Positions 1 through 64,000 of a DNA stretch of 64,000 bases are shown one piece after another. How positions within the stretch are numbered: the stretch's first letter is position 1; each line of letters starts with the position of its first letter. A program made the translations under genes and the position numbers. Source of the DNA: Myxococcota bacterium (GTDB lineage: Bacteria; Myxococcota_A; Bradymonadia; UBA7976; UBA1532); contig CAUJDF010000099.1 in assembly GCA_963169045.1 (NCBI GenBank), forward strand, positions 1 through 64,000, written 5' to 3'. The notes beneath the pieces are model-generated. The model ran no database searches, was not told the origin of the DNA, and was given only the letters and a program-made list of their open reading frames with translations.

Positions 1-77
1 GGCTCGCCGCCCCCCCGCGCGGGGGCGCGCCCCCGCCCCCCCCGCCCCCGGGGGCCGCCGCGCCCGCGGCCCCCCCG

Positions 78-169
78 CCCCCCGCCCGACGCCGCGCGCC
101 GCCCGGCGCGCCACGCCCCCCGCCCGACGCCGCGCGCCGCACCCCGTCTCCCCCCCGCCCGACGCCGCG
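78..169. repeat. G+C-rich direct repeats
   Basis: Three near-identical copies of a C-run followed by GCCCGACGCCGCG start at 78, 116 and 151. The first two copies share 25 bases. The third diverges after 19 bases. The whole stretch from 1 to about 170 is almost pure C and G and I see no gene in it. Positions 170-284 hold only the upstream region of the next gene. A sequence like this is prone to assembly error, so copy number should be treated with caution. Confidence 0.6.
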
Positions 170-284
170 TTCCCGATCGGGAAGCGGCCGCCCACCAGTG
201 CACTCGCCGCGTACGCCGGCTTTCGTCGAAGAGCAGCTGCAGCGACCGGTGCGGCGAAGCCCCCCATCGCGCATCATCGACGCC

Positions 285-2675
285 ATGCGCAGCGCCCCGG
301 ACGTCACTCGCCTTCTCTCGCCGGGCCTCGGCATGCTGGTGGGCACCTTGCTCCTGTTGCTCGGCTGCGGCGCGGCGCCGCGGCCGGTTCCGGCGCCGGT
401 GGGCGTGCCGCTGGTCCGGCCCGGCGTCGTGGGCGAGCTGGCCGACCTGGCGCGGCGGGCCGAGGTCGTCGTGAGCGCCGTGGTGGTGCACGCCCGCCCG
501 ACGCGACGGGGGTGTCAGCGGGTCTGGCAGCTCGAGCTGCTGCCGGTGACGGTGCTGAAGGGGCGCGCCGACTTCTTCGACGTGGGCCTGCTCGCCGAGG
601 CGCCCGAGGGGGCGTGCGTCGAGGCGCCCCTCGAGGTCTTCGCGCGCGCCGGCGAGGTGTCGCTGCAGCGCCCGAGCCTGCTCTTCCTGGCGTCGGAGAT
701 GGTGCGCGAGGGCCAGGCGGGGCCCGAGGTGCCGCCGGACTTCGGCCTGGAGCGCGTGGGGCCGGTGGTCCTCGGGGCAGCGCCCCTCGAAGCCCTGGAC
801 GCGCTGGCGCCGCTCCTCGCGGGCGATCCCTGGCCGGTCCCGCCGCTGGGCCCGCGCGCGTTGAAGGTGGGCGAGCACACCGTGGTCGACGAGGCCACCG
901 GGCTGACCTGGCAGCGACGCGGCTCGGGGCCGCTGCGGGAGGCGCGGGCGCATCGCCACTGTGCGGCGCTCGAGCTCGACGGCCATGCGGACTGGCGCCT
1001 GCCCTCGGTCTTGGATGCGTCGAGCCTCTTCCGCCACGGGGAGACGCTGGGGCCCTTCCCCGCGGATGCCTTCCCGGAGCTCGTCGAGGACTGGTATTGG
1101 ACGGGGACCGACGACGACGGCGCCTGGGTCTTCGCGCCGGCGACCGGCGACGTGACCTCGACCCACTACGACGATCCCTCGCCGTATGGCAGCTATCACG
1201 CGCTGTGCGTCCGGTCCCATCGCGGCGCGCTCCCGCGCACGCCGCGCTTCCGGGTCGAGGGCGAGACGGTCGTCGACCCCCTCTCGGACCGCACGTGGCA
1301 CGCCGGCGTGCCGGCGTTGCGGAGCCTGCCCGAGGCGCGCGCTTTCTGTGGCTCGCTGCGGATCGCGGGGCACGCGGACTGGCGGCTGCCCACGGTGCAG
1401 GAGGCGCTCACCCTGCTCGACGTCGGGGGTCCCGGCGACGAGGAGCTGGACCTGTTTCCGGTCGCCCGGGAGGAGGACGCGATGTGGACCGCGACCCGCG
1501 TCGGCGCCGATCCGGACGAGGTCTTCGAGATGCGACACCCCGGCAGCCTGCACTTCTGGCCGGCGGGGAGCTTCGTCGGCGAGGGCGAAGTGGAGCGCAA
1601 GAACGCGATCTGCGTGCGGACCGGCGCCGCGCCGCCGCCCGAAGCGCCCGACGCCCAGGCACGCTACCCGTCGGGTCAGCCGGCGGCGGTGGGCCGGGTG
1701 GTCGAGGGGCTGCGCGAGGGGCCGTGGTCCTTCTTCGACCGGCGGGGCCGGCGGCTCGCGCGGGTGGGCTGGCGCGGCGGCGTCGCGGACGGCGCCGCGG
1801 AGCACGATTATCCGGACGGGGCAGGGGACGGGGGCCGGCGCCGCCTCGAGGTGACGATGGCCGGGGGCGTGCGGCACGGCCCGGCGACGGTGTCGGGCGC
1901 GCACGAACGCACCGAGCTGCGCTACTGCGCGGGGCTCGCCTGCGGGCACGCGCGGTCCTCTGTCGACGGGCGGCTCGTCGCCGAAGGTCGCTACGAGGCG
2001 GGCCGCCGCGTCGGCGAGCACCGCCGGTGGCATCCCGACGGCACCCTCGCCGAGGTCGTCCGCTACGAAGGCGGCGAGCTGCACGGCCCGAGCGAAGGCT
2101 GGTACGCCGACGGCAAGCGCGCCTTCGAGCGCCACTTCGAGCGCGGCCGGCGCCACGGGCGCCAGCGCGAGTGGCACCCCGACGGCGCGGTGATGAGCGA
2201 CGCGGAGCTCGTCCACGGCACCGGCGCCATCCACGCGCGCGACGCCCAGGGCCGGCCGCTGAGCGAGGCCGCCTGGAAGGATGGCAAGCCCGACGGCGCC
2301 TGGGTGACGTACCGCGAGGGACGGAAGAGCGCCGCCTGGAGCTATCGCGACGGCGTGCTGCACGGCGCGTGGCACGAATGGCACGACAATGGCCAGAAGC
2401 AGCGCGAGCGCACCTTCGTCGACGGCCAGCAGCACGGGCCCGAGGTCGGCTGGCACGCGAACGGGCAGAAGGCGGTCGAGCGTCTCTACGAGGCGGGCCG
2501 CCCCACCGGCAGTCTCACCGAGTGGGACGACGCCGGCAGGCTCGACCAGACCGGGCAGTTCGACGCCGCGGGGCGCCGCGACGGCGAGTGGGTGAGCTTC
2601 CACGAGGGCCGCAAGGTGCAGGTCGCGACCTGGCGCGCCGGCGAGCTGCTCGACGTGGAGTGGATGCGCGACTGA
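285..2675 (+). CDS. lipoprotein with DUF1566 and MORN/YwqK-type repeats
   Basis: This 796-residue protein starts with a hydrophobic signal ending in LLGC (Cys28), a lipobox, so it is probably an exported lipoprotein. The frame is open from 198, but the ATG at 285 gives the clean signal peptide. Residues about 195-310 and 323-445 are two DUF1566-like modules, each with GHADWRLP followed by a WTxT-type stretch and a final CVR. From about residue 459 to the end come repeats of the MORN_2/YwqK type (WHPDG, GxxHG, YxDGxR). In other bacteria such repeats occur in surface or toxin-associated proteins, but no enzymatic role is visible here. It stands alone; the next gene is convergent and 314 bases away. 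The exact function is unknown. Confidence 0.8.
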   Translation: MRSAPDVTRLLSPGLGMLVGTLLLLLGCGAAPRPVPAPVGVPLVRPGVVGELADLARRAEVVVSAVVVHARPTRRGCQRVWQLELLPVTVLKGRADFFDVGLLAEAPEGACVEAPLEVFARAGEVSLQRPSLLFLASEMVREGQAGPEVPPDFGLERVGPVVLGAAPLEALDALAPLLAGDPWPVPPLGPRALKVGEHTVVDEATGLTWQRRGSGPLREARAHRHCAALELDGHADWRLPSVLDASSLFRHGETLGPFPADAFPELVEDWYWTGTDDDGAWVFAPATGDVTSTHYDDPSPYGSYHALCVRSHRGALPRTPRFRVEGETVVDPLSDRTWHAGVPALRSLPEARAFCGSLRIAGHADWRLPTVQEALTLLDVGGPGDEELDLFPVAREEDAMWTATRVGADPDEVFEMRHPGSLHFWPAGSFVGEGEVERKNAICVRTGAAPPPEAPDAQARYPSGQPAAVGRVVEGLREGPWSFFDRRGRRLARVGWRGGVADGAAEHDYPDGAGDGGRRRLEVTMAGGVRHGPATVSGAHERTELRYCAGLACGHARSSVDGRLVAEGRYEAGRRVGEHRRWHPDGTLAEVVRYEGGELHGPSEGWYADGKRAFERHFERGRRHGRQREWHPDGAVMSDAELVHGTGAIHARDAQGRPLSEAAWKDGKPDGAWVTYREGRKSAAWSYRDGVLHGAWHEWHDNGQKQRERTFVDGQQHGPEVGWHANGQKAVERLYEAGRPTGSLTEWDDAGRLDQTGQFDAAGRRDGEWVSFHEGRKVQVATWRAGELLDVEWMRD

Positions 2676-2989
2676 TCGGAAGACTCGCCATGGCGCCGTC
2701 GGGGACGTCGAGAGCCGGCGCGGCGGTGTGGAGCCTCCAGGCGGGCGCGTGCCGAGGCCGCGGCGCGCCGTGGCGCATGCGCGGCGCTCCGCCTCCTCGA
2801 AACCGCTCACAGGTTCGACGGAAACAATCCGCCTGCTCCGCGTGCCGTCATGCTGCGCCATGCGGCGTCGCAGGGGCCCGAAAATCCTGCGCTGTGCCTC
2901 CTGGCACAGCTCGGATCTTCTGCACCCTGCTCCTTGCCTGGCTTGCACGCCGGCCCGCTCGTTGCGGCGTCTTGTTTCCGTCGACCCTG
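2676..2989. other. intergenic region between convergent genes
   Basis: This 314-base stretch separates the convergent lipoprotein gene and hflX. It is less G+C-rich than its surroundings. I see no gene with recognisable features in it. The only structure I can support is the hairpin at 2891-2910, listed separately. Confidence 0.6.
2891..2910 (-). terminator. candidate terminator of hflX
   Basis: GCTGTGCC and GGCACAGC form a perfect 8-bp stem around a 4-base loop. Read on the minus strand, the stem is followed after five bases by ATTTTC, a short T run. It lies about 80 bases downstream of the hflX stop. The T run is short and offset, so the termination role is inferred. Confidence 0.4.
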
Positions 2990-4123
2990 TCAGGTGTTCA
3001 ACGACGCGGCGATCCGGGCGTGCAGGGCGCGGACGTCGGCGCGGTCGTGGGCGGACATCGCGAGGGCGTCCGGCATCTCGGACACGAGCGCCGCGCGGTC
3101 CGGCACGCGGTCGATCTTGTTGAGCACGACGATCGCCGGGATCGACGACGCGCCGAGCTCGTCGACGACGCCCCGCGTCACCGCGAGCTGACGCCGCCAC
3201 GCGGGGTCGGCGGCGTCCACCACGAACAGCAGCAGCGAGGCGTCGCGCACCTCCTCGAGCGTCGAGCGGAACGACGCGACCAGCGCGTGCGGCAGCCGGT
3301 CGATGAAGCCCACCGTGTCGGTGACGAGGATGCGCGGCGTCGTCTCGGGGCGCAGCGCGCGCACGGTCGTGCCGAGCGTCACGAACGGCCGGTCGTCGAC
3401 GACCGCGTCGGCGCCGGTCAGGCCGCGCATCAGCGACGACTTGCCGGCGTTCGTGTAGCCGACGAGCGCCACGCGGGGCGCGTCCCGCCGCCGCGCCGTC
3501 CGCTGCGCCCGCGCCGCCTCCACGCCCTCGAGCTCGCGCCGGAGGGCCGCGACGCGCGCGCGGTTGCGCTGCTTCGCCAGCTCGACGTTGCTGTGGCCGC
3601 GCGACGCGCGCCCGCCGCCGCCCTCGCGGTCGCCGAGGCTGCGGTCGTCGCGCACGCGCGGCGTCTCGTACAGCAGGCGCGCGATCTCGACCTGCAGCCT
3701 CGCCTCGGGGGTCCGCGCGCGCTGCTCGAACACACGCAGGATGAGCGACGTGCGGTCGACCACCTCGACGCCGAGCGCCAGGCGCAGGTGGCGCTCCTGG
3801 CCGGGGCTCAGCTCGTGGTCGACGAGCACGAGGTCGACCTCGCCGGCGGCCGCGGGCGTGTCGGCGGGCGCCGGTCCGGCGGCCACCTCGCCGGGCCCGC
3901 CGGTCAGGGCCGCGAGCTCGCGCAGCTTGCCGGCGCCGAGCAGGCTCGGCTCGTTGGCCGTGGGCCGACGCTGCACGACGCGGTGCACGACGCGGATGCC
4001 GAGGCCGGCGGCGAGCCGCTCGAGCTCCGCAAGCGACGCTTCGACGTCGGCGGCGCCGCGGTCCGGCGTGTGGACGGCGATCGACAGGGCGCGCTCCGGG
4101 CGCGCCGAAGAGGGACGGGGCAT
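2990..4123 (-). CDS. hflX: ribosome-associated GTPase HflX
   Basis: This 377-residue protein belongs to the HflX branch of the Obg-HflX GTPases, which bind the 50S subunit and help split or rescue stalled ribosomes. The N-terminal HflX domain includes LLGAGKLREL (61-70) and VDHELSPGQ (101-109). The GTPase domain has G1 GYTNAGKSS (222-230), G3 DTVGF (269-273) and G4 NKID (335-338). A coiled segment around 140-215 links the two, and the C-terminal extension is short. An AGAGGAGG ribosome-binding site precedes the ATG. An Ala/Pro-rich insert at about 80-94 is unusual but does not disturb motifs. It is a single-gene unit here, not next to hfq as in enterobacteria. Confidence 0.96.
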   Translation of the reverse strand: MPRPSSARPERALSIAVHTPDRGAADVEASLAELERLAAGLGIRVVHRVVQRRPTANEPSLLGAGKLRELAALTGGPGEVAAGPAPADTPAAAGEVDLVLVDHELSPGQERHLRLALGVEVVDRTSLILRVFEQRARTPEARLQVEIARLLYETPRVRDDRSLGDREGGGGRASRGHSNVELAKQRNRARVAALRRELEGVEAARAQRTARRRDAPRVALVGYTNAGKSSLMRGLTGADAVVDDRPFVTLGTTVRALRPETTPRILVTDTVGFIDRLPHALVASFRSTLEEVRDASLLLFVVDAADPAWRRQLAVTRGVVDELGASSIPAIVVLNKIDRVPDRAALVSEMPDALAMSAHDRADVRALHARIAASLNT

Positions 4124-4518
4124 GACGGAGCCTCCTCTGGTTCGTTTCCAGGGAAGGCCCGCGGCGCAGGCTCATGGCGGGCGAGGAACGCCCGGCGGCA
4201 CGCGCACCGCGCCCGGGCCTTCCGACGTGTTCGGAAAGCGGGCACGGGAGGCGACGGGCCGCGACGGCGCCTTCAGGGAAGGGGCGTCGCGGACGTCGCC
4301 GCGCTCAGCGCAGCCGGAGGGAGGCGGTCGCCATGGGTGACAGTCTGGTCACCAGGACGCGTCCTGGCAAGTCGAAGTCTCGACGGCGGGCGGCTCGAGG
4401 TCGGCCCGCGCGCGTCGCCGGCGACGACGTTCAGGTCGTCTCTCAAAGCGGCGGCTGGCCAACTCGCATAGGAGTGGCGCCTCACGATGGCGCCAGGCTG
4501 CGGCATGGGCGCTGAGCC
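4124..4518. other. non-coding upstream region of hflX
   Basis: This 395-base stretch lies between the hflX start and the GTGGAC array. It should contain the hflX promoter, but I could not pick a convincing -35/-10 pair. I see no conserved gene in it. Confidence 0.5.
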
Positions 4519-4581
4519 GTGGACGTGGACGTGGACGTGGACGTGGACGTGGACGTCGACGCGCCACGCGCCACGCGCACG
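4519..4581. repeat. GTGGAC hexamer array, left arm of an inverted repeat
   Basis: Six GTGGAC hexamers and one GTCGAC fill 4519-4560. They run into a 24-base arm (4558-4581) containing two GCGCCAC units. That arm is matched at 23 of 24 positions by the reverse complement of 4737-4760. The array therefore forms the left end of an inverted-repeat structure around a broken gene. Confidence 0.85.
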
Positions 4582-4647
4582 AATTCCGCGACGAGCTCCT
4601 CCTTTGTCCGAGGGATCCATCAGGACCCCGGAACCGAGGAGAGCGCA

Positions 4648-4731
4648 GTGCTCGCGCACAAGAAGCTGGACGTCTACCGATGCGCCCTGGAGTTCCTCAC
4701 CATCGCGATTCGGATCGAGATGTGCCGCTGA
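4648..4731 (+). pseudogene. truncated four-helix-bundle (23S rRNA intervening-sequence type) protein
   Basis: A GTG start with an upstream GAGGAG opens a 27-residue peptide: VLAHKKLDVYRCALEFL, a few more residues, then TGA. The HKKLDVYRxxLEFL start is typical, from memory, of S23/four-helix-bundle proteins (PF05635 relatives, also related to the Avd proteins of diversity-generating retroelements), which are usually about 110-130 residues. Everything after the first helix is missing, so this looks like a deletion remnant. It sits inside the inverted repeat formed by the GTGGAC and GTCCAC arrays. The assignment rests on about 17 residues and should be checked by search. Confidence 0.6.
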
Positions 4732-4736
4732 TCCGC

Positions 4737-4817
4737 CGTGCACGTGGCGCGTGGCGCGTCACCGAGCGCGTCCACGTCCACGTCCACGTCGACGTCCACG
4801 TCGACGTCCACGTCCAC
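4737..4817. repeat. GTCCAC hexamer array, right arm of an inverted repeat
   Basis: The arm 4737-4760 is the inverted copy of 4558-4581 (23 of 24 bases). It is followed at 4770-4817 by eight hexamers: six GTCCAC and two GTCGAC. This mirrors the GTGGAC array on the left side of the truncated four-helix-bundle gene. Confidence 0.85.
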
Positions 4818-4832
4818 GAACGCGGCTGACGC

Positions 4833-5018
4833 GTGGCGCCGGGATCGCGCCGGGTCCGACGGCTCTTGCGCGGCGTTGTCGGCGCACTCGAAGAAGGGCA
4901 GACCCTCGGCGAGGTCGGCCGGCGGTTCGGCGTCGACCCGATGACCGCCTGGCGCTGGCGTCGGCACGGCGGACGGGTTCGGTCGAGCCCGAGAAGATGG
5001 GCGGCGTACGGACCGTGA
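4833..5018 (+). CDS. possible small helix-turn-helix protein or transposase remnant
   Basis: A GTG-started 61-residue frame contains LGEVGRRFGVDPMTAWRWRR, which reads as a helix-turn-helix of the kind seen at the N-terminus of transposases and small DNA-binding proteins. The upstream sequence lacks a clear ribosome-binding site and no catalytic domain follows. It lies next to the hexamer array and the 42-bp repeats, so it may be debris of a mobile element. It could also be a chance frame. Confidence 0.25.
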   Translation: MAPGSRRVRRLLRGVVGALEEGQTLGEVGRRFGVDPMTAWRWRRHGGRVRSSPRRWAAYGP

Positions 5019-5050
5019 AGATCGATGACACGGCCGCACAGGTGCTCGAG

Positions 5051-5198
5051 ACTCCGAGCAGGTCCGCGCCGGCCAGAGGCGCCCACCGACCTACTCCGAG
5101 CAGGTCCGCGCCGGCCAGAGGCGCCCGCCGGCCTACTCGGAGTAGGTCCCGACCTGCCCGAGGCGCCCGCGGACGTACTCCGAGTAGGTGTCCGCCGG
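5051..5198. repeat. 42-bp tandem repeat with a 15-bp dyad per unit
   Basis: Three full 42-base units start at 5051, 5093 and 5135, and a partial fourth starts at 5177. The first two differ at two positions; the third is more diverged. Unit junctions carry a 15-bp dyad of the form CCTACTCsGAGTAGG: perfect at 5132-5146, and with mismatches at 5090-5104 and 5174-5188. The 42-base spacing equals four turns of B-DNA, which would place all dyads on one helix face. I see no gene using the repeat; the next gene ends at 5312 on the minus strand. Confidence 0.75.
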
Positions 5199-5311
5199 TC
5201 GTGTCGTGCGCTCGGATATTGATGACGCCCGGTCTCTCGCCCATGCCGCCCGCCCCTGCGCCTGAGACGGGCCGGATCCCAGGGTGGGTGTCCGCGAGAC
5301 GGCAAGCGCCG

Positions 5312-5800
5312 TCAGACGCGCTTGTGCTCCACCTCCGCGCCATGTCGGCGCGCGATCGCCTCCACCCGATCCGCCACGCCCCGATGCTGGGTCTGGAATG
5401 TGACGAGCACCTTGCCGCGCCGCAGGTGCTCGGCCAGGCGCTCGAGCTTCGGGTCGGGCGTGCCCGCGCCGTAGAGCCCGCCCGAGAGCGCGCCCATCAG
5501 GCCGCCGGTGCCGCCGCCGAGCACCGCGCCGGCGAGGGGGCCGGCGGCGATGAGGCCCACCGGCCCGCCGACGATCGCGCCGGCCGCCGCGCCGACGAGC
5601 GCGCCGAGCAGCAGCCCGCGCCGCACGCCCGGACCGCCGTCGCTCTCGCCCTGCAGCTCGGGGCGGCCCGGGTCGAACCCCTCTTCATGGACCAGGACGT
5701 TGATGTCCTCGTCGCTCCCGAGGTCCTCGGTGCGGATGTCCTCGAGGGCGGCGTCCGCCCGACCGTGGTCGTCGAAGAGCGCGAAGACCGCGAAACGCAT
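5312..5800 (-). CDS. glycine-zipper membrane-associated protein, general-stress type
   Basis: This 162-residue protein starts MRFAVFALFDD behind a GGAGAAAG ribosome-binding site; a longer frame upstream lacks support. A soluble N-terminal part (1-55) with an alternating hydrophobic strand and acidic stretch resembles YflT/DUF1269-type stress proteins. Residues about 60-110 are a Gly/Ala-rich zipper (GALVGAAAGAIVGGPVG and similar), which could insert into a membrane. The C-terminal 45 residues form a small alpha/beta segment. It is divergent from the 156-residue membrane protein gene at 5891, with 90 bases between them. The function is unknown; an envelope-stress role is a guess from the architecture. 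Confidence 0.75.
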   Translation of the reverse strand: MRFAVFALFDDHGRADAALEDIRTEDLGSDEDINVLVHEEGFDPGRPELQGESDGGPGVRRGLLLGALVGAAAGAIVGGPVGLIAAGPLAGAVLGGGTGGLMGALSGGLYGAGTPDPKLERLAEHLRRGKVLVTFQTQHRGVADRVEAIARRHGAEVEHKRV

Positions 5801-5890
5801 GGTCTTTCTCCATCCCTGCTCGCCTGTCTGAAGCCGCCTGCGGTGCAAGAGGCGCGCCCCTTGCAGCCCAGCGACGCGCAGGAGGTAGCC

Positions 5891-6361
5891 ATGCTCGACC
5901 GGAGCTTCGTTCGCTCGCTGGCCTGCGGCCTCGCCGGGGCGCTGACCCTCACCGCGCTCCACGAGGGCGCGCGCAAGATGACGCGTTCCGCCCCGCGGAT
6001 GGACCGCGTGGGACGGGCGGGCGTCGCCCGGCTGTTCCGCGGTGTCGGGCGCGACGTCCCCCCGAAGGCGGCCCTGCAGAAGATGGCGCTCGTCGGCGAC
6101 CTCGCCGGCAACGCCATGTACTACGCGCGCGTCGCGCAGGGTCCGGTCGACGACGCGTGGCGCCGCGGCGCGCTGCTCGGCGCCTCCGCCGGCCTGGCCG
6201 CCATCGCGGTGCCCGCGGCGGCGGGCCTCGACGGCGGGGCCGCCGCGCGCAAGCCGGCGACCGCGCTGCTCACCGTGGCCTGGTACACGCTCGGCGGCCT
6301 CGCCGCCGCCGCCGCATGGCGCTTCCTCGGCGCGCGCGACCGCGAAGAGCTGCCCGTGTGA
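5891..6361 (+). CDS. small membrane protein of unknown function
   Basis: The 156-residue product starts at an ATG preceded by GCAGGAGG. It has an N-terminal hydrophobic stretch (about 8-23), a basic middle part, and two likely membrane segments near the end (about 95-113 and 128-147, the latter including TVAWYTLGGLAAAAAW). I do not recognise the family. The stop is 9 bases from the convergent stop of the zinc-ribbon protein gene. Confidence 0.7.
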   Translation: MLDRSFVRSLACGLAGALTLTALHEGARKMTRSAPRMDRVGRAGVARLFRGVGRDVPPKAALQKMALVGDLAGNAMYYARVAQGPVDDAWRRGALLGASAGLAAIAVPAAAGLDGGAAARKPATALLTVAWYTLGGLAAAAAWRFLGARDREELPV

Positions 6362-6370
6362 CGCCCGCGG

Positions 6371-7018
6371 TCAGAAGGCGGCCTCGGCCTGCGACTTCGT
6401 GAGGAGGTAGTAGCCGAGCGCGAACGCCAGAAAGAGGAACGCCAGGAACGTGAGCAGGACGAGGCCGCGCAGGCGGCTGCCGAGCTGCTCCGTGCGGCGG
6501 CCCTCGACCTGTGCGATGCGGACGAGCGCCGCCTTCACCACCCGCTCGCGATACGAGGCGACGCGGGCGTCCTCGAGCGCGCCGGGCGCGGTGAGGCGCC
6601 GGTAGCAGGCGCCGGCGAAGTCCAGCAGGTTCTGCTCGAGGCACATCTGGATGAACGCATGGTGCCCGGCCTCGTCGTCGAGGTCGGCGCGCAGGCGCTC
6701 CCAGCGGGCGCGGATGGCCTCCGCGGCGGGATGGCCGGCGAGCGGATCGGGCACGGCGCCCTCGAAGCGCGCAAACACCAGGCCGCAGCGGTGGCAGGCC
6801 TGCTCGTCCGCCTGCAGGTGGCCGCACTTCGGGCACAGCTGCAGCGCCGGGACGACGACGCCGGGGGGGACCGGGGCCTCCGGCGCCGGCGGCGGGGCGC
6901 TCACGCCGACGCGGTTCGCCGCGCCGCAGGCGGCGCACGAGAAGCCGAGGCCACCGTCGACGGCCGACAGCCGCTCGACCTCGATGAAGCTCTCGCAGTG
7001 CTCGCACTGGACGCGCAT
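6371..7018 (-). CDS. zinc-ribbon protein with C-terminal membrane anchor
   Basis: This 215-residue protein begins MRVQCEHCESF. It carries an MJ0042-type zinc ribbon (CEHC then CAACG, residues about 5-35) and a second ribbon (CPKCG then CHRCG, about 65-90). A soluble helical region follows, and then one membrane segment near the end (about 185-208) with a short cytoplasmic-type tail. It starts only 4 bases after the stop of the substrate-binding lipoprotein gene, so the two are probably co-transcribed. The role is unknown. Confidence 0.75.
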   Translation of the reverse strand: MRVQCEHCESFIEVERLSAVDGGLGFSCAACGAANRVGVSAPPPAPEAPVPPGVVVPALQLCPKCGHLQADEQACHRCGLVFARFEGAVPDPLAGHPAAEAIRARWERLRADLDDEAGHHAFIQMCLEQNLLDFAGACYRRLTAPGALEDARVASYRERVVKAALVRIAQVEGRRTEQLGSRLRGLVLLTFLAFLFLAFALGYYLLTKSQAEAAF

Positions 7019-7022
7019 GCGG

Positions 7023-8693
7023 TCACTCCCCCACGGGGGCGTCTTCCTGGCCGCCTTCGACGGCGATCTCCCCGCGCGGGACGATGCCCGCGTCGGGTTG
7101 GATCGTGAGGATGCGCAGCGGCACCTGCACGTCACGATCGCCGCGGACGGTCGACGTGCCGAGCACGCCGTCGAAGCCGCGGATGCCCTCGAGGTTGCGC
7201 CGCACCGCGTCGCGATCGGCGGCGCCGCGCACCGCCTGCGCCACCATGCGCGCCGCGTCGTAGGCGTGGGCCGCCAGCGCGTCGGGCGCCTTGCCCGTCT
7301 TCTCTTGATAGGCCTGCTGGAAGGCCGCCGCCGTCTGGCTGTCGGCGATGCCGACGTCGACGAAGACGCTGCCGTGGGCCTGCACGCCCGCGCGCTCGAC
7401 GAAGCGCGGGTCGTTGAAGCCGCTGCCGCCGAGCACCTGCACGAGCGGCGGCACGTCGCCGCCGTACTTCTTGCGCAGCTCGTAGGGGTCGACCTCGACG
7501 GACGTCTTGAGCTCCACGTCCCAGAACGTCAGGAAGTTGAGGGCCTGCCGCGCGCGGTTGCCGCCGTCGGGGATGAAGACGGCGTCGAAGTCCACGATCG
7601 GCGCATAGTGCTGGGCGCGGTCCCGCGCTTTGCGGTTCAGCATCGCCCAGTGCGGATCGGGCGTGCGCGCCTCGAGGTGGTAGCGGCCGACGAGCTTCTT
7701 GATGGGCACGCTGAAGTCGAGGAACTGCAGCGAGTAGCCCTCGGCGCCGTTCACCTGGCCGCCGAGCTTCTCCACCGTCTGCCAGAACGCCTTCATCATC
7801 TCGCGGCCGTAGTCGCTCTCCGGGTAGAGGATGGCGAAGCGGCGCAGGCCCATCTCCTCGACGGCGAAGCGGGCGACGGCGCGGGCCTGGTCGCTGCGGG
7901 TGGCGCGATGGCGGAAGACGAACGGGCCGGTGCCCGTGACGCCCTCGCCGGCGGAGAGCACCATGATCGGCACCTCGAAGCGCTCCGCGGCGAGCGCCGC
8001 CGCCTCGCTCTCGAACGTGCCGACGGGGCCGACGATGGCGCCGACGCCCTCGTCGAGGACGAGCTTCTCGACGGCGCGGGCGGCGCGCTCCGCCTCGCCC
8101 TCGGAGTCGCCGACGACCAGCTCGAGGCCCTTCTCGCCGGCGAAGGCGAGCTGCACCGCCGCCAGCGCGCTCTTGCCGATGGCGGCGTAGGGGCCCGACA
8201 GCGGCAGCAGCACGCCGACGCGCTGCGTCTGCACGCGGGACCGGGCCTGGAGGCGCGCGAGATCCTTGGCGATCGCCGCGGCTGCGCCGCTCGGGGACCC
8301 GTTGCCGACGGTGGCGGCGAGGACCTGCTCCGCCTCGCGGTAGCGGCGGGCGTGGGCGAGGATGCGGCCGACGCGCAGGGCCACCCAGCCATACGCGGGC
8401 TCGTCCTTGCGGAGCTTCGCGAGCGTCTCCCGCGCGGCGGCGGCGTCCATGGCGTCGACGAGCGCGGCCAGCGCCGCCGGCTTCGCGTTGCGCAGCTTCG
8501 AGAGCGCGTCGTCGACGACCGCCTCGGGCGGCTTCGCGTCGATGGACGCCGCGGCGCCCGGGTCGTCCGCGCTGGCCGCCGGCTCGCTCGCGACGGCGGG
8601 CGTGTCCTCTTCTTCGTCGTCGGTGGTCTGGTGCCGGGCGCCGCCGCACGCGACGAGCGAGGCGAGGATCAACAAGCCGATCGCGCGCAACAT
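7023..8693 (-). CDS. periplasmic-binding-fold lipoprotein (LivK/LppC-like)
   Basis: This 556-residue protein starts with a signal peptide and lipobox LVAC (Cys16). An acidic, Ala-rich linker and a helical TPR-like stretch (about 55-145) come next. From about residue 160 there is a Leu/Ile/Val-type periplasmic binding domain: GVLLPLSGPYAAIGKSAL, later GAIVGPVGT and FAILYPESDYGREM. The combination of helical repeats and a type I binding fold in a lipoprotein resembles penicillin-binding-protein activators (LpoA/LppC) as much as transporter binding proteins. No permease or ATPase genes are nearby, which favours a non-transport role. It is followed 4 bases later by the zinc-ribbon membrane protein gene. 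Confidence 0.85.
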   Translation of the reverse strand: MLRAIGLLILASLVACGGARHQTTDDEEEDTPAVASEPAASADDPGAAASIDAKPPEAVVDDALSKLRNAKPAALAALVDAMDAAAARETLAKLRKDEPAYGWVALRVGRILAHARRYREAEQVLAATVGNGSPSGAAAAIAKDLARLQARSRVQTQRVGVLLPLSGPYAAIGKSALAAVQLAFAGEKGLELVVGDSEGEAERAARAVEKLVLDEGVGAIVGPVGTFESEAAALAAERFEVPIMVLSAGEGVTGTGPFVFRHRATRSDQARAVARFAVEEMGLRRFAILYPESDYGREMMKAFWQTVEKLGGQVNGAEGYSLQFLDFSVPIKKLVGRYHLEARTPDPHWAMLNRKARDRAQHYAPIVDFDAVFIPDGGNRARQALNFLTFWDVELKTSVEVDPYELRKKYGGDVPPLVQVLGGSGFNDPRFVERAGVQAHGSVFVDVGIADSQTAAAFQQAYQEKTGKAPDALAAHAYDAARMVAQAVRGAADRDAVRRNLEGIRGFDGVLGTSTVRGDRDVQVPLRILTIQPDAGIVPRGEIAVEGGQEDAPVGE

Positions 8694-8770
8694 CGGACTC
8701 CGCGTTTCGAAGGTCGGGAGCCTATGTAGCGCACGCCCGCGCGGCCCGGCAATCGCCGACCGCCGCGCGG

Positions 8771-9616
8771 CTACGGCTCGCCGACCCGGAGCGGGCGCTG
8801 GGCGTGCACCTTCCAGTGGTGCTCGCCGGCGGCTTCGTCGAGGCGGCTCTGCAGCGTGGCGGCCACCTCGGCGGGCGCGCCCTCGAGGCCGGCGACGAGG
8901 CGCTCGAGCGCAGCGTCGTCGACGGGCTTCGCCGCGGCCACGAAGAAGAACCAGGTCGTGCCGGCGTCGCGCGGGGCGGTGAACAGGTAGGCCATGGTCT
9001 TGTCGCTGGCCTTGCACTGCGCGTCGTCGTGCGTGCAGACGAGGCGCGCCCGGCCGGCGGCGTCGACGGCGAACAACGCGCCCCAGGGCTGCGCGCCGCG
9101 GATCGCGTCGAGCGTGCCCGGCGTGCCGAGCTTCATCAGCAGGTCGATCTTCTCGCCGGGCGCGATCGAGATGGCCTCCGCCTCGCCGCCGCGCACCGTG
9201 TCGCCGGCGCGCACGCCCCGCAGCATCGTCAGGTCGGAGCTCTCGGGCGGCCCCGGCGGGACGGCGAACAGCGCGACCGCCGCCGCCGCCGCCAGCGCGA
9301 GCCCGGAGATCACCGCGACGCGCCGCCGCGCCGGGAAGGCGAGCACCTTCGCGCCCTCGGCGGCGGCCTCGGCCTTGGGGATCTCGTGCCCGAAGTGGCG
9401 CGCGAAGACCTCGGGATACAGGTCGCGCAGCTCGACGCGCGCGGCCGGGCTCCGGCGGATGGCCGCGAGGGCCCCCGCCTCCTCGGCCGGCGTCAGCAGC
9501 CCCTCGCCCAGGGCCGCGACGAGCTCCGGGTCGGGCAGGTCGCCCGCCGGCGTGTCGAAGAGCGGCACCCAGCGCTGCAGCAGAACATCAGTCGTCTCGA
9601 CGGCATGCGGCCTCAT
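8771..9616 (-). CDS. putative anti-sigma factor
   Basis: This 281-residue protein has a cytoplasmic N-terminal part (1-95), one membrane segment (about 99-119, AVISGLALAAAAAVALF) and an exported C-terminal domain. Its gene follows a sigma factor gene by 17 bases on the same strand, the usual order for a sigma/anti-sigma pair. I see no HxxxCxxC zinc anti-sigma motif, so it would be a non-ZAS type. The call rests on topology and context, not on a recognised domain. Confidence 0.6.
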   Translation of the reverse strand: MRPHAVETTDVLLQRWVPLFDTPAGDLPDPELVAALGEGLLTPAEEAGALAAIRRSPAARVELRDLYPEVFARHFGHEIPKAEAAAEGAKVLAFPARRRVAVISGLALAAAAAVALFAVPPGPPESSDLTMLRGVRAGDTVRGGEAEAISIAPGEKIDLLMKLGTPGTLDAIRGAQPWGALFAVDAAGRARLVCTHDDAQCKASDKTMAYLFTAPRDAGTTWFFFVAAAKPVDDAALERLVAGLEGAPAEVAATLQSRLDEAAGEHHWKVHAQRPLRVGEP

Positions 9617-9633
9617 GACTCCACCTCTCGCCC

Positions 9634-10593
9634 TCAGAGGGAGCCGAACAGCAGGGCGCCGCGCGGGCCGCACAGCGCAAGGCAGGTCGCGAACAGCTCG
9701 TCGAGGTCGACGGCGTCGGCGAGCTGTCCCACGAGCTGGCGGAGATCGCGCTCGTCCAGGCCCAGGTCGTGTTCGGCGCGGCGCTTCAGGCCGCCCCAGA
9801 TTCTCTTGCGGATCGCAGCGAGGCGACGGTGGACGCTGGTGATGTCGCACCCCTCGCGCTCGGCCAGCTCGCGCAGCACGTAGCCGTCCCGATAGTAGGC
9901 GCGCATCAGCGCCTGCTCGGGATCGGGGAGCTCGGCGACGCACGCGCCGAGGACCGCCCGCAGGCGCCCCACGGCGTCGCGCTCGACGAGCGCCTCGTCG
10001 GACGCCTGCCATGGCGTCTCGACGCGCCCGAGGCTCTCGTCGCCGTCGGGCACCGCCGTGGGCCGGTTGGCCCGCGAGCGCGCCATGTCGATCGCCAGGC
10101 GCCGCACGGCGACGCGCAGCCAACCCTGCAGGCTGCCCATGCCCTGGTACCGCGAGAGGCGCGCTTCGCCGCCCGCGGCGTCCTTGGGCTGGAACATCGT
10201 GCAGAGCATCTCCGCTTCGACGTCCTCGACCAGGTCCGGATACGGCGCGTACTCGCGGCTCAGCTTGCGCAGGTACCGCCCGAAGCGCTCGTCGAACAGA
10301 CGGAGCGCCGCCGGGTGGCCCGCGAGACAGCCGAGGACGAGGTACACGTCGCGAAGGACCAGTCGCTCGAGCGCCGCGCCCGCCCGCTCCTCGGCACCGG
10401 GCGCGTCGCCGACGCGCTCGGTCACCGCGGCGCTCACGTGCGCGATGAAGCTCTCGAGGGTGACGCCGAGGTCGCCGTCCAGATCGCGGAAGCGGCGCCA
10501 GGCGTCGGCGATGCGCTCCCGCAACGGATGGACGGCGTGCATGCGGACGTTCGGCCTGCGCCAGGGGGTCGGCTCATCGTAGGCCAGCATCAT
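9634..10593 (-). CDS. RNA polymerase sigma-70 family factor
   Basis: The 319-residue protein has an N-terminal extension (1-90), then a region-2-like stretch (RLFDERFGRYLRKLSREY and DLVEDVEAEML) and a SLQGWLRVAVRRLAIDMAR segment. The region-4 helix-turn-helix is LRELAEREGCDITSVHRRL. It lacks sigma-1.1 and region 3 and is longer than a standard ECF factor. This resembles the large ECF-like sigma factors described in myxobacteria. ATGs at residues 1, 2 and 18 are possible starts; I kept the first. It probably controls its own operon with the membrane protein encoded next, releasing on an envelope signal. Confidence 0.88.
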   Translation of the reverse strand: MMLAYDEPTPWRRPNVRMHAVHPLRERIADAWRRFRDLDGDLGVTLESFIAHVSAAVTERVGDAPGAEERAGAALERLVLRDVYLVLGCLAGHPAALRLFDERFGRYLRKLSREYAPYPDLVEDVEAEMLCTMFQPKDAAGGEARLSRYQGMGSLQGWLRVAVRRLAIDMARSRANRPTAVPDGDESLGRVETPWQASDEALVERDAVGRLRAVLGACVAELPDPEQALMRAYYRDGYVLRELAEREGCDITSVHRRLAAIRKRIWGGLKRRAEHDLGLDERDLRQLVGQLADAVDLDELFATCLALCGPRGALLFGSL

Positions 10594-10675
10594 CGGAAGT
10601 CAACCACCGCTGGAATCCGTCACGCTGACCGTACGGACGGGCGGCGAGCGGCGGTTTCGCAGAAAAAGAGGCGCC

Positions 10676-11704
10676 TCAGCCGAGCAGGTCGTCGACGGGG
10701 CGGTCGAAGCCGAGGAACACGGGCTCGGGGTGCAGCACCACGCCGAACGCGTCGGCGACGCGCCGCCGGATCTCGCCGGCGAACGCCACGAGCTCCGCCG
10801 CGGTGCCGCCGCGGTTCACGAGCGCCAGGGCGTGCCGCGTCGACAGCCCCACGCCGCCGCGCTGCTCGCCCTTGCGCAGGCCGGCGCGCTCGATGAGCCA
10901 CGCCGCCGAGAGCTTCGTCCGGCCCTCGCCAGCGGGCCAGCGCGGCGGCTCTCCGGGGATCGCGTCGGCCACCGCCGTCGGCACCACCGGGTTGAGGAAA
11001 AAAGAGCCCGCGCTGCGCCGGTCCGGGTCGTCGGCGGGCGTCTCGGCGTCGATCACCATGCCCTTGCCGCGTCGCAGGCCGAGCACGGCGCGGCGCACGC
11101 CCGCCGGGGAGCGGTCGGTGAGCGCGCGGTCCAGCTCCGCGTAGCGGATCACGGGCGCCCCGCGTCCGAGGCGCAGGCACACCGACGTGACGACGTGGCG
11201 TCCCGACGTCTTGAACAGGCTCGTCCGGTAGCCGAAGCCACACGCGTCGCGGCCGAGCTCGACCTCGCGCCCGTCGGTGATCGCGCGCACCGAGACGAGC
11301 GCGTCGGCCACCTCCTGGCCGTAGGCGCCGATGTTCTGGATGGGCGCCGCGCCCACGCGCCCGGGGATGCCGGACAGGCACTCGACGCCCGTCAGGCCGG
11401 CAGCCACGCAGCGCGCGACGAGCCCGTCCCAGACCTCGCCGGCGCCGGCGGTCACCACGTCGCCCTCGAACGAGACGCCGCGCAGGTCCGCGCGCACCAC
11501 CAGCCCGTCGAAGCCGGCGTCGGCCACGAGCAGGTTGCTGCCGCCGCCCATCACGAAGACCGGCAGCCCGCGCGCGCCCGCCCAGTCGAGGGCGGCGCCG
11601 AGCGTGTCCGCGTCGGGCGCGTCGAGGAAGTGCCGGGCCGGGCCGCCGAGGCCCAGCGTCGTCAGCGGCGCCAGCGGGACCTCCCGCCGCAGCGGCAGGC
11701 TCAT
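10676..11704 (-). CDS. murB: UDP-N-acetylenolpyruvoylglucosamine reductase
   Basis: MurB reduces the enolpyruvyl group to form UDP-MurNAc in cytoplasmic peptidoglycan synthesis, using FAD and NADPH. The 342-residue product has the FAD site GGGSNLL (53-59), the QNIGAYGQE stretch, the SFFLNP motif with the catalytic serine, and the C-terminal HPEPVFLG with the acid residue. Its start ATG overlaps the sucA stop by 4 bases, so it is probably translated with sucA. Elsewhere murB sits in a cell-wall cluster, so this location is odd. After the stop there is GAGGCGCCTC followed by TTTTT, a weak terminator candidate. Confidence 0.96.
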   Translation of the reverse strand: MSLPLRREVPLAPLTTLGLGGPARHFLDAPDADTLGAALDWAGARGLPVFVMGGGSNLLVADAGFDGLVVRADLRGVSFEGDVVTAGAGEVWDGLVARCVAAGLTGVECLSGIPGRVGAAPIQNIGAYGQEVADALVSVRAITDGREVELGRDACGFGYRTSLFKTSGRHVVTSVCLRLGRGAPVIRYAELDRALTDRSPAGVRRAVLGLRRGKGMVIDAETPADDPDRRSAGSFFLNPVVPTAVADAIPGEPPRWPAGEGRTKLSAAWLIERAGLRKGEQRGGVGLSTRHALALVNRGGTAAELVAFAGEIRRRVADAFGVVLHPEPVFLGFDRPVDDLLG

Positions 11705-14442
11705 GCGGAGAACGCCTGCTCGATCAGGCGCGCCTGCTCGTGGAGGTGGCTCGCGCGCGAGCCGGTCGCCGGGCTCGCCGAGGCCCGGCGGTACACGCCC
11801 GCCCGCAGGCCCAGGTGGTAGTGCAGGTACATCCAGGCGCCCATGTTCTCCGGCTCCTCCTGCACCCAGACGAGCGGCGCGTCGCCGTACGGCGAGAGCG
11901 CCTCGCGCAGCTCGGCCCGGGGCAGGGGGTAGAGCTGCTCGAGCCGCACGATCGCCACGTCGTCGATGCCCTTCTCTTCGCGGTGCGCCTCGAGGTCGTA
12001 ATACACCTTGCCCGAACACGCCAGCACCCGGCGCACACCCCCGCGCCGCGCGTCGCCGATGACGCGTCGAAAGCGGCCCGTCGCCAGCTCGTCGAGCGCC
12101 GAGACGGACCGCGGGTGCCGCAGCAGGCTCTTGGGCGTCATGACCACGAGCGGCTTGCGCCACGGCCGCCGCACCTGCCGTCGCAGCACGTGGAAGTACT
12201 GCGCCGGCGTCGTCGGGTAGACGACCTGCATGTTGTCCTCGGCGGCCAGCGTCAGGAAGCGCTCGAGGCGGGCGCTCGAGTGCTCGGGGCCCTGGCCCTC
12301 GAAGGCGTGCGGCAGGAGGAGCACGAGCCCGGAGAGCCTTCGCCACTTGTCCTCGGCGGCGGCGACGAACTGGTCGATGTAGACCTGCGCCGCGTTGGCG
12401 AAGTCGCCGAACTGGGCCTCCCAGAGGACGAGCGCGTCCGGGGCGTCGAGGCTGTAGCCGTACTCGAAGCCGAGGCAGGCCATCTCCGACAGCGGGCTGT
12501 TGGCGATCTCGACGGGCGCCTGGTCGGGGCCGAGGTGCGCGAGGGGCGTGTGCGTGGCGCCGGTCTCGACGTCGTGCCAGACGGCGTGGCGCTGGCTGAA
12601 CGTGCCGCGCTCGGTGTCCTGGCCGGTCAGGCGCACGCGCGTGCCTTCGGTGGCGAGCGTGGCGAAGGCGAGCTGCTCGGCGACGGCCCAGCCGACGGGT
12701 CGCGCGCCCTCGGCCGTCTCGAGGAAGTGGGCGCGGTACCGCTCGATCTTCGGGTGGACGCGGAAGCCGTCGGGGACGTCGACGACGTGCTGAACGAGGG
12801 CGCGCAGCCGGTCCGCGGGGACGCCGGTGTCGACGTCCGGCACGTCGCGCTCGGGGCCGCCGCGGTCGGGCGTCCGGACGGGCCCCGGAGGCGCCTCGAC
12901 CGGCGCCTCGCCCATGGCGCGCTCGTACTCGGCCTCGAGGGCGGCGCGGCGCGCGCGTTCGATGGCGTCGGCCTCCTCGCGCGTCACCTGGCCGAGCCGC
13001 AAGAGGTGCCCGAGGTAGCCCTCGCGGACGCCGGGCCGCGCCCGGATGGCGGCGTACGTGCGCGGCTGGGTGAACGTCGGCTCGTCGCCCTCGTTGTGGC
13101 CGTGGCGCCGGTACGCGTACATGTCGAGGACGACGTCGGCGCCGTGCTCGGCGCGGAAGTCCAGCGCGAGGCGCACGGCGCGCGCCACCGCCTCCGGGTC
13201 CTCGCCGTTCACATGGAAGATGGGGACGGGGAGCATGCGGCAGACGTCGGTGGCGTAGCGGCTCGAGCGGCCCTGCTCGGGTGGCGTCGTGAAGCCCAGC
13301 TGGTTGTTCACGACGACGTGCAGCGTGCCGCCGGTGGCGTAGGCCGGCAGCCGCGACAGGTTCAGCGTCTCCGCCACGACGCCCTCGCCGGCCATCGCCG
13401 CGTCGCCGTGGATGACGAGCGCCATCACGCGTCGCGGATCGCCGGCGCGGTCCTGGCGGGCGCGGGCGCGGCCGGCGACGACGGGGTCGACGAACTCGAG
13501 GTGGCTGGGGTTGAACGCGAGCGTCAGGTGGACGGTCGCCCCGGCCTCCGCTGCGCCCGCGGCCTCCTGCGGAAACCACTGCCGCAGGGCAGCGTCCATG
13601 GACGCCGCCGACCAGTCGCCGCTGAACCCCTGGTGGTACTTCACGTCGCCCCGGCCGAGGTGCCGCAGCGGGTCGTCGTCGAGGAACTCGCGGAAGACGT
13701 GGGCGGGGCTCTTGCCGATCACGTTGACGAGCACGTCGAGCCGGCCGCGGTGCGCCATGCCGAGCACCACGTCGGTGACGCCGTGGGCGGCGGCGCGTTC
13801 GATGGCGAGGTCGAGCAGCGGGATGAGGCTCTCGGCGCCCTCGAGCGAGAAGCTCTTCGATCCCGGGAACTTGCGGCGCAGGAAGGCTTCGAGGATCACC
13901 GCGTCCGTCAGCCGCGCGAGGATGCGCAGCTGCGTGGCCCGGTCGAGGCCGTCGCCGGCGTCCGGCGCCTCGAGGCGGCGCAGGAGCCAGCGCCGGATGC
14001 GCCGGTCCTCGATGTGCGCCGACCGCACGCCGATGCTGCCCCCGTAGATCGCGCGCAGGCGGTCCAGGATGTCGCGCAGCGGCAGCGCGCGGCCGCCGGT
14101 CAGCGGATCGACGGTGAAGCGCTGGTCGAGCTCCGCGGGGCCAAGGCGCCAGAAGGACGGATCGAGCTCCGGCGGGGCCTCGCGCGTCCGGCCGAGCGGG
14201 TCGAGCCGCGCGACGAGGTGGCCGCGTGTTCGCCAGGCGTGGACGAGCCGGTCGACGCGCACCTCGAGCGGCGCCGGAGCCGCCGCCTCGTCGTCGAGCG
14301 CCTCGAACCACCGGCGCCAGGCCGGCGCGACCGCGTCGGGGGCGCGACGGTACGCCTCGTACAGGTGCTCCGCGAACGCGAGGTTGGCGGGCGCCGGACC
14401 TTCGTCCGCGAGGCGACGGGCGGGCGGCGTCGTGGCAGGCAT
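11701..14442 (-). CDS. sucA: 2-oxoglutarate dehydrogenase E1 component
   Basis: The 913-residue protein is a thiamine-diphosphate E1 that decarboxylates 2-oxoglutarate in the TCA cycle, working with E2 (SucB) and E3. The N-terminal LYEAYRRAPDAV helix is the E2-binding type. The core has GMAHRGRLDVL, HGDAAMAGEGVVAETLNLS (diphosphate and Mg site) and RHGHNEGDEP. The C-terminal transketolase-like part includes GTFSQRHAVWHD. The ATG at 14442 has GGGAG upstream. The open frame extends far upstream antisense to the next gene and is not used. sucB is not adjacent; murB follows instead, overlapping by 4 bases. Confidence 0.96.
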   Translation of the reverse strand: MPATTPPARRLADEGPAPANLAFAEHLYEAYRRAPDAVAPAWRRWFEALDDEAAAPAPLEVRVDRLVHAWRTRGHLVARLDPLGRTREAPPELDPSFWRLGPAELDQRFTVDPLTGGRALPLRDILDRLRAIYGGSIGVRSAHIEDRRIRRWLLRRLEAPDAGDGLDRATQLRILARLTDAVILEAFLRRKFPGSKSFSLEGAESLIPLLDLAIERAAAHGVTDVVLGMAHRGRLDVLVNVIGKSPAHVFREFLDDDPLRHLGRGDVKYHQGFSGDWSAASMDAALRQWFPQEAAGAAEAGATVHLTLAFNPSHLEFVDPVVAGRARARQDRAGDPRRVMALVIHGDAAMAGEGVVAETLNLSRLPAYATGGTLHVVVNNQLGFTTPPEQGRSSRYATDVCRMLPVPIFHVNGEDPEAVARAVRLALDFRAEHGADVVLDMYAYRRHGHNEGDEPTFTQPRTYAAIRARPGVREGYLGHLLRLGQVTREEADAIERARRAALEAEYERAMGEAPVEAPPGPVRTPDRGGPERDVPDVDTGVPADRLRALVQHVVDVPDGFRVHPKIERYRAHFLETAEGARPVGWAVAEQLAFATLATEGTRVRLTGQDTERGTFSQRHAVWHDVETGATHTPLAHLGPDQAPVEIANSPLSEMACLGFEYGYSLDAPDALVLWEAQFGDFANAAQVYIDQFVAAAEDKWRRLSGLVLLLPHAFEGQGPEHSSARLERFLTLAAEDNMQVVYPTTPAQYFHVLRRQVRRPWRKPLVVMTPKSLLRHPRSVSALDELATGRFRRVIGDARRGGVRRVLACSGKVYYDLEAHREEKGIDDVAIVRLEQLYPLPRAELREALSPYGDAPLVWVQEEPENMGAWMYLHYHLGLRAGVYRRASASPATGSRASHLHEQARLIEQAFSA

Positions 14443-14500
14443 GGCGCGTCTCCCGTGGATGGCTTGCCCTGGCGGCCCTCGTCGCACCACACTGCGGGGC

Positions 14501-17410
14501 ATGCTGACGAGCCGTCTCGCCTTGTTCGCCGCATGTCTCGCCGTCCCGCTCGCCGCGTGCGAGCGCAGCAACCCCGACCAGGCGTCGATCGGCGACCTGG
14601 ACGCCGGCGCGCCCGACCGAGGGCCGTCCCCATCCGATGCCGGCGGCGATGGGGCGTCGCCAGACGCGGGCCCGATCGCCGACGGGGGCGGCGCCGACGC
14701 GCGCCCGCCCGCCGACGGCAGCGTGGTCCCGGCGCCCGACGGCGACGGGGACGGCTTCGCCGACGCCATCGACGTGTGCCCGGCCGTGGCCGATCCCACC
14801 CAGGCGGATCGCGACCGCGACGGCGTGGGCGATGTCTGCGATCCCTGCCCCGACGGCGGCGAGGACCGCGACGACGACGGCGACGGCGTGCGCCTGTGCG
14901 CGGGCGACTGCGACGACGGCGACGGCGCGCGCTTCCCGGGGGCGGTCGAGCGGTGCAACGGCCGCGATGACGACTGCGACCAGGCGACGGACGAAGGCTT
15001 CGCCGGCCTCGGCGGCGACTGCCGCGCCGGCTTCGGCGCGTGCGAGTCCGCGGGCGCGGTGGTCTGCAGCGAGGACGGCCTCGACGTGCGCTGCGACGCG
15101 GCCCCCGGCGCGCCGCGCGCCGAGACCTGCAACGACCTCGACGACGACTGCGACGGCAACACGGACGAGGGCGTGGCCGACTGCTGCGACCCGGGCGAGG
15201 AGCGCCGGTGCGGCGTCGACATGGGCGCCTGCCGCGTCGGCCACCAGGCGTGCGACGAGCGGCGCGCCTGGGGCCCCTGCGACGCGCCGGGTCCGCAGCC
15301 GGAGCGCTGCGACGGCGTCGACGACGACTGCGACGGCGCCACCGACGAGGGCACGCGCAACGCCTGCGGCGCTTGCGGCCCGGTGCCGGCGGAGGCCTGC
15401 AACGGCGCCGACGACGACTGCGACGGGACGGTCGACGAGGGCGTGCGCAACGCGTGCGACCAGTGCGGGCCGGCGCCGGTCGAGGTGTGCAACGACCGCG
15501 ACGACGACTGCGATGGCACGACCGACGAGGGCGCGCGCAACGCGTGCGGCGAGTGCGGTCCGGTGCCGGCGGAGGTCTGCAACGACCGGGACGACGACTG
15601 CGACGGGCGGGTCGACGAGCACGCGCGCAACGATTGCGGCGAGTGCGGTCCGCCGCCGGTCGAGGTCTGCAACTTCCTCGACGACGACTGCGACGGCCGG
15701 CCCGACGAGGGGGTGCGCAACGCCTGCAACCTGTGCGGGCCCGAGCCGGTCGAGGTCTGCAACTTCGTCGACGACGACTGCGACGGGCGCGCCGACGAGG
15801 GCGTGGCCAACGTGTGCGGCCGCTGCGGCGCCGTCCCCGCCGAGCAGTGCAACTTCGTCGACGACGACTGCGACGGCCGCGTCGACGAGGAGGTGCTCAA
15901 CGCGTGCGGGACGTGCGGCCCGGTGCCCCAGGACTTCTGCAACGGCCGCGACGACGACTGCGACGGCCGCACCGACGAGGGCGTGACCAACGCCTGCGGG
16001 GGCTGCGGCCCGGCGCCGATCGAGCAGTGCAACCAGGCCGACGACGACTGCGACGGCGAGATCGACGAGGGCGCGCCCAACTGCGGCTGCATCCCCGTGC
16101 CGATCGAGCTCTGCAACGGCCAGGACGAGGACTGCGACGGGCGCATCGACGAGGGCCTGTTCGGCTGCTGCCGCCCCGCCGACGAGGTCTGCAACGGCCA
16201 GGACGACGACTGCGACGGGCGCATCGATGAAGGCCTGCTGGCGCCGTGCGTGCGCCTCGTCGGCTCGACCCCGGCGGGTCCGGCGGGGCGCGGGCTCGGC
16301 ACGGTGCTGGCGGCGCTCGGCGACGTCGACGGCGACGGGATCCCCGACGCGGTGGCGGGCGCGCCGGTGGGCGACGGCGAAGGGGACGGCGTGTTCGCGG
16401 TGAGCGGCGCCGACGGCGGCGTGCTGTGGCGGCGCGCCGGCAGCGGCAACTTCGGCGCGGCGCTGGCCGTCGGCGACTTCGACGGCGACACGCTGCCCGA
16501 CCTGGTGGTCGGCGCGCCCGGCGTCCAGTCGCCGGGCGGCGGCCGCGGGGTGATCCGGTTCCTCCGGCGGGACGGCGACGACTGGCTCCAGCTCGAGGCG
16601 GCGCAGGGGCGGCAGATCGGCAACGCCCTCGCCGCGGGCCGATTCGGCGGCCCCGGCGGCTACGTCGACATCGTGGTCGGCGATCCCGAGTTCACCCGTC
16701 GCGACGACAACGGCGAGGCCCGGCGCGCGGGCCGGGTGCAGATCATCGAGCTGACCGCCGACGGGTACACCACGGTCATGAACGTCGTCGGCGCACAGGC
16801 GGGCGACCGGCTCGGCGAGCGCCTGCACGCGCTGCCCGGCTTGGCGGCCGACGCGCTGCTGACGACGGAGCGCGTCACGATCAACCGCCGCGCCGAGCGC
16901 GCGCTGGTGGCGCTCCTCGGCGCCTTCCGCACGGGCGACGCCTTCGGCGTGCTCAACCCGCCCGGCGACACCGGCGCCACGTTCGGCCAGGCGGTCGCCT
17001 TCGGGCGTTTCGGCGGCGGGGCCGCGTACGCGGTCGGCGCGCCCGAGCTCCTGCAGGCCGGCGCTCCCCGACTCTCGGGCACGGTGACCTTCTACGACGC
17101 CTCGATGCAGCGCCTCGGCTACTTCTCGGCCAACGTACGCGACGCCCGCCAGGGGCTCGCGCTGGCGACGCTGCCGCGACCCGCGGCGGCCCACGACCTG
17201 CTGGTCGTCGGCGCCCGCGACCTCGCGCGCGTCCAGCTCGTGTCGCTCGGCGGCGACCCGCACGACGTCGCGGCGCCCGAGGGCGGCGCCGGCTTCGGCC
17301 GCGCCGTCGTCGTCGCCGGCCCGGCGGGCGACGGCAGCTACCGCCTGTTCGTCGGTCACCCCGGTGCCGGCGGCGGCGCCGGCAAGGTGCACGTCTACAG
17401 CGTGAGGTAG
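14501..17410 (+). CDS. MopE-repeat lipoprotein with FG-GAP-like C-terminus
   Basis: This 969-residue protein starts with a lipobox signal (LAAC, Cys20) and an Asp/Pro/Gly-rich spacer. Next come thrombospondin-3-like calcium motifs (DGDGDGFADAIDVC, DRDRDGVGDVC) and thirteen MopE-type modules, C-x3-DDDCDGxxDEG. The last 370 residues are FG-GAP-like repeats (GDVDGDGIPDAVAGAP, GDFDGDTLPDLVVGAPG) that would fold as a beta-propeller. MopE repeats take their name from a copper-binding outer-membrane protein of methanotrophs; metal binding here is inferred from the acidic clusters. It is divergent from sucA across 58 bases and ends 4 bases from the convergent aldolase-type gene. Confidence 0.88.
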   Translation: MLTSRLALFAACLAVPLAACERSNPDQASIGDLDAGAPDRGPSPSDAGGDGASPDAGPIADGGGADARPPADGSVVPAPDGDGDGFADAIDVCPAVADPTQADRDRDGVGDVCDPCPDGGEDRDDDGDGVRLCAGDCDDGDGARFPGAVERCNGRDDDCDQATDEGFAGLGGDCRAGFGACESAGAVVCSEDGLDVRCDAAPGAPRAETCNDLDDDCDGNTDEGVADCCDPGEERRCGVDMGACRVGHQACDERRAWGPCDAPGPQPERCDGVDDDCDGATDEGTRNACGACGPVPAEACNGADDDCDGTVDEGVRNACDQCGPAPVEVCNDRDDDCDGTTDEGARNACGECGPVPAEVCNDRDDDCDGRVDEHARNDCGECGPPPVEVCNFLDDDCDGRPDEGVRNACNLCGPEPVEVCNFVDDDCDGRADEGVANVCGRCGAVPAEQCNFVDDDCDGRVDEEVLNACGTCGPVPQDFCNGRDDDCDGRTDEGVTNACGGCGPAPIEQCNQADDDCDGEIDEGAPNCGCIPVPIELCNGQDEDCDGRIDEGLFGCCRPADEVCNGQDDDCDGRIDEGLLAPCVRLVGSTPAGPAGRGLGTVLAALGDVDGDGIPDAVAGAPVGDGEGDGVFAVSGADGGVLWRRAGSGNFGAALAVGDFDGDTLPDLVVGAPGVQSPGGGRGVIRFLRRDGDDWLQLEAAQGRQIGNALAAGRFGGPGGYVDIVVGDPEFTRRDDNGEARRAGRVQIIELTADGYTTVMNVVGAQAGDRLGERLHALPGLAADALLTTERVTINRRAERALVALLGAFRTGDAFGVLNPPGDTGATFGQAVAFGRFGGGAAYAVGAPELLQAGAPRLSGTVTFYDASMQRLGYFSANVRDARQGLALATLPRPAAAHDLLVVGARDLARVQLVSLGGDPHDVAAPEGGAGFGRAVVVAGPAGDGSYRLFVGHPGAGGGAGKVHVYSVR
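15308..16027. repeat. eight in-frame 90-bp tandem repeats in the MopE lipoprotein gene
   Basis: Units begin at 15308, 15398, 15488, 15578, 15668, 15758, 15848 and 15938, each exactly 90 bases (30 codons). Each encodes one DDDCDG-DEG module plus an N-A-C-x2-CGP linker. Shorter, diverged copies follow to about 16250. The regular length suggests growth by unequal recombination or slippage, so copy number may vary between strains. Confidence 0.9.
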
Positions 17411-17414
17411 GCCG

Positions 17415-18101
17415 TCAGCGGCAGAGCCGCCCCGCCTCGTCGAACTGCAGCGCGTAGGCCGCGGCCACGAGGCTCGTCATCGCCTCGCCCGCCTCCGCGG
17501 CCGTGCGCCCGAACACGATGATCCCGTCCTCGTGCCCGCCCATGGCGAGCGCGCGGCGCTCGAGGAGCGGCGTCTCCCGGGCGAGGCGGCGCACCTCTTC
17601 GGCCATGGCGGGCGTGCCATAGGCGACGGCGGGCGCGGTGGTCGGCAGGCGCAGGCGCGCGGCGCGGCGCCACACGAGCGGGGTATGGGCGTGCAGGACG
17701 AAGCGGATGTGGGGGCCGAGATCGTAGAGCGCGCCGTGGGTCATCGACTCGCTCGACGGGAGGGCGGGCCCGTGGCTGGCGACCCGGTTGCGCGCCACAT
17801 CCCAGCGCGTCACCACGCAGAAGTGCTCGAGGGCCATGCAGGACAGGCCGCCGGTCTGCGTGCCGGTCACGAGGAAGGACCGGGCGCCGGGCGCGCCGGG
17901 GAAGGGGCCGACGCGGCCGCTGACGTTGCCGAAGCCGGCGCCGCCGTAACGCGCGGCGTCCTGACCGACGAGGCCGAGGCGCGCCAGGATCTCGCGCCAG
18001 GCGGCCAGCTCCCGCGCGAGCGCCCCGAAGCGGCCATGGGGGAGCGGCCCCGCCGAGTGCTCGGCGGTGAACTTGACGACGCCTTCCTGCTCGGGTGCCA
18101 T
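17415..18101 (-). CDS. class II aldolase/adducin family protein
   Basis: The 228-residue protein has the zinc site of the family: HAH (137-139) and His190 in GGHEDG, with SSESMTHGALY (116-126) carrying the usual acid and histidine. Such proteins cleave or rearrange sugar phosphates such as fuculose- or ribulose-phosphate and methylthioribulose-phosphate; the substrate here cannot be told. The start at 18101 has CCGGAGG upstream. It is divergent from plsC. Confidence 0.85.
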   Translation of the reverse strand: MAPEQEGVVKFTAEHSAGPLPHGRFGALARELAAWREILARLGLVGQDAARYGGAGFGNVSGRVGPFPGAPGARSFLVTGTQTGGLSCMALEHFCVVTRWDVARNRVASHGPALPSSESMTHGALYDLGPHIRFVLHAHTPLVWRRAARLRLPTTAPAVAYGTPAMAEEVRRLARETPLLERRALAMGGHEDGIIVFGRTAAEAGEAMTSLVAAAYALQFDEAGRLCR

Positions 18102-18181
18102 CGATGCCTCCGGCCGCCTATGAAATCGAGCGCCGGTCGGGTAGAACACCAGAAAATCCGCTTTTCGACCGAGGAGAAGCG

Positions 18182-18973
18182 ATGCGGAAGCTGCGTGCGG
18201 TGATCGACTGGAGCCACGTCGGCCTGACCACGGCCGGCTGGGGCACGCTCTCCTGCAGCATCGGCGCCGTCACTCCCGGCAACCGCTTCAGCCAGTGGTG
18301 CATGCACCGCTGGTGCATCAGCATGTGCGACCGCCTCCGCATGGATCGCGAGCTGCACAATGGGCACCTCCTCGGCCAGGTGCCGCAGTGCGTGTACGTG
18401 GCCAACCACCTGAGCCTGCTCGACATCCCGCTCATCGGCAGCTTCCTCTCGAGCGACTACCGATGGCTGGCCAAAGAGCAGATCTTCCAGGTGCCCTTCC
18501 TCGGCTGGCATCTCGGGCTCGCCGGGCACATCCGCGTACACCGGAAGGACAAGACGCGCAACCGCGAGTTGCCGGCGCGCATCCACGCCGCCGTCCGGGC
18601 GGGGGGCAGCCTGCTCTTCTTCCCCGAGGGCACGCGCAGCGAAGACGGCACGCTGCAGCCGTTCAAGATCGGCGCCTTCCGCACCGCGGTCGACGAGGAC
18701 CTGCCCGTCGTGCCGCTCGTGATCCGCGGCACCGACCAGCTCTTGCGCAAGGGCGCCGGCGACATCGCGGTGGAGCGCGACCACGCTTCGCGCCGCTGCA
18801 CGCTGACGCTGCTGCCGGTCATCCACCCGACCCCGGTCGGCGACCCGAAGGATCGCGCCGAGGCGCTGCGCCGCCACGCCCACGAGGCGATACACGCCGA
18901 GCTGTACGGCGCCGCGGCGACCGCGCCCGAGCGTCCGGCGGCGCACGAAGCGCGCAGCGCGGCGGCGCGGTGA
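18182..18973 (+). CDS. plsC: 1-acyl-sn-glycerol-3-phosphate acyltransferase
   Basis: The 263-residue protein carries the PlsC/LPLAT motifs NHLSLLD (75-81, H-x4-D) and FPEGTRS (147-153). It would transfer an acyl chain to lysophosphatidate at the inner membrane during phospholipid synthesis. The ATG has GAGGAG upstream. Its TGA overlaps the ATG of the following START-like gene by one base (TGATG), so the two are coupled. Gene symbol is by family; paralogues with other acyl acceptors exist. Confidence 0.9.
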   Translation: MRKLRAVIDWSHVGLTTAGWGTLSCSIGAVTPGNRFSQWCMHRWCISMCDRLRMDRELHNGHLLGQVPQCVYVANHLSLLDIPLIGSFLSSDYRWLAKEQIFQVPFLGWHLGLAGHIRVHRKDKTRNRELPARIHAAVRAGGSLLFFPEGTRSEDGTLQPFKIGAFRTAVDEDLPVVPLVIRGTDQLLRKGAGDIAVERDHASRRCTLTLLPVIHPTPVGDPKDRAEALRRHAHEAIHAELYGAAATAPERPAAHEARSAAAR

Positions 18974-19482
18974 TGCGCGTCGTCATCCGCGACCCGTACG
19001 ACGTGCCGCCCGAGGCGTTCTGGGGCCGCATGTTCTTCGATCCCGCCTACAACCAGTCGCTGTACACCGAGGGCCTCGGCTTCGAGAGCCTCGAGATCCT
19101 CGAGGACGCGGTGACGCCCGACGGCAGCCGCCGGCGGCGCATGCGCGTCCGCCCGCGCCTCGACATGCCGGCGGCGGTCAAGAAGCTGGTGGGCGAGAAG
19201 GTGACCTACGTCGAAGAGGGCACCTTCGACGCCGCCGCGGGCACCTTCCGCTCGCGCATCGTCCCGTCTTCGCTGGCCGACCGCATCCGCATCGAGACGG
19301 TGATGCGGCTCGAGCCGCGGGGCGCCGGGGCCTGCGAGCGCATCGCCGAGGCCGAGGTCGAGGTCCGCGTGCTCGGCCTCGGCGGCCTGGTCGAGAAGTT
19401 CATCGAGAAGTCGCTGCGCGACAACTACGCGAAGGGCGCGGCGTTCAGCAACCGCTGGCTGGCCGCCCGCCTGAAGACCTGA
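18973..19482 (+). CDS. DUF2505-like, START/SRPBCC-type protein
   Basis: This 169-residue protein has the layout of a small lipid-binding START-like domain. Beta strands such as RRRRMRVRPRLDMPAAVKKL and FRSRIVPSSLADRI are followed by a C-terminal helix (VEKFIEKSLRDNYAKG). I think it is closest to DUF2505. It overlaps plsC by one base, which fits a role with membrane lipids. There is no signal peptide. Confidence 0.65.
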   Translation: MRVVIRDPYDVPPEAFWGRMFFDPAYNQSLYTEGLGFESLEILEDAVTPDGSRRRRMRVRPRLDMPAAVKKLVGEKVTYVEEGTFDAAAGTFRSRIVPSSLADRIRIETVMRLEPRGAGACERIAEAEVEVRVLGLGGLVEKFIEKSLRDNYAKGAAFSNRWLAARLKT

Positions 19483-19583
19483 TTCCGTAGATCTCCGCAC
19501 ACGAATCGTAGACGGCCGCGTCGCTCGCCGGCGATGGGGCGGGCACCGTCGCGCTGGCGCGCCGTTTGCGAAGCGTCGCCGCG

Positions 19584-20147
19584 ATGAACATCCGCCGTCT
19601 CTGCATCGGCGCGGCCGCTCTCGCCGGCGCGTGGACCGCCGCCGCGCTCGCCCTGGACGCCGCCGGGGGCCGCCCGCCGCCCGACGGACCGTACGACGCG
19701 ATCGTCGTCGCCGGCTGCCGCGTGTGGCCCGACGGGCGGCCCAGCGAGGCCTTGCGCCACCGCACCGAGCGCGCCGTCGACCTGTGGCGGGACGGCCGGG
19801 CCCCGGTGGTGCTGTTCACCGGCGGCGTCGGCGACCACCCGCCGAGCGAGGCTGAGGCCGCCGCGCGGTACGCCGCCACGCTGGGCCTGCCGGAGGGCGC
19901 GGTGCGCCTCGAGGACCGCTCCACGTCGACCGAAGAGAACGCGCGCTTCGCCGCCGCCCGCCATCCGTTCCGGCGCGTGCTCGTCGTGACCGACACCTAC
20001 CACGTGCTGCGCGTGCGCCGCGTGTTCGGCCGCCACTTCGCCGAGGCCGAGGCCACCGGCGCCGACGCCCCGGCGACGTACCGCGTGCCCGGCGCGTTCC
20101 GCGAAGTCATCGCCGTCGCGGCGTATGCGGTGCTCGGGCGCCTCTGA
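19584..20147 (+). CDS. YdcF-like (DUF218) protein
   Basis: The 187-residue product has one N-terminal membrane or signal segment (about 5-27), then the DUF218 fold: DAIVVAGCRVWPDGRPSEAL, FTGGVGDHPPSEAEAA, EDRSTSTEENARFAA and VLVVTDTYHVLRVRRVF. The family includes YdcF and the SanA/ElyC envelope proteins linked to barrier function and peptidoglycan precursor lipids; the reaction is not known. The 101-base gap from the previous gene holds no clear promoter. Confidence 0.88.
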   Translation: MNIRRLCIGAAALAGAWTAAALALDAAGGRPPPDGPYDAIVVAGCRVWPDGRPSEALRHRTERAVDLWRDGRAPVVLFTGGVGDHPPSEAEAAARYAATLGLPEGAVRLEDRSTSTEENARFAAARHPFRRVLVVTDTYHVLRVRRVFGRHFAEAEATGADAPATYRVPGAFREVIAVAAYAVLGRL

Positions 20148-20190
20148 AACGGGTTGCGCGGCCTGGGACGGGCTGTCAGGCTCGCGCGCA

Positions 20191-22274
<2,084 letters not shown>

Positions 22275-22278
<4 letters not shown>

Positions 22279-23069
22279 GCCGCCCTGCCACGGTCCTCCT
22301 GACGCTCGCGTTGGCCCTGCCGGGCCGCGCGGACGCACAGGTGGAGGCCGCCGAGGACGCCTACTCCCAGGGGGTCGAGGCGTTCAACGCCGGCGAGTCG
22401 GCGAAGGCGATCGCTCTGTTCCGCCGCGCGCTGATCGGCCTGGGCGAGGCCAATCCGCTCTTCACGTCCACGCTGTACAACCTGGGCCGGACGGCGCTCG
22501 CGCTGCAGAAGACCGCGCCCGACGCCGTGCAGGCCTGCGAGGGCGCCGCGTGGTTCGGACAGTTCCTCGAGCGCGCCGACCGCGGCGACGCGCGGCTGCA
22601 GGGGGCCATCGCGGACGCGCACGCCGGGCAGGCGGCGCTGTCGCGGCTGTGCGCCGGCCAGCGCGCCGTGGAGGTCGCGCCCGCGCCGCCGCCGGCGCAG
22701 ACGACGACCGAGGCGCGCAGCCCGGACCACGTCCTCGCGTGGTCGCTCACCGGCGGTGCCGTGGCCGTGCTGGGGGCGGGCGTCGCCTTCAACCTGCTCG
22801 CGCGGGGCAGCCTCGAGGAGCGCGACGCCACCTACAAGCGCTTCCAGGCGGCGACGAACGACGCGGACGCCGCCCGCTACGAGGCCGAGACGCGCGGCCA
22901 CGAGGACGATGCGTCGACGCGCGCCACGGTGAGCTACGTCCTGCTGGGGACGGGCGCGGCGCTCGCCGGCGCGGCGACCTGGGCGTGGCTGCGCGAGCCT
23001 TCGGAGCCGACGGTCGCGGTCGGCCTCGGGCCCGCCGGGGCGGCGTTCTCGGTCGGGGGGCGGTGGTAG
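22275..23069 (+). CDS. exported TPR-like membrane protein
   Basis: The 264-residue protein has a signal peptide (cleavage probably after Ala21), a TPR-like helical pair (YSQGVEAFNAGESAKAIALF, LYNLGRTALALQ), a Pro-rich linker and two membrane segments (about 155-178 and 218-237). It overlaps the kinase gene by 4 bases and probably works with it as an envelope partner or substrate. I do not recognise a named family. Confidence 0.75.
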
Positions 23070-23094
23070 GCGCTCGTCGCTGGGGAGGGCAGTC

Positions 23095-26000
23095 ATGAAG
23101 CGATGGTCGGCAGCGGGGCTCGTCTGTGCCTTGGGGTGGGCGGGCTGCGTCGAGGTGGGCACCTCGGACTTCGAGCGTCGTCCCGGGCGCGATGCGGCGT
23201 ACGCCGACGCGAAGGCGCCGGACGCGCGGCCGCCGGATGCCACGGCGAGCGATGGCGCGGCGCTCGACGCCCAGGCGGTCGATGGCACGGCGCCCGATGC
23301 GGCTCCGCCCGACGGAGCGGCGCTCGACGCGACTCCGGCCGACGCAGCGGCGCCCGACGCCGAGGCGGTCGATGGGACGGCGTCCGACGCGAGTCCGCCG
23401 GATGCCGCCGCGGTCGATGCCACGACCCCCGACGCCGCCGCGCCCGACGCCGGTCCCTTGCCGGCGCCCGAGGTCTGCAACGACGCCGACGACGACCTCG
23501 ACGGCGCCACCGACGAGGAGGCGTTCGTCGCTTGCTACGGCGGCCCCGAAGGCACGCGCGACGTGGGCCTGTGCCGCGGCGGCCGCCGCGAGTGCGCGCC
23601 CGACGCGCCGTGCGAGGGCGAGGTGACACCCGAGCCCGAAGCCTGCAACACCCTCGACGACGACTGCGACGGCCGCGCCGACGAGGACTTCGACCTCGTC
23701 CGCGACGCGGCGAACTGCGGTCAGTGCGGCCGCAGCTGCGCGCGGCCGGACGCCGAGGGCACGTGCGTCGGCGGCGAATGCTCGTTCGTCTGTCGGCCGG
23801 GCTTCGCCGACTGCGACGACAGCTGGGGCGACGGCTGCGAGCACCCCGGCGACGACTGCCCGCCGGACGACTGCGACGGCGCCGACGACGACGGCGACGG
23901 CGCGGTCGACGAGGACTTCGCCCCGACCGGCTGCGGCGAGGGCGCGTGCCGCCTGACGGCGACCCCCTCGCGGTGCGACGACGGCGCGTTCGTCCCGTGC
24001 GTGCCGGGCGACGCGCTCGCCGCCGACGACACCGTGTGCGACGGCCTCGACGAGGACTGCGACGGTCGCTCCGACGAAGACTACGCCCCGCAGGACTGCG
24101 GCCAGGGGCGCTGCGCCGCGGCTGCCACGCCTTCGTCCTGCGCGGCGGGCGTCGAGACCCCGTGCGTCGCCGGCGCGCCGCTCTCCGAGACATGCGACGG
24201 CGCCGACGACGACTGCGATGGCGCCACGGACGAAGGCTTCGGCACCGGCGAGGCCTGCGCGGCGGGCGTCGGCGCCTGCCGCGTCGAGGGCCGCATCGCC
24301 TGCGACGGCGCCGGCGAGGCCCTCTGCGACGCCGTCCCCCGCGCCCCCGCCGCCGACGATGCCACCTGCGACGGCATCGACGACGACTGCGACGGCCGCG
24401 CCGACGAAGACTGGCGCCCGGTCGACTGCGGCGTCGGCGCGTGCCGCGCCGAGTCCGCCTGCCTCGACGGCGCCGAGGCGCCCTGCACGCCGCTCGAGCC
24501 GCAGCCCGAGCGATGCAACGCCCGCGACGACGACTGCGACGGCGCCGCCGACGAGGTGCGAAGCGCCATCCTCGAAGACTTCGAGGACGGTCTCGTCGGT
24601 GACTGGGTACGTTCCGGGGGGGCCTCCGATCAGCTCGCAGTGGTGAACGCAGGCGCCGACGGGACGCAGCGCGCCCTGCGCCTCACCGACGGCGACGGCA
24701 ATGGCGGGGTCGCACGGCGGCGCTTCTTCGATGCCGATACGCCCGTCCTCCGGATACGCTTCTTCCTGCGGCGCGCACTGGGATGGGGCACCAGCGGGTC
24801 TACGGTCCGCGTCACCGACGCGAGGGGCCGGACGCTCTTCGACGTCGGATACAACCTGCGCGGCCCCGAGCTCGCATACCACGACGCGGCGCTGGACGGC
24901 CTCCGGCCCGACGGCTTTCACGACATCGGTCCGATCAACGAACGCGTCTATCATCACTTCGACCTGCGCTTCGACTGGTCCGCCTCGACCGTCGACCTCA
25001 CGGTCGACGGGGAAATGCGCGCCCTTGGCATTCCGCTGGAACATCGGACGGTCGGCCTGGCGACCATCGAGTTGCGTGACGGCCACGACAACGCCGTCGA
25101 CCTCGATCGGCTCGAGCTCGTGCTCGACTGTCCGCCGCCTCCGCGTGGATCGCTCGACGGGCTCTGCGCTGTGGACGGCACGCCCCTGGCGCAGTTGCCC
25201 GAAGGCACGACTTGTTGCGCGCCTGAGGACCCGACGCCGCCGTGCAACGGTTGTCCGGGCGGCGCGGCCGTGCCCGCCGGGTGGGTCTGCGTGCCGCCCG
25301 GCGCGTTCCATATGGGCAGCCCGGAGGAGGAGCATCCGTTTCGGCATCCGAGCTCGGTCGAGACGCGGCATCTCGTCCGTCACTCGCGTCCGTTCCTCGT
25401 ACAGGCGACCGAGGTGACGCAGGGGGAGTGGTCCGCGACGGCGCAGGCCGCGGGATGGCCTGTCTCGAACCCGGCGTTCTTCGGTCCAGGTGCGCCCGGC
25501 GGATGCCCGGAGGCGGTCTGCGAGCGGCGGCCCGTCGAGCGCGTCAGCTGGTTCGACCTCGTCGCGTGGCTGAACGCCCGCTCGGCCGCCGACGGCCTCC
25601 GCCCCTGCTACCGCATGTTCGACTGTGTAGGTGGCGGGCGCGTCGGAGAGGGCTGCGCCGCTGGCGAGGCCGCGTGCGCCGGCGCGTTCCGCTGCGGCCG
25701 CGTGGAGCCCGTTCGAGCCTGTGACGGCTACCGTCTACCGACCGAGGCCGAGTGGGAATATGCCGCACGGGCGGGCACCGACCGACCGGTCCACGGCGAC
25801 CTCCCGTGGACGCCCGATGGCGCGAACTGCTCGGCCGCGCTGGATCCCATCGCCTGGTACCTCTGCAACGCGGGTGGCACGCCGAACGCAGTGGCAACGC
25901 GCGCCTCGAACGCGTGGGGCGTCTCGGACGTTCTCGGCAACGTCTGGGAGTGGGTCTGGGACTGGTACGCCGACGACTACGGCGGGCTCGGCAGCGAGGA

Positions 26001-26826
26001 GCGCCCGGTCGTCGATCCGCAGGGACCGGCCGCGCCGCGCGCCGGCGCCGGCCGCGTGCACCGCGGGGGCGGCTTCGAGAACACGGCGCCCTACCTGCGG
26101 GCGGCAATGCGCGCGCCGAACGACGGCGGAAATGGCGGGGCGGTGCGTTCCCGAAGCCTCGGATTCCGCATGGCGCGGTCGATTGCGGCGGGCGATGAGT
26201 GCCTGCCGGAAGCTCTCGACAGCGATGGCAACGGAATCGGCGACGCATGCGACCGGGTGCCGGCGGGCGCCATTCTGGTCGATCGCCACGAGGTGACCGT
26301 CGCGCGCTATCGCGAGTGCGTGATGGCCGGTGTGTGTGCGCCGCCGAGCACGAACGGCCAGGATCCGCGCTGCAATTGGGGCGCGGTCGGGCGGGAAGCG
26401 CACCCCACCAACTGCGTCCAGCGTTCTTCGGCGCACACGTTCTGTGTCTGGGCGGGCGGTCGGCTGCCCACCCCCGACGAGTGGGCGGGAGCCGGACGGG
26501 GACCTCACCCGTGGGGCGAGGAAGTGCCGAGTTGCGACCGCGCGATCATCGACGACGGCGGTCCGGGATGCGGCAGTGGCGGTACGCTTCCGGTGTGTTC
26601 GCGAGCCGCCGGCCACGGGCCCGCCGGCGCCTGCGACCTCGCCGGCAACGTCGGCGAATGGACGGCCACCTGCCAGCGGGAGGGATGCGTTGTGAAGGGC
26701 GGCTACTTCACGAGCGCGCCGGACGACGTGCGCCTGCGCATCGAGTCGTCGGCGGGTGTCGTGCCGGCGGACTCGACGAGCGTCGTGCTCGGCTTCCGGT
26801 GCGCCTACGACGTCGCGCCGGAGTAA
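23095..26826 (+). CDS. lipoprotein with MopE repeats, lectin-like domain and two SUMF domains
   Basis: This 1243-residue protein starts with a lipobox signal (GWAGC, Cys18) and an Asp/Ala-rich spacer (to about 122). Seven MopE-type modules (C-x3-DDDCDG-DE) follow to about residue 488. A LamG/lectin-like domain with ILEDFEDG at its start spans about 490-680. Then come two SUMF/FGE-sulfatase-fold domains (about 722-1022 and 1054-1240), with LPTEAEWEYAARAG and NVWEWVWDW in the first and LPTPDEWAGAG and NVGEWTATC in the second. Both lack the paired catalytic cysteines of formylglycine-generating enzyme at the RGGG-type end motif, so a binding role is likelier than catalysis. A DSDGNGIGDAC calcium motif joins the two. 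It follows the kinase operon by 25 bases. Confidence 0.88.
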   Translation: MKRWSAAGLVCALGWAGCVEVGTSDFERRPGRDAAYADAKAPDARPPDATASDGAALDAQAVDGTAPDAAPPDGAALDATPADAAAPDAEAVDGTASDASPPDAAAVDATTPDAAAPDAGPLPAPEVCNDADDDLDGATDEEAFVACYGGPEGTRDVGLCRGGRRECAPDAPCEGEVTPEPEACNTLDDDCDGRADEDFDLVRDAANCGQCGRSCARPDAEGTCVGGECSFVCRPGFADCDDSWGDGCEHPGDDCPPDDCDGADDDGDGAVDEDFAPTGCGEGACRLTATPSRCDDGAFVPCVPGDALAADDTVCDGLDEDCDGRSDEDYAPQDCGQGRCAAAATPSSCAAGVETPCVAGAPLSETCDGADDDCDGATDEGFGTGEACAAGVGACRVEGRIACDGAGEALCDAVPRAPAADDATCDGIDDDCDGRADEDWRPVDCGVGACRAESACLDGAEAPCTPLEPQPERCNARDDDCDGAADEVRSAILEDFEDGLVGDWVRSGGASDQLAVVNAGADGTQRALRLTDGDGNGGVARRRFFDADTPVLRIRFFLRRALGWGTSGSTVRVTDARGRTLFDVGYNLRGPELAYHDAALDGLRPDGFHDIGPINERVYHHFDLRFDWSASTVDLTVDGEMRALGIPLEHRTVGLATIELRDGHDNAVDLDRLELVLDCPPPPRGSLDGLCAVDGTPLAQLPEGTTCCAPEDPTPPCNGCPGGAAVPAGWVCVPPGAFHMGSPEEEHPFRHPSSVETRHLVRHSRPFLVQATEVTQGEWSATAQAAGWPVSNPAFFGPGAPGGCPEAVCERRPVERVSWFDLVAWLNARSAADGLRPCYRMFDCVGGGRVGEGCAAGEAACAGAFRCGRVEPVRACDGYRLPTEAEWEYAARAGTDRPVHGDLPWTPDGANCSAALDPIAWYLCNAGGTPNAVATRASNAWGVSDVLGNVWEWVWDWYADDYGGLGSEERPVVDPQGPAAPRAGAGRVHRGGGFENTAPYLRAAMRAPNDGGNGGAVRSRSLGFRMARSIAAGDECLPEALDSDGNGIGDACDRVPAGAILVDRHEVTVARYRECVMAGVCAPPSTNGQDPRCNWGAVGREAHPTNCVQRSSAHTFCVWAGGRLPTPDEWAGAGRGPHPWGEEVPSCDRAIIDDGGPGCGSGGTLPVCSRAAGHGPAGACDLAGNVGEWTATCQREGCVVKGGYFTSAPDDVRLRIESSAGVVPADSTSVVLGFRCAYDVAPE

Positions 26827-26833
26827 CGCCGCG

Positions 26834-27331
26834 TCATTCGGCCCTCAGCGCCTCGATCACACAGAAGTCGGGGCGGCGCATGGGCCCGCCATCGGCGCCC
26901 ATGGGATACGACGACATGGGATCGGGCGGCGGCGGCCTGCGCACGACGCACTCCACGTGCACGCGCTTCCCGGCGAGCGCGACGAGCTGCTCGCGCATGG
27001 CCGCGTCCTTCGGCTCGACGAGGAGCTCGCCGCCGTCGGACACCACGAGGAACTCCCGCCCCATGTAGGCCTCGATCGACTTCGCCTGTGGGATGGGATC
27101 GTGGCGTAGCGTGCCGCTCTGCGACACGGTGCTGCCCGGCGCCGGCTCCCCGGCCGGCGGCGCGTCGGCGACGGGGACGGGCGCCGCTTGAAGCGCGGCC
27201 GCCGACTCCGCGGCGGGCGCCGCTTCGGCAGCGGCCGCCGGCTCCGCGGGCGCCGCTTCCGGCGCGGCCGGAGCGCCGCCGCACGCGGCCAGCGGCGCGC
27301 ACAGGGCGAGAAGGACGGAACGAAGGCGCAT
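26834..27331 (-). CDS. small lipoprotein of unknown function
   Basis: The 165-residue protein has a lipobox signal (LAAC, Cys17), an Ala/Pro/Glu-rich tether to about residue 75 and a compact C-terminal domain with EAYMGREFLVVSDGGELLV and a CVVRRPPPPDPM stretch. Two cysteines near the end could pair. The family is not recognised. It is convergent with the MopE/SUMF gene (7 bases apart) and divergent from the helicase gene. Confidence 0.7.
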   Translation of the reverse strand: MRLRSVLLALCAPLAACGGAPAAPEAAPAEPAAAAEAAPAAESAAALQAAPVPVADAPPAGEPAPGSTVSQSGTLRHDPIPQAKSIEAYMGREFLVVSDGGELLVEPKDAAMREQLVALAGKRVHVECVVRRPPPPDPMSSYPMGADGGPMRRPDFCVIEALRAE

Positions 27332-27438
27332 GACCCACTCCACACCGAGGTGGGCCGCATCGTAGAGCAATCGAAGCGCGCTGCGAAGGGGCGCCGACCC
27401 CTTGCGGGCCGGGCGCCGGCGCTGCCATCTTGCGCGCC

Positions 27439-29142
27439 ATGTCGACGATCCGTCCGAAGCGCGCCGTCTCGGCGCCCAAGCCCAAGCCCAAGCCCAAGCC
27501 CGGCCCGGGGCCGCGCGCGCCGGCGGGCCGCGCCCACGTCCTCGACGTGCCGTTCGCGATGCGCGCCGTGGCGACCGCCGCCGGCGCCCGCTGGGACGCC
27601 GACCACGGCGCCTGGCTCTGGCGCGGCGACGCGCTCCCGGCGTCGCTCGCCCCGTTCCGTGCCGCGCCGTGTTCGTGGGAGCGCGCCGTCGAGCGCGCGA
27701 TCAACGGCGAGCCGCCCGAAGTGTCGCCGCCGTCGGGCGCCATCGAACCGCGCCCGCACCAGCTCGAAGCCATCCGCGCCATCGCCGAGGCGCGCGCGGC
27801 GAAGCGCGCCGGCTTCCTGCTCGCCGATGACGTCGGCCTCGGCAAGACCATCACCGCCTGGGAGGCCGTGCGCCGCCTGCCCGGCGTCCGCACGGTGCTC
27901 GTCGTGTGCCCGCTGGCGGTCGTCGCCCACTGGCGGCGCACGATCCTCGCCATGGGCGACGCCGGCCGGGAGGTCGTGATCCTCAACTACGACCGCCTCG
28001 GCAAGCTCTTCGAGGTGAGCGCCGAGGCCCGCAAGAAGGTCAAGTCCAAGAAGGGCCTCGCGCGCGCCGGCACCGCCCCGGCGTACGACGTCGTGATCTG
28101 GGACGAGAGCCATCGCTGCAAGAATCCGGCGGCGGCCCGGTCCAAGTTCGCCGTGAAGCTCAACGCGCGCGCTGGGTTCGTGCTCTGGCTGTCGGCCACC
28201 GCCGGTCAGAACCCGCTCGAGCTCTCGTACCTGGCGCCGCTCCTCGCGAGCGCCACGGGCAGCCGCGCCGCCGATCTGCGCGACTTCGAGCAATGGTGCG
28301 TCGACCAGGGGCTCGGCGTGACCCGCGGGACGTTCGGGCGCTGGGACTGGCGCGGCGATCCGGCCGACTGCGAGCGGGTGCGCGCGCTGTTGTTCGACGG
28401 TCGGCCGCCGGTCGGCATCCGGCGGCGCCCCGAGGACGTGGCCGGCTGGCCCGAGATCAACCGCATCCTGACGCCGATGGAGCTGGACGCCGGCGCCCGC
28501 GCGCTCTACGCGCAGGCCTGGACGGCGTTCCGCGCCGAGCTCGACCTCGCGCCGCAGGGTCGCGACCCGCGCTCGGCGCTCGCCGCCATGCTCCGCTTGC
28601 GCCAGAAGAGCTCGCTCATCCGCGCCTCGGGCACGGTCGAGCTCGCCCGCGAGCTGCTCGACAACGGACACCAGGTGGCCATCTCAGTGGCCTTCCGCGA
28701 GACGCTCGATGCCATCCGCGACGGACTCGCCACAGACGGCGTCGCCTGCGTCGAGATCCACGGCGCCGTCCCCGCGGACGACCGTGAAAGGGCGCGCCTG
28801 CGCTTCCAGGGCGGCGACGTCCCGGTCGTGCTCTTCACCGTCGAGGAAGGCATCTCCCTCCATCAGGGCGAACACAACGACGTCCCGCGCTCCGAGGTCA
28901 TCCACGATCTGCGCTGGTCGGCCATTCAGATGGCGCAGATCGAGGGCCGATGCCATCGCGACGGCCGCTTCGCGCAGGTGTACTGGACGTACGCCGACGG
29001 CACGATCGAGGAACAGATCGCGGGCATCGTGTGTCGCCGCATCCAGTCGATGAAGGGCATGGTCGGCGACGACGTGGAGACGCTGCGGGCGATCGAGCGG
29101 CTGCTCGCCGACGCCGTCAGCCCCGCAGCGCGGCCGGAATGA
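27439..29142 (+). CDS. DUF5710 domain plus SNF2-type helicase
   Basis: The 567-residue protein begins with a Lys-Pro repeat (13-21). A DUF5710-like module follows at about 33-75 (VPFAMRAVATAAGARWDADHG), a type otherwise known from plasmid primases and topoisomerases. The SNF2 ATPase has Walker A DDVGLGKT (130-137), box II DESH (222-225) and box III LSAT. The C-terminal helicase lobe ends with a QMAQIEGRCHRDG motif VI-like stretch and YADGTIEEQI. There is no nuclease, methylase or Zn-SWIM domain. ATG at 27439 is preferred over a TTG nine bases upstream. The 3' end overlaps the convergent DUF1501 gene by 26 bases. A phage or plasmid origin is possible; its role is not evident from neighbours. 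Confidence 0.87.
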   Translation: MSTIRPKRAVSAPKPKPKPKPGPGPRAPAGRAHVLDVPFAMRAVATAAGARWDADHGAWLWRGDALPASLAPFRAAPCSWERAVERAINGEPPEVSPPSGAIEPRPHQLEAIRAIAEARAAKRAGFLLADDVGLGKTITAWEAVRRLPGVRTVLVVCPLAVVAHWRRTILAMGDAGREVVILNYDRLGKLFEVSAEARKKVKSKKGLARAGTAPAYDVVIWDESHRCKNPAAARSKFAVKLNARAGFVLWLSATAGQNPLELSYLAPLLASATGSRAADLRDFEQWCVDQGLGVTRGTFGRWDWRGDPADCERVRALLFDGRPPVGIRRRPEDVAGWPEINRILTPMELDAGARALYAQAWTAFRAELDLAPQGRDPRSALAAMLRLRQKSSLIRASGTVELARELLDNGHQVAISVAFRETLDAIRDGLATDGVACVEIHGAVPADDRERARLRFQGGDVPVVLFTVEEGISLHQGEHNDVPRSEVIHDLRWSAIQMAQIEGRCHRDGRFAQVYWTYADGTIEEQIAGIVCRRIQSMKGMVGDDVETLRAIERLLADAVSPAARPE

Positions 29143-30424
29143 CCCGGCCGCCGGTGATGGCGGCGTCGATCGTGGCCTCGTCGAGGCCGATGGCAGCGCA
29201 GATCGTGCGACCGACCGACGCGGGCATGTCTTCGAGCGCGATGCCGCCGCGGTCGACGGCGCGGCCCGTCCGCGGATCGATGGGACGCGCCGCCCAGTCG
29301 CCGCCTTCGCGCGCAAGCGCCCCGATGACGCCGGCCTTGACGCGCGGGCCGAAGAGCATCGTCGTGTGGGCGCGCCCGTTGTGGTCGCGGCCCGTGTCCC
29401 CGTCGGTGCCCAGCGTGCGGCCGAACACGTTCCACTGGGCGACGGTGACACGCTCGGTCAGGTCGTAGCGGACGAGCTCCTCCCAGAGCAGGCGGAGGGC
29501 GGCGATGCCTTCGAGGGTCTCTTCCGTCTCGCGCACGAGGCCGTTGTCTGCGTGGTTGTCACCGCCGAAGGGCAGGGTGAGCACCACCGCGGGGGCCACG
29601 CGCAGGCTCAGGAGCGCTGCCGCGGCGCGCACCTGGTCGGCCGCCGAGTCGGGCGCGTCGGGATCGGCGGGGATGCCCTCGAGCAGCCCGCCCAGGTTCT
29701 GCCCCAGCTGCCGCGCCTGCGCCCGGCTGCGCGCGTACTGGTCGAGGAAGTCGCGCTGCGCGCGCGTGCCATTGGCCTTCAGGTCGGCGTAGAGCGCGTC
29801 GAGCGTCCGGTCGCGCACCGGCGTCAGGTCCTGCAGGGCGCCCTCGCGCCCGACGAAAAGGTCTTTGAGATCCGTAGGTTTCGCCCGCGGCAGCACGCGC
29901 CCCTGGAAGGTCATGCCCACCCGCGCCAGGTTCACCGGCTCCCGCTGGATCGTGCCCAGCGCCTCGGCGGTGCGCGCCGCGATCGACGAGACGAGCATGT
30001 CCTCGCCGTTGCCGCCGGGCCCCTTGGCGGCGCCGTTGAGCCGCATCACCTTCGCGTGCTCCGGGTGCGCGTTCACCGAGGTCGGGTGCAGGATGAACGC
30101 CATGCGGTCGCGCAGCGCGCGGGGCAGGGCGGCCCACGGCGCGGCGGCGCTGGCACGGACGTCGCCGAGCATGACGTCGGTGTGTCGCAGCCGGTCGTCC
30201 GGGTGACGCGGCAGGCCCGCGGGGCTGCCCGGGGCGTGGGCGTTGAAGGGGTCGCCCGCCTGCGAGGTGCACAGGATGAACGACTGCGGCGCCGCGGCGC
30301 CCTGCGCGAGCGCGCGGCGCGGGTCGGCCAGCACCGCGACGGGGACGCCGGTGGCGATGCTGCGAAGACACAGGGCGGCCAGGCCGCCGCCCGCGACGGT
30401 GAGCCAACGTCGTCGATCGATCAC
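29117..30424 (-). CDS. DUF1501-type exported protein
   Basis: The 435-residue product starts at GTG with MIDRRRWLTVAGGGLAAL, a Tat-like twin-arginine signal. The body has the features of the DUF1501/DUF1552 group: LPFGGDNHADNG, GRTLGTDGDTGRDHNG and FGPRVKAGV. Such proteins are usually encoded beside a cytochrome-like DUF1592/DUF1585 partner, as here, and their substrate is not known. The GTG overlaps the partner stop by 4 bases, so the two are translationally coupled. Confidence 0.82.
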   Translation of the reverse strand: MIDRRRWLTVAGGGLAALCLRSIATGVPVAVLADPRRALAQGAAAPQSFILCTSQAGDPFNAHAPGSPAGLPRHPDDRLRHTDVMLGDVRASAAAPWAALPRALRDRMAFILHPTSVNAHPEHAKVMRLNGAAKGPGGNGEDMLVSSIAARTAEALGTIQREPVNLARVGMTFQGRVLPRAKPTDLKDLFVGREGALQDLTPVRDRTLDALYADLKANGTRAQRDFLDQYARSRAQARQLGQNLGGLLEGIPADPDAPDSAADQVRAAAALLSLRVAPAVVLTLPFGGDNHADNGLVRETEETLEGIAALRLLWEELVRYDLTERVTVAQWNVFGRTLGTDGDTGRDHNGRAHTTMLFGPRVKAGVIGALAREGGDWAARPIDPRTGRAVDRGGIALEDMPASVGRTICAAIGLDEATIDAAITGGRVIPAALRG

Positions 30425-32766
30425 AGGCCGACCCCCATCACATCGGGCGAGAGGCAAGCCACCATGGCCGTGGATCGCAGCGCCACCCCCGCGTTGCCGC
30501 CCGGCGCCGCCGCCGCCTCGTCGAAGTGTGTCCGCAGCGCGGCCATCGCGCCGTCGTGGCGCGGATGTCCGGCGTGCAGGCCCATCAGGCGCTCCACGAG
30601 CGTGGCGAGCGCCCCCGGCACGTCGTCGGTGCGCAGGATGCGCCCGGACTCCCCGTTGCCCACGAGCTTGTTGGCGATGCGCAGGCAGAGCTGCTCGCCG
30701 GCGGCGAACGAGAACGTGTTGGGCGCCGACGTGAGCACCGGCGCCGCCTCGCCCCGGCTGAACTCGTCCTTCGGGATGAGGCCGAGCACGCCGCCGATGC
30801 CGTCGCACAGCGTGTCGTCGCCGAGGCGCGCCTCGAGCAGCGGGCAGAGGTGGTTCGCCCGGGTGATGCTGATCGCCGACGCCGACGGCGTCGCGTCGAG
30901 GCCCGTGACGAGCGGAGACGTGAACAGGTCGACGACGAGCGCGCGCAGGTCGTGTCCGCCGGCGGCGAAGGCGTCGGCGAGCGCCTGGAAGCGGGGATCG
31001 CCCTCGTCGCACGCCTGGGAGTTGGCCCAGAAGCACAGCCGCTGCACCCACGCCGTCTTGAACAGCGGGTGCGCGGCGAGCGCCCGCCCGAGCGCGATCG
31101 GCGTGTTGACGACCTCGTCGTGCCGGTAGCCACGGAAGGCGAAGCGGCCGTCGAGGTCCGTGCCGTTCTCGGTGCGCTGATAGAACGGCGAGAACTGGTC
31201 CCAGAACGCGACGCGCATGGGATCCATCAGGGTATGGCACACGTGGCACGGCGTGCCGGGCGCGGCGTGCTCGGTGTCGATGGTGCGCCCGCCGAAGGAC
31301 TGTGTCGCGTCCGCGGCGGAGAACGTCGCGCCGAGGGCCACGAGGAGTGACTGGTTGACGGTGACCCGGTAGTGGTTGTCGGGGTTCGTCGGATAGTTGC
31401 CGAGGAAGGCCGGCGTGCTGAAGAAGCCGGCGCGCCGGATGCGCAGCGGGAGCTCGTCGGCGTCGCGCAGCGCCGGCAGGTCGTAGAAGCGGACCGCCGG
31501 GCGTTCCTGGCTGGCGTTGGCGATGCGCACGGTGCGCCAGTCGGAGAAGTCACGGTCGCGCAGCAGCGGGTTCTCGTAGCGGAAGTCCTGCTGACCGCCG
31601 CGGCAGCGGACGAGGCCGAGCAGGAAGTCGAGCAGCCGGTCCGCGTCGAGGTTCGGATTCTGGATGTCGCACTCGTCGGGGATCTGCGGCGCCACCCACG
31701 TGCGCTCGGCGACCATCCACTCGATCGTGACCGGGCGGGGCGCGCCCGGCGGCGCGCTGCGCGTGAGCGCATGCTGGGCGCGGCGGGCCTGCGCGTCCTG
31801 GTCGGCGTAGGCGAGGACCATCGCCAGGGCGGTGGTCATCTCCCAGTCCCGGGTGGTCGCGATCTCGGTGAAGGGGCGGCCGGCGCGGACGATGCGGAGC
31901 GCCGTGCGCGCGAAGGACTCGGCGACGTTGGCTTCGAGCAGGCGGATGCGCGCGCGGAAGCCGCGCGGCTTGTCGAGCTGCTCCTCGAGGGCGCCGACGA
32001 GGTCCTGCTGCAGCGCGGTGCTCAGGAACCCCTGCAGCTTCGCCTCGAACGCCGGCGTCCGCGTCCAGCCGTCGACGAGCGCGCGCAGGTTTGCAGGGTC
32101 GGCCGAGACACGGGCGCGCTCGTCGGCGGTCGGCGCCTCGCCCGTGAGGATCGTCTTGATCTTCGCGAGCGCCCCGTCGGCGGAGACGGCGTCCGCCGGC
32201 GGCGGCTCGGGCGGCTCCACGGCGATCGACCGGACGTAGGACTCGAGGCAGGCCACGTCGGCGGCGGGCAGTCCGTTCGTGCCCGGCGGCATGAGCGACA
32301 GCGCGCAGCCCGCGCCGGCGAGCGCCCCGTGACGCGCCGGATCGATCACCGCCAAGAGCAGGGACCGCTCCGGGTCGCGCGGATCGACGAGGCGCAGCGA
32401 CGGACAGCTCGTCGACGGCACGTCGGCCAGCCGCGCCTCGAGGCCTTCGGGACGCAGGTCGAGCCCCGCCTCGCGCAGCCGCTCGCCGTGGCATGCCTGG
32501 CAGCTCGCCAGGGCCGCGGCCGGCTCGCAGCCCATCGGCCCGGCGTCGCGCGCGGGTCGCGAGCCGTCGGCCGAGGGGGCGGCGCCGTCGGGAAGGGCGG
32601 CGGCGTCCCCCCGCGGCGGAGGCGCTCCGTCGCCCGCCGGTGTGGCGGCGTCGGCGGCCGCCGGCCATGCGTCCCCGCCCGCGGGCGGCGACGCGCCGGA
32701 CGGCGAGTCTTCGGAGCAGGCGGCCAGCCCCGCGACGAGCGCGAGGGCGAGCCAGGGACGGGTCAT
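30421..32766 (-). CDS. planctomycete-cytochrome-like lipoprotein (DUF1592/DUF1588/DUF1585 type)
   Basis: The 781-residue protein has a lipobox signal (LAAC, Cys17) and an Asp/Ala/Pro-rich tether. A first CxxCH site (CQACH) lies in a cytochrome c-like N-terminal part with LMPPGTNGL. A long helical middle section follows, then a second CxxCH (CHVCH) with TLMDPMRVAFWDQFSPF, as in DUF1588. ATGs at 32784 and 32766 are both possible starts; the second gives a tighter signal peptide. Haem binding is inferred from the two CxxCH motifs. It forms a two-gene unit with the DUF1501 protein, probably exported and acting together outside the inner membrane. Confidence 0.82.
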   Translation of the reverse strand: MTRPWLALALVAGLAACSEDSPSGASPPAGGDAWPAAADAATPAGDGAPPPRGDAAALPDGAAPSADGSRPARDAGPMGCEPAAALASCQACHGERLREAGLDLRPEGLEARLADVPSTSCPSLRLVDPRDPERSLLLAVIDPARHGALAGAGCALSLMPPGTNGLPAADVACLESYVRSIAVEPPEPPPADAVSADGALAKIKTILTGEAPTADERARVSADPANLRALVDGWTRTPAFEAKLQGFLSTALQQDLVGALEEQLDKPRGFRARIRLLEANVAESFARTALRIVRAGRPFTEIATTRDWEMTTALAMVLAYADQDAQARRAQHALTRSAPPGAPRPVTIEWMVAERTWVAPQIPDECDIQNPNLDADRLLDFLLGLVRCRGGQQDFRYENPLLRDRDFSDWRTVRIANASQERPAVRFYDLPALRDADELPLRIRRAGFFSTPAFLGNYPTNPDNHYRVTVNQSLLVALGATFSAADATQSFGGRTIDTEHAAPGTPCHVCHTLMDPMRVAFWDQFSPFYQRTENGTDLDGRFAFRGYRHDEVVNTPIALGRALAAHPLFKTAWVQRLCFWANSQACDEGDPRFQALADAFAAGGHDLRALVVDLFTSPLVTGLDATPSASAISITRANHLCPLLEARLGDDTLCDGIGGVLGLIPKDEFSRGEAAPVLTSAPNTFSFAAGEQLCLRIANKLVGNGESGRILRTDDVPGALATLVERLMGLHAGHPRHDGAMAALRTHFDEAAAAPGGNAGVALRSTAMVACLSPDVMGVGL

Positions 32767-32935
32767 GGTGGACGCCGTACGCATGTCCGTCATTCGGCCA
32801 GGGCCGCAGCGAGTTGTCGACCAGATCGAGCACATCCCGTCGCGCGCCGAGCGCCGCAACGCCGCCTGTCACGGGATGGGATCGCGAAGCCTCACCGCGA
32901 CCGCCGCCCGGTCGTCTCGCGCTGGTCTTGTTGCG

Positions 32936-32945
32936 ACACCGGTGT
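32936..32945. promoter_or_regulatory. palindrome ACACCGGTGT upstream of the nine-gene operon
   Basis: A perfect 10-bp palindrome lies 28 bases before the GTG start of the first gene of the Hsp70/tubulin operon, in the 207-base divergent region. TTGCGA overlaps its left side, but I could not find a -10 at the right distance. It may be an operator; the role is inferred only from symmetry and place. Confidence 0.3.
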
Positions 32946-32973
32946 TAGCCTCCGCCTCCGGCGGTCGGGGACG

Positions 32974-35079
32974 GTGGTGCAGGCGAGCGAGGGCGAGATC
33001 AAGGTGGTCGTGTGGGGCGCCGGGCCGCTGGCCTGGTGGCGCACGCGATCGTTGGCGGGCGCCAGGTGGCAGTCGGGCACGCTCGACGCGGGCATCGTCC
33101 TGGCGCGCGGCAGGCTGCGGGTCAGCCCCGGACACGAGCTCGACGCCTCGGTGTCTTCCTTCCCCCCGTTGCCGGGGCTGCACCACTGTCGCATGTCGCT
33201 GGCCGGCGTCGACGACGAGGCGGTGAGCCTGCCCGTCGTCCCCGGCTTGCGCGCCATGGCCGGGCAGTTCGCCAACACTGCGACGGTGGCGGTCGACGGT
33301 CCGGGCATCGTCGCCGTCCCGCGCGCCTGGCGGCGCTCGCCGCTCGCGCCGCGCTTCCTGCGGCCGTGGAGCGATCTCGGGTGGTCGTTCGCCTGTCACG
33401 ACGACTACTTCCGCACCTACCTGCGCGCGAGCACGCGGCTCGTCACCGGCGACGCCGGTTACGTCCGTGTCGAGGAGGGCGAGAGCGTCGCCGTCCTGCC
33501 TGCCGATCCCACGGCGGCGATCGCCGCGCGGCTCGCGCCGAACGTGCTCGAGACGCTGCTCGTCCATGGGCCCGGCGAGCTGGCCGCCGCCTGGCGTCGC
33601 GAGGAGTTGGGCGAGGTCGGCTGGATCGTCCGCCAGCGTATCGAGGGGCTGCTGCTCGCCGCGCTGAGCGCCAACCAGACCGACGCCGAGGTCGGCGGCG
33701 CCGCCGGCCCCGTCTTCGTCGCCAGCCGCGACGAGCGGTCGGTACGGTACGCCCCGCTGGCCCATGTGCGCGTGCTCGTCGAGCTGCCGCCGGTGCCCGG
33801 CCCCGAGGAGTTCTGGCGCTCAATGGAGGCGCCGGCCACGGGGGCCGACGACCGGCGGCCGCAGCTGCGCCCGTGGAACGCGCTGCGTACCGTCCTCGTC
33901 GACTCGAGCGACGTCCGCAAGCTGCGCGCGTGGCTCACCGACGGCCGGGTGCCTTTCACCCATCTCGAGCTGCCGCGCATCCAGCCGCTCCTCGGTCGCG
34001 GCGTCGCGCTGGATGTGTTCGCGGCGGCGTCGCTCGAGGCGTCGCGGACGCAGCCGCCCGCGGTCGCGTCGGCGCCGCCCTCGTCGCTCGGCGCTCCGCT
34101 CCCCACGCCGGCGCCCCACGCCGCGCCGCCGTCCTCGTCGACCGCCGCGCCGCCGTCGACCGCCGCCGCGCCGCCGCCCTCGTCGACCGCCGCTGCGCCG
34201 CCGCCCGCCGCCGCGCCGCCGCCCTCGTCGACCGCCGCCGCGCCGCCGCCCTCGTCGACCGCCGCCGCGCCGGCGCCCCCTGCGCAACCGGCGGCCGTGC
34301 CCGCGGCGCCGCTGCTCTTGCCGCCCGCTGCGACGCCGGCGCCCCCGGCCGCAACGCCGGCGCCCCCGGCCGCAACGCCCGCGCCCGCTGCCGGCCTCGG
34401 CCTCGGCTCGCTCGCCACCGGCCGCGGCCCGGGCGGCGAGCGCCCGCCCGCCGACCTCGTCGCCCTCGGCAGGCGGCCGGCCGAGCCGCCCGCGAAGCCC
34501 GCCGGGAGTGGTGTGCCGCGCACCGAGCCGGACGCCTTGCGCGACTGGCCCGCGCCGCCCGAGCCCCCCGGCCGGCGTCGCCGGGGCGTGATGGACCGCG
34601 TGCTCGACCTGTTCCGACCCGGCGAGGAGGACGCCACCGACGACGCGAGCGCCGCACCGTCCGCCGCCCCGCCGCCGCCCGCCGTGCCGCCCCGCCCGGA
34701 GCCCACGACGGGGCCGGTGCCCCCGCGGCCGCCGCCCGCGGGCGTCACGGAGCCGCCGCCCGAGACGACCGAGCTCCCGGCCCTGCGCGCCGACGACGAC
34801 GCCGAGGCGGAGCCCGAGGACCGCACGCTGGACGGCTCCGACGAGCCGATCCGCTACGACCCGGTACGCGTCGCGATCGCCGTCCCGCACCGGCCCGACA
34901 CGGTGCGGCTCGTCGCCGAGCGCGACGGCCACCCCTTCGACGGCCTGACGCTGCGCCCGTCACCGGAGTACGTGCCCAACGGGGCGGCCTACGAGGTGAT
35001 CGGCGGCCCGCCGCCGATCGATGCCGTCCTCCGGGTGGAGTTCGAGCCGCAGGACGTCGACGCGGAGTCGGAGGCGTGA
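32974..35079 (+). CDS. first protein of the Hsp70/tubulin operon, Pro/Ala-rich
   Basis: This 701-residue protein starts at one of two adjacent GTG codons with GGGGAC upstream; the open frame further upstream runs antisense to the previous gene. Residues 1-350 form a domain I cannot place, with no signal peptide (IKVVVWGAGPLAWW near the start). Residues about 365-560 are a Pro/Ala/Ser-rich linker encoded by imperfect repeats, and the last 80 residues are a small folded domain (VRIAVPHRPDTVRLVAERDG-like). It overlaps the Hsp70-like gene by 4 bases (GTGA). It could resemble the poorly characterised bpX-type proteins of vWA systems, but that is a guess. Confidence 0.65.
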   Translation: MVQASEGEIKVVVWGAGPLAWWRTRSLAGARWQSGTLDAGIVLARGRLRVSPGHELDASVSSFPPLPGLHHCRMSLAGVDDEAVSLPVVPGLRAMAGQFANTATVAVDGPGIVAVPRAWRRSPLAPRFLRPWSDLGWSFACHDDYFRTYLRASTRLVTGDAGYVRVEEGESVAVLPADPTAAIAARLAPNVLETLLVHGPGELAAAWRREELGEVGWIVRQRIEGLLLAALSANQTDAEVGGAAGPVFVASRDERSVRYAPLAHVRVLVELPPVPGPEEFWRSMEAPATGADDRRPQLRPWNALRTVLVDSSDVRKLRAWLTDGRVPFTHLELPRIQPLLGRGVALDVFAAASLEASRTQPPAVASAPPSSLGAPLPTPAPHAAPPSSSTAAPPSTAAAPPPSSTAAAPPPAAAPPPSSTAAAPPPSSTAAAPAPPAQPAAVPAAPLLLPPAATPAPPAATPAPPAATPAPAAGLGLGSLATGRGPGGERPPADLVALGRRPAEPPAKPAGSGVPRTEPDALRDWPAPPEPPGRRRRGVMDRVLDLFRPGEEDATDDASAAPSAAPPPPAVPPRPEPTTGPVPPRPPPAGVTEPPPETTELPALRADDDAEAEPEDRTLDGSDEPIRYDPVRVAIAVPHRPDTVRLVAERDGHPFDGLTLRPSPEYVPNGAAYEVIGGPPPIDAVLRVEFEPQDVDAESEA

Positions 35080-38039
35080 GCGCGCCGGTCTGCCCGCGGT
35101 GCGACGCGGCGGCCGCCGCCCACGATCGATACTGCGCCTTCTGCGGCGAGCCGCTCGCGCGCGTGGCGTGGAGCGCGGCGGGCGGCGACCACCGGACGGG
35201 CGGCGGCAGCGTCCCGATCGGCGCCCAGACGCAGTCGGTGCGCCTCGTCCTCCACAACGACGGGGCCGTCGCCGTCGACGTCGCGCCCCACGCCGACGCG
35301 CACGTCGGGCTGCCCGACTGGATCGACGCGCGCAGCATCGCCGGCCTGGCCGCGCACCTGCCGCCGGGGACGCGGCAGGTCGTCGACCTCCCGCTCGTGC
35401 CGAGCGCGCTCGAGCCGCTCTTCGAAATGCAGGCGCTCGAACGCCTCGGCGGCGGCCTGATCGAGACGACGCTCGTCCTCGTGACCTCGGTGCCCGAGGT
35501 GGCGGGCGCCGAGATCGCCTTCCGCACGTTACGCGTCCAGCTGATCATCGCGCGCGAGCCGTGGCTGCATCCGCGCGGCGCCTACTACCCGTTCCTCGCG
35601 GTCGAGCACGTCCGCGCCGGTCGCAGGGCCCACGTCGTCGAGCTCCACAACGACACGCCGGAGACGCTGACGATCGACGGCGTCGAGGTGGGCGACGATC
35701 CGCGCCCGGCGCCGCCCGGGGCGGTGGAGATCGCCGCCACCTCGGTCCTGCGCCCCGACGCGTCGTGCGACGGCGCGACGTTGGCGCCCGGCGGCCGCCG
35801 CGTCCTCCGCTTCGACCTGCAGCTGCCCGCCCGCTTCGCCGGCGACGTGGCGACGTTCTTCTCCGGGCGCGTGCGCGTCGCCTGCAGCGCCGCCGGCGGC
35901 CGTCGCTCGACGCTCCACGCGCTCGTGCAGGGCGTGCTCGGGGGGGCGCCGGCCGTCCGCTGCGAACCGGGCCGGCAGTTCCATCCGCGGGTGCTCGACG
36001 CGCAGGCGCACACGTTCGAGCTGTTCAACCCGGGCGTCGTGCCGGTGCGGATCCACGGCTGCGAGGTGCTGGCCGGTGACGGCCGCCCCGTGGCCGGGCG
36101 CGATTGGCTGACGATCTGCGACGCGGTCGCCGGCCAGACGCTGGCCGCCGGCGAGCGGCGAGCGATCCGCTACACGCTCGATCCGGCGTTCCGCCCGGAC
36201 GCCGAGCGGGACCAGGCGGTGTGCCGCCGCACCGTGCGCCTGACGCACGACGGCGACGGCGCGGTCACGGAGCTCGGCGTCGAGGGCGAGCTCGGCGCGG
36301 TGGCGGTGGCCCACGACCTCTATCTGGGCGTCGACTTCGGGACGAGCAACTCCACGGCCTGCGTCGCCGCGGTCGAGGGCCTCGTCGCGCTCGACCTCGA
36401 GACGCCCGACGTCGCGCCGCCGCGCGATCAGATGCCGTCGCTGATGTACTACGACGGCGCCGTGGACCGCCGCAGCCCGTTCCTCTTCGGCGTCGACGCG
36501 CGCAGCTCGGCGGCGATCAACCCGGCGAACGTCGTGCGCAGCATCAAGTCCGTGGTCGCCCGGCAGGCCGACGCCGAGCACCACTTCCGGCTGCGCGACG
36601 GCGAGCGCTGGCAGCACGTGCCCTACCGCACCCAGGCCCTCCTCGAGGAGTTCTTCGTCGAGCTGCGCGAGCGGGCGCAGCGCTCCCTCGGCCGTCTGTC
36701 GCCCATGCAGCGCAGCGATCTCGGCATCGAGGGGGTGCGCACCGAGCTGCGCCACGTCGTGCTCGCCCACCCCGTCGAGACGTCGAAGGCCATGCGCGCG
36801 GCGCTGTATGCCGCGGCGCGAGACGCCCGGCTGGTGTCCGACGAGCTCGACGAGGGGGCCTTCTTCGAGCGCATGTGCATCGACGAGGCGACGGCCTGCG
36901 TGCTGGCGTACGTCCACGCGCGCGTCACGGGGCAGGTCGCCGAGACGCACGCGCCGGTCGACGAGGAGCGGGTGGTCGCGGTCGACGTGGGCGGCGGCAC
37001 GACCGACGTCGCCACGGTCCGCGTCGCCGGCATCGCCTCGTACCTCGACAACGCCCAGGCGCAGGTGGACGTGCGCCTCGAGTTCGTCACCGGCGATGCG
37101 AGGTTCGGCGGCGACGACATCGACCTCGCCATCGCGCGCAGCGTCATCGACGCGCTCGCGGCGGCAGTGGCACCCTCGGCCGCGCCGCTCGCCACCGCCG
37201 ATCTCGAAGCCGCGGTCGAGTGCAGCACCTTCTCGCACTTCGAGATCGTCGCCTCGAGCCGCGGCCTTCCCGACACCGAGGCGAAGGCGCTCTTCGAGAT
37301 GGGCGTTCGCGTGCTGAGCGACGCCGAGCGCGCGAAGCGTGAGCTGACGGTCCGGCCGCGCGTCGCGCTCGAGTACCCCGCCGCCCTCCTGCCCCGCGAA
37401 GGCGGCCGCCGCGTCGAGACGGGCGAGCTCATTCGCGTCGAGCTCGACGCCGGCGCCGTCGATGACGCGCTGCGTCAGATGATGCGTCAGCGCCTGCCGC
37501 TGCTCGACACCGCCGTGCGGCGCGCCGGCTGGAGCTGGCCCGAGGTGACGACGCTGCTGCTGACGGGCCAGAGCAACCGGCACCCCGTCCTGCAGCAGGT
37601 CGTGCGCGCGCACGTCGACGAGCGCCGCGGCCCGGGCGCGCCGTCACTGATCGTCGTCGCCCCGTCCGAAGGCACGGCGTTCTGCCCGAAGAAGTGCGTG
37701 GCGGCGGGCGCGGCGATCTGGGGCGCGAGCCACCTCCACGGAGGCTGGATTCGCATCGACCGCACGCTGAGCAAGATGCTGCCGTTCGATCTGCAGGTGC
37801 CGAGCGGACCGGGGCGCTTCCGTGTCGTGCCCGGCCTGGAGCGCGGCGCCGCGCTGCCCGCCACGGCGCAGGTGACGCGCCCGGTGGGCATGGCGACGTA
37901 CACGCTCTACCGCGACAACCGCCCCTACGTCCGCTTCACCGGCCTGCTGCCGGCCTCGGTCCTGACCGTGCGCGTGGACGAGCCCGGCGAGATCGTCCTC
38001 GTCGCCGGCGACCGCGAGATTCGAGGAGATCTGGTCTGA
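35076..38039 (+). CDS. zinc-ribbon, beta-sandwich and Hsp70-like ATPase fusion
   Basis: This 987-residue protein starts at GTG. Residues 6-23 are a zinc ribbon (Cys6, 9, 20, 23). Residues about 45-405 look like two or three Ig-type beta-sandwich domains (VELHNDTPETLTIDGVEVG, FELFNPGVVPVRIHGCEV). From about 415 comes an actin/Hsp70 ATPase: LGVDFGTSNSTA (phosphate 1), VDVGGGTTDVATV near 633-645 (phosphate 2) and LLLTGQSNRHPVLQ near 827 (adenosine). The end is a short beta segment rather than a full DnaK lid. This places a chaperone-type ATPase behind large binding domains. It overlaps its neighbours by 4 and 1 bases and is next to a GrpE-like gene, its likely exchange factor. Confidence 0.87.
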   Translation: MSAPVCPRCDAAAAAHDRYCAFCGEPLARVAWSAAGGDHRTGGGSVPIGAQTQSVRLVLHNDGAVAVDVAPHADAHVGLPDWIDARSIAGLAAHLPPGTRQVVDLPLVPSALEPLFEMQALERLGGGLIETTLVLVTSVPEVAGAEIAFRTLRVQLIIAREPWLHPRGAYYPFLAVEHVRAGRRAHVVELHNDTPETLTIDGVEVGDDPRPAPPGAVEIAATSVLRPDASCDGATLAPGGRRVLRFDLQLPARFAGDVATFFSGRVRVACSAAGGRRSTLHALVQGVLGGAPAVRCEPGRQFHPRVLDAQAHTFELFNPGVVPVRIHGCEVLAGDGRPVAGRDWLTICDAVAGQTLAAGERRAIRYTLDPAFRPDAERDQAVCRRTVRLTHDGDGAVTELGVEGELGAVAVAHDLYLGVDFGTSNSTACVAAVEGLVALDLETPDVAPPRDQMPSLMYYDGAVDRRSPFLFGVDARSSAAINPANVVRSIKSVVARQADAEHHFRLRDGERWQHVPYRTQALLEEFFVELRERAQRSLGRLSPMQRSDLGIEGVRTELRHVVLAHPVETSKAMRAALYAAARDARLVSDELDEGAFFERMCIDEATACVLAYVHARVTGQVAETHAPVDEERVVAVDVGGGTTDVATVRVAGIASYLDNAQAQVDVRLEFVTGDARFGGDDIDLAIARSVIDALAAAVAPSAAPLATADLEAAVECSTFSHFEIVASSRGLPDTEAKALFEMGVRVLSDAERAKRELTVRPRVALEYPAALLPREGGRRVETGELIRVELDAGAVDDALRQMMRQRLPLLDTAVRRAGWSWPEVTTLLLTGQSNRHPVLQQVVRAHVDERRGPGAPSLIVVAPSEGTAFCPKKCVAAGAAIWGASHLHGGWIRIDRTLSKMLPFDLQVPSGPGRFRVVPGLERGAALPATAQVTRPVGMATYTLYRDNRPYVRFTGLLPASVLTVRVDEPGEIVLVAGDREIRGDLV

Positions 38040-38920
38040 TGAACGACGCGACGCCCATCGCCGTCGCCGCCCTCGTGACCGCCGGCGTCGCGGCCGGACT
38101 GGCGGCCTTCGCCTTCGCCTCGACCCGGCGCCTCGCGCGCGCGCTCGCCGCGATGCGCGCGACCGCCGCCGACGGCGCGCCGGGCCCGTCCGCGAGATCG
38201 CCCTCGTGGGACGCGCCCGCCGCGGCGCCGCCCGCCGCACCGCCGGCGCCCGCCGCGGCGACGTTCGCCGCACCGCCGGCGCCCGCCGCACCGCCGGCGC
38301 CCGCCGCGGCTCCGCCCGCCGCACCGCCGGCGCCCGCCGCGGCGCCGCCCGCCGCACCGCCGGCGCCCGCCGCGGCGCCACCCTGCGCCCCCGAGCCGTT
38401 CGTGGCGCTCGCGCGCGCGCTCGTGCGGGTCGAGCGCGAGGGCCGCGAGCTGGCGGCGCAGGTCGACGACGAAGAGCTCGCCGCGAAGCTCCGCGCCGAG
38501 GTCGTCGCCCCGGTGGCGGGCGCGCTGCAGCGGCTCGCGGTCCCCGCCGACGAGGCGGCCCGGCTCCGCGACCACTGGTCGGCCGTCGAGCTGGTGCCGC
38601 TCCTCGACGCCCTCGCGCGCGCCTGGTGCGACGCCGGGACGGCCGCGCGCCAGGGCCGCGCGACGGCGACCCGCGCCGAGTCGCGTCTGCGCGCGCTGCT
38701 CTTCGACGAGCTCGACGCCGGCTGTCGCGCCGCCGGCCTGTTCGGCCTCGATCCCACGATCCCGTTCGAGACCGCCTTCGAGCCGCGCCGCCACCACGCC
38801 GTCGACGGCCGCGACGCGCCCCACGCCGTCGGCCGCGTCGTCGGGCTGCTCGCGCTCGGCCGCGTCGACGTGCACACGGGCCGCGTGCTCGAACGCGCCC
38901 GCGTCGTCGTGGGCCGGTGA
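38039..38920 (+). CDS. membrane-anchored GrpE-like protein
   Basis: The 293-residue protein has an N-terminal membrane segment (about 7-27) and a Pro/Ala repeat linker (60-117). A helical section spans about 120-230. The C-terminal 247-292 (FEPRRHHAVDG, then VGRVVGLLALGRVD and GRVLERARVVVG) matches the beta head of GrpE, the nucleotide exchange factor of DnaK. Normal GrpE is soluble and about 200 residues; this one is tethered. It overlaps the Hsp70-like gene by one base (TGATG). The pairing suggests exchange of nucleotide on that ATPase at the membrane. Confidence 0.75.
   Translation: MNDATPIAVAALVTAGVAAGLAAFAFASTRRLARALAAMRATAADGAPGPSARSPSWDAPAAAPPAAPPAPAAATFAAPPAPAAPPAPAAAPPAAPPAPAAAPPAAPPAPAAAPPCAPEPFVALARALVRVEREGRELAAQVDDEELAAKLRAEVVAPVAGALQRLAVPADEAARLRDHWSAVELVPLLDALARAWCDAGTAARQGRATATRAESRLRALLFDELDAGCRAAGLFGLDPTIPFETAFEPRRHHAVDGRDAPHAVGRVVGLLALGRVDVHTGRVLERARVVVGR
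38216..38390. repeat. 33-bp Pro/Ala tandem repeats in the GrpE-like gene
   Basis: Four to five imperfect 33-base units encode PPAAPPAPAAA and variants, forming a flexible, rigid-rod-like linker between the membrane anchor and the folded part of the protein. The G+C-rich repeats are prone to length change. Confidence 0.75.
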
Positions 38921-38930
38921 GGGGGCCGAC

Positions 38931-40514
38931 GTGACCGCCGGCCCCTGGCCCTTCGACGGGCGACAGTTCGAGCCGCCCCTGGATTGCCCGCAGCCGGGGT
39001 GCGGTCAGAAGATCGCCGCCACCGACGCCGGCGCCCTCGGCCGCTGCGCCGCGTGCGGCGGCCTCTACGAGATCGAGCGACTCACGCGCGCGGCGGGGGA
39101 CCGTCCCCTCGAGTGGCCGCGCCGGGCCGAGGCCCGCTTCTGCACGCTCACGGGGCGCCCGCAGTGGCGCCGTTCGGCCCTCGACTGGTGCGAGCACGGC
39201 GGCGGGCCGGGGCGCGCCTCCGCGGTCGCCGACCTGCACGGCGCGCTGTTCGGCGCGCCCCTGCGGACAGGCACGTTCCAGCTCGAGCTCGCGCCCGGCT
39301 GGCGAACCGACGACCGCCTCGGCGAGCGCCGCGCCGGCACGGACCTCGTGTCCTCGGTGTCGGTGCTGCGCGGGCGGGTCGTCGTCGTCAGCCGCTGCGG
39401 ACAGGTGGTCGTGCTCGATCCGGTCCGCGGCGAGCCCCTTCAGACGCTGGAGTGGCCCGACGCCAGCACGGTGCACGACCTGCCCGACCGCGCCGTCGAG
39501 TTCGCGCCCGCCGGCCGGGGCGCGACCCTGCTCGTCGCGGCGCCGCACATGGCGGTGTTCTTCGACTTGAGCGGCGCGCTGTACGGCAACCCGCGCCCGG
39601 CGGTGCCGCGCGTCGTGCGCCCCGCCTCGGCGACCGGCAGCTTCTGCGCGCCGCCGCTCGCGATCGGTGACGACGACCCGCTGTTCTGCCTCGCGGAGTG
39701 GAACGACGGCGCCGCCTCGCTCCGCTTCTTCACCCGCGAGGGCGAGGAGCACTGGCGCTACGAGCCGCCGGCCCCGCCGGCGCGCGCGCCGATCTACGAC
39801 GAGCGCAGCCGCGAGCTCGTCTGGGTCGACGAGAACCGCTGGGTCTACCTGCTGGGCCTCGACGCCATCCGCGGCCGCGCCGCCGCCGACACGCGGTGGA
39901 GCGATCCGAGCGAGCAGCGCGTCCGCCGCCTCGACGTCCGCTTCACGTCCACCTTCCTCGCCGCCGAGGACCACCGCGGAGACGTCGAACTGTGGCTGGC
40001 GGGCCTCGAGGCGAACGGCGACACGACGCTGTACCGCGCCTCGCTCGACGCCGTCCGGCGCCGCCAGGCCGGCTGGCACTGGGCGGAGCGCACGCTCGGC
40101 GCGCTCGGCGCCGTCCACGCGCTCGCCGCCGGTCGCGGCTCGACCGACGTGCGCAACGCCGGGCGCGACCTCCTCGCGGTGGCCAGCGACCGCGCGGTCT
40201 ACGTGTTCGACAAGCAGGGCACCCGAGAAGGCGCCACCGACGTGATCCGGGGCGGCGACGGCGTCGGCGGCGGCTCCTACGACCTGCCGGTGATCTGCAG
40301 CGCCGGCGTCCTGGTGCGCACCCACGAGGTCCTGTCCCTGAGCGGGGCCGGCACGGCGTGGGGGCACGCGGGCATCAACCCCTGGGCGCGCGTCGAGTCC
40401 ACCTACCGCCACCCGCAGGGGATGGCGGTCCACGGCTGTCGCATCTATCTCGGCGCCGGGCGGAGCGTGCTCGCCTTCGACCTCGTGCGCCGGAACACAT
40501 CGGTGGGTTCATGA
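38931..40514 (+). CDS. zinc-ribbon beta-propeller-like protein
   Basis: The 527-residue protein starts at GTG, 10 bases after the GrpE-like gene. Residues 19-42 form a zinc ribbon (Cys19, 24, 39, 42). The remainder is strand-rich with repeating patterns such as VSVLRGRVVVVSRCGQVVVLDP and ELVWVDENRWVYLLGLD, typical of a PQQ- or WD-like propeller. There is no signal peptide, so it would be cytoplasmic. A propeller could act as a scaffold for the Hsp70-like and vWA proteins. It overlaps the next gene by 4 bases. Confidence 0.75.
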   Translation: MTAGPWPFDGRQFEPPLDCPQPGCGQKIAATDAGALGRCAACGGLYEIERLTRAAGDRPLEWPRRAEARFCTLTGRPQWRRSALDWCEHGGGPGRASAVADLHGALFGAPLRTGTFQLELAPGWRTDDRLGERRAGTDLVSSVSVLRGRVVVVSRCGQVVVLDPVRGEPLQTLEWPDASTVHDLPDRAVEFAPAGRGATLLVAAPHMAVFFDLSGALYGNPRPAVPRVVRPASATGSFCAPPLAIGDDDPLFCLAEWNDGAASLRFFTREGEEHWRYEPPAPPARAPIYDERSRELVWVDENRWVYLLGLDAIRGRAAADTRWSDPSEQRVRRLDVRFTSTFLAAEDHRGDVELWLAGLEANGDTTLYRASLDAVRRRQAGWHWAERTLGALGAVHALAAGRGSTDVRNAGRDLLAVASDRAVYVFDKQGTREGATDVIRGGDGVGGGSYDLPVICSAGVLVRTHEVLSLSGAGTAWGHAGINPWARVESTYRHPQGMAVHGCRIYLGAGRSVLAFDLVRRNTSVGS

Positions 40515-42562
40515 CATCGGGCATCGTCCGCGCCAGCCTCGCCGCGCTGGCGTTCATCCTCGCCGCCGGCTGTCAGCAGCCGGAGATCCGCGTCTGCGAA
40601 GGGGAATCCGAGCGCGTCGAGCCCGGCGGACACATCGTCGAGTCGAAGGTGCGCACCGTCCTCGATCCGACCGCCGGGGGCGTGCTCGCCGGCGCGCCGC
40701 CGGTGACGCCGGGGCGCCCGATGCGCATGTTCCTGCTGCTCGACTACTCGGGCAGCATGTTGCCCGGCTGGGGCCGCGAGGCGGACCCACCGGCGTGCGC
40801 CGACCGCTGCACGTGGGCGGCCTCGCGCCAGCCGCCCGCGCCCGGTCGCCGCGGCCCCGCGCCCGTCCGACCCGACTACTACTACGCGCGCCCCGAGTTC
40901 CGGGACCTCGTCGCCGGCCTCGTCGCCGCGGCGACGCCCGCGGGCGCCGACGTCGGTCTCGAGGTGGTGCTCTTCAACCGGCAGCCGTGGCGCGTGACCG
41001 CCACCGGCGTCGAGCCCTTCGACGCGACCCGCCTCGCCTTCGACCGCAAGGTGGGCGACGCCCCCGCCGAGGCGCTCGGCCGCTCGCTCGAGGTCATCCC
41101 GCCGAACCCGTTCCACGTGCCCGAGGGCGCGCCCATCGACGCCCACCACCCCGCGGCCGCGACGCACTCCACCGAGGCGCTGCGCACCGTCCTCGACGCC
41201 GTCCCCGACGAGGCGGTGGTGTGGATCGTCACCGACAACATCGCCGACATGGCGAGTGGCCACGTCGACGGCGCCGACGCCGCCCGCAACGGCCAGTTCT
41301 ACCGCGAGCTCGAGCAGCGCCCCGAGATCCAGGCCATCGCCACGTACCCGCTCCACCAGCCCGACGAGTGTGGCTGGATGTGCGGGACGTCGCTGATCGT
41401 GTACGGACTCTATGTTTCGAAGCGTGAGCGCAGCCCCAGCGAGGAGCTGCACCGTCTCTGGGGCGTCGACGCCCTCGGCGCGGGACCGCAGCCCACCGGC
41501 TGGCTCTGGAACCCGGCGCTCGCCGCGTACTATGAGCGCCACGGCGGCCGGGCCGACGCGCGGCCGGAGCTGCGCGGCGTGCCGCTGCGCCTCAAGCCGC
41601 TCGACCGGGACGTGCTGCACGTCGCCTTCGACACCGCCCACTGCGGGCAGGCGCTCTGCTGCCGCCGCGCCGAGTTCGGCGACAAGCTCGCCTGCTCGAC
41701 GAAGCTCGTCGTCCGCAACGTGCTGCGCCACCAGCGGGTGACGGGCGCGCAGCTGCGGCTCACCAACGGCCTGATGCTCCCGCGGAAGCCCGACGATCCG
41801 GCGCGTGTGCCGTGGGCGTCGGCGGTGTGCGACGGCACCTTCCGCTCGGTGCGCTGGCTGTCCGGGACCGAGGGCGAGGGCGAGCGCATCGAGCTGGGGG
41901 CGCTCGAGCCGCTCTCGACGCGCGAGATCGAGGTGCTCTTCGAGGTGCCGGCCATCGACGTCGCCTTCCGCGGCGCGCGCGAGCTGCTCGACGTGGCGGT
42001 GACCGAGAACGTGCAGCTGCACGGCACCATCCGCGCCGAGGTCGAGGGCGTGGCGACGGAGCTCTTCCTCGACACGAGCGGCATGGAGGCCATCTACGGC
42101 CTGCCGCAGCTGCCGCGCTTCTTCCGCCAGCAGGACAGGCTCAGCCTGTACCTCGAGCACCCGGCCTCGGCCCTCGTGCGCAACGACGGCCAGCTGCTGG
42201 CGATGATCGTGATCGGCGTCGGCGCCCTGGTCCTCGTCCTCGTCGTGCTCGGGACGATGCTGTTGCAGCGCGTCCACTACACGCTCGTGCTGAACGGGGT
42301 TCAGCACGAGCGTATCTCGCTGCGGCGCTTCTCGGCGTTCCCCGTCGTCCACCAGCAGCGCACCCAGGCGCGCGTGCGCCGAGGCTTCGGAGGGACGCCG
42401 ACGATCGTGGCCGCGAAAGGATACCGGCAGCGGCCGGACGGCGGCGCGTGGGTCATCTCGCGGGGCGCGGGCGGCGACGCGGACGAGCTGCGCGTCGAGC
42501 TGCGTCCGGGCTGGGGCACCACGCGCCGCGCCGCCGGACAGTCGGTCGATTCCGGGTTCTAG
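40511..42562 (+). CDS. vWA-domain lipoprotein with C-terminal membrane segment
   Basis: The 683-residue protein has a lipobox signal (LAAGC, Cys21) and a vWA domain with MIDAS DYSGS (78-82) and VWIVTDNIADM. Cys-containing segments, a beta-rich region (about 400-550), one membrane segment (about 562-584, MIVIGVGALVLVLVVLGTML) and a cytoplasmic-type tail of about 95 residues follow. It would span the inner membrane with the vWA part outside, linking outside ligands with the chaperone and tubulin proteins inside. It overlaps the propeller gene by 4 bases. Confidence 0.85.
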   Translation: MTSGIVRASLAALAFILAAGCQQPEIRVCEGESERVEPGGHIVESKVRTVLDPTAGGVLAGAPPVTPGRPMRMFLLLDYSGSMLPGWGREADPPACADRCTWAASRQPPAPGRRGPAPVRPDYYYARPEFRDLVAGLVAAATPAGADVGLEVVLFNRQPWRVTATGVEPFDATRLAFDRKVGDAPAEALGRSLEVIPPNPFHVPEGAPIDAHHPAAATHSTEALRTVLDAVPDEAVVWIVTDNIADMASGHVDGADAARNGQFYRELEQRPEIQAIATYPLHQPDECGWMCGTSLIVYGLYVSKRERSPSEELHRLWGVDALGAGPQPTGWLWNPALAAYYERHGGRADARPELRGVPLRLKPLDRDVLHVAFDTAHCGQALCCRRAEFGDKLACSTKLVVRNVLRHQRVTGAQLRLTNGLMLPRKPDDPARVPWASAVCDGTFRSVRWLSGTEGEGERIELGALEPLSTREIEVLFEVPAIDVAFRGARELLDVAVTENVQLHGTIRAEVEGVATELFLDTSGMEAIYGLPQLPRFFRQQDRLSLYLEHPASALVRNDGQLLAMIVIGVGALVLVLVVLGTMLLQRVHYTLVLNGVQHERISLRRFSAFPVVHQQRTQARVRRGFGGTPTIVAAKGYRQRPDGGAWVISRGAGGDADELRVELRPGWGTTRRAAGQSVDSGF

Positions 42563-42578
42563 CGATGGTGGGGACGGT

Positions 42579-42584
42579 TATAGT
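42579..42584 (+). promoter_or_regulatory. possible internal -10 element TATAGT
   Basis: TATAGT lies in the 53-base gap between the vWA gene and the small membrane protein gene, the widest gap in this operon. The best -35 at 16-18 bases spacing is weak (TTCTAG or similar). If real, it would let the small membrane protein and tubulin-like genes be made independently. Confidence 0.3.
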
Positions 42585-42615
42585 GCCGCCGAGCCGTGAC
42601 ACAGAGGGGGAACGG

Positions 42616-43092
42616 GTGAAGGCGAGCGAGTCTCGGGCCGTCCGGATCGCATCCGGGGTGTCTCCACTGCTGGGATGGGTGACGGCGGCGGGCGCGCAGG
42701 AGTCGCCCGGCGCGGCGCCGTCGCAGGTCGAGCGCAAGACGATCCAGGTCGAGGTCCAGAACGAGGCCGCCTGTCCCGCCGGCACGTGCTGCCCGCCGAC
42801 GGTCGCGCAGAAGGCCTTCATCGGCGTCGGCGGCCTCGCGCTCGCGCTGGTGCTCTTCTTCCTGCTCACCCGCAGCGTGCAGAGCTACTACATCCGTCGC
42901 GACCGACCCCTCCTGCACGGCCGGCACGCCGGCCTGTCGCTGTCGCTCTTCGTGACGTCCCTCGGGCTCGCCGCGCTCGTCTATCTCATCACCGGCTGCT
43001 GGCCGCCGGAGTCCACGGTGTGGGTCGGGTTCGTGGGCGGTGTGTGGCTGGTTCACGGCATCTACGCGCTCGCGGTCGTCCGCGACAAGTGA
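42616..43092 (+). CDS. small membrane protein of the tubulin-like operon
   Basis: This 158-residue protein starts at GTG 42616, chosen over an ATG at 42565 because a strong GAGGGGGAAC site precedes it and the result begins with a signal-like stretch. A periplasmic-type segment with a CPAGTCCPP cysteine cluster (about 50-58) follows. Then there are three membrane segments (about 67-87, 105-123, 132-151). The family is not recognised. It precedes the tubulin-like gene by 18 bases and may anchor it. Confidence 0.7.
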   Translation: MKASESRAVRIASGVSPLLGWVTAAGAQESPGAAPSQVERKTIQVEVQNEAACPAGTCCPPTVAQKAFIGVGGLALALVLFFLLTRSVQSYYIRRDRPLLHGRHAGLSLSLFVTSLGLAALVYLITGCWPPESTVWVGFVGGVWLVHGIYALAVVRDK

Positions 43093-43110
43093 CTACGAAG
43101 GGAGCAGGCC

Positions 43111-46100
43111 ATGGCCGAGTACGCCCTCGTCGCCGGTGACGTCGACGACAACGAGCGTTATTCCGAGAAGCTCAAGGCCGAGGCCGAGCGGCGCGAGCAC
43201 GGCATCTACCCGCGCACCGTCTTCGTGGCGGTGGGCGGCACCGGCGCCAAGGCGCTGCTCTTCCTGCGCCGCTTCGTCTTCGAGCGCTTCGGCCGCGTCG
43301 ACGCGCTCCCCGGCGTCGCCTACCTGTCGATCGACAGCGACATCAACTCCGTCACGCCGTCGCCCGGCGAGAGCTCCCGCAAGGATCCCTTCGAAGAGGT
43401 GCTGCGCTTCAAGCCGCACGAGCGGCTGAACGTCAACGCCAACTTCGCCAACGTCCTCGGCGCCAACCTCGACCTCAACCCACACATCCGCGAGTGGTGG
43501 GACGACTCGCTCCACGTGCCGGCAGGCTTCAACATCGAGAAGGGTCTGGGGCAGCTGCGTCCGCTGTCGCGCCTGGCCTTCTTCCTCCAGCACGGGCAGA
43601 TCTCGCGCGCGCTCGGCCGCGCCTACAGCGCCGTCACCAACACCGACGTCACCCAGAGCCGCGTCGACGTCGACGCGCCGGTCCGCTTCGTGGTCGTCGC
43701 CGGCCTCGCGGGCGGCACGGGCTCCGGCATGTTCCTCGACCTCGCGGCGCTCATCCGCCGCACCTTCCCGTCGCCGCTCACCGTCGAGGCCATCCTCGCC
43801 CTGCCCGGCGTGGTGCGCGGCGCCGAGGATGCCTACGCGAAGGTGGCCGCGAATGGCTACGCCGCGCTGCTCGAGGCCAATCACTACCTCGCCCATCCCT
43901 TCGATGCCCGATGGGAGCGCGACGCGACGCCGGCGCCCGTCCCCGGGCTCTACAACCGCGCGGTGGTGTTCTCGGGCACGAACTACGCCGGCACGACGCT
44001 GAAGGACGACAACGACGCCTACCGTGCCATGGCCGAGGGGCTCTTCCTCGAGTTCGCCGGCGGCCCGATGGCCGGCTGGATCCAGAGCGTCCGCATCAAC
44101 CGCGCCCAGTACCTCAAGTCGTACATCGCCTACCGCTACCGCGTGCGCCGGCCGGGCGGCGGACTCCAGGAGACACACTCGGAGCGCTGGCTCACCGAGT
44201 TCTCGAGCTTCGGCATCTCCAAGCTCGTCTTCCCCTCCTGGCGCCTGCTGAACTACGCCAAGTACGACCTCGCCGCCGAGATGGTGGGGCTGATGGATCG
44301 CGGCGGACGCACGGCCATCGCCGATCTCATCACGCGGCACCGCGACCGGTTCATGTTCCGCGCCGGCATCTTCCAGGGCGATCTCGACACCGAGGAGGGC
44401 AGCCGCCAGCGCCACTGGCAGCTCCGCGACGCCCTCGCGCGCGTGTCGGGCGCCCACCAGAACGCGCAGAGCCTGTACGAGCACATCCAGGCGCTGCAGC
44501 GCGACTTCGTCGCCATCCACGAGTCGATGTACGCCGAGCAGAGCACGACCGTCGAGGCGACCGCCCGCTGGCGGCAGGCGCAGAACCTGCTCGGCGATCC
44601 CTACTCCGAAGGGAGCGAGGGCGACTGGGCCATCCAGATCCAGAAGAACCGCATCGCCTTCGAGCGTCAGGTGGCCGAGGCGCTGCCCCGCGTCATCGAG
44701 GAGTTCCGCGCGCTGCCCGCCGTCGGCCCCTCCGGCGTGCGCCTGCTGATCGAGGACGTGCTCGCGACGCTCGATCGCCCGGCCGAGCAGGTGTTCTACG
44801 CCGAGTGGTTCAAGGCCCAGAAGCCGCGGGTCGACGCCGCCGCCCAGGAGGCCCAGCGCCGCTGGGAGCGCCAGGTCAAGAACGCCGACCAGGCCTCCCG
44901 CGGTCTGTTCAAGAACGCCGACAGCCACAACGAAGCCATCGTCGAGGCAGGCAAGTCCTTCGAGGAGTACTGGCGCAACCGCGTCAACGGCTACCTCGCC
45001 GACGAGGCGGTGCGCGCCGTCGAAGGCATCAAGCGGCTCTTGTCCGAGCAGCTGCGCCTCCTCGACCGCATCTGCGACGACATCGCCGGCCTGCACAGCC
45101 ACTACGTCCGCTGCCGCGACTACTACGCGGCCCCGAACGACACGACCCTGTTCCGCGAGCTCAAGGTCAACCCGGCCGACATCTCGAAGCTGCTCGAGCC
45201 GTACCTGACGGCGAACGCCGAGGAGCGGCGGCAGCGCCTCGAGCGCCTGCTCCACCGCGGCCTGCGCGAGATGCGCCTCGATACGCTCGAGAAGATCGCG
45301 TCGAGATTGTCGAGTGATCTCGAAGGCTTCCGCGAGAACCTCGCGGCGCAGGCGTTCTACGCCCTGCGCGGCGAGAACGGATGGACGTCCGCGTTCACCG
45401 GCGAGGAGCAGCCGCCCGAGCGCGGCTTCATCGAGCGCAACGCCATCCTGCGCCGGCTGCCGACGTCCGAGGCCGAGCTGCAGCCGCTCCTCGAGGAGCT
45501 CTACAAGAAGAGCCTGCCGTGGGTCGCCATCCAGAAGGACGGCGATGCCATGGGGCTGGTCAAGCCGAAGACCGACGCGTTCGTCGGCTTCGTCAGCGAA
45601 GGCGAGACGGGGCGCGCCGCGGCCGCCGTCGAGAAGGTGGTCGAAGAGATCTCGCGCGCCCGCGACGGCTTCACGGCCCGGCGCGTGCGGGTCAGCGATC
45701 CGTCGGAGATCATCTTCTTCACCGAGCTGAATGCCATCCCGGCCTTCGCCATCCGCGAGGTCCATCACAACGACGGCCTCAAGCACCACTACGACACGCT
45801 GCTCGACGACGAGACACGCCCGACGCCGCTGCACCTGCACCGCGACTACCACGAGTTCCAGGAGCTGGTGCCGCTGAGCGTCGCGAGCGGCGAGGTGGAG
45901 CTGCTCAAGGGGGCGTGGCGCCTGTTCGTGCTCGCCCAGATGCTGGGCGTCATCCGCGCCGCCCCGGCGAGCGGCGACGACGGCCGGCGCTTCGTCTACC
46001 AGCACCACCAGCGGCTCGGCGTGAACGTCGATCGCTGGCCGTCGCTCGGACCGCAGGGGCGTGTCATCCGGCGGCTCATGCGCGACAGCGGCCTCGCGGC

Positions 46101-47325
46101 GGCCATCCGGCGCGACGTCGACGAGAAGATCCGCGAGTTCACGTCGCCGGAGCGCGGCGGCTCGTACGCGCACCTCGCGAGCCTCGCGGAGTACTACTGC
46201 TTCTGCGTCTTCCCGGCGCGCCTCGACCCCCGCCAGGAGGCCGCGGGGCAGAACGCGGTGCTCGGCTCGATGCAGAACCTCGTCTGCAGCGAGGTGTGGC
46301 TCGACTGGCTCGACCGCGCCGCCAACGCAGCCGGCGTCGACCGCGACACCGCCGCCGCGACGCTGGTCTCCGACTCCGTCGCTCGCCTGCGCGAGTGGAC
46401 GCTGCCGATCTCGCACAGCGCCGGCCAGCCCGTCCCCGCCAGCGAAGAGGTGGTGACGAGCGACCACTGGAAGCTCATGGACCTGGCGCGCGGCGCGGTC
46501 CGGCAGTTCGTCGCCGACGGCGTGATGAAGGAGAGCACCGACCGCCAGGGCAACCCGGTGTTCCGCTTCCCGCGGCTGGCGGTGAACTGGGACAAGTTCC
46601 AGGCGCGGCGCGCGGCGGGCGGTGCCGCGGCGCGCATGGCATACCGCGGACCCGATGGCAACCACCCGGCGAAGACGGCGGCCGACGTGGCCGACCTCGT
46701 CGCTCGCGCGCCCGACCAGGCCCACCTCGTCCTGCCGAGCGGCGCGTCGGCGTACGTCGACGCCCGCTCGGTGCCCGAGGTGGTCCGGGAGCTGCGGGCG
46801 CGCGGCGTCGCGCTCGCCGCCGACGGCGGCGGTCCCGTCGACGCCGTCGCCCCTCCGGGCGGGCGTTTCCACCACGCTTGCGACGGCGCGCCCCAAGGCG
46901 AGCGCACCGCCGAGGAGGTCGCCGCGGCGGTGCGCGCGGCCCCGGGCGCGACGCACCTGGTCTGGGCGCCGGGGTTCGCCGCGTGGACGCCCGCCCGCGA
47001 CGTGCCCGCCATCGGCGCGCTCCTCGCGCCCACGGCTGCGCCGCCGTTGCCGCCGCCCCTGCCGTCCGCCGGACCGCCGCCGCTGCCGGCGCCCGCCGCC
47101 GACGCCGGCCCGCTGTTCCACTACACCTGCGGCGGGGTCGACCGCGGCCGGTGCCGCGCCGCCGACGTCGCGCAGTCGGTCGCGGCGGCGCCGGGCGCGA
47201 AGCACCGCGTCTGGGCGCCGGGCTGGCCGGCGTGGCAGGACGCGGCCGCCGTGCCCGAGATCGCCGCCCTGCTGGCGCCCGCGCCCCCGCCCGACGTGGA
47301 CGTCCCGCCGCCGGACGTGGGATGA
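43111..47325 (+). CDS. tubulin-like GTPase with three GYF-like tail modules
   Basis: This 1404-residue protein has the tubulin/FtsZ signature GGTGSGM at about 201-207, preceded by VAVGGTGAKAL (39-49) and YLSIDSDIN. It fits the Tubulin_2-type family rather than FtsZ, which is about 400 residues. The middle (about 420-900) is helical and probably coiled-coil-rich. The C-terminus carries three related modules (about 1177-1226, 1253-1307, 1337-1391), each with a W-x-P-G-x2-AW-type core as in GYF_2 domains (VWAPGFAAWTPARDVP, VWAPGWPAWQDAAAVP). The ATG has GGGAGC upstream. It probably forms GTP-dependent polymers whose tails bind Pro-rich partners such as the linkers encoded earlier in the operon. 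Confidence 0.87.
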   Translation: MAEYALVAGDVDDNERYSEKLKAEAERREHGIYPRTVFVAVGGTGAKALLFLRRFVFERFGRVDALPGVAYLSIDSDINSVTPSPGESSRKDPFEEVLRFKPHERLNVNANFANVLGANLDLNPHIREWWDDSLHVPAGFNIEKGLGQLRPLSRLAFFLQHGQISRALGRAYSAVTNTDVTQSRVDVDAPVRFVVVAGLAGGTGSGMFLDLAALIRRTFPSPLTVEAILALPGVVRGAEDAYAKVAANGYAALLEANHYLAHPFDARWERDATPAPVPGLYNRAVVFSGTNYAGTTLKDDNDAYRAMAEGLFLEFAGGPMAGWIQSVRINRAQYLKSYIAYRYRVRRPGGGLQETHSERWLTEFSSFGISKLVFPSWRLLNYAKYDLAAEMVGLMDRGGRTAIADLITRHRDRFMFRAGIFQGDLDTEEGSRQRHWQLRDALARVSGAHQNAQSLYEHIQALQRDFVAIHESMYAEQSTTVEATARWRQAQNLLGDPYSEGSEGDWAIQIQKNRIAFERQVAEALPRVIEEFRALPAVGPSGVRLLIEDVLATLDRPAEQVFYAEWFKAQKPRVDAAAQEAQRRWERQVKNADQASRGLFKNADSHNEAIVEAGKSFEEYWRNRVNGYLADEAVRAVEGIKRLLSEQLRLLDRICDDIAGLHSHYVRCRDYYAAPNDTTLFRELKVNPADISKLLEPYLTANAEERRQRLERLLHRGLREMRLDTLEKIASRLSSDLEGFRENLAAQAFYALRGENGWTSAFTGEEQPPERGFIERNAILRRLPTSEAELQPLLEELYKKSLPWVAIQKDGDAMGLVKPKTDAFVGFVSEGETGRAAAAVEKVVEEISRARDGFTARRVRVSDPSEIIFFTELNAIPAFAIREVHHNDGLKHHYDTLLDDETRPTPLHLHRDYHEFQELVPLSVASGEVELLKGAWRLFVLAQMLGVIRAAPASGDDGRRFVYQHHQRLGVNVDRWPSLGPQGRVIRRLMRDSGLAAAIRRDVDEKIREFTSPERGGSYAHLASLAEYYCFCVFPARLDPRQEAAGQNAVLGSMQNLVCSEVWLDWLDRAANAAGVDRDTAAATLVSDSVARLREWTLPISHSAGQPVPASEEVVTSDHWKLMDLARGAVRQFVADGVMKESTDRQGNPVFRFPRLAVNWDKFQARRAAGGAAARMAYRGPDGNHPAKTAADVADLVARAPDQAHLVLPSGASAYVDARSVPEVVRELRARGVALAADGGGPVDAVAPPGGRFHHACDGAPQGERTAEEVAAAVRAAPGATHLVWAPGFAAWTPARDVPAIGALLAPTAAPPLPPPLPSAGPPPLPAPAADAGPLFHYTCGGVDRGRCRAADVAQSVAAAPGAKHRVWAPGWPAWQDAAAVPEIAALLAPAPPPDVDVPPPDVG

Positions 47326-48287
47326 CCCGCCGCGGACCGGCGGCCGCCGCGCTCCTCGCGCTCGTGCTCGCCGCCAGCGCGGCGGCGGCCGAGCCGGCCT
47401 TCCGCGTCCGGCTCGAGCGCGGCGTGAGCCAGACGCGGCCCACCGACGGGCCGGGCATCGCTGCGCTTTCCGTCCTGCGACTGCTCCCCCCCGAGCGCGA
47501 GCCGTGGACGTTTTTCGTCGAGATTCCGCACAGGTGGCTTGATGCGGCGCCGGCGTCGTCGGCACCCGGCGACGCGCGCCGCCGCACGCTGGCGCCCGGC
47601 GGTGAAGGCGAAGCGCTGCTCGAGGCGCTGCGGGCGGCCGGGCGCCTCTCCGCAGCGCCCGGCCCCGTGTTGGCCGCGGCCCTGCGCAACGCGGCGCCCG
47701 ACGGCGGCGCGCCCCAGCCCGTCGACGACCGCATCGCGCCGCTCTGGGAGGCGCTCGCCACCCCCGACGCCGTCGACACCCTCGACGCGGCCTTCCACGT
47801 GCTCGTGCTCCTCGAGCGGCTGGGCGTGCCGGGTGCGCTCGTGCGCTACCCGACGGTGGGGACCGCGCAGTTCGGCGTCGCGGTGCGCGAGGCGACGCCC
47901 GACTGCGCTCCCTGGCCGGCGGGCGCGGGCGAGTGCCTCCTCGTCATGCATCCGCACGCGGCGCCCGCGGCCGGGGCAGGGGAGCGCTGGGCGCTCGAGG
48001 AGGTCCTCGCGCCGGGCTGGGCGGTCGGCGCGCCGGCTCCCGCGAGCGCCGTGGCGCCGCCCCGCGCCCCCGTCCGCCCGGATCGACGCCCCGACGTGTG
48101 CGCCCAGGCGCGCGCGCTCGGCCTCGCGTGTGAACCGGTCGGCGCGGCGGCGCTCCCCTGGTCCCTCATGATCGCCGCGGTGGCGCTCGGCCTCGGTGCG
48201 GCCGGGGTCACCGCGTGGCGCACGCGCGCGCGGCGTCGCCGCCTCGCGGCGGAACGCGCGGAGAAGGCCCGTGCCGCGCGCTTCTGA
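47322..48287 (+). CDS. signal-peptide and C-terminal-anchor protein
   Basis: The 321-residue product has a signal peptide (cleavage probably after residue 23), an exported helical domain of about 240 residues and a C-terminal membrane segment (about 277-297) followed by a strongly basic tail. WTFFVEIPHRWLDA and VLLERLGVPGALVRYPT are the most notable stretches. I do not recognise the family. It overlaps the tubulin-like gene by 4 bases and the transglutaminase-like gene by 17, and shares its topology with that protein. Confidence 0.72.
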   Translation: MTRRGPAAAALLALVLAASAAAAEPAFRVRLERGVSQTRPTDGPGIAALSVLRLLPPEREPWTFFVEIPHRWLDAAPASSAPGDARRRTLAPGGEGEALLEALRAAGRLSAAPGPVLAAALRNAAPDGGAPQPVDDRIAPLWEALATPDAVDTLDAAFHVLVLLERLGVPGALVRYPTVGTAQFGVAVREATPDCAPWPAGAGECLLVMHPHAAPAAGAGERWALEEVLAPGWAVGAPAPASAVAPPRAPVRPDRRPDVCAQARALGLACEPVGAAALPWSLMIAAVALGLGAAGVTAWRTRARRRRLAAERAEKARAARF

Positions 48288-49446
48288 CGCCGTGCGCCGG
48301 GCGCGCGGGCTGGCCCTCGTCGCGGTGTGCCTCCTCGGCGCGCCCCGTGGGGGGGCGGCGAGCGCGCTGTCCGAGGTGCGGATCGACGCCCATCCGCCGC
48401 CGGCTGCCGACGCCGCCGGCGACCGCCTCGTCCGCGCCTGGCCGTTCTGTCCGACGACGCGGCGCTGCGTCCGCGAGGGCGACCTCTTGTGGGTGACGAT
48501 GTCCGTCGCCGTCGACACCTACAGCGCGCGCGTGCTCGACACGCACCAGTCGGTGCGGGCGATCGTCGACCAGGCCGGCGCGGATCTCGACCCCCTGGCG
48601 ACGGCGCTCCGCGACTGGTTCGCGCGCGGTGGAGTGGTCAGCGATGCCGAGCGCGTCGCGACGGTGCAGGGGCTCGTCCAGGCGGTGCAGTACCGCACCG
48701 ACGACGGCACCGGCTGGACGGAGTACCCGCGCCACCCGCTCGAGATGATCGTCGACCAGCAGGGCGACTGCGACGACGCCGCCCTCTTCGCGGGCGCGCT
48801 GCTGCGCCTGCTCGGATACGAGCCGTGGTTCGTGCTGTGGCGCAGCACGTCGCCGGGCGGGGCGGCGGGTCACATCTCCACTGCCGTCGGGCGCCGGGGG
48901 GGCCTGGCGGGCGTCCATCCGCCGGCGGGCTCGTCGCTGATCGAGCGCGCCGGCGCCGATCCACTGCTGCACGTCGAGGCGGTGGGCGCCCGGGACGGCT
49001 GCCGCCACGCATGCGCCCCCCTCGGCTGGAATGAGTGGCCGTCGAGCGGGCTGACGCTGCGCCACGTCGTCCGCGTCGACGCCGCCGATCTCGACGCGCA
49101 GCTGCCCCTCGAGATGTGGCGGCAGGGGGAGTCGCGCCACCCGGAGCGGCGGCTCGCCGACCGGCGGCGGCGCAGCCCCGCGGAGGTCCGGCCGGCGCCG
49201 GTGCCGGTGGCCGACGTTCGCGATCGCGAGTCCGTGCGCTTGCGCCTCCTGGGCCTGCCGGAGGCCGAGGTCGAGCGCGTCCTCGTCCGGCGGACGCCGC
49301 CGGCGACCGATGCCTCCTGGTGGCTGCTGACGTCCCTGGTCGGTGCGGGCCTGGCGGTCGTCGCCGCGGGCGGGTGGGCTCGCCGCCAGCGGCGCCTGAA
49401 GCAGGCGGCGCGGCTCCGCGAGGAGCGGTCCCGGCAGCGATTCTGA
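48271..49446 (+). CDS. membrane-anchored transglutaminase-like protein
   Basis: The 391-residue protein starts at GTG 48271, which has GGAGAAGG upstream; a GTG at 48292 is less likely. A signal peptide is followed by a transglutaminase-like core with QQGDCDDAALFAGALLRLLG, the cysteine near residue 166, and GHISTAVG with the histidine. A C-terminal membrane segment (about 350-370) and a basic tail end the protein. Transglutaminase-fold proteins act as proteases or amide cross-linkers; the substrate is unknown. It is the last gene of the operon and convergent with terC, 10 bases apart. Confidence 0.8.
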   Translation: MPRASDAVRRARGLALVAVCLLGAPRGGAASALSEVRIDAHPPPAADAAGDRLVRAWPFCPTTRRCVREGDLLWVTMSVAVDTYSARVLDTHQSVRAIVDQAGADLDPLATALRDWFARGGVVSDAERVATVQGLVQAVQYRTDDGTGWTEYPRHPLEMIVDQQGDCDDAALFAGALLRLLGYEPWFVLWRSTSPGGAAGHISTAVGRRGGLAGVHPPAGSSLIERAGADPLLHVEAVGARDGCRHACAPLGWNEWPSSGLTLRHVVRVDAADLDAQLPLEMWRQGESRHPERRLADRRRRSPAEVRPAPVPVADVRDRESVRLRLLGLPEAEVERVLVRRTPPATDASWWLLTSLVGAGLAVVAAGGWARRQRRLKQAARLREERSRQRF

Positions 49447-49456
49447 TCGGGGCCCG

Positions 49457-50383
49457 TCAGGCGCTGGCGGCGGCGTCGTTGCGGGTGCGGAACAGCGTGT
49501 AGACGATGGTCAGCACGATCACCGAAGCGATGAAGGACACGCTGAACCACAGCGGGATGTGAAAGCCGTAGCCGGGCGGGATCACCGAGGCGATGTCGGC
49601 GTAGACCAGGCCGATGGTGTTGTTGGCGAGGTACCCCAGGTTGGGGAGGAAGATCTTGATCGCGGCGAAAGCCAGCAGGATGCCGATGCCCTGCTGCATG
49701 TGGGAGAACCGCTCGCGCATGTTCTCGATCAGGAAGTAGATCGCGCGCAGGCCGAGCACGGCCAGCAGGTTCGAGGACATCACGATCCAGAAGTTCTGGC
49801 TGATCGCCATGGCCGCCGGGAGGCTGTCGAAGGCGAACGGGATGTCGGTGCCCTCGATGACGACCAGCACCAGCAGCAGCAGCGTGCCGTGCCGTTTGCC
49901 GTTGACGACGGTGAAGAACTTCTCGCCGTCGTAGCGCTTCTCGAAGGGCATCACCTTGCTGATCAGCTTCACCAGCCAGTTGCCTTCGAGGCTGGCCTGC
50001 TTCTCCTCTTCGGACTCCTCCTTCTCCTCGAAGAAGAAGATCTTGGCGGCCGCCCAGAGCAGGAAGAGCGCGAAGACGAAGAGCAACGGGCGGAACTGGG
50101 AGATGAGCGCCGTGCCGCCGAGGATGATCAGGCCGCGCATGACGATGACGCCGATGATGCCCCAGCGGAGGACGCGGGGCCGGGCGTGCTGGGGAGTCTG
50201 GAAGACGGAGAAGATGAAGTAGAACATGAAGAGGTTGTCGAGGGACAACGCCTTCTCCATGGCCCAGGCGCCGAAGAACTCCGTCGCGGGCTGCGCGCCG
50301 TAGTAGAACCAGATGCCCACGTTGACGACCATCGCGGCCGCCACCCAGAAGATGAAGTTCGCCAGTGCGGCTTTCGTTGTCAT
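49457..50383 (-). CDS. terC: TerC family integral membrane protein
   Basis: The 308-residue protein has about nine membrane segments and the TerC features ALSLDNLFMF and GTDIPFAFDSLPA, with acidic residues inside the membrane that may bind metal. A charged cytoplasmic loop (EEKEESEEEKQ) interrupts the segments. TerC proteins act in metal handling (manganese efflux in some bacteria) and tellurite resistance. It is the last gene of the Ter operon; GGAG precedes the ATG. Confidence 0.93.
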   Translation of the reverse strand: MTTKAALANFIFWVAAAMVVNVGIWFYYGAQPATEFFGAWAMEKALSLDNLFMFYFIFSVFQTPQHARPRVLRWGIIGVIVMRGLIILGGTALISQFRPLLFVFALFLLWAAAKIFFFEEKEESEEEKQASLEGNWLVKLISKVMPFEKRYDGEKFFTVVNGKRHGTLLLLVLVVIEGTDIPFAFDSLPAAMAISQNFWIVMSSNLLAVLGLRAIYFLIENMRERFSHMQQGIGILLAFAAIKIFLPNLGYLANNTIGLVYADIASVIPPGYGFHIPLWFSVSFIASVIVLTIVYTLFRTRNDAAASA

Positions 50384-50408
50384 CGAGACTCCGGAGTTGA
50401 AATGACGG

Positions 50409-51908
50409 TCAGTGACCTTCTGCGATTTGCACGACCGCCAGGCGCCCGCCGTCTTCGCGCGAGAAGAGGAGCTGCCGGCCGTCGGTGAGCTCCACCTTGC
50501 CGCCGGGCGGGATGGGCGTCTTCGTACCAACGTCGGTCAAATCGGGCAAGCGCTCGTTCACCAGGTACCAGGCGCCCTGGTGCTGCACGAAGTAGCCGAC
50601 ACGGCGCTTCTGATCGTCGGTGAGGCGCTCGTTCGGGAACACGTTGCGGTTCACGTGCCACGCGAAGAGCGACTGGTTCGAATACACCATCAACCGGTGG
50701 TTGTCGGGCCGGAACTGGCCCTCCTTGCGCGACGAGTACAGGTTCAGGACGGGCAGCCGGCCGTGGTACGGCCTGCCGCAGAACGGGCAGCTCGGCCGGT
50801 GCGAGTTGTCGAACACGTACCACTTCTGGACGCAAGACGGGTTCTGGCACGGCTGCAGCAGGTCGACCGTGCGCACGAGTGCGGCCTCCCAATCATCAGC
50901 CGTGGGTCGGTCCATGGGCGCCGCGAGGCCCGTGATGAACGCGCGCTGGAACAGCGGCGACAGGTACGGGCCGGTGCACGTGTACGGGATCTTCGCCGTG
51001 TCCTTCCAGGGCAGGTCCTGCGGACGCAGGTTCTCGGGGCGGATGCGATTGCTGGCATCCGTGGGATGCTCGACGAAGAGCGCCCGCTCGCCCATGCCCA
51101 GCAGCTCGTCGCGCTGCGGATCGGGGTCGTGGACCTTGTCGCCGCGCAGCGGGTGCCGGTAGAGCAGGTACATGTAGATCAGCACCGACAGCGCGTGGCG
51201 GTCGGTCTGGATGCTCGGCAACTTGCGACCGGCGTCGTCCTTGGCGAGGTGGCTCGTCGAGACCACCTCGGGCGCAATGAAGTCCGGGGTGCCGACGACG
51301 TCGGGCGGGAACTTGCCCGGCACTACGAGGCCGTCGATGTCGATGACCGAGGCGTTGCCGCCCACCGGATCGACCAGCACGTTCTTGTACGACAGGTCGC
51401 TGTGGGCGAGGCCGGCCGCGTGCATGCGCCGGATGGCACGCGCGATGAGGATGCAGATGCGCAGGTAGTTGCGCCAGTCACCGCGCTCCCGCGGGTCGAG
51501 GAAGCGGTTCTGGTTCGAGGCCGACGCGAACCACTTGCCTTCCTTCTCCTTGCCCTTGATGCCGAGGAAGTCGTTGCGGACCGAGCCGTGCTCGAAGAAG
51601 AAGTGTTTGAGATACGTGGGCGTCACGACGCCCAGGCGTCCCTCGTGCTCCACCACGCCCGTGGGCCAGCAGTAGACGTTCTTCCAGTAGTCGCCGCCGG
51701 TCTGGTTGTAGATGCGCTCGCGGAACGTCCCGGCGATGGTGATCAGGCGGTCACGGTTGTGCGCGGGCTGCTTGTCGCGAAAGAAACCGACGACGTACGA
51801 CCGGTCGGGGCTGAAGTAGACATCCTTCATGCCTCCCTGGCCGATGATCTCGTCCACGAACTCGACCGGCTGCCCGTCGAGCGTTTTCGCCTTGATGATC
51901 CGCGACAT
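50409..51908 (-). CDS. Ter-associated protein kinase with zinc ribbon
   Basis: This 499-residue protein has a kinase domain with IGQGGMKDVYF (22-32), HSDLSYKNVLVD (169-180) and GTPDFIAPEV. The usual DFG is replaced by DGL (192-194, inside IDIDGL), and HRD by HSD. A zinc ribbon (about 352-378: CQNPSC then CPFCG) and a beta-rich, possibly FHA-like C-terminal domain follow. The catalytic Asp171 and metal-binding Asp192 are present, so activity is plausible. It follows the PP2C gene by 3 bases, forming a kinase/phosphatase pair. Confidence 0.85.
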   Translation of the reverse strand: MSRIIKAKTLDGQPVEFVDEIIGQGGMKDVYFSPDRSYVVGFFRDKQPAHNRDRLITIAGTFRERIYNQTGGDYWKNVYCWPTGVVEHEGRLGVVTPTYLKHFFFEHGSVRNDFLGIKGKEKEGKWFASASNQNRFLDPRERGDWRNYLRICILIARAIRRMHAAGLAHSDLSYKNVLVDPVGGNASVIDIDGLVVPGKFPPDVVGTPDFIAPEVVSTSHLAKDDAGRKLPSIQTDRHALSVLIYMYLLYRHPLRGDKVHDPDPQRDELLGMGERALFVEHPTDASNRIRPENLRPQDLPWKDTAKIPYTCTGPYLSPLFQRAFITGLAAPMDRPTADDWEAALVRTVDLLQPCQNPSCVQKWYVFDNSHRPSCPFCGRPYHGRLPVLNLYSSRKEGQFRPDNHRLMVYSNQSLFAWHVNRNVFPNERLTDDQKRRVGYFVQHQGAWYLVNERLPDLTDVGTKTPIPPGGKVELTDGRQLLFSREDGGRLAVVQIAEGH

Positions 51909-51911
51909 CGT

Positions 51912-53783
51912 TCACCACAGCAGCGCGATGGTGCGGTCATCGTGATTGCCCTGGCTCCAGAAGTCGAGCCATTCGAGCAGCCGCGCCTCGGGCCCCTCGG
52001 CGGCCAGACAGGGCTCGAGCTCACCCCAGAGTCGGGCCCACCAGGCGGGGTCGGCCAGGTTGCGCTCGGTGTCGAACTTCGGGTCGGAGACCCCGTCGGT
52101 CATCAGCACCAGCGCCGTCAGGTCGGGGACGACGGCGACGCGCAGCCGGCGGTTGATCTCCTCGTTGGAGGACAGCAGGGCACGGTCGAGGAAGCGGGTC
52201 TGCCCCGCGAAGTCGCCGCTGTCGGCTTCGCCCATGAGGCGGAGCGGGCGCTCGGCGTCGCTCGCGCTGTACAGGCCGATGGCGCCGTCGCCGCACCAGA
52301 AGGTGGCGACGAAGTGGCCGCGGGCGACGGGCCGATGCAGCGCGACGAGCAGGGTGGTCGCGAAGTCCTTGGGCGCCGCGCCCTTGCGCGCCGCCTCGTC
52401 CTCGATGGCCTTCATCGCCCGCCAGACCGCCTGGCCCAGCGTGCCGTAGACCTCGCGGCTCAGCCGGCCGCGGGACGCCGGATCGTCGCCGAGCTCGGCC
52501 GCCGCGTGCGCGAGGCGCTGCCCGTCGGGGCCGTTCACGGCCTCGCCGAGCGCTTCGACGACCGTCCGGGTGGCGAGCAGAGCGCCGCGGCGCGAGTAGC
52601 GCGAGCTGCCGGCGCCGTCGGCCACCGCGAGCACCGACCACCCGCTCTCCGGGTCGTGCGCCAGGCGGAAGTCGTCGTCGCGGAACAGACCGGCGTGCGC
52701 GTGGGACCGACCGCGCTTGCTCGCCGCCACCATGCGACGGCCACCGCCGATCGCGACCAGCGCGTGGTCCTCGTCGGGCTTCCAATACGCGTCCGACTGG
52801 TCGGAGGGCTGGTTCTTCCAGAGGGTGCGCGGATCGGGGTTGACCACCAGGGACGCGACCGCCTCGAGCGCCGGCCGGTCGCGATCGCCGGCGTACCGAT
52901 AGTGCACCCGCATCGTCAGCTCGCCGTCCCGGGCCGGCGTGCCCACCACCACGTGGGAGGCGACGTCGTACGACAGGCCGCACCCCTCGGGCACCTCGAG
53001 GTGCAGGACGTCGAGCGCCCGCCCGTCGGCGGCGACCGCCTCGAGCGGCGCCCGGTACGGCTCGCCGATGCGGCCGTTCGGCAGGCGGAACTTCGGCCGC
53101 GGGACCTCGGGCGTCACGCGCGATCCCGGCGGCGGCATGGCGCCGGGCCGCTGGTGCACGTTGAGCGGCGCGCTCGGAAGCGCGGCGGCGTCGGCGGCGC
53201 CGATCGGGAGCGGGACGGTCACGGGCAGGACCGGCGAGGCCGGCGCGCCGGCGCCGTTCGCCGGCGGCGCATCGGACGGCGCGATCGCCGGATCGAGGGC
53301 GGCGGTGGGGGCCGCCGCCGCCTCCACCCGCGGCGTGTCCACCGTCACGCGGGCCGCGGGCGCCCGCAGCGGTCCGAGCGCGGGGGCGCGGGGCGGCGCC
53401 ACCTCGGGCGCTTCGACCGAAGGCGCGGCGAGCTCGGCGGGGATCGCGATCGCCGGGAGCGGCGGCTCGGCGGTGTCGTCCGGCGGTGGCTCGGCGGTCG
53501 GCGGCGCGGCCTCGGCGGCGGGGGTCGGCGCCTCGGGGCTCGACGCCTCGGCGGCCGCCGCCTCACGCCCCCCCCCACGAACGGCGGGTCGGAAGTCGGC
53601 GACGGTGAGGCCGGGGTAGATGCCCTTGTCGTCGGCGCAGCGCGTCAGCTCCTGGAGGAAGCGGAAGGCGATCGCCCGCGCCTCTTCTTCGGTCGCAAGG
53701 TCGAGCGCGGCCGCGTGCCCCATCACGCCGCGCACGACCTCGAGCAGCAGGTACGTGCAGGCCTTCTCCTCGTCGCTCGTCAT
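51912..53783 (-). CDS. PP2C-type protein phosphatase of the Ter operon
   Basis: The 623-residue protein has a helical N-terminal section (1-80), a long Pro/Ala linker, and a He_PIG-like beta module at about 240-310 (GEPYRAPLEAV then VVVGTPARDGELTMRV). A PP2C catalytic domain spans about 365-620, with metal-binding VADGAGSSRYSRRG, MTDGVSD and HDDRT at the end. It would remove phosphate placed by the neighbouring kinase. ATG 53783 starts 4 bases after the TerY-like gene stop. Confidence 0.85.
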   Translation of the reverse strand: MTSDEEKACTYLLLEVVRGVMGHAAALDLATEEEARAIAFRFLQELTRCADDKGIYPGLTVADFRPAVRGGGREAAAAEASSPEAPTPAAEAAPPTAEPPPDDTAEPPLPAIAIPAELAAPSVEAPEVAPPRAPALGPLRAPAARVTVDTPRVEAAAAPTAALDPAIAPSDAPPANGAGAPASPVLPVTVPLPIGAADAAALPSAPLNVHQRPGAMPPPGSRVTPEVPRPKFRLPNGRIGEPYRAPLEAVAADGRALDVLHLEVPEGCGLSYDVASHVVVGTPARDGELTMRVHYRYAGDRDRPALEAVASLVVNPDPRTLWKNQPSDQSDAYWKPDEDHALVAIGGGRRMVAASKRGRSHAHAGLFRDDDFRLAHDPESGWSVLAVADGAGSSRYSRRGALLATRTVVEALGEAVNGPDGQRLAHAAAELGDDPASRGRLSREVYGTLGQAVWRAMKAIEDEAARKGAAPKDFATTLLVALHRPVARGHFVATFWCGDGAIGLYSASDAERPLRLMGEADSGDFAGQTRFLDRALLSSNEEINRRLRVAVVPDLTALVLMTDGVSDPKFDTERNLADPAWWARLWGELEPCLAAEGPEARLLEWLDFWSQGNHDDRTIALLW

Positions 53784-53787
53784 GGCC

Positions 53788-54837
53788 TCACCCGCGCCCG
53801 CGGTTGACGTCGAACTCGCCGCCACCCTCGCCGAACGAGATGGCGCGCCGGCACCACGGGCACTGGGCCTCGCCCGGCCCGTCGACGCACATCAGCCCCC
53901 CGCAGGCGCAGTGCGCAAAAGCGCTGCCGTTGCCGCAGTGCGGGCAGGACGGCGCCCCGATCAGCTCGCTCGTGCTGATCCGCTGGGGCGGTGCGCTGCG
54001 GTCGGACCACTCGAAGTACTCCTCCGTCAGCGGATAGCAGCCGGCCACCTGATACATGGTGACCTCGACCGTGTGGCCGCGGAAGAGCTCCGACTGCTGC
54101 AGGCGCTCGTACTTCATCAGATACGGCGCGCGCGAGCCCTGGCATCGCCCGGTGAGCACGACGTAGTTGGCATCCACCGCCACGTTGCCGCTGCCGGGCA
54201 GCGGCTCGGCGAGGCGCAGCAGGTTCCCGTCGGCCTTCGCGAGCGTCAGTCGCTCGATGCCACTCCCGATGCTGCGGCTGTGGGCGACCACCGACGCGGA
54301 CACCCACTGGATGAGCGTCTTGAAGTCGTTTTCGCCCGTCTTCTCGAGGAGCAGGGTGCGCTCGGTCAGCCGCTGGAGGGCCGAGAGATCGGCGAAGCGG
54401 CCGAGGCCGATCGCGACGAGGTCGCAGCGCCCGGCGTACTTCTGCCGCCACCGTGTGATCGCCGGCTCGAAGGCATCCGTCGGCTTGCCGTCGGTGAATA
54501 GAAAGACGAGCGGCCGCCAGTCGCCCTTGCGGGTCTCGGTGGTCGGCTGCACCGTGCGGTCGATCTCGGCCATGAGGTGATCGAGCGCCGCGCCGAGCGA
54601 CGTGCCACCGCCGATGGGCAGGCGCGGCGGCTCGAAGGTGGCGAGATCGGTCATCGAGACGAGCGTCCGCGCGACGCCGGCGAACGCGATCACCGTGGCG
54701 TGCACCGTCTCGAGCGCGTGCGGATCGGCACGGAGCGCGCGAATGACGGCCTGCAGGCCACCCTGCATACGGGCGAGATTCTCGCCGACCATCGACTCGG
54801 AGACGTCGACGACGAAGAAGACCGGCAGCCTTCGCAT
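53788..54837 (-). CDS. terY: TerY-type vWA protein with C-terminal zinc domain
   Basis: The 349-residue protein has a vWA domain with MIDAS DVSES (11-15) and FLFTDGKPTD. The C-terminal part has several Cys pairs (CPHCG, CACGG, CPWC, about 295-330), as in TerY-C. In Ter systems TerY-like proteins are thought to bridge TerD-type proteins with the kinase/phosphatase pair. The spacing to the next gene is 4 bases. Confidence 0.85.
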   Translation of the reverse strand: MRRLPVFFVVDVSESMVGENLARMQGGLQAVIRALRADPHALETVHATVIAFAGVARTLVSMTDLATFEPPRLPIGGGTSLGAALDHLMAEIDRTVQPTTETRKGDWRPLVFLFTDGKPTDAFEPAITRWRQKYAGRCDLVAIGLGRFADLSALQRLTERTLLLEKTGENDFKTLIQWVSASVVAHSRSIGSGIERLTLAKADGNLLRLAEPLPGSGNVAVDANYVVLTGRCQGSRAPYLMKYERLQQSELFRGHTVEVTMYQVAGCYPLTEEYFEWSDRSAPPQRISTSELIGAPSCPHCGNGSAFAHCACGGLMCVDGPGEAQCPWCRRAISFGEGGGEFDVNRGRG

Positions 54838-54877
54838 GGTGGCTCCAAGTTGGGGACCCGCGAGCGGGGTCCGGGGG

Positions 54878-55519
54878 TCAGACGACGACCTGCACCTCGG
54901 GTGGGGGCGGCGGCAGGCTCACGGATTGCGAGACGCCCGCGCTCGAGCTGCCCGAGGCCACGCTCGCCGACACCCAGCGGAAGAAGCTCGAGAACGTGTT
55001 GCTGTCGGTGGTGTCGAGCGAGACGACGTTGCTCGTCAGCTGCTGGAGGTACTCCATCTTCGCCTTCGGTCCGGCGGCGCAGCCGATGATGTTGCCGAAG
55101 CCGCGCCGCAGCACCTCGGGCACCGCCGCCGCGAACGCGGCGAGGTCGGAGGGGCTGCCGTCGGTCATGATGAAGAGGAGGGGCCGCCAGTCACCCTTGC
55201 GATCGGACGTGTTGCGGATCACGTCGCGATCGACGCGCTCGATCAGCAGCTCGAGGCCCGCCCCGAGCATCGTGGCGCCCGACTGGGGCACCACGATCTC
55301 GGGCAGCTGCACCGACTCGAGCGGCGTGAGCGGCAGCACCTCGCGGGCCTCGATGTCGAAGGTGATCACGCACAGGTGCACGGACTCGAGCGCGTACGGG
55401 TCCTGCCTCAGGCCGCTGACCATGGTCTGCAGCCCGACGTTCACCGCCTGGATCGGCTCGCCGCGCATCGATCCGGAGGTGTCGAGCAGGAGATAGACGG
55501 GCAGTCGTCGCGTGCTCAC
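54878..55519 (-). CDS. vWA protein of the Ter operon
   Basis: This 213-residue vWA protein starts at GTG and has a complete MIDAS, DTSGS (13-17), plus FIMTDGSPSD. It lacks the zinc tail of the TerY-like protein and ends in a Pro-rich PPPPPEVQVVV segment. It starts 4 bases after the terB stop. It is close in sequence to the vWA gene at 57286, so the two are probably duplicates. Confidence 0.85.
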   Translation of the reverse strand: MSTRRLPVYLLLDTSGSMRGEPIQAVNVGLQTMVSGLRQDPYALESVHLCVITFDIEAREVLPLTPLESVQLPEIVVPQSGATMLGAGLELLIERVDRDVIRNTSDRKGDWRPLLFIMTDGSPSDLAAFAAAVPEVLRRGFGNIIGCAAGPKAKMEYLQQLTSNVVSLDTTDSNTFSSFFRWVSASVASGSSSAGVSQSVSLPPPPPEVQVVV

Positions 55520-55523
55520 GATC

Positions 55524-56027
55524 TCACCCCTTCGAGAGGACCACCTTGTAACCGGACTGGTTCTTCGGGTGGTTCTGCCGCGTGAAGACACCGCGGTCGT
55601 TCTTGGTGGCGATCACCTCGAAGAAGGGACGGAAGCGATCCTCGGTGACGCCGAAAGCATTCAGGAACTTGCCGAACAGCGCCTGCTCCTGCGGGGCGGC
55701 CGTGCCGTCCGAGAGCAGCGAGTCGCACAGGTTGCACAGGATGCACAGCTTCTGCGCGTCGGTCAGGATCGGGCTCGCCTCGACCAGGAACTGGTCGGGG
55801 GACTTCTTCTTGACGTACTTGAACGCGCGGTCGAGCAGCACCTTGTTGTTGGCGCCGACGCCGATGGTGCCGCCCTCGTCGCTGCCGCCGAGCACCTGCA
55901 GCAGGTGCCCGATCTCCTCGTTCTCGATGACGCCGTCGGCGGCGATCATGTAGATGAGCGAGATGGCGAGCGCCAGGTGCGGCGTCATCTCCGTACTATC
56001 GCCGCGGAACAGATCGAACAGACCCAT
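55524..56027 (-). CDS. terB: TerB tellurite-resistance-type protein
   Basis: The 167-residue protein starts MGLFDLFRGD and has the TerB helical fold with the acidic IAADGVIENEEIGHLL segment that binds metal in family members, and a second helical half with CILCNLCDSLLSDG. It lies between a TerD and a vWA gene. TerB is thought to link the TerC membrane protein with the soluble TerD proteins. Confidence 0.9.
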   Translation of the reverse strand: MGLFDLFRGDSTEMTPHLALAISLIYMIAADGVIENEEIGHLLQVLGGSDEGGTIGVGANNKVLLDRAFKYVKKKSPDQFLVEASPILTDAQKLCILCNLCDSLLSDGTAAPQEQALFGKFLNAFGVTEDRFRPFFEVIATKNDRGVFTRQNHPKNQSGYKVVLSKG

Positions 56028-56045
56028 GGGACCCTCTTCTCCCGG

Positions 56046-56621
56046 TCAGACGTTGATGCCGAAGTGGCGCAACAGCGCCTCGAGCCCGCCGTCGAAGCCT
56101 TGTCCGACGGCCTTGAACTTCCACTCGCTCTGGTGCCGGTAGAGCTCGCCGAAGATCAGCGAGGTCTCCGTGCTGTAGTCCTCGGACAGGTCGAAGCGCA
56201 GGATCTCCTGACCGTCCGCGTCGTTGACCACGCGGATGTAGGCGTTCTGCACCTGGCCGAAGTTCTGCCGGCGCTGCGCGCCCTCGTGGATCGAGGCGCA
56301 CAGCGCGATGCGGGCGACGTCGGCCGGCACCGACCCGAGACGGACCTGGATCGTCTCGTCGTCACCTTCGCCGCTGCCGGAGCGGTTGTCTTCGCCGCAC
56401 TCCACCGAGCGGCACGGCGAGAGGCGGTTGTTGTAGAAGATGAAGTGGTCGTCGCGGCTCATCTTCGAGGACGCGTCGAGCAGCAGGGCGGAGGCGTCGA
56501 GATCGAACTCGGTGCCCGACGTCGCGCGGACGTCCCAGCCGAGCCCCACGCGGATCGTCTGCAGGCCCGGCGCGGCCTTCGTGAGGGAGGCGTTGCCTCC
56601 CTTTGCGAGAGAAATGCCCAT
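56046..56621 (-). CDS. TerD family calcium-binding protein
   Basis: The 191-residue protein is a standard TerD domain: GLGWDV near 27-32, EFDLDASALLL, and the acidic GEDNRSGSGEGDDE loop that carries calcium-binding residues. [21 protein letters not shown] is typical of the C-terminal half. It starts 3 bases after the preceding TerD gene stop. It is closest to the TerD encoded at 57939. Confidence 0.92.
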   Translation of the reverse strand: MGISLAKGGNASLTKAAPGLQTIRVGLGWDVRATSGTEFDLDASALLLDASSKMSRDDHFIFYNNRLSPCRSVECGEDNRSGSGEGDDETIQVRLGSVPADVARIALCASIHEGAQRRQNFGQVQNAYIRVVNDADGQEILRFDLSEDYSTETSLIFGELYRHQSEWKFKAVGQGFDGGLEALLRHFGINV

Positions 56622-56624
56622 CGG

Positions 56625-57257
56625 TCAGAGATACTCCTTGAGGATGTGCACGAACGAGTCGGCCTCGTAGGGCTTGCCGATGGCCGTGAACGTCCACTCG
56701 CCGCCCTGCCGCGAAAGCTCCGCGAAGAGGAGCGAGTGGTGCCCGGCGTAGCTCTTGTCGCCGGACAGGTCGAAGCGGCACATCTCGCGGCCGCCGCGGT
56801 CGACGGCGCGGATGAAGGCGTTCTTGACCTTGCCGAAGTTCTGGCCCTTCTGGATACCCTGGTAGATCTGCACGACGAACACGATGCGCGCGTACTGCGC
56901 CGGCAGGCTCTCGAGCCGCACGATGATCTGTTCGTCGTCGCCATCGCCGGCACCGGTGCGGTTGTCACCGGTGAGCCACACGCAGCCCGAGTCGTGCTTC
57001 ATCGAGTTGAAGAACACGATGTCGCCGCCGACGAGCATCTGCTGGCCCGGGATCTCGGAGCCGCGGCGGGCGACGCGCCCCCGCTCGTCGAGGAGGAAGG
57101 CGATCGCGTCGAGGTCGTACTCCTCCTGCGACTTCAGGAACTTGAAGACACCCGACGGCTGGGCGACGTCCCATCCCAGGCCGATGGTGACCTGAGACAG
57201 ATCGTACTCCGACTTGCGGAGGTTGACGCCCTGACCCTTCTTCAGGCTGACAGCCAT
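56625..57257 (-). CDS. TerD family protein, TerZ/TerF-like variant
   Basis: The 210-residue protein is a TerD domain with a longer insertion (KFLKSQEEYDLDAIAFLL, ending near 54) and an altered first half. It keeps TGDNRTGAGDGDDE, the calcium loop. The C-terminal half, FDLSGDKSYAGHHSLLFAEL, is more diverged than the other two copies. Three different TerD paralogues in one operon is a common pattern in Ter systems. Confidence 0.9.
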   Translation of the reverse strand: MAVSLKKGQGVNLRKSEYDLSQVTIGLGWDVAQPSGVFKFLKSQEEYDLDAIAFLLDERGRVARRGSEIPGQQMLVGGDIVFFNSMKHDSGCVWLTGDNRTGAGDGDDEQIIVRLESLPAQYARIVFVVQIYQGIQKGQNFGKVKNAFIRAVDRGGREMCRFDLSGDKSYAGHHSLLFAELSRQGGEWTFTAIGKPYEADSFVHILKEYL

Positions 57258-57285
57258 GACTCGCCCCTCCCCCCCGTCCCGGGGT

Positions 57286-57924
57286 TCACATCACGACGTT
57301 CACTTCGGCCGGCGGCGGCGGCAGATCGGAGAGCCCGGTGACTTCCTTCTGGCCCGACTCGACCTTCTGGCTGCCGGTGGAGACCGAGGCCGAGACCCAC
57401 TTGAAGAAGGCCTTGATCGTGCTCGAGTCGGCGGTGTCGAGCTTCACCACGGCTTCGGTGATCTGGCGGAGGATGGCCGTCTCGGCGCCCGGCCCCGCCG
57501 CGCAGGCGACGAAGACGCCCGTGCGGACGCGCTTGAGCGCCTCGAGCCCCTTCTTCCAGTCGTCGGTGGGGGCGCCGTCGGTCATGAGGAAGACGAGCGG
57601 CTTCCAGTCCCCCTTGCGCTCGGGCGTCGTCTTGGCGACCTCGGCCTCGATGCGGTCGGCCAGCAGCGCCAGGGCCTCGCCCAGCGCGGTGGTGCCGGTG
57701 GCGGCGATCGAGGGCATCTGGAACGCGGCGAGCTCGGTGAGCGGCACGATCTGCCGCGCCGAGCTGTCGAAGGTGATCACGGCCAGGTGGGCCGACTCGA
57801 GCGCGTAGGGATCCTGGCGGAGGGTCGAGACGAGGACCTGCACCCCGTTCTTGACCGCCTCGATGGGCTCGCCCGTCATGGAGCCCGACACATCGAGCAC
57901 GAGATAGACTGGCAGTCGGCGCAC
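57286..57924 (-). CDS. vWA protein of the Ter operon
   Basis: This 212-residue vWA protein starts at GTG with GGAGCGGGAC upstream. It has MIDAS DVSGS (11-15), FLMTDGAPTD and a short Pro-rich tail (PPPPAEVNVV). It sits between two TerD genes, 14 bases after the first. The similarity to the vWA protein encoded at 54878 includes RLPVYL, RKGDWKPL and ACAAGPGAE. Confidence 0.86.
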   Translation of the reverse strand: MRRLPVYLVLDVSGSMTGEPIEAVKNGVQVLVSTLRQDPYALESAHLAVITFDSSARQIVPLTELAAFQMPSIAATGTTALGEALALLADRIEAEVAKTTPERKGDWKPLVFLMTDGAPTDDWKKGLEALKRVRTGVFVACAAGPGAETAILRQITEAVVKLDTADSSTIKAFFKWVSASVSTGSQKVESGQKEVTGLSDLPPPPAEVNVVM

Positions 57925-57938
57925 GTCCCGCTCCGTTC

Positions 57939-58517
57939 TCAGGCGAGGTTGACGCCGTACTGGCGGCAGAGCGCTTCGAGGCCACCGGACATGCCCTGAC
58001 CCACGGCCTTGAACTTCCACTCGCCGCTGTGGCGGTAGATCTCGCCGAAGATCATCGCGGTCTCGGTGCTGTAATCCTCGCTGAGGTCGAAGCGGGCGAT
58101 CTCGACGTCGGTGTCGCGGTCGACGATGCGAATGGACGCGCCCTCGACCTGGCCGAAGTTCTGCCGGCGCGGGCCGGCGTCGTAGATCGTCACCGTGACG
58201 GCGAGCTTCTGGACGTTCGCGGGGACCTTGTCGAGGTCGACGTGCACCGACTCGTCGTCGCCGTCGCCGTCGCCGGTCTGGTTGTCGCCGGTGTGCATCA
58301 CCGAGCCGCAGGGCGACTTCGTCTGGTGATAGAAGATGAAGTGATCGTCGCCGAGCACGCGGCCGTCGCTGCCGAGCATGAACACGCTGGCATCGAGATC
58401 GAACGCCGCGCCGACGCTGGACCGGGCGTCCCAGCCGAGGCCGACGTGGATGCGCTTGAGGCTCGGCGCGACGCGCGACAGCGATACGTTCCCGCCCTTC
58501 TGCAACTGGACCGCCAT
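57939..58517 (-). CDS. terD: TerD family calcium-binding protein, first gene of the Ter operon
   Basis: The 192-residue protein has [18 protein letters not shown] and the [14 protein letters not shown] loop, all typical of TerD. The C-terminal half has [21 protein letters not shown]. It is the first gene after the divergent region, with CAAAGGAG upstream of the ATG. TerD proteins bind calcium and help resistance to tellurite, colicins, phage or oxidative stress; which applies here is not known. Confidence 0.93.
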
Positions 58518-58556
58518 TGCCAGCTCCTTTGCCCTGCGGTGAAACCTGAGTGCCTA

Positions 58557-58585
58557 CCTCTACACCGGGTCCGGACCCGCCACAA
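58557..58585 (-). promoter_or_regulatory. candidate Ter operon promoter with palindromic operator
   Basis: On the minus strand TTGTGG (58580-58585) and TAGAGG (58557-58562) are 17 bases apart, a weak sigma-70-type pair about 40 bases before the first TerD gene. The spacer holds a perfect 14-bp palindrome, CGGGTCCGGACCCG (58566-58579), where a repressor would block RNA polymerase. Both assignments are by inspection. Confidence 0.45.
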
Positions 58586-58601
58586 GCGAGAATCGGGCTG
58601 G

Positions 58602-58630
58602 TTGACCCTCTGTGGGCGCGTGCCTATCCT
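58602..58630 (+). promoter_or_regulatory. sigma-70-type promoter of thrS
   Basis: TTGACC (58602-58607) and TATCCT (58625-58630) are separated by exactly 17 bases. Each matches the consensus at about five and four of six positions. Transcription would start near 58637 and leave a leader of about 65 bases, too short for a T-box or the operator-type leader of E. coli thrS. Confidence 0.65.
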
Positions 58631-58701
58631 GCGCGACTCCGGCGCTCAATCGTACGAGCCCGGTCCACGGCGGGCCCGATGCCCGGGAAGGAAGGTGCGC
58701 G

Positions 58702-60504
58702 ATGTCCGATGAACAGCTGCAGGAGCACGGCGACTACTACGAGCCCGGGACGCTGGGCGAGGTGGAGACGCTGCGCCACAGCATGGCGCACCTGCTGGCC
58801 GCGGCGGTCGTGCAGCTCTACCCCGGCGCGAAGATGGGCTTCGGCCCCCACGTCGAGCACGGCTTCTATTACGACTTCGACCTGCCCGCGCCGCTCACGA
58901 ACGAGGACCTGCCCCGCATCGAGGAGAAGATGCGGGAGATCGCGAAGGGCAATCTGCGCTTCGAGCGCCGGATGATGGGCAAGGACGAGGCGATCGCCTG
59001 GGCCAGGGAGCACGGGCAGGACTACAAGGCCGAGCACATCGGCCGCCTGCCCGTCGACCAGCTCAGCTTCTACTCGATGGGCCAGGCCTTCACCGACCTG
59101 TGCAACGGCCCCCACGTCAACTACTCGTCGAAGCTGAAGCACTTCAAGCTGACGCACGTCGCCGGCGCCTACTGGCTCGGCGACGAGAAGCGCCCGATGC
59201 TGACGCGCGTCTACGGCGTCGCCTTCCAGAGCAAGGAGGACCTCGAGAACCATCTCAAGTTCCTCGAGGAGGCGAAGAAGCGCGACCACCGCCGCCTGGG
59301 CCGCGAGCTCGAGCTCTTCATGATCAGCCAGGACTACGGCGGCGGCCTCGTGCTGTGGCTGCCGAACGGCGCCTTCATCCGCAAGCAGATCGAGGACTTC
59401 TGGCGCGAGGAGCACCTGAAGCGCGGCTACGACCTCGTCTTCACGCCGCACGTGGCGCCGCGGGCGCTGTGGGTGCGCAGCGGGCACGCCGTGCACTACT
59501 CGGACTCGATGTTCTCGCCGATGGACGTCGAGGGGCAGCTGTATCAGCTCAAGCCGATGAACTGCCCGTTCCACATGGGCGTGTTCAACCTGCGCCAGCG
59601 CAGCTATCGCGAGCTGCCGCTGCGCATCGCGGAGCTCGGCACGGTCTACCGTTTCGAGCGCTCGGGCGCGCTCCACGGACTGATGCGCGTGCGCGGCTTC
59701 ACCCAGGACGACGCCCACATCTTCTGCACGAGCGAGACGCTCGAGCGCGAGATCGATGGCTGCCTCGACATCGCGCAGACGATGTATGCCACGTTCGGCT
59801 TCCCGGACTACAAGGTCGAGCTGTCCTGTCGCGACCCGCAGGACAAGCAGAAGTACCTCGGCGACGACGCGCTGTGGGACTGGGCCGAAGGCACGCTGGC
59901 CAAGGTGCTCGACCGGCGCGGCATCGCCTACAAGCGCGTCGAGGGCGAGGCGGCATTCTACGGCCCGAAGATCGACGTGAAGGTGATCGATGCCATCGGC
60001 CGGTCGTGGCAGCTCACCACGGTCCAGCTCGACTGGAACAACCCGAACCTGTTCGATCTGAACTACGTCGGCGCCGACAACCAGCCGCACCGGCCGACGA
60101 TGGTCCATCGAGCGCTGCTCGGCTCGATGGAGCGGTTCTTCGGCATCCTCATCGAGCACTACGCCGGCAACTTCCCGTCGTGGCTGGCGCCGGTGCAGGC
60201 GAAGGTGTTGCCGCTCTCCGAGAAGTTCGTCGACTACGCCGAGCAGGTGGCCGAGAAGCTGCGCGCGGCGGGGTTGCGGCCCGCGGTCGACCGCAGCGAC
60301 GAGAAGCTCGGCTACAAGGTCCGCAAGGCGGAGATGGAGCGCGTGCCCTACGCGCTCGTCGTGGGCGGTCGCGAGGCCGAGACCGGGTCGGTGGGCGTGC
60401 GCCGGCGCGCCGAGGGCGATCTGGGCTCGATGTCCGTCGAGGCGTTCATCGAGCGCCTCACCGAAGAGGTCCGCCAGCGGGCGGGGGTGGCACGCCCGAC
60501 CTGA
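58702..60504 (+). CDS. thrS: threonyl-tRNA synthetase lacking the TGS domain
   Basis: The 600-residue enzyme charges tRNA-Thr. The editing domain is intact (HSMAH near 27-31 and CNGPH near 134-138). So are the class II core motifs: the zinc ligands in KPMNCPFH, DDAHIFC and VHRALLGSMERF, and LHGLMRVRGF. The C-terminal anticodon domain is complete. The usual N-terminal TGS domain of about 60 residues is missing; only about 18 residues precede the editing domain. The upstream frame closes within 30 codons, so it was not missed. AAGGAAGG precedes the ATG. infC, often next to thrS, is absent. Confidence 0.96.
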   Translation: MSDEQLQEHGDYYEPGTLGEVETLRHSMAHLLAAAVVQLYPGAKMGFGPHVEHGFYYDFDLPAPLTNEDLPRIEEKMREIAKGNLRFERRMMGKDEAIAWAREHGQDYKAEHIGRLPVDQLSFYSMGQAFTDLCNGPHVNYSSKLKHFKLTHVAGAYWLGDEKRPMLTRVYGVAFQSKEDLENHLKFLEEAKKRDHRRLGRELELFMISQDYGGGLVLWLPNGAFIRKQIEDFWREEHLKRGYDLVFTPHVAPRALWVRSGHAVHYSDSMFSPMDVEGQLYQLKPMNCPFHMGVFNLRQRSYRELPLRIAELGTVYRFERSGALHGLMRVRGFTQDDAHIFCTSETLEREIDGCLDIAQTMYATFGFPDYKVELSCRDPQDKQKYLGDDALWDWAEGTLAKVLDRRGIAYKRVEGEAAFYGPKIDVKVIDAIGRSWQLTTVQLDWNNPNLFDLNYVGADNQPHRPTMVHRALLGSMERFFGILIEHYAGNFPSWLAPVQAKVLPLSEKFVDYAEQVAEKLRAAGLRPAVDRSDEKLGYKVRKAEMERVPYALVVGGREAETGSVGVRRRAEGDLGSMSVEAFIERLTEEVRQRAGVARPT

Positions 60505-60579
60505 TCCGCGCGCTCCACCGCATCCTCCCTCTCGGTCGATTATCAATCTGCCTCGGGAGGGGAGAGGTGATGGCGTGCC

Positions 60580-62556
60580 ATGAGCGCATCTTCGGTTCTA
60601 TGGCTGGCCGCGCTCTGCGGCGCAGTGATGGGCTGCTTCGAGGTGGCGCTGCTCACGCAGACGCGGGTGAGCTTCCGCCTCGGGCTCGACGTGCTGCCGT
60701 CGCTGGCCGTGTATGTCGCCGTGCCGCTGGCCGCCACCCTCGCCGGCGGCCTGCTCGCGCGCCGCGATCCTGAGGGCGGGCGTCGCCGAGGCCTCCTCGT
60801 CTGCCTCGCCGCGCTGGCCTTCGCGCAGTGTGGCGTCTTCGCGTACCTCGAGCTGACGCCGCTTCCGCTGCCGCAGCGCGAGCTGGGCACGGCGGCCTTC
60901 GTGGTCTGCGTCGCGCTGGTCTGCGTCTCGATCGCGCGGCGACGGCGGCTGTCGGCCGACGTGAACGCCCGCCTGCTGGTCGTGCTCTGGGGCCTCGCGA
61001 TCTGCCTGTACCGAGCGCCCCGACAGATCGTGCTCGACCTCGCCTCGGGCCGGACCGACTTCGCGGGCCGCGACGCGCTGCGCACGCTGGGGCTGGTCCT
61101 GGCGAGCGCGGCCCTCCTGCCCATCATCGGGTTCATCTGGCGCCGGCCGCGGCTGGGCCTCGGGCTGGCGGCGCCGGCCGTCGCCGCGTTGGGTCTCGCC
61201 TTCACCCCTCCGCCGCCCCCCGCGACGCCGGCGCCAGCGAGCCCGCCGCGCGGGGACGTGTACCTCGTCATCCTCGACTCCCTCCGCTACGACCACACCT
61301 CGCTCGCCGGCGGCGACGGGACGCCGGCGCTCGCGGCGCTCGCCGCGCGGGGGCTGTCCTTCGACCGGGCGCACTCGCCGTCGGTGGAGACGCAGTACTC
61401 GCTGCCGCTGATGCTCGGGCAGGACGTCGAGGCGGGACACGGGCGCACCAAGACCCGCTGGAACGCGATGCGCGCCACGTGGCCGGACTCCCTCCCCGCA
61501 CGGCTGGCGACGGCGGGGTACGAAATCAATTTGTTGAGTGATTTCGCATATCTGGCGCTCGACCTGCTCGAGGTGTACCGCTGGGACCACGTCGCTGCGC
61601 GGCCGGCGACCTGGTTCCGGCTGCGCAGCCTGGCGTCGGCGCTCGGGGCGATGTTGAGCCGCGACTACGAGCGCATGGATTACGTGGTCAACGATCGCCA
61701 GCCCTATCCCGAGGGGGAGGGGCCGGCAGAGGCGCTCGACCGCCTGCTCGCGGCCCGCAAGACGCCCGGCTTCTTCCTGATCCACCTCGGGGCCCCCCAC
61801 GAGCCGTACGACTACCCGCCCTACGCCGCCCGCACTTTGCCGCCGCACGACCGCGCGTCGCACGAGGCCGCCCTCCGCCGCTTCGGCCGCGAGATGGGCC
61901 GGGTGCGTCCGGAGGACGCCGCGTCCTACCGCCTGCTCTACGCGCGCGGCGTGCGCGCCGCCGACGAGCGGCTCGGCGAGCTGCTCGGGACCATCGCCCG
62001 CCACGGCCGCGACCGCGACGCGCTCATCGTCGTCACCGCGGACCACGGCGAGTCGCTGGGCGAGGGCGGTTACCTGGCCCACGGCCTGAGCCTGCACGCG
62101 CGCGAGCACCACGTGCCGTTGGTGATCGCGGGGCCCGGCATCCCCGCCGGGCGGCGCGTGGACCGCCCGGTGTCGTGCCTCCGCCTCGCCGACTCCATCG
62201 CCGGGTGGGCGCGGCTCCCGGGCGCCGGCGAGACCTCGCTCCTGCACGAGGTCGACGCCGCCGGAGCCCCCGAGCCCGTGCTCGTGTGGACGCCCGGGGC
62301 GCTGGTGATCGAGCAGGACGGCTGGCGCCTCGTCTGGACGCGCGAGGAGTCGCTCCTGCGCAGCCCCGCCGCGTGGGCGCACCGCCAGCCGATCGAGCTC
62401 TACGAGGTGGGGGCCGATCCCGAGGAGCAGCGCGACGTCTACCGCCCCGACCACCCGGCGGTGGCGGTGCTGCTGCCGATCGCGCGCAGGCTGCACGGCG
62501 GCGCGACCGTGCATTCGACGCGGCCGAGGCCGCCGCCGAGCGCGCGGCCCATCTGA
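60580..62556 (+). CDS. membrane sulfatase-superfamily protein (alkaline phosphatase fold)
   Basis: The 658-residue protein has five or so N-terminal membrane segments (within 1-205) and an exported sulfatase/phosphotransferase-type domain: VYLVILDSLRYDHTS (metal Asp), VVTADHGESLGEGG and HAREHHVPLVI. At the catalytic position it has SPSVETQYSLPLML and no CxPxR, so it is not a formylglycine sulfatase. Ser or Thr there is as in lipoteichoic-acid synthases and phosphoethanolamine transferases. Its substrate is unknown. It is 75 bases after thrS and ends 1 base from the convergent gene. Confidence 0.83.
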   Translation: MSASSVLWLAALCGAVMGCFEVALLTQTRVSFRLGLDVLPSLAVYVAVPLAATLAGGLLARRDPEGGRRRGLLVCLAALAFAQCGVFAYLELTPLPLPQRELGTAAFVVCVALVCVSIARRRRLSADVNARLLVVLWGLAICLYRAPRQIVLDLASGRTDFAGRDALRTLGLVLASAALLPIIGFIWRRPRLGLGLAAPAVAALGLAFTPPPPPATPAPASPPRGDVYLVILDSLRYDHTSLAGGDGTPALAALAARGLSFDRAHSPSVETQYSLPLMLGQDVEAGHGRTKTRWNAMRATWPDSLPARLATAGYEINLLSDFAYLALDLLEVYRWDHVAARPATWFRLRSLASALGAMLSRDYERMDYVVNDRQPYPEGEGPAEALDRLLAARKTPGFFLIHLGAPHEPYDYPPYAARTLPPHDRASHEAALRRFGREMGRVRPEDAASYRLLYARGVRAADERLGELLGTIARHGRDRDALIVVTADHGESLGEGGYLAHGLSLHAREHHVPLVIAGPGIPAGRRVDRPVSCLRLADSIAGWARLPGAGETSLLHEVDAAGAPEPVLVWTPGALVIEQDGWRLVWTREESLLRSPAAWAHRQPIELYEVGADPEEQRDVYRPDHPAVAVLLPIARRLHGGATVHSTRPRPPPSARPI

Positions 62557-62557
62557 A

Positions 62558-64000
62558 TCAGCGGGGCGGCGGCCGCCGGCCGATGGCGCGGACGGCGCGG
62601 CCGAGCTTGTGCACCTGGTCGGCGGGGACGTCGGCGCCGCCGAAGCGCGCCGCCTCGTAGAGCGCGACGACGCGGGCCGCGAGGTCGACGTCGGGGGCGC
62701 CGGCCTCGGTCAGGGCGGTCAGGAACTCGCGCGCGGTGGCCGACGGCGCTCGCGCGTGGCCGTGGCGCGCGTAGGCGGCGATCAGGTCGCGATACAGGAC
62801 GGCGACGGGCGGGGGATGGCCCCTGGCGGCGCCGGCGCGCGGGCCCGCGGGGGCGCGGCGCCGGTACCAGGCGAAGGCGCCGAAGCCGGCGAGGACGACG
62901 CCGAGCGCCCAGTACCCCACCGGGGAGGCGCGCTCGCCGCTCTTTCGCGCGTCCGCGCGGGAACGCCCGCCGAAGAGGGGCTCGTCGCCGAACGCCTTGC
63001 GCCATGCCTCCCCGATGCGCTCGAAGAAGGCCAGCTGCTTCTGCAGGTCGTACTCGATCACGTACTTGTACCAGCGCAGGCGCAGGCTATCGACGAACTG
63101 GGCGGCGCTCGTCCAGAAGCCGGCGGCGCTCGCGCGACCGGGGCCGGTGGGGGTGGGCTCCCGCGTCATCCAGACGCCGCCGGGCAGCGGCACGCCGTCA
63201 CCGGATCGCGGGCGGGCCGACTCTCCCGGTTGGAGCAGCAGGACCTCGGCCCACGAGTGCGCGTCGCCCTGGCTCACGGCGAGGTACTGCCCGTAGTCGT
63301 TCCAGGTGCCGCCGTGGAAGCCGTTGACACTGCGCGCGGCGATGCCCTGCGTGCGCAGCAGGATGACCATCGCGGTGCTGAAGTACTCGCAGTGCCCCTG
63401 CTTCTGCACGAAGAGGAAGTCCTCGAGCGGCGCGTAACGCTCGTCGCGCCGCAGCTCGAGGGTGTAGCCGTACTCCGCGTGCAGGTACCGCTCGACACGA
63501 TCCACGGCCTCGCCGACGGTCTGCGCGTCGCCGACGACCTCTGCCGCGAGCGCGGCGACGCGCGGGTCGAGGCCGTCCGGGAGCTGCAGGTAGCGGCGCG
63601 CGGCGAGGGCGCCGCGGACGGCCTCGCGGTAGGCCCCGAGCGGCGTCGCGAGCGCCTCGGGCGCGATGCGCTGCGGCTGGCTGCGCACGATGTAGCGAAA
63701 GGCGATCGCGTCGGTCTGGTCGTAGTGCAGGTCGCCATCGGCGTCGGTGTGCACGCTGCGCCGCTTCATCGGCAGGACGTCGCGCTGGTCGTGGAACGAC
63801 ACCCCGGTGAGGCGCGTCAGGCCGAAGAGCATCCGCGTCTCCATCGGCTCGAGGTAGACGTGCTGCTCCACCACGGGGTCTTCCGGGCGGATCTGACCGG
63901 TGCGGATGAAGCCGTCGCGCCCCGACCGGCCCCGGCGCCGGTCGGTCCGCGACTTCGTCCAGGTGCGGCCGTCGTAGGTGTCGAAGGCGATGCCGCGCCA
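62558..64000 (-). CDS. TgpA-like transglutaminase membrane protein (5' end outside window)
   Basis: The last 480 residues of a protein run off the right edge; no start is present in the window. WRGIAFDTYDGRTW at the edge and the transglutaminase core QGHCEYFSTAMVILLRTQGI (Cys) with DAHSWAEVLL (His) are typical of TgpA/DUF3488 proteins. After the core come one membrane segment (YWALGVVLAGFGAFAWY) and a DUF4129-type C-terminal domain with LTEAGAPDVDLAARVVALYE. Such proteins usually follow MoxR and DUF58 genes, which would lie outside the window. Confidence 0.9.
   Translation of the reverse strand, partial: WRGIAFDTYDGRTWTKSRTDRRRGRSGRDGFIRTGQIRPEDPVVEQHVYLEPMETRMLFGLTRLTGVSFHDQRDVLPMKRRSVHTDADGDLHYDQTDAIAFRYIVRSQPQRIAPEALATPLGAYREAVRGALAARRYLQLPDGLDPRVAALAAEVVGDAQTVGEAVDRVERYLHAEYGYTLELRRDERYAPLEDFLFVQKQGHCEYFSTAMVILLRTQGIAARSVNGFHGGTWNDYGQYLAVSQGDAHSWAEVLLLQPGESARPRSGDGVPLPGGVWMTREPTPTGPGRASAAGFWTSAAQFVDSLRLRWYKYVIEYDLQKQLAFFERIGEAWRKAFGDEPLFGGRSRADARKSGERASPVGYWALGVVLAGFGAFAWYRRRAPAGPRAGAARGHPPPVAVLYRDLIAAYARHGHARAPSATAREFLTALTEAGAPDVDLAARVVALYEAARFGGADVPADQVHKLGRAVRAIGRRPPPR

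What the first reader, a model, noticed from the sequence alone, without database searches (positions are those of the whole stretch)
4519..4817. Broken four-helix-bundle gene inside inverted GTGGAC/GTCCAC arrays
A 27-codon remnant of an S23/four-helix-bundle gene sits between arms that match at 23 of 24 bases, each extended by hexamer arrays that are mirror images. The same gene family is linked with rRNA intervening sequences and diversity-generating retroelements. The structure looks like a mobile or hairpin-forming cassette that has lost its gene body.
Basis: partly seen in the sequence, partly recalled or inferred. Interest (0 to 1): 0.7.

Follow-up and report, generated by a model that had tools for sequence, protein, structure and literature searches.

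The report
Decayed S23 hairpin element, repeat-array arms
The broken gene is one of about a dozen decayed copies of a small hairpin-shaped genetic element in this genome; the same kind of gene, bracketed by mirror-image arrays of 6-8-base repeats, occurs in many phyla of bacteria and may explain orphan repeat arrays that have puzzled microbiologists.

Summary
Observation confirmed. Window 4518-4818 holds a 27-codon in-frame remnant of an S23/IVP (PF05635) gene between inverted GTGGAC/GTCCAC arrays, the strongest inverted repeat in the window. The genome has about ten related copies plus C80; C70 and C80 keep the whole gene, the rest are internally deleted, truncated or cut by a contig end, and in one the gene segment is inverted between the arms. 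The architecture is general. In 79 S23 loci from many phyla, 52% have inverted arms scoring at least 14, against 0.5% of control windows and 1.5% of ORF flanks. Arms are mostly 7-nt tandem units; the unit differs between loci, matches between arms, and is G-rich upstream in 72 of 78. Orthologous empty sites exist at four loci. Dispersed gene-less arrays are enriched in S23-carrying genomes (odds ratio 11.6, not corrected for phylogeny). A published 23S rRNA IVS (Coxiella) has heptamers in the same place. I read it as a free-standing, degenerate rRNA-IVS-type element: an S23 gene in the loop of a hairpin built from tandem repeats. Dispersal is shown by copies and empty sites; how it moves is not. 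New: the general architecture and the link to orphan heptamer repeats. Library searches found no prior report.

The parts
4440..4500 (.). left outer end of the element (also the right outer end of copy C61, in opposite orientation)
   Evidence: window 4440-4494 = L035 922-868, 85%
4518..4561 (+). left hexamer array, unit CGTGGA/GTGGAC, 7.3 copies
   Evidence: arms
4562..4581 (+). inner 7-nt array (ACGCGCC), continues the left arm
   Evidence: seen as a separate 7-nt array in C70 and C33
4648..4731 (+). remnant of S23/IVP four-helix-bundle gene: 27 codons + stop, GTG start, about 83 codons deleted in frame; junction near 4720
   Evidence: against intact C70 gene, L036
4737..4759 (-). inner 7-nt array, complement of 4562-4581 (right arm)
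   Evidence: I17: 13 nt, 100%
4769..4818 (-). right hexamer array, unit CGTCCA, 8.3 copies, mirror image of the left array
4819..4864 (.). right outer end (the left outer end of C61, in opposite orientation)
   Evidence: window 4804-4863 = L035 704-645, 88%

Best explanation
The feature is a dead copy of a small dispersing element of the rRNA intervening-sequence (IVS) type that lives outside rRNA genes. A complete element is one S23/IVP four-helix-bundle gene in the loop of a long hairpin whose two arms are mirror-image arrays of a short unit (here 6 and 7 nt; mostly 7 nt elsewhere). SHOWN: multiple copies in this genome; internal deletions; inversion of the gene segment between the arms; filled and empty sites at orthologous positions in other bacteria; arms that match within an element while the unit differs between elements; G-rich polarity of the upstream arm; co-occurrence of S23 genes with dispersed gene-less arrays. 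INFERRED: the hairpin forms in RNA or single-stranded DNA; RNase III can cut the arms, so insertion into operons or rRNA is tolerated; the S23 protein, which has no known catalytic domain, binds the array hairpin and helps a host copying or repair process spread it; gene-less array pairs are non-autonomous offspring; arms stay matched because each templates the other.
For: Own genome: intact S23 at C70 and C80, partial at C33; further related places, mapped to C70 as deletion, truncation or contig-end derivatives; C61 has the gene segment flipped relative to its outer ends; outer ends of the C70 type occur only with element copies. Generality: 79 loci, IR score >=14 in 52% against 0.5% of 852 control windows and 1.5% of 457 ORF flanks; in 78 loci with arms the upstream arm has G>C in 72, C>G in 6, p 2e-15; period 7 in 40 of 53 periodic arms. 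Empty sites: Nostoc C052 vs C057 plasmids, cas6-cas4, nrdB-nrdA, and L048/L069 vs G022/G031. Dispersed arrays: 39 of 49 array-rich genomes carry S23 against 38 of 151 others, OR 11.6, p 1.5e-11; the two units tested never both reach 5 in one genome. Similar proteins share units (Mantel r 0.26, p 0.0005). RNA fold z -11.6. The Coxiella 23S IVS has tandem heptamers GACAGAT just upstream of its S23 ORF, at the RNase III site (PMC4990558).
Against: About half of the surveyed S23 loci have no strong arms. Ten of 49 array-rich genomes have no S23 hit. The genome-level association is not corrected for phylogeny. No consistent target duplication was found, and S23 has no nuclease, recombinase or polymerase signature. 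In G037 the same arrays sit inside a palindromic MITE-like element, so another enzyme may do the moving. Several own-genome copies end at contig ends.
Confidence: 0.7

Rival explanations
1. Arrays first: short tandem repeats arise by slippage and hairpin-templated repair in intergenic DNA, and the S23 gene is a passenger that survives best inside such hairpins; it plays no part in their spread.
For: Gene-less arrays far outnumber S23 genes; ten array-rich genomes lack S23; Rehm et al. 2015 saw no association of the repeats with mobile elements.
Against: The unit flanking S23 is the dispersed unit in the same genome; similar S23 proteins share units; polarity relative to the gene is fixed, 72 to 6; in the window's genome the strict arrays occur only in element copies.
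Confidence: 0.3
2. Non-autonomous DNA transposon (MITE): an unrelated transposase moves a palindrome that happens to carry S23.
For: In G037 inverted GAGCTTT arrays sit in the arms of a roughly 190-nt palindrome with GGCTCTGTTTAAC-like ends; a possible 5-nt GTGAG duplication at C70 (by eye).
Against: No consistent duplication or terminal repeat; outer ends differ between the own-genome subfamilies; unrelated MITEs would not explain an S23 gene inside mirror arrays across many phyla.
Confidence: 0.2
3. Decayed diversity-generating retroelement part: S23 is an Avd relative that lost its reverse transcriptase.
For: S23 and Avd are homologous (PMC10053308); weak Avd hits for L069, below the cut-off in NCBIfam.
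Against: The element contains no reverse transcriptase or template repeat; the two RVT_1 hits of the genome lie on other contigs.
Confidence: 0.05
4. Chance or assembly artefact: a GC-rich tandem repeat with a random ORF.
For: GC-rich draft genome; several copies lie at contig ends.
Against: Top inverted repeat of the window; intact homologous copies elsewhere; same architecture in complete plasmids and genomes.
Confidence: 0.02

Closest known systems
Intervening sequences (IVS) of 23S rRNA genes, e.g. Coxiella burnetii (PMC4990558)
   Same: a few hundred nt; S23/IVP ORF; termini complementary and forming a long stem; in Coxiella tandem heptamers just upstream of the ORF that vary in number between strains; gene body can be deleted or decaying
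   Different: here outside rRNA, multi-copy, arms made of longer mirror arrays, many gene-less derivatives; RNase III excision not shown
REPIN/RAYT system (Bertels & Rainey 2011, PMC3116915)
   Same: inverted short repeats forming hairpins in extragenic space, an associated gene, many gene-less derivatives with the same repeat
   Different: no tyrosine transposase in the element; arms are 6-8-nt tandem arrays, not REP sequences; the gene lies inside the hairpin
Heptameric simple sequence repeats of Xanthomonas and Nostoc (Rehm 2015, PMC4692102)
   Same: GGGAATC arrays, 70-75 convergent inverted pairs per Xanthomonas genome; the same unit flanks S23 genes in Dyella and other genomes of that order
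   Different: described without any link to S23; origin unexplained there
Avd of diversity-generating retroelements
   Same: same protein fold family (2GSC-like four-helix bundle, PMC10053308)
   Different: no reverse transcriptase, no template or variable repeat in the element

Membership tests
23S rRNA intervening sequence (IVS) | S23/IVP open reading frame | tested here: met
   intact in C70 and C80 (PDB 2gsc E 2.5e-12); broken in the window copy
23S rRNA intervening sequence (IVS) | complementary termini forming a stem around the ORF | tested here: met
23S rRNA intervening sequence (IVS) | location inside an rRNA gene | tested here: not met
   no Rfam family in the window; it lies between a GTPase gene with HflX-type domains and a DUF1269 gene
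23S rRNA intervening sequence (IVS) | excision by RNase III without ligation | not testable with these tools
   needs RNA experiments
REPIN/RAYT | REP sequences and a RAYT tyrosine transposase | tested here: not met
   the element encodes only S23 and its arms are tandem hexamers or heptamers; RAYT elsewhere in the genome was not searched
Diversity-generating retroelement | reverse transcriptase with adjacent TR/VR | tested here: not met
   RVT_1 only on contigs C72 and C29, not on a contig with an element copy; TR/VR not searched
MITE / insertion sequence | defined terminal inverted repeats and target-site duplication | tested here: inconclusive
   one possible 5-nt duplication (C70); outer ends of subfamilies differ

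The most novel reading that the evidence does not exclude
S23/IVP proteins are the trans-acting partners of a widespread class of bacterial hairpin mobile elements whose arms are heptamer arrays. rRNA intervening sequences are the copies that landed in rRNA genes, and orphan heptameric repeats of Xanthomonas, cyanobacteria and others are their non-autonomous offspring.
Probability: 0.4. Interest if true: 0.9.

Novelty: new variant of a known kind. Interest (0 to 1): 0.78.

Why it matters
The function and mobility of S23 genes and rRNA intervening sequences, and the origin of heptameric repeat arrays in bacterial genomes, have been separate open questions for decades. A shared, polar architecture seen in many phyla ties them together and gives simple tests: S23 binding to its own array, and array turnover with and without S23.

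Tried and rejected
Pfam and NCBIfam on the 27-codon remnant alone: nothing, so intact copies were used. Rfam on the window: no match. The idea that outer ends are independent carrier transposons in this genome: rejected for the C70 type, they occur only with element copies. DGR reading: rejected, no RT in the element. Exact ends from the 95-99% identical Nostoc/Anabaena empty sites: only partly possible, since the empty allele L165 has 43 nt not in the filled one and L164 carries a different palindromic insert. Paralogues L063/L064/L065/L068 show no arrays and served as natural negative controls. Literature: no paper in the library joins four-helix-bundle/S23 genes with flanking inverted or tandem arrays; bioRxiv and most subscription journals are not held. 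Structure prediction was not run because a solved homologue (2GSC) exists.

Full report
THE OBSERVATION. Inverted arms 4518-4581 and 4737-4800 (64 nt, 89%) contain hexamer arrays CGTGGA x7.3 and CGTCCA x8.3; shorter sub-arms match at 97-100%. A uniform scan of the window ranks this place first (score 40-43; next best 19, median 10). Between the arms lies a 27-codon open frame, VLAHKKLDVYRCALEFLTIAIRIEMCR*, at 4648-4731. Neither Pfam nor NCBIfam recognises so short a piece. It is about the first 23 and last 4 codons of the intact S23/IVP gene of contig C70 (PF05635, TIGR02436, solved homologue 2GSC), with about 83 codons missing in frame. The site lies upstream of a GTPase gene with HflX-type domains (2990-4123, minus strand), and the window has no rRNA.

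COPIES IN THE SAME GENOME. The 9.0-Mb draft genome has S23 genes at C70, C80 and (partial) C33. Blastn with the window element finds further pieces at C61, C73, C101, C60, C36, C74 and C8; C49 carries a gene-less array similar to the C80 type and C91 is a weak match. Mapped on the C70 copy (element about positions 27-669 of L036:501-1220, gene 208-543), C33, C101, C36, C74, C8 and the window are deletion or truncation derivatives, several with a junction at GTCCGAGGGAT. C73, C101, C60 and C36 run into contig ends, as expected where a repeat breaks an assembly, so their structure is uncertain. In C61 the gene segment has the same strand as in the window while both outer ends are reversed: the core has been inverted between the arms. 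C36 likewise begins with an inverted right end. The outer ends of the C70 type occur nowhere without the element. The strict array GTSSAC x4 occurs only in the window copy and in C73.

THE ARCHITECTURE IS GENERAL. In the first 31 S23 loci tested (own genome and related genomes), more than half had inverted repeats beside the gene well above a shuffled null, and many of these were short tandem arrays with a different unit at each locus. An independent set of 80 named loci from many phyla was then collected by conserved protein motifs only. For 79 of them the inverted-repeat score across the gene is at least 14 in 52% against 0.5% of 852 control windows in the same loci, and at least 20 in 23% against 0.1%. 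Flanks of 457 other ORFs in these loci reach 14 in 1.5%. Over 142 loci, 78 have arms scoring at least 14; the period is 7 in 40 of 53 periodic arms (8 in seven, 6 in two), and the upstream arm is G-rich on the sense strand in 72 of 78 (p 2e-15). Related S23 proteins tend to share the unit (Mantel r 0.26, p 0.0005), mainly among proteins above 0.6 similarity. At one orthologous site (L048, L069) the units differ between the two species while both arms still agree, which points to concerted change of the arms. Four S23-family loci with closely similar proteins and no arrays (L063, L064, L065, L068) look like a separate, stationary paralogue.

PRESENCE AND ABSENCE AT ORTHOLOGOUS SITES. Nostoc C052 carries the gene between two plasmid genes where Nostoc C057 plasmids, about 91-95% identical, have a 52-nt spacer; N. 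edaphicum has it at the same site, and Nostoc ATCC 53789 has gene-less GGGAACA-like arrays there. Anabaena 90 has it between cas6 and cas4 of a type I-D CRISPR operon; a 99% identical Dolichospermum plasmid lacks it, and Pseudanabaena galeata has a different S23 element in the same gap. N. edaphicum has one between nrdB and nrdA, absent in Calothrix NIES-4105. L048/L069 have empty counterparts in G022 and G031. In genomes of the order of Dyella the gene lies between accB and accC, with arms on both sides in some and only an upstream array in others. Most of these insertions are in short gaps between genes, several inside operons.

GENE-LESS ARRAYS. G028 and G037, which carry S23, contain many dispersed GAGCTTT arrays, some as close inverted pairs; relatives without a full S23 gene gave none in the same search. 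In G037 these pairs sit inside a roughly 190-nt palindromic element with GGCTCTGTTTAAC-like ends. Among 200 genomes of the order of Dyella, GGGAATN x3 occurs in 41 (up to 209 hits) and GGTTTNN x3 in 25. Genomes with at least five hits of either unit carry S23 in 39 of 49 cases, against 38 of 151 for the rest (odds ratio 11.6, p 1.5e-11); no genome has five or more of both. Where the S23 flank itself contains several GGGAAT units the genome has 9-98 such arrays. These p-values ignore shared ancestry. Rehm et al. (PMC4692102) reported the same GGGAATC arrays with 70-75 convergent pairs per Xanthomonas genome and did not link them to S23 or to mobile elements.

HOW IT MAY WORK. The Coxiella 23S rRNA IVS is an S23 ORF in a 28-bp-stem hairpin, cut by RNase III, with tandem heptamers GACAGAT just upstream of the ORF whose number differs between strains (PMC4990558). 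The free-standing elements have the same plan, so I read them as the same kind of element outside rRNA. RNA of the window copy folds at -204 kcal/mol, z -11.6. Inference, not shown: the hairpin lets the transcript be trimmed and insertion be tolerated; the S23 protein binds the array; spread uses host replication or repair; arms keep matching because each can template the other, which would also give the flips and internal deletions seen here. S23 has no known catalytic domain, so it is more likely a binding partner than the enzyme that moves the element.

VERDICT. The window feature is a dead copy, ordinary in itself. The general pattern it exposes is unusual and, as far as the held library shows, undescribed.

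Noticed in passing
L163 1623-2398; L169 1092-1771: Two different S23 elements with different repeat units (Anabaena 90 and Pseudanabaena galeata) sit in the same cas6-cas4 gap of type I-D CRISPR operons: a possible hot spot.
   Followed up: partly
L164 1320-1564: At that cas6-cas4 site the 99% identical Dolichospermum plasmid has a different 245-nt insert with GTAGGTTGGGTT...AACCCAACCTAC ends.
   Followed up: no
G037 loci L184-L193, L203: A palindromic element of about 190 nt with ends GGCTCTGTTTAACGAGTGTGGATAT carries inverted GAGCTTT heptamer arrays in its arms; many copies.
   Followed up: partly
L244-L256 (G131, G227, G105 and others): S23 gene lodged between accB and accC in many genomes of one order, in some with only the upstream array left; possibly domesticated.
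   Followed up: partly
L063, L064, L065, L068: S23-family paralogue (RGYHGLTVWNRAVDLVE) without any arrays, with similar downstream sequence in all four; perhaps a stable cellular gene.
   Followed up: no
L036 around 527-540 and 1163-1180 (C70 copy): Possible 5-nt direct repeat GTGAG on both sides of the intact copy; not seen at C33.
   Followed up: partly
L038 and L040 upstream flanks: Two copies adjoin similar sequence that reads like the start of an IS5-type transposase gene (DDRKVL..GIIFVLRSGIPWE, by eye).
   Followed up: no
window 5051-5189: A 42-nt tandem repeat (3.3 copies, 87%) next to the element, ACTCCGAGCAGGTCCGCGCCGGCC...; unexplained.
   Followed up: no
window 15307-16234: Long 90/180/270-nt tandem repeats whose units read as Asp/Cys-rich (CDGxDDDCDG-like) protein repeats.
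   Followed up: no
PMC2700814 (Geobacter metallireducens): 49 published elements of four GGGACCG heptamers of unknown function could belong to the same class; S23 presence there was not checked.
   Followed up: no
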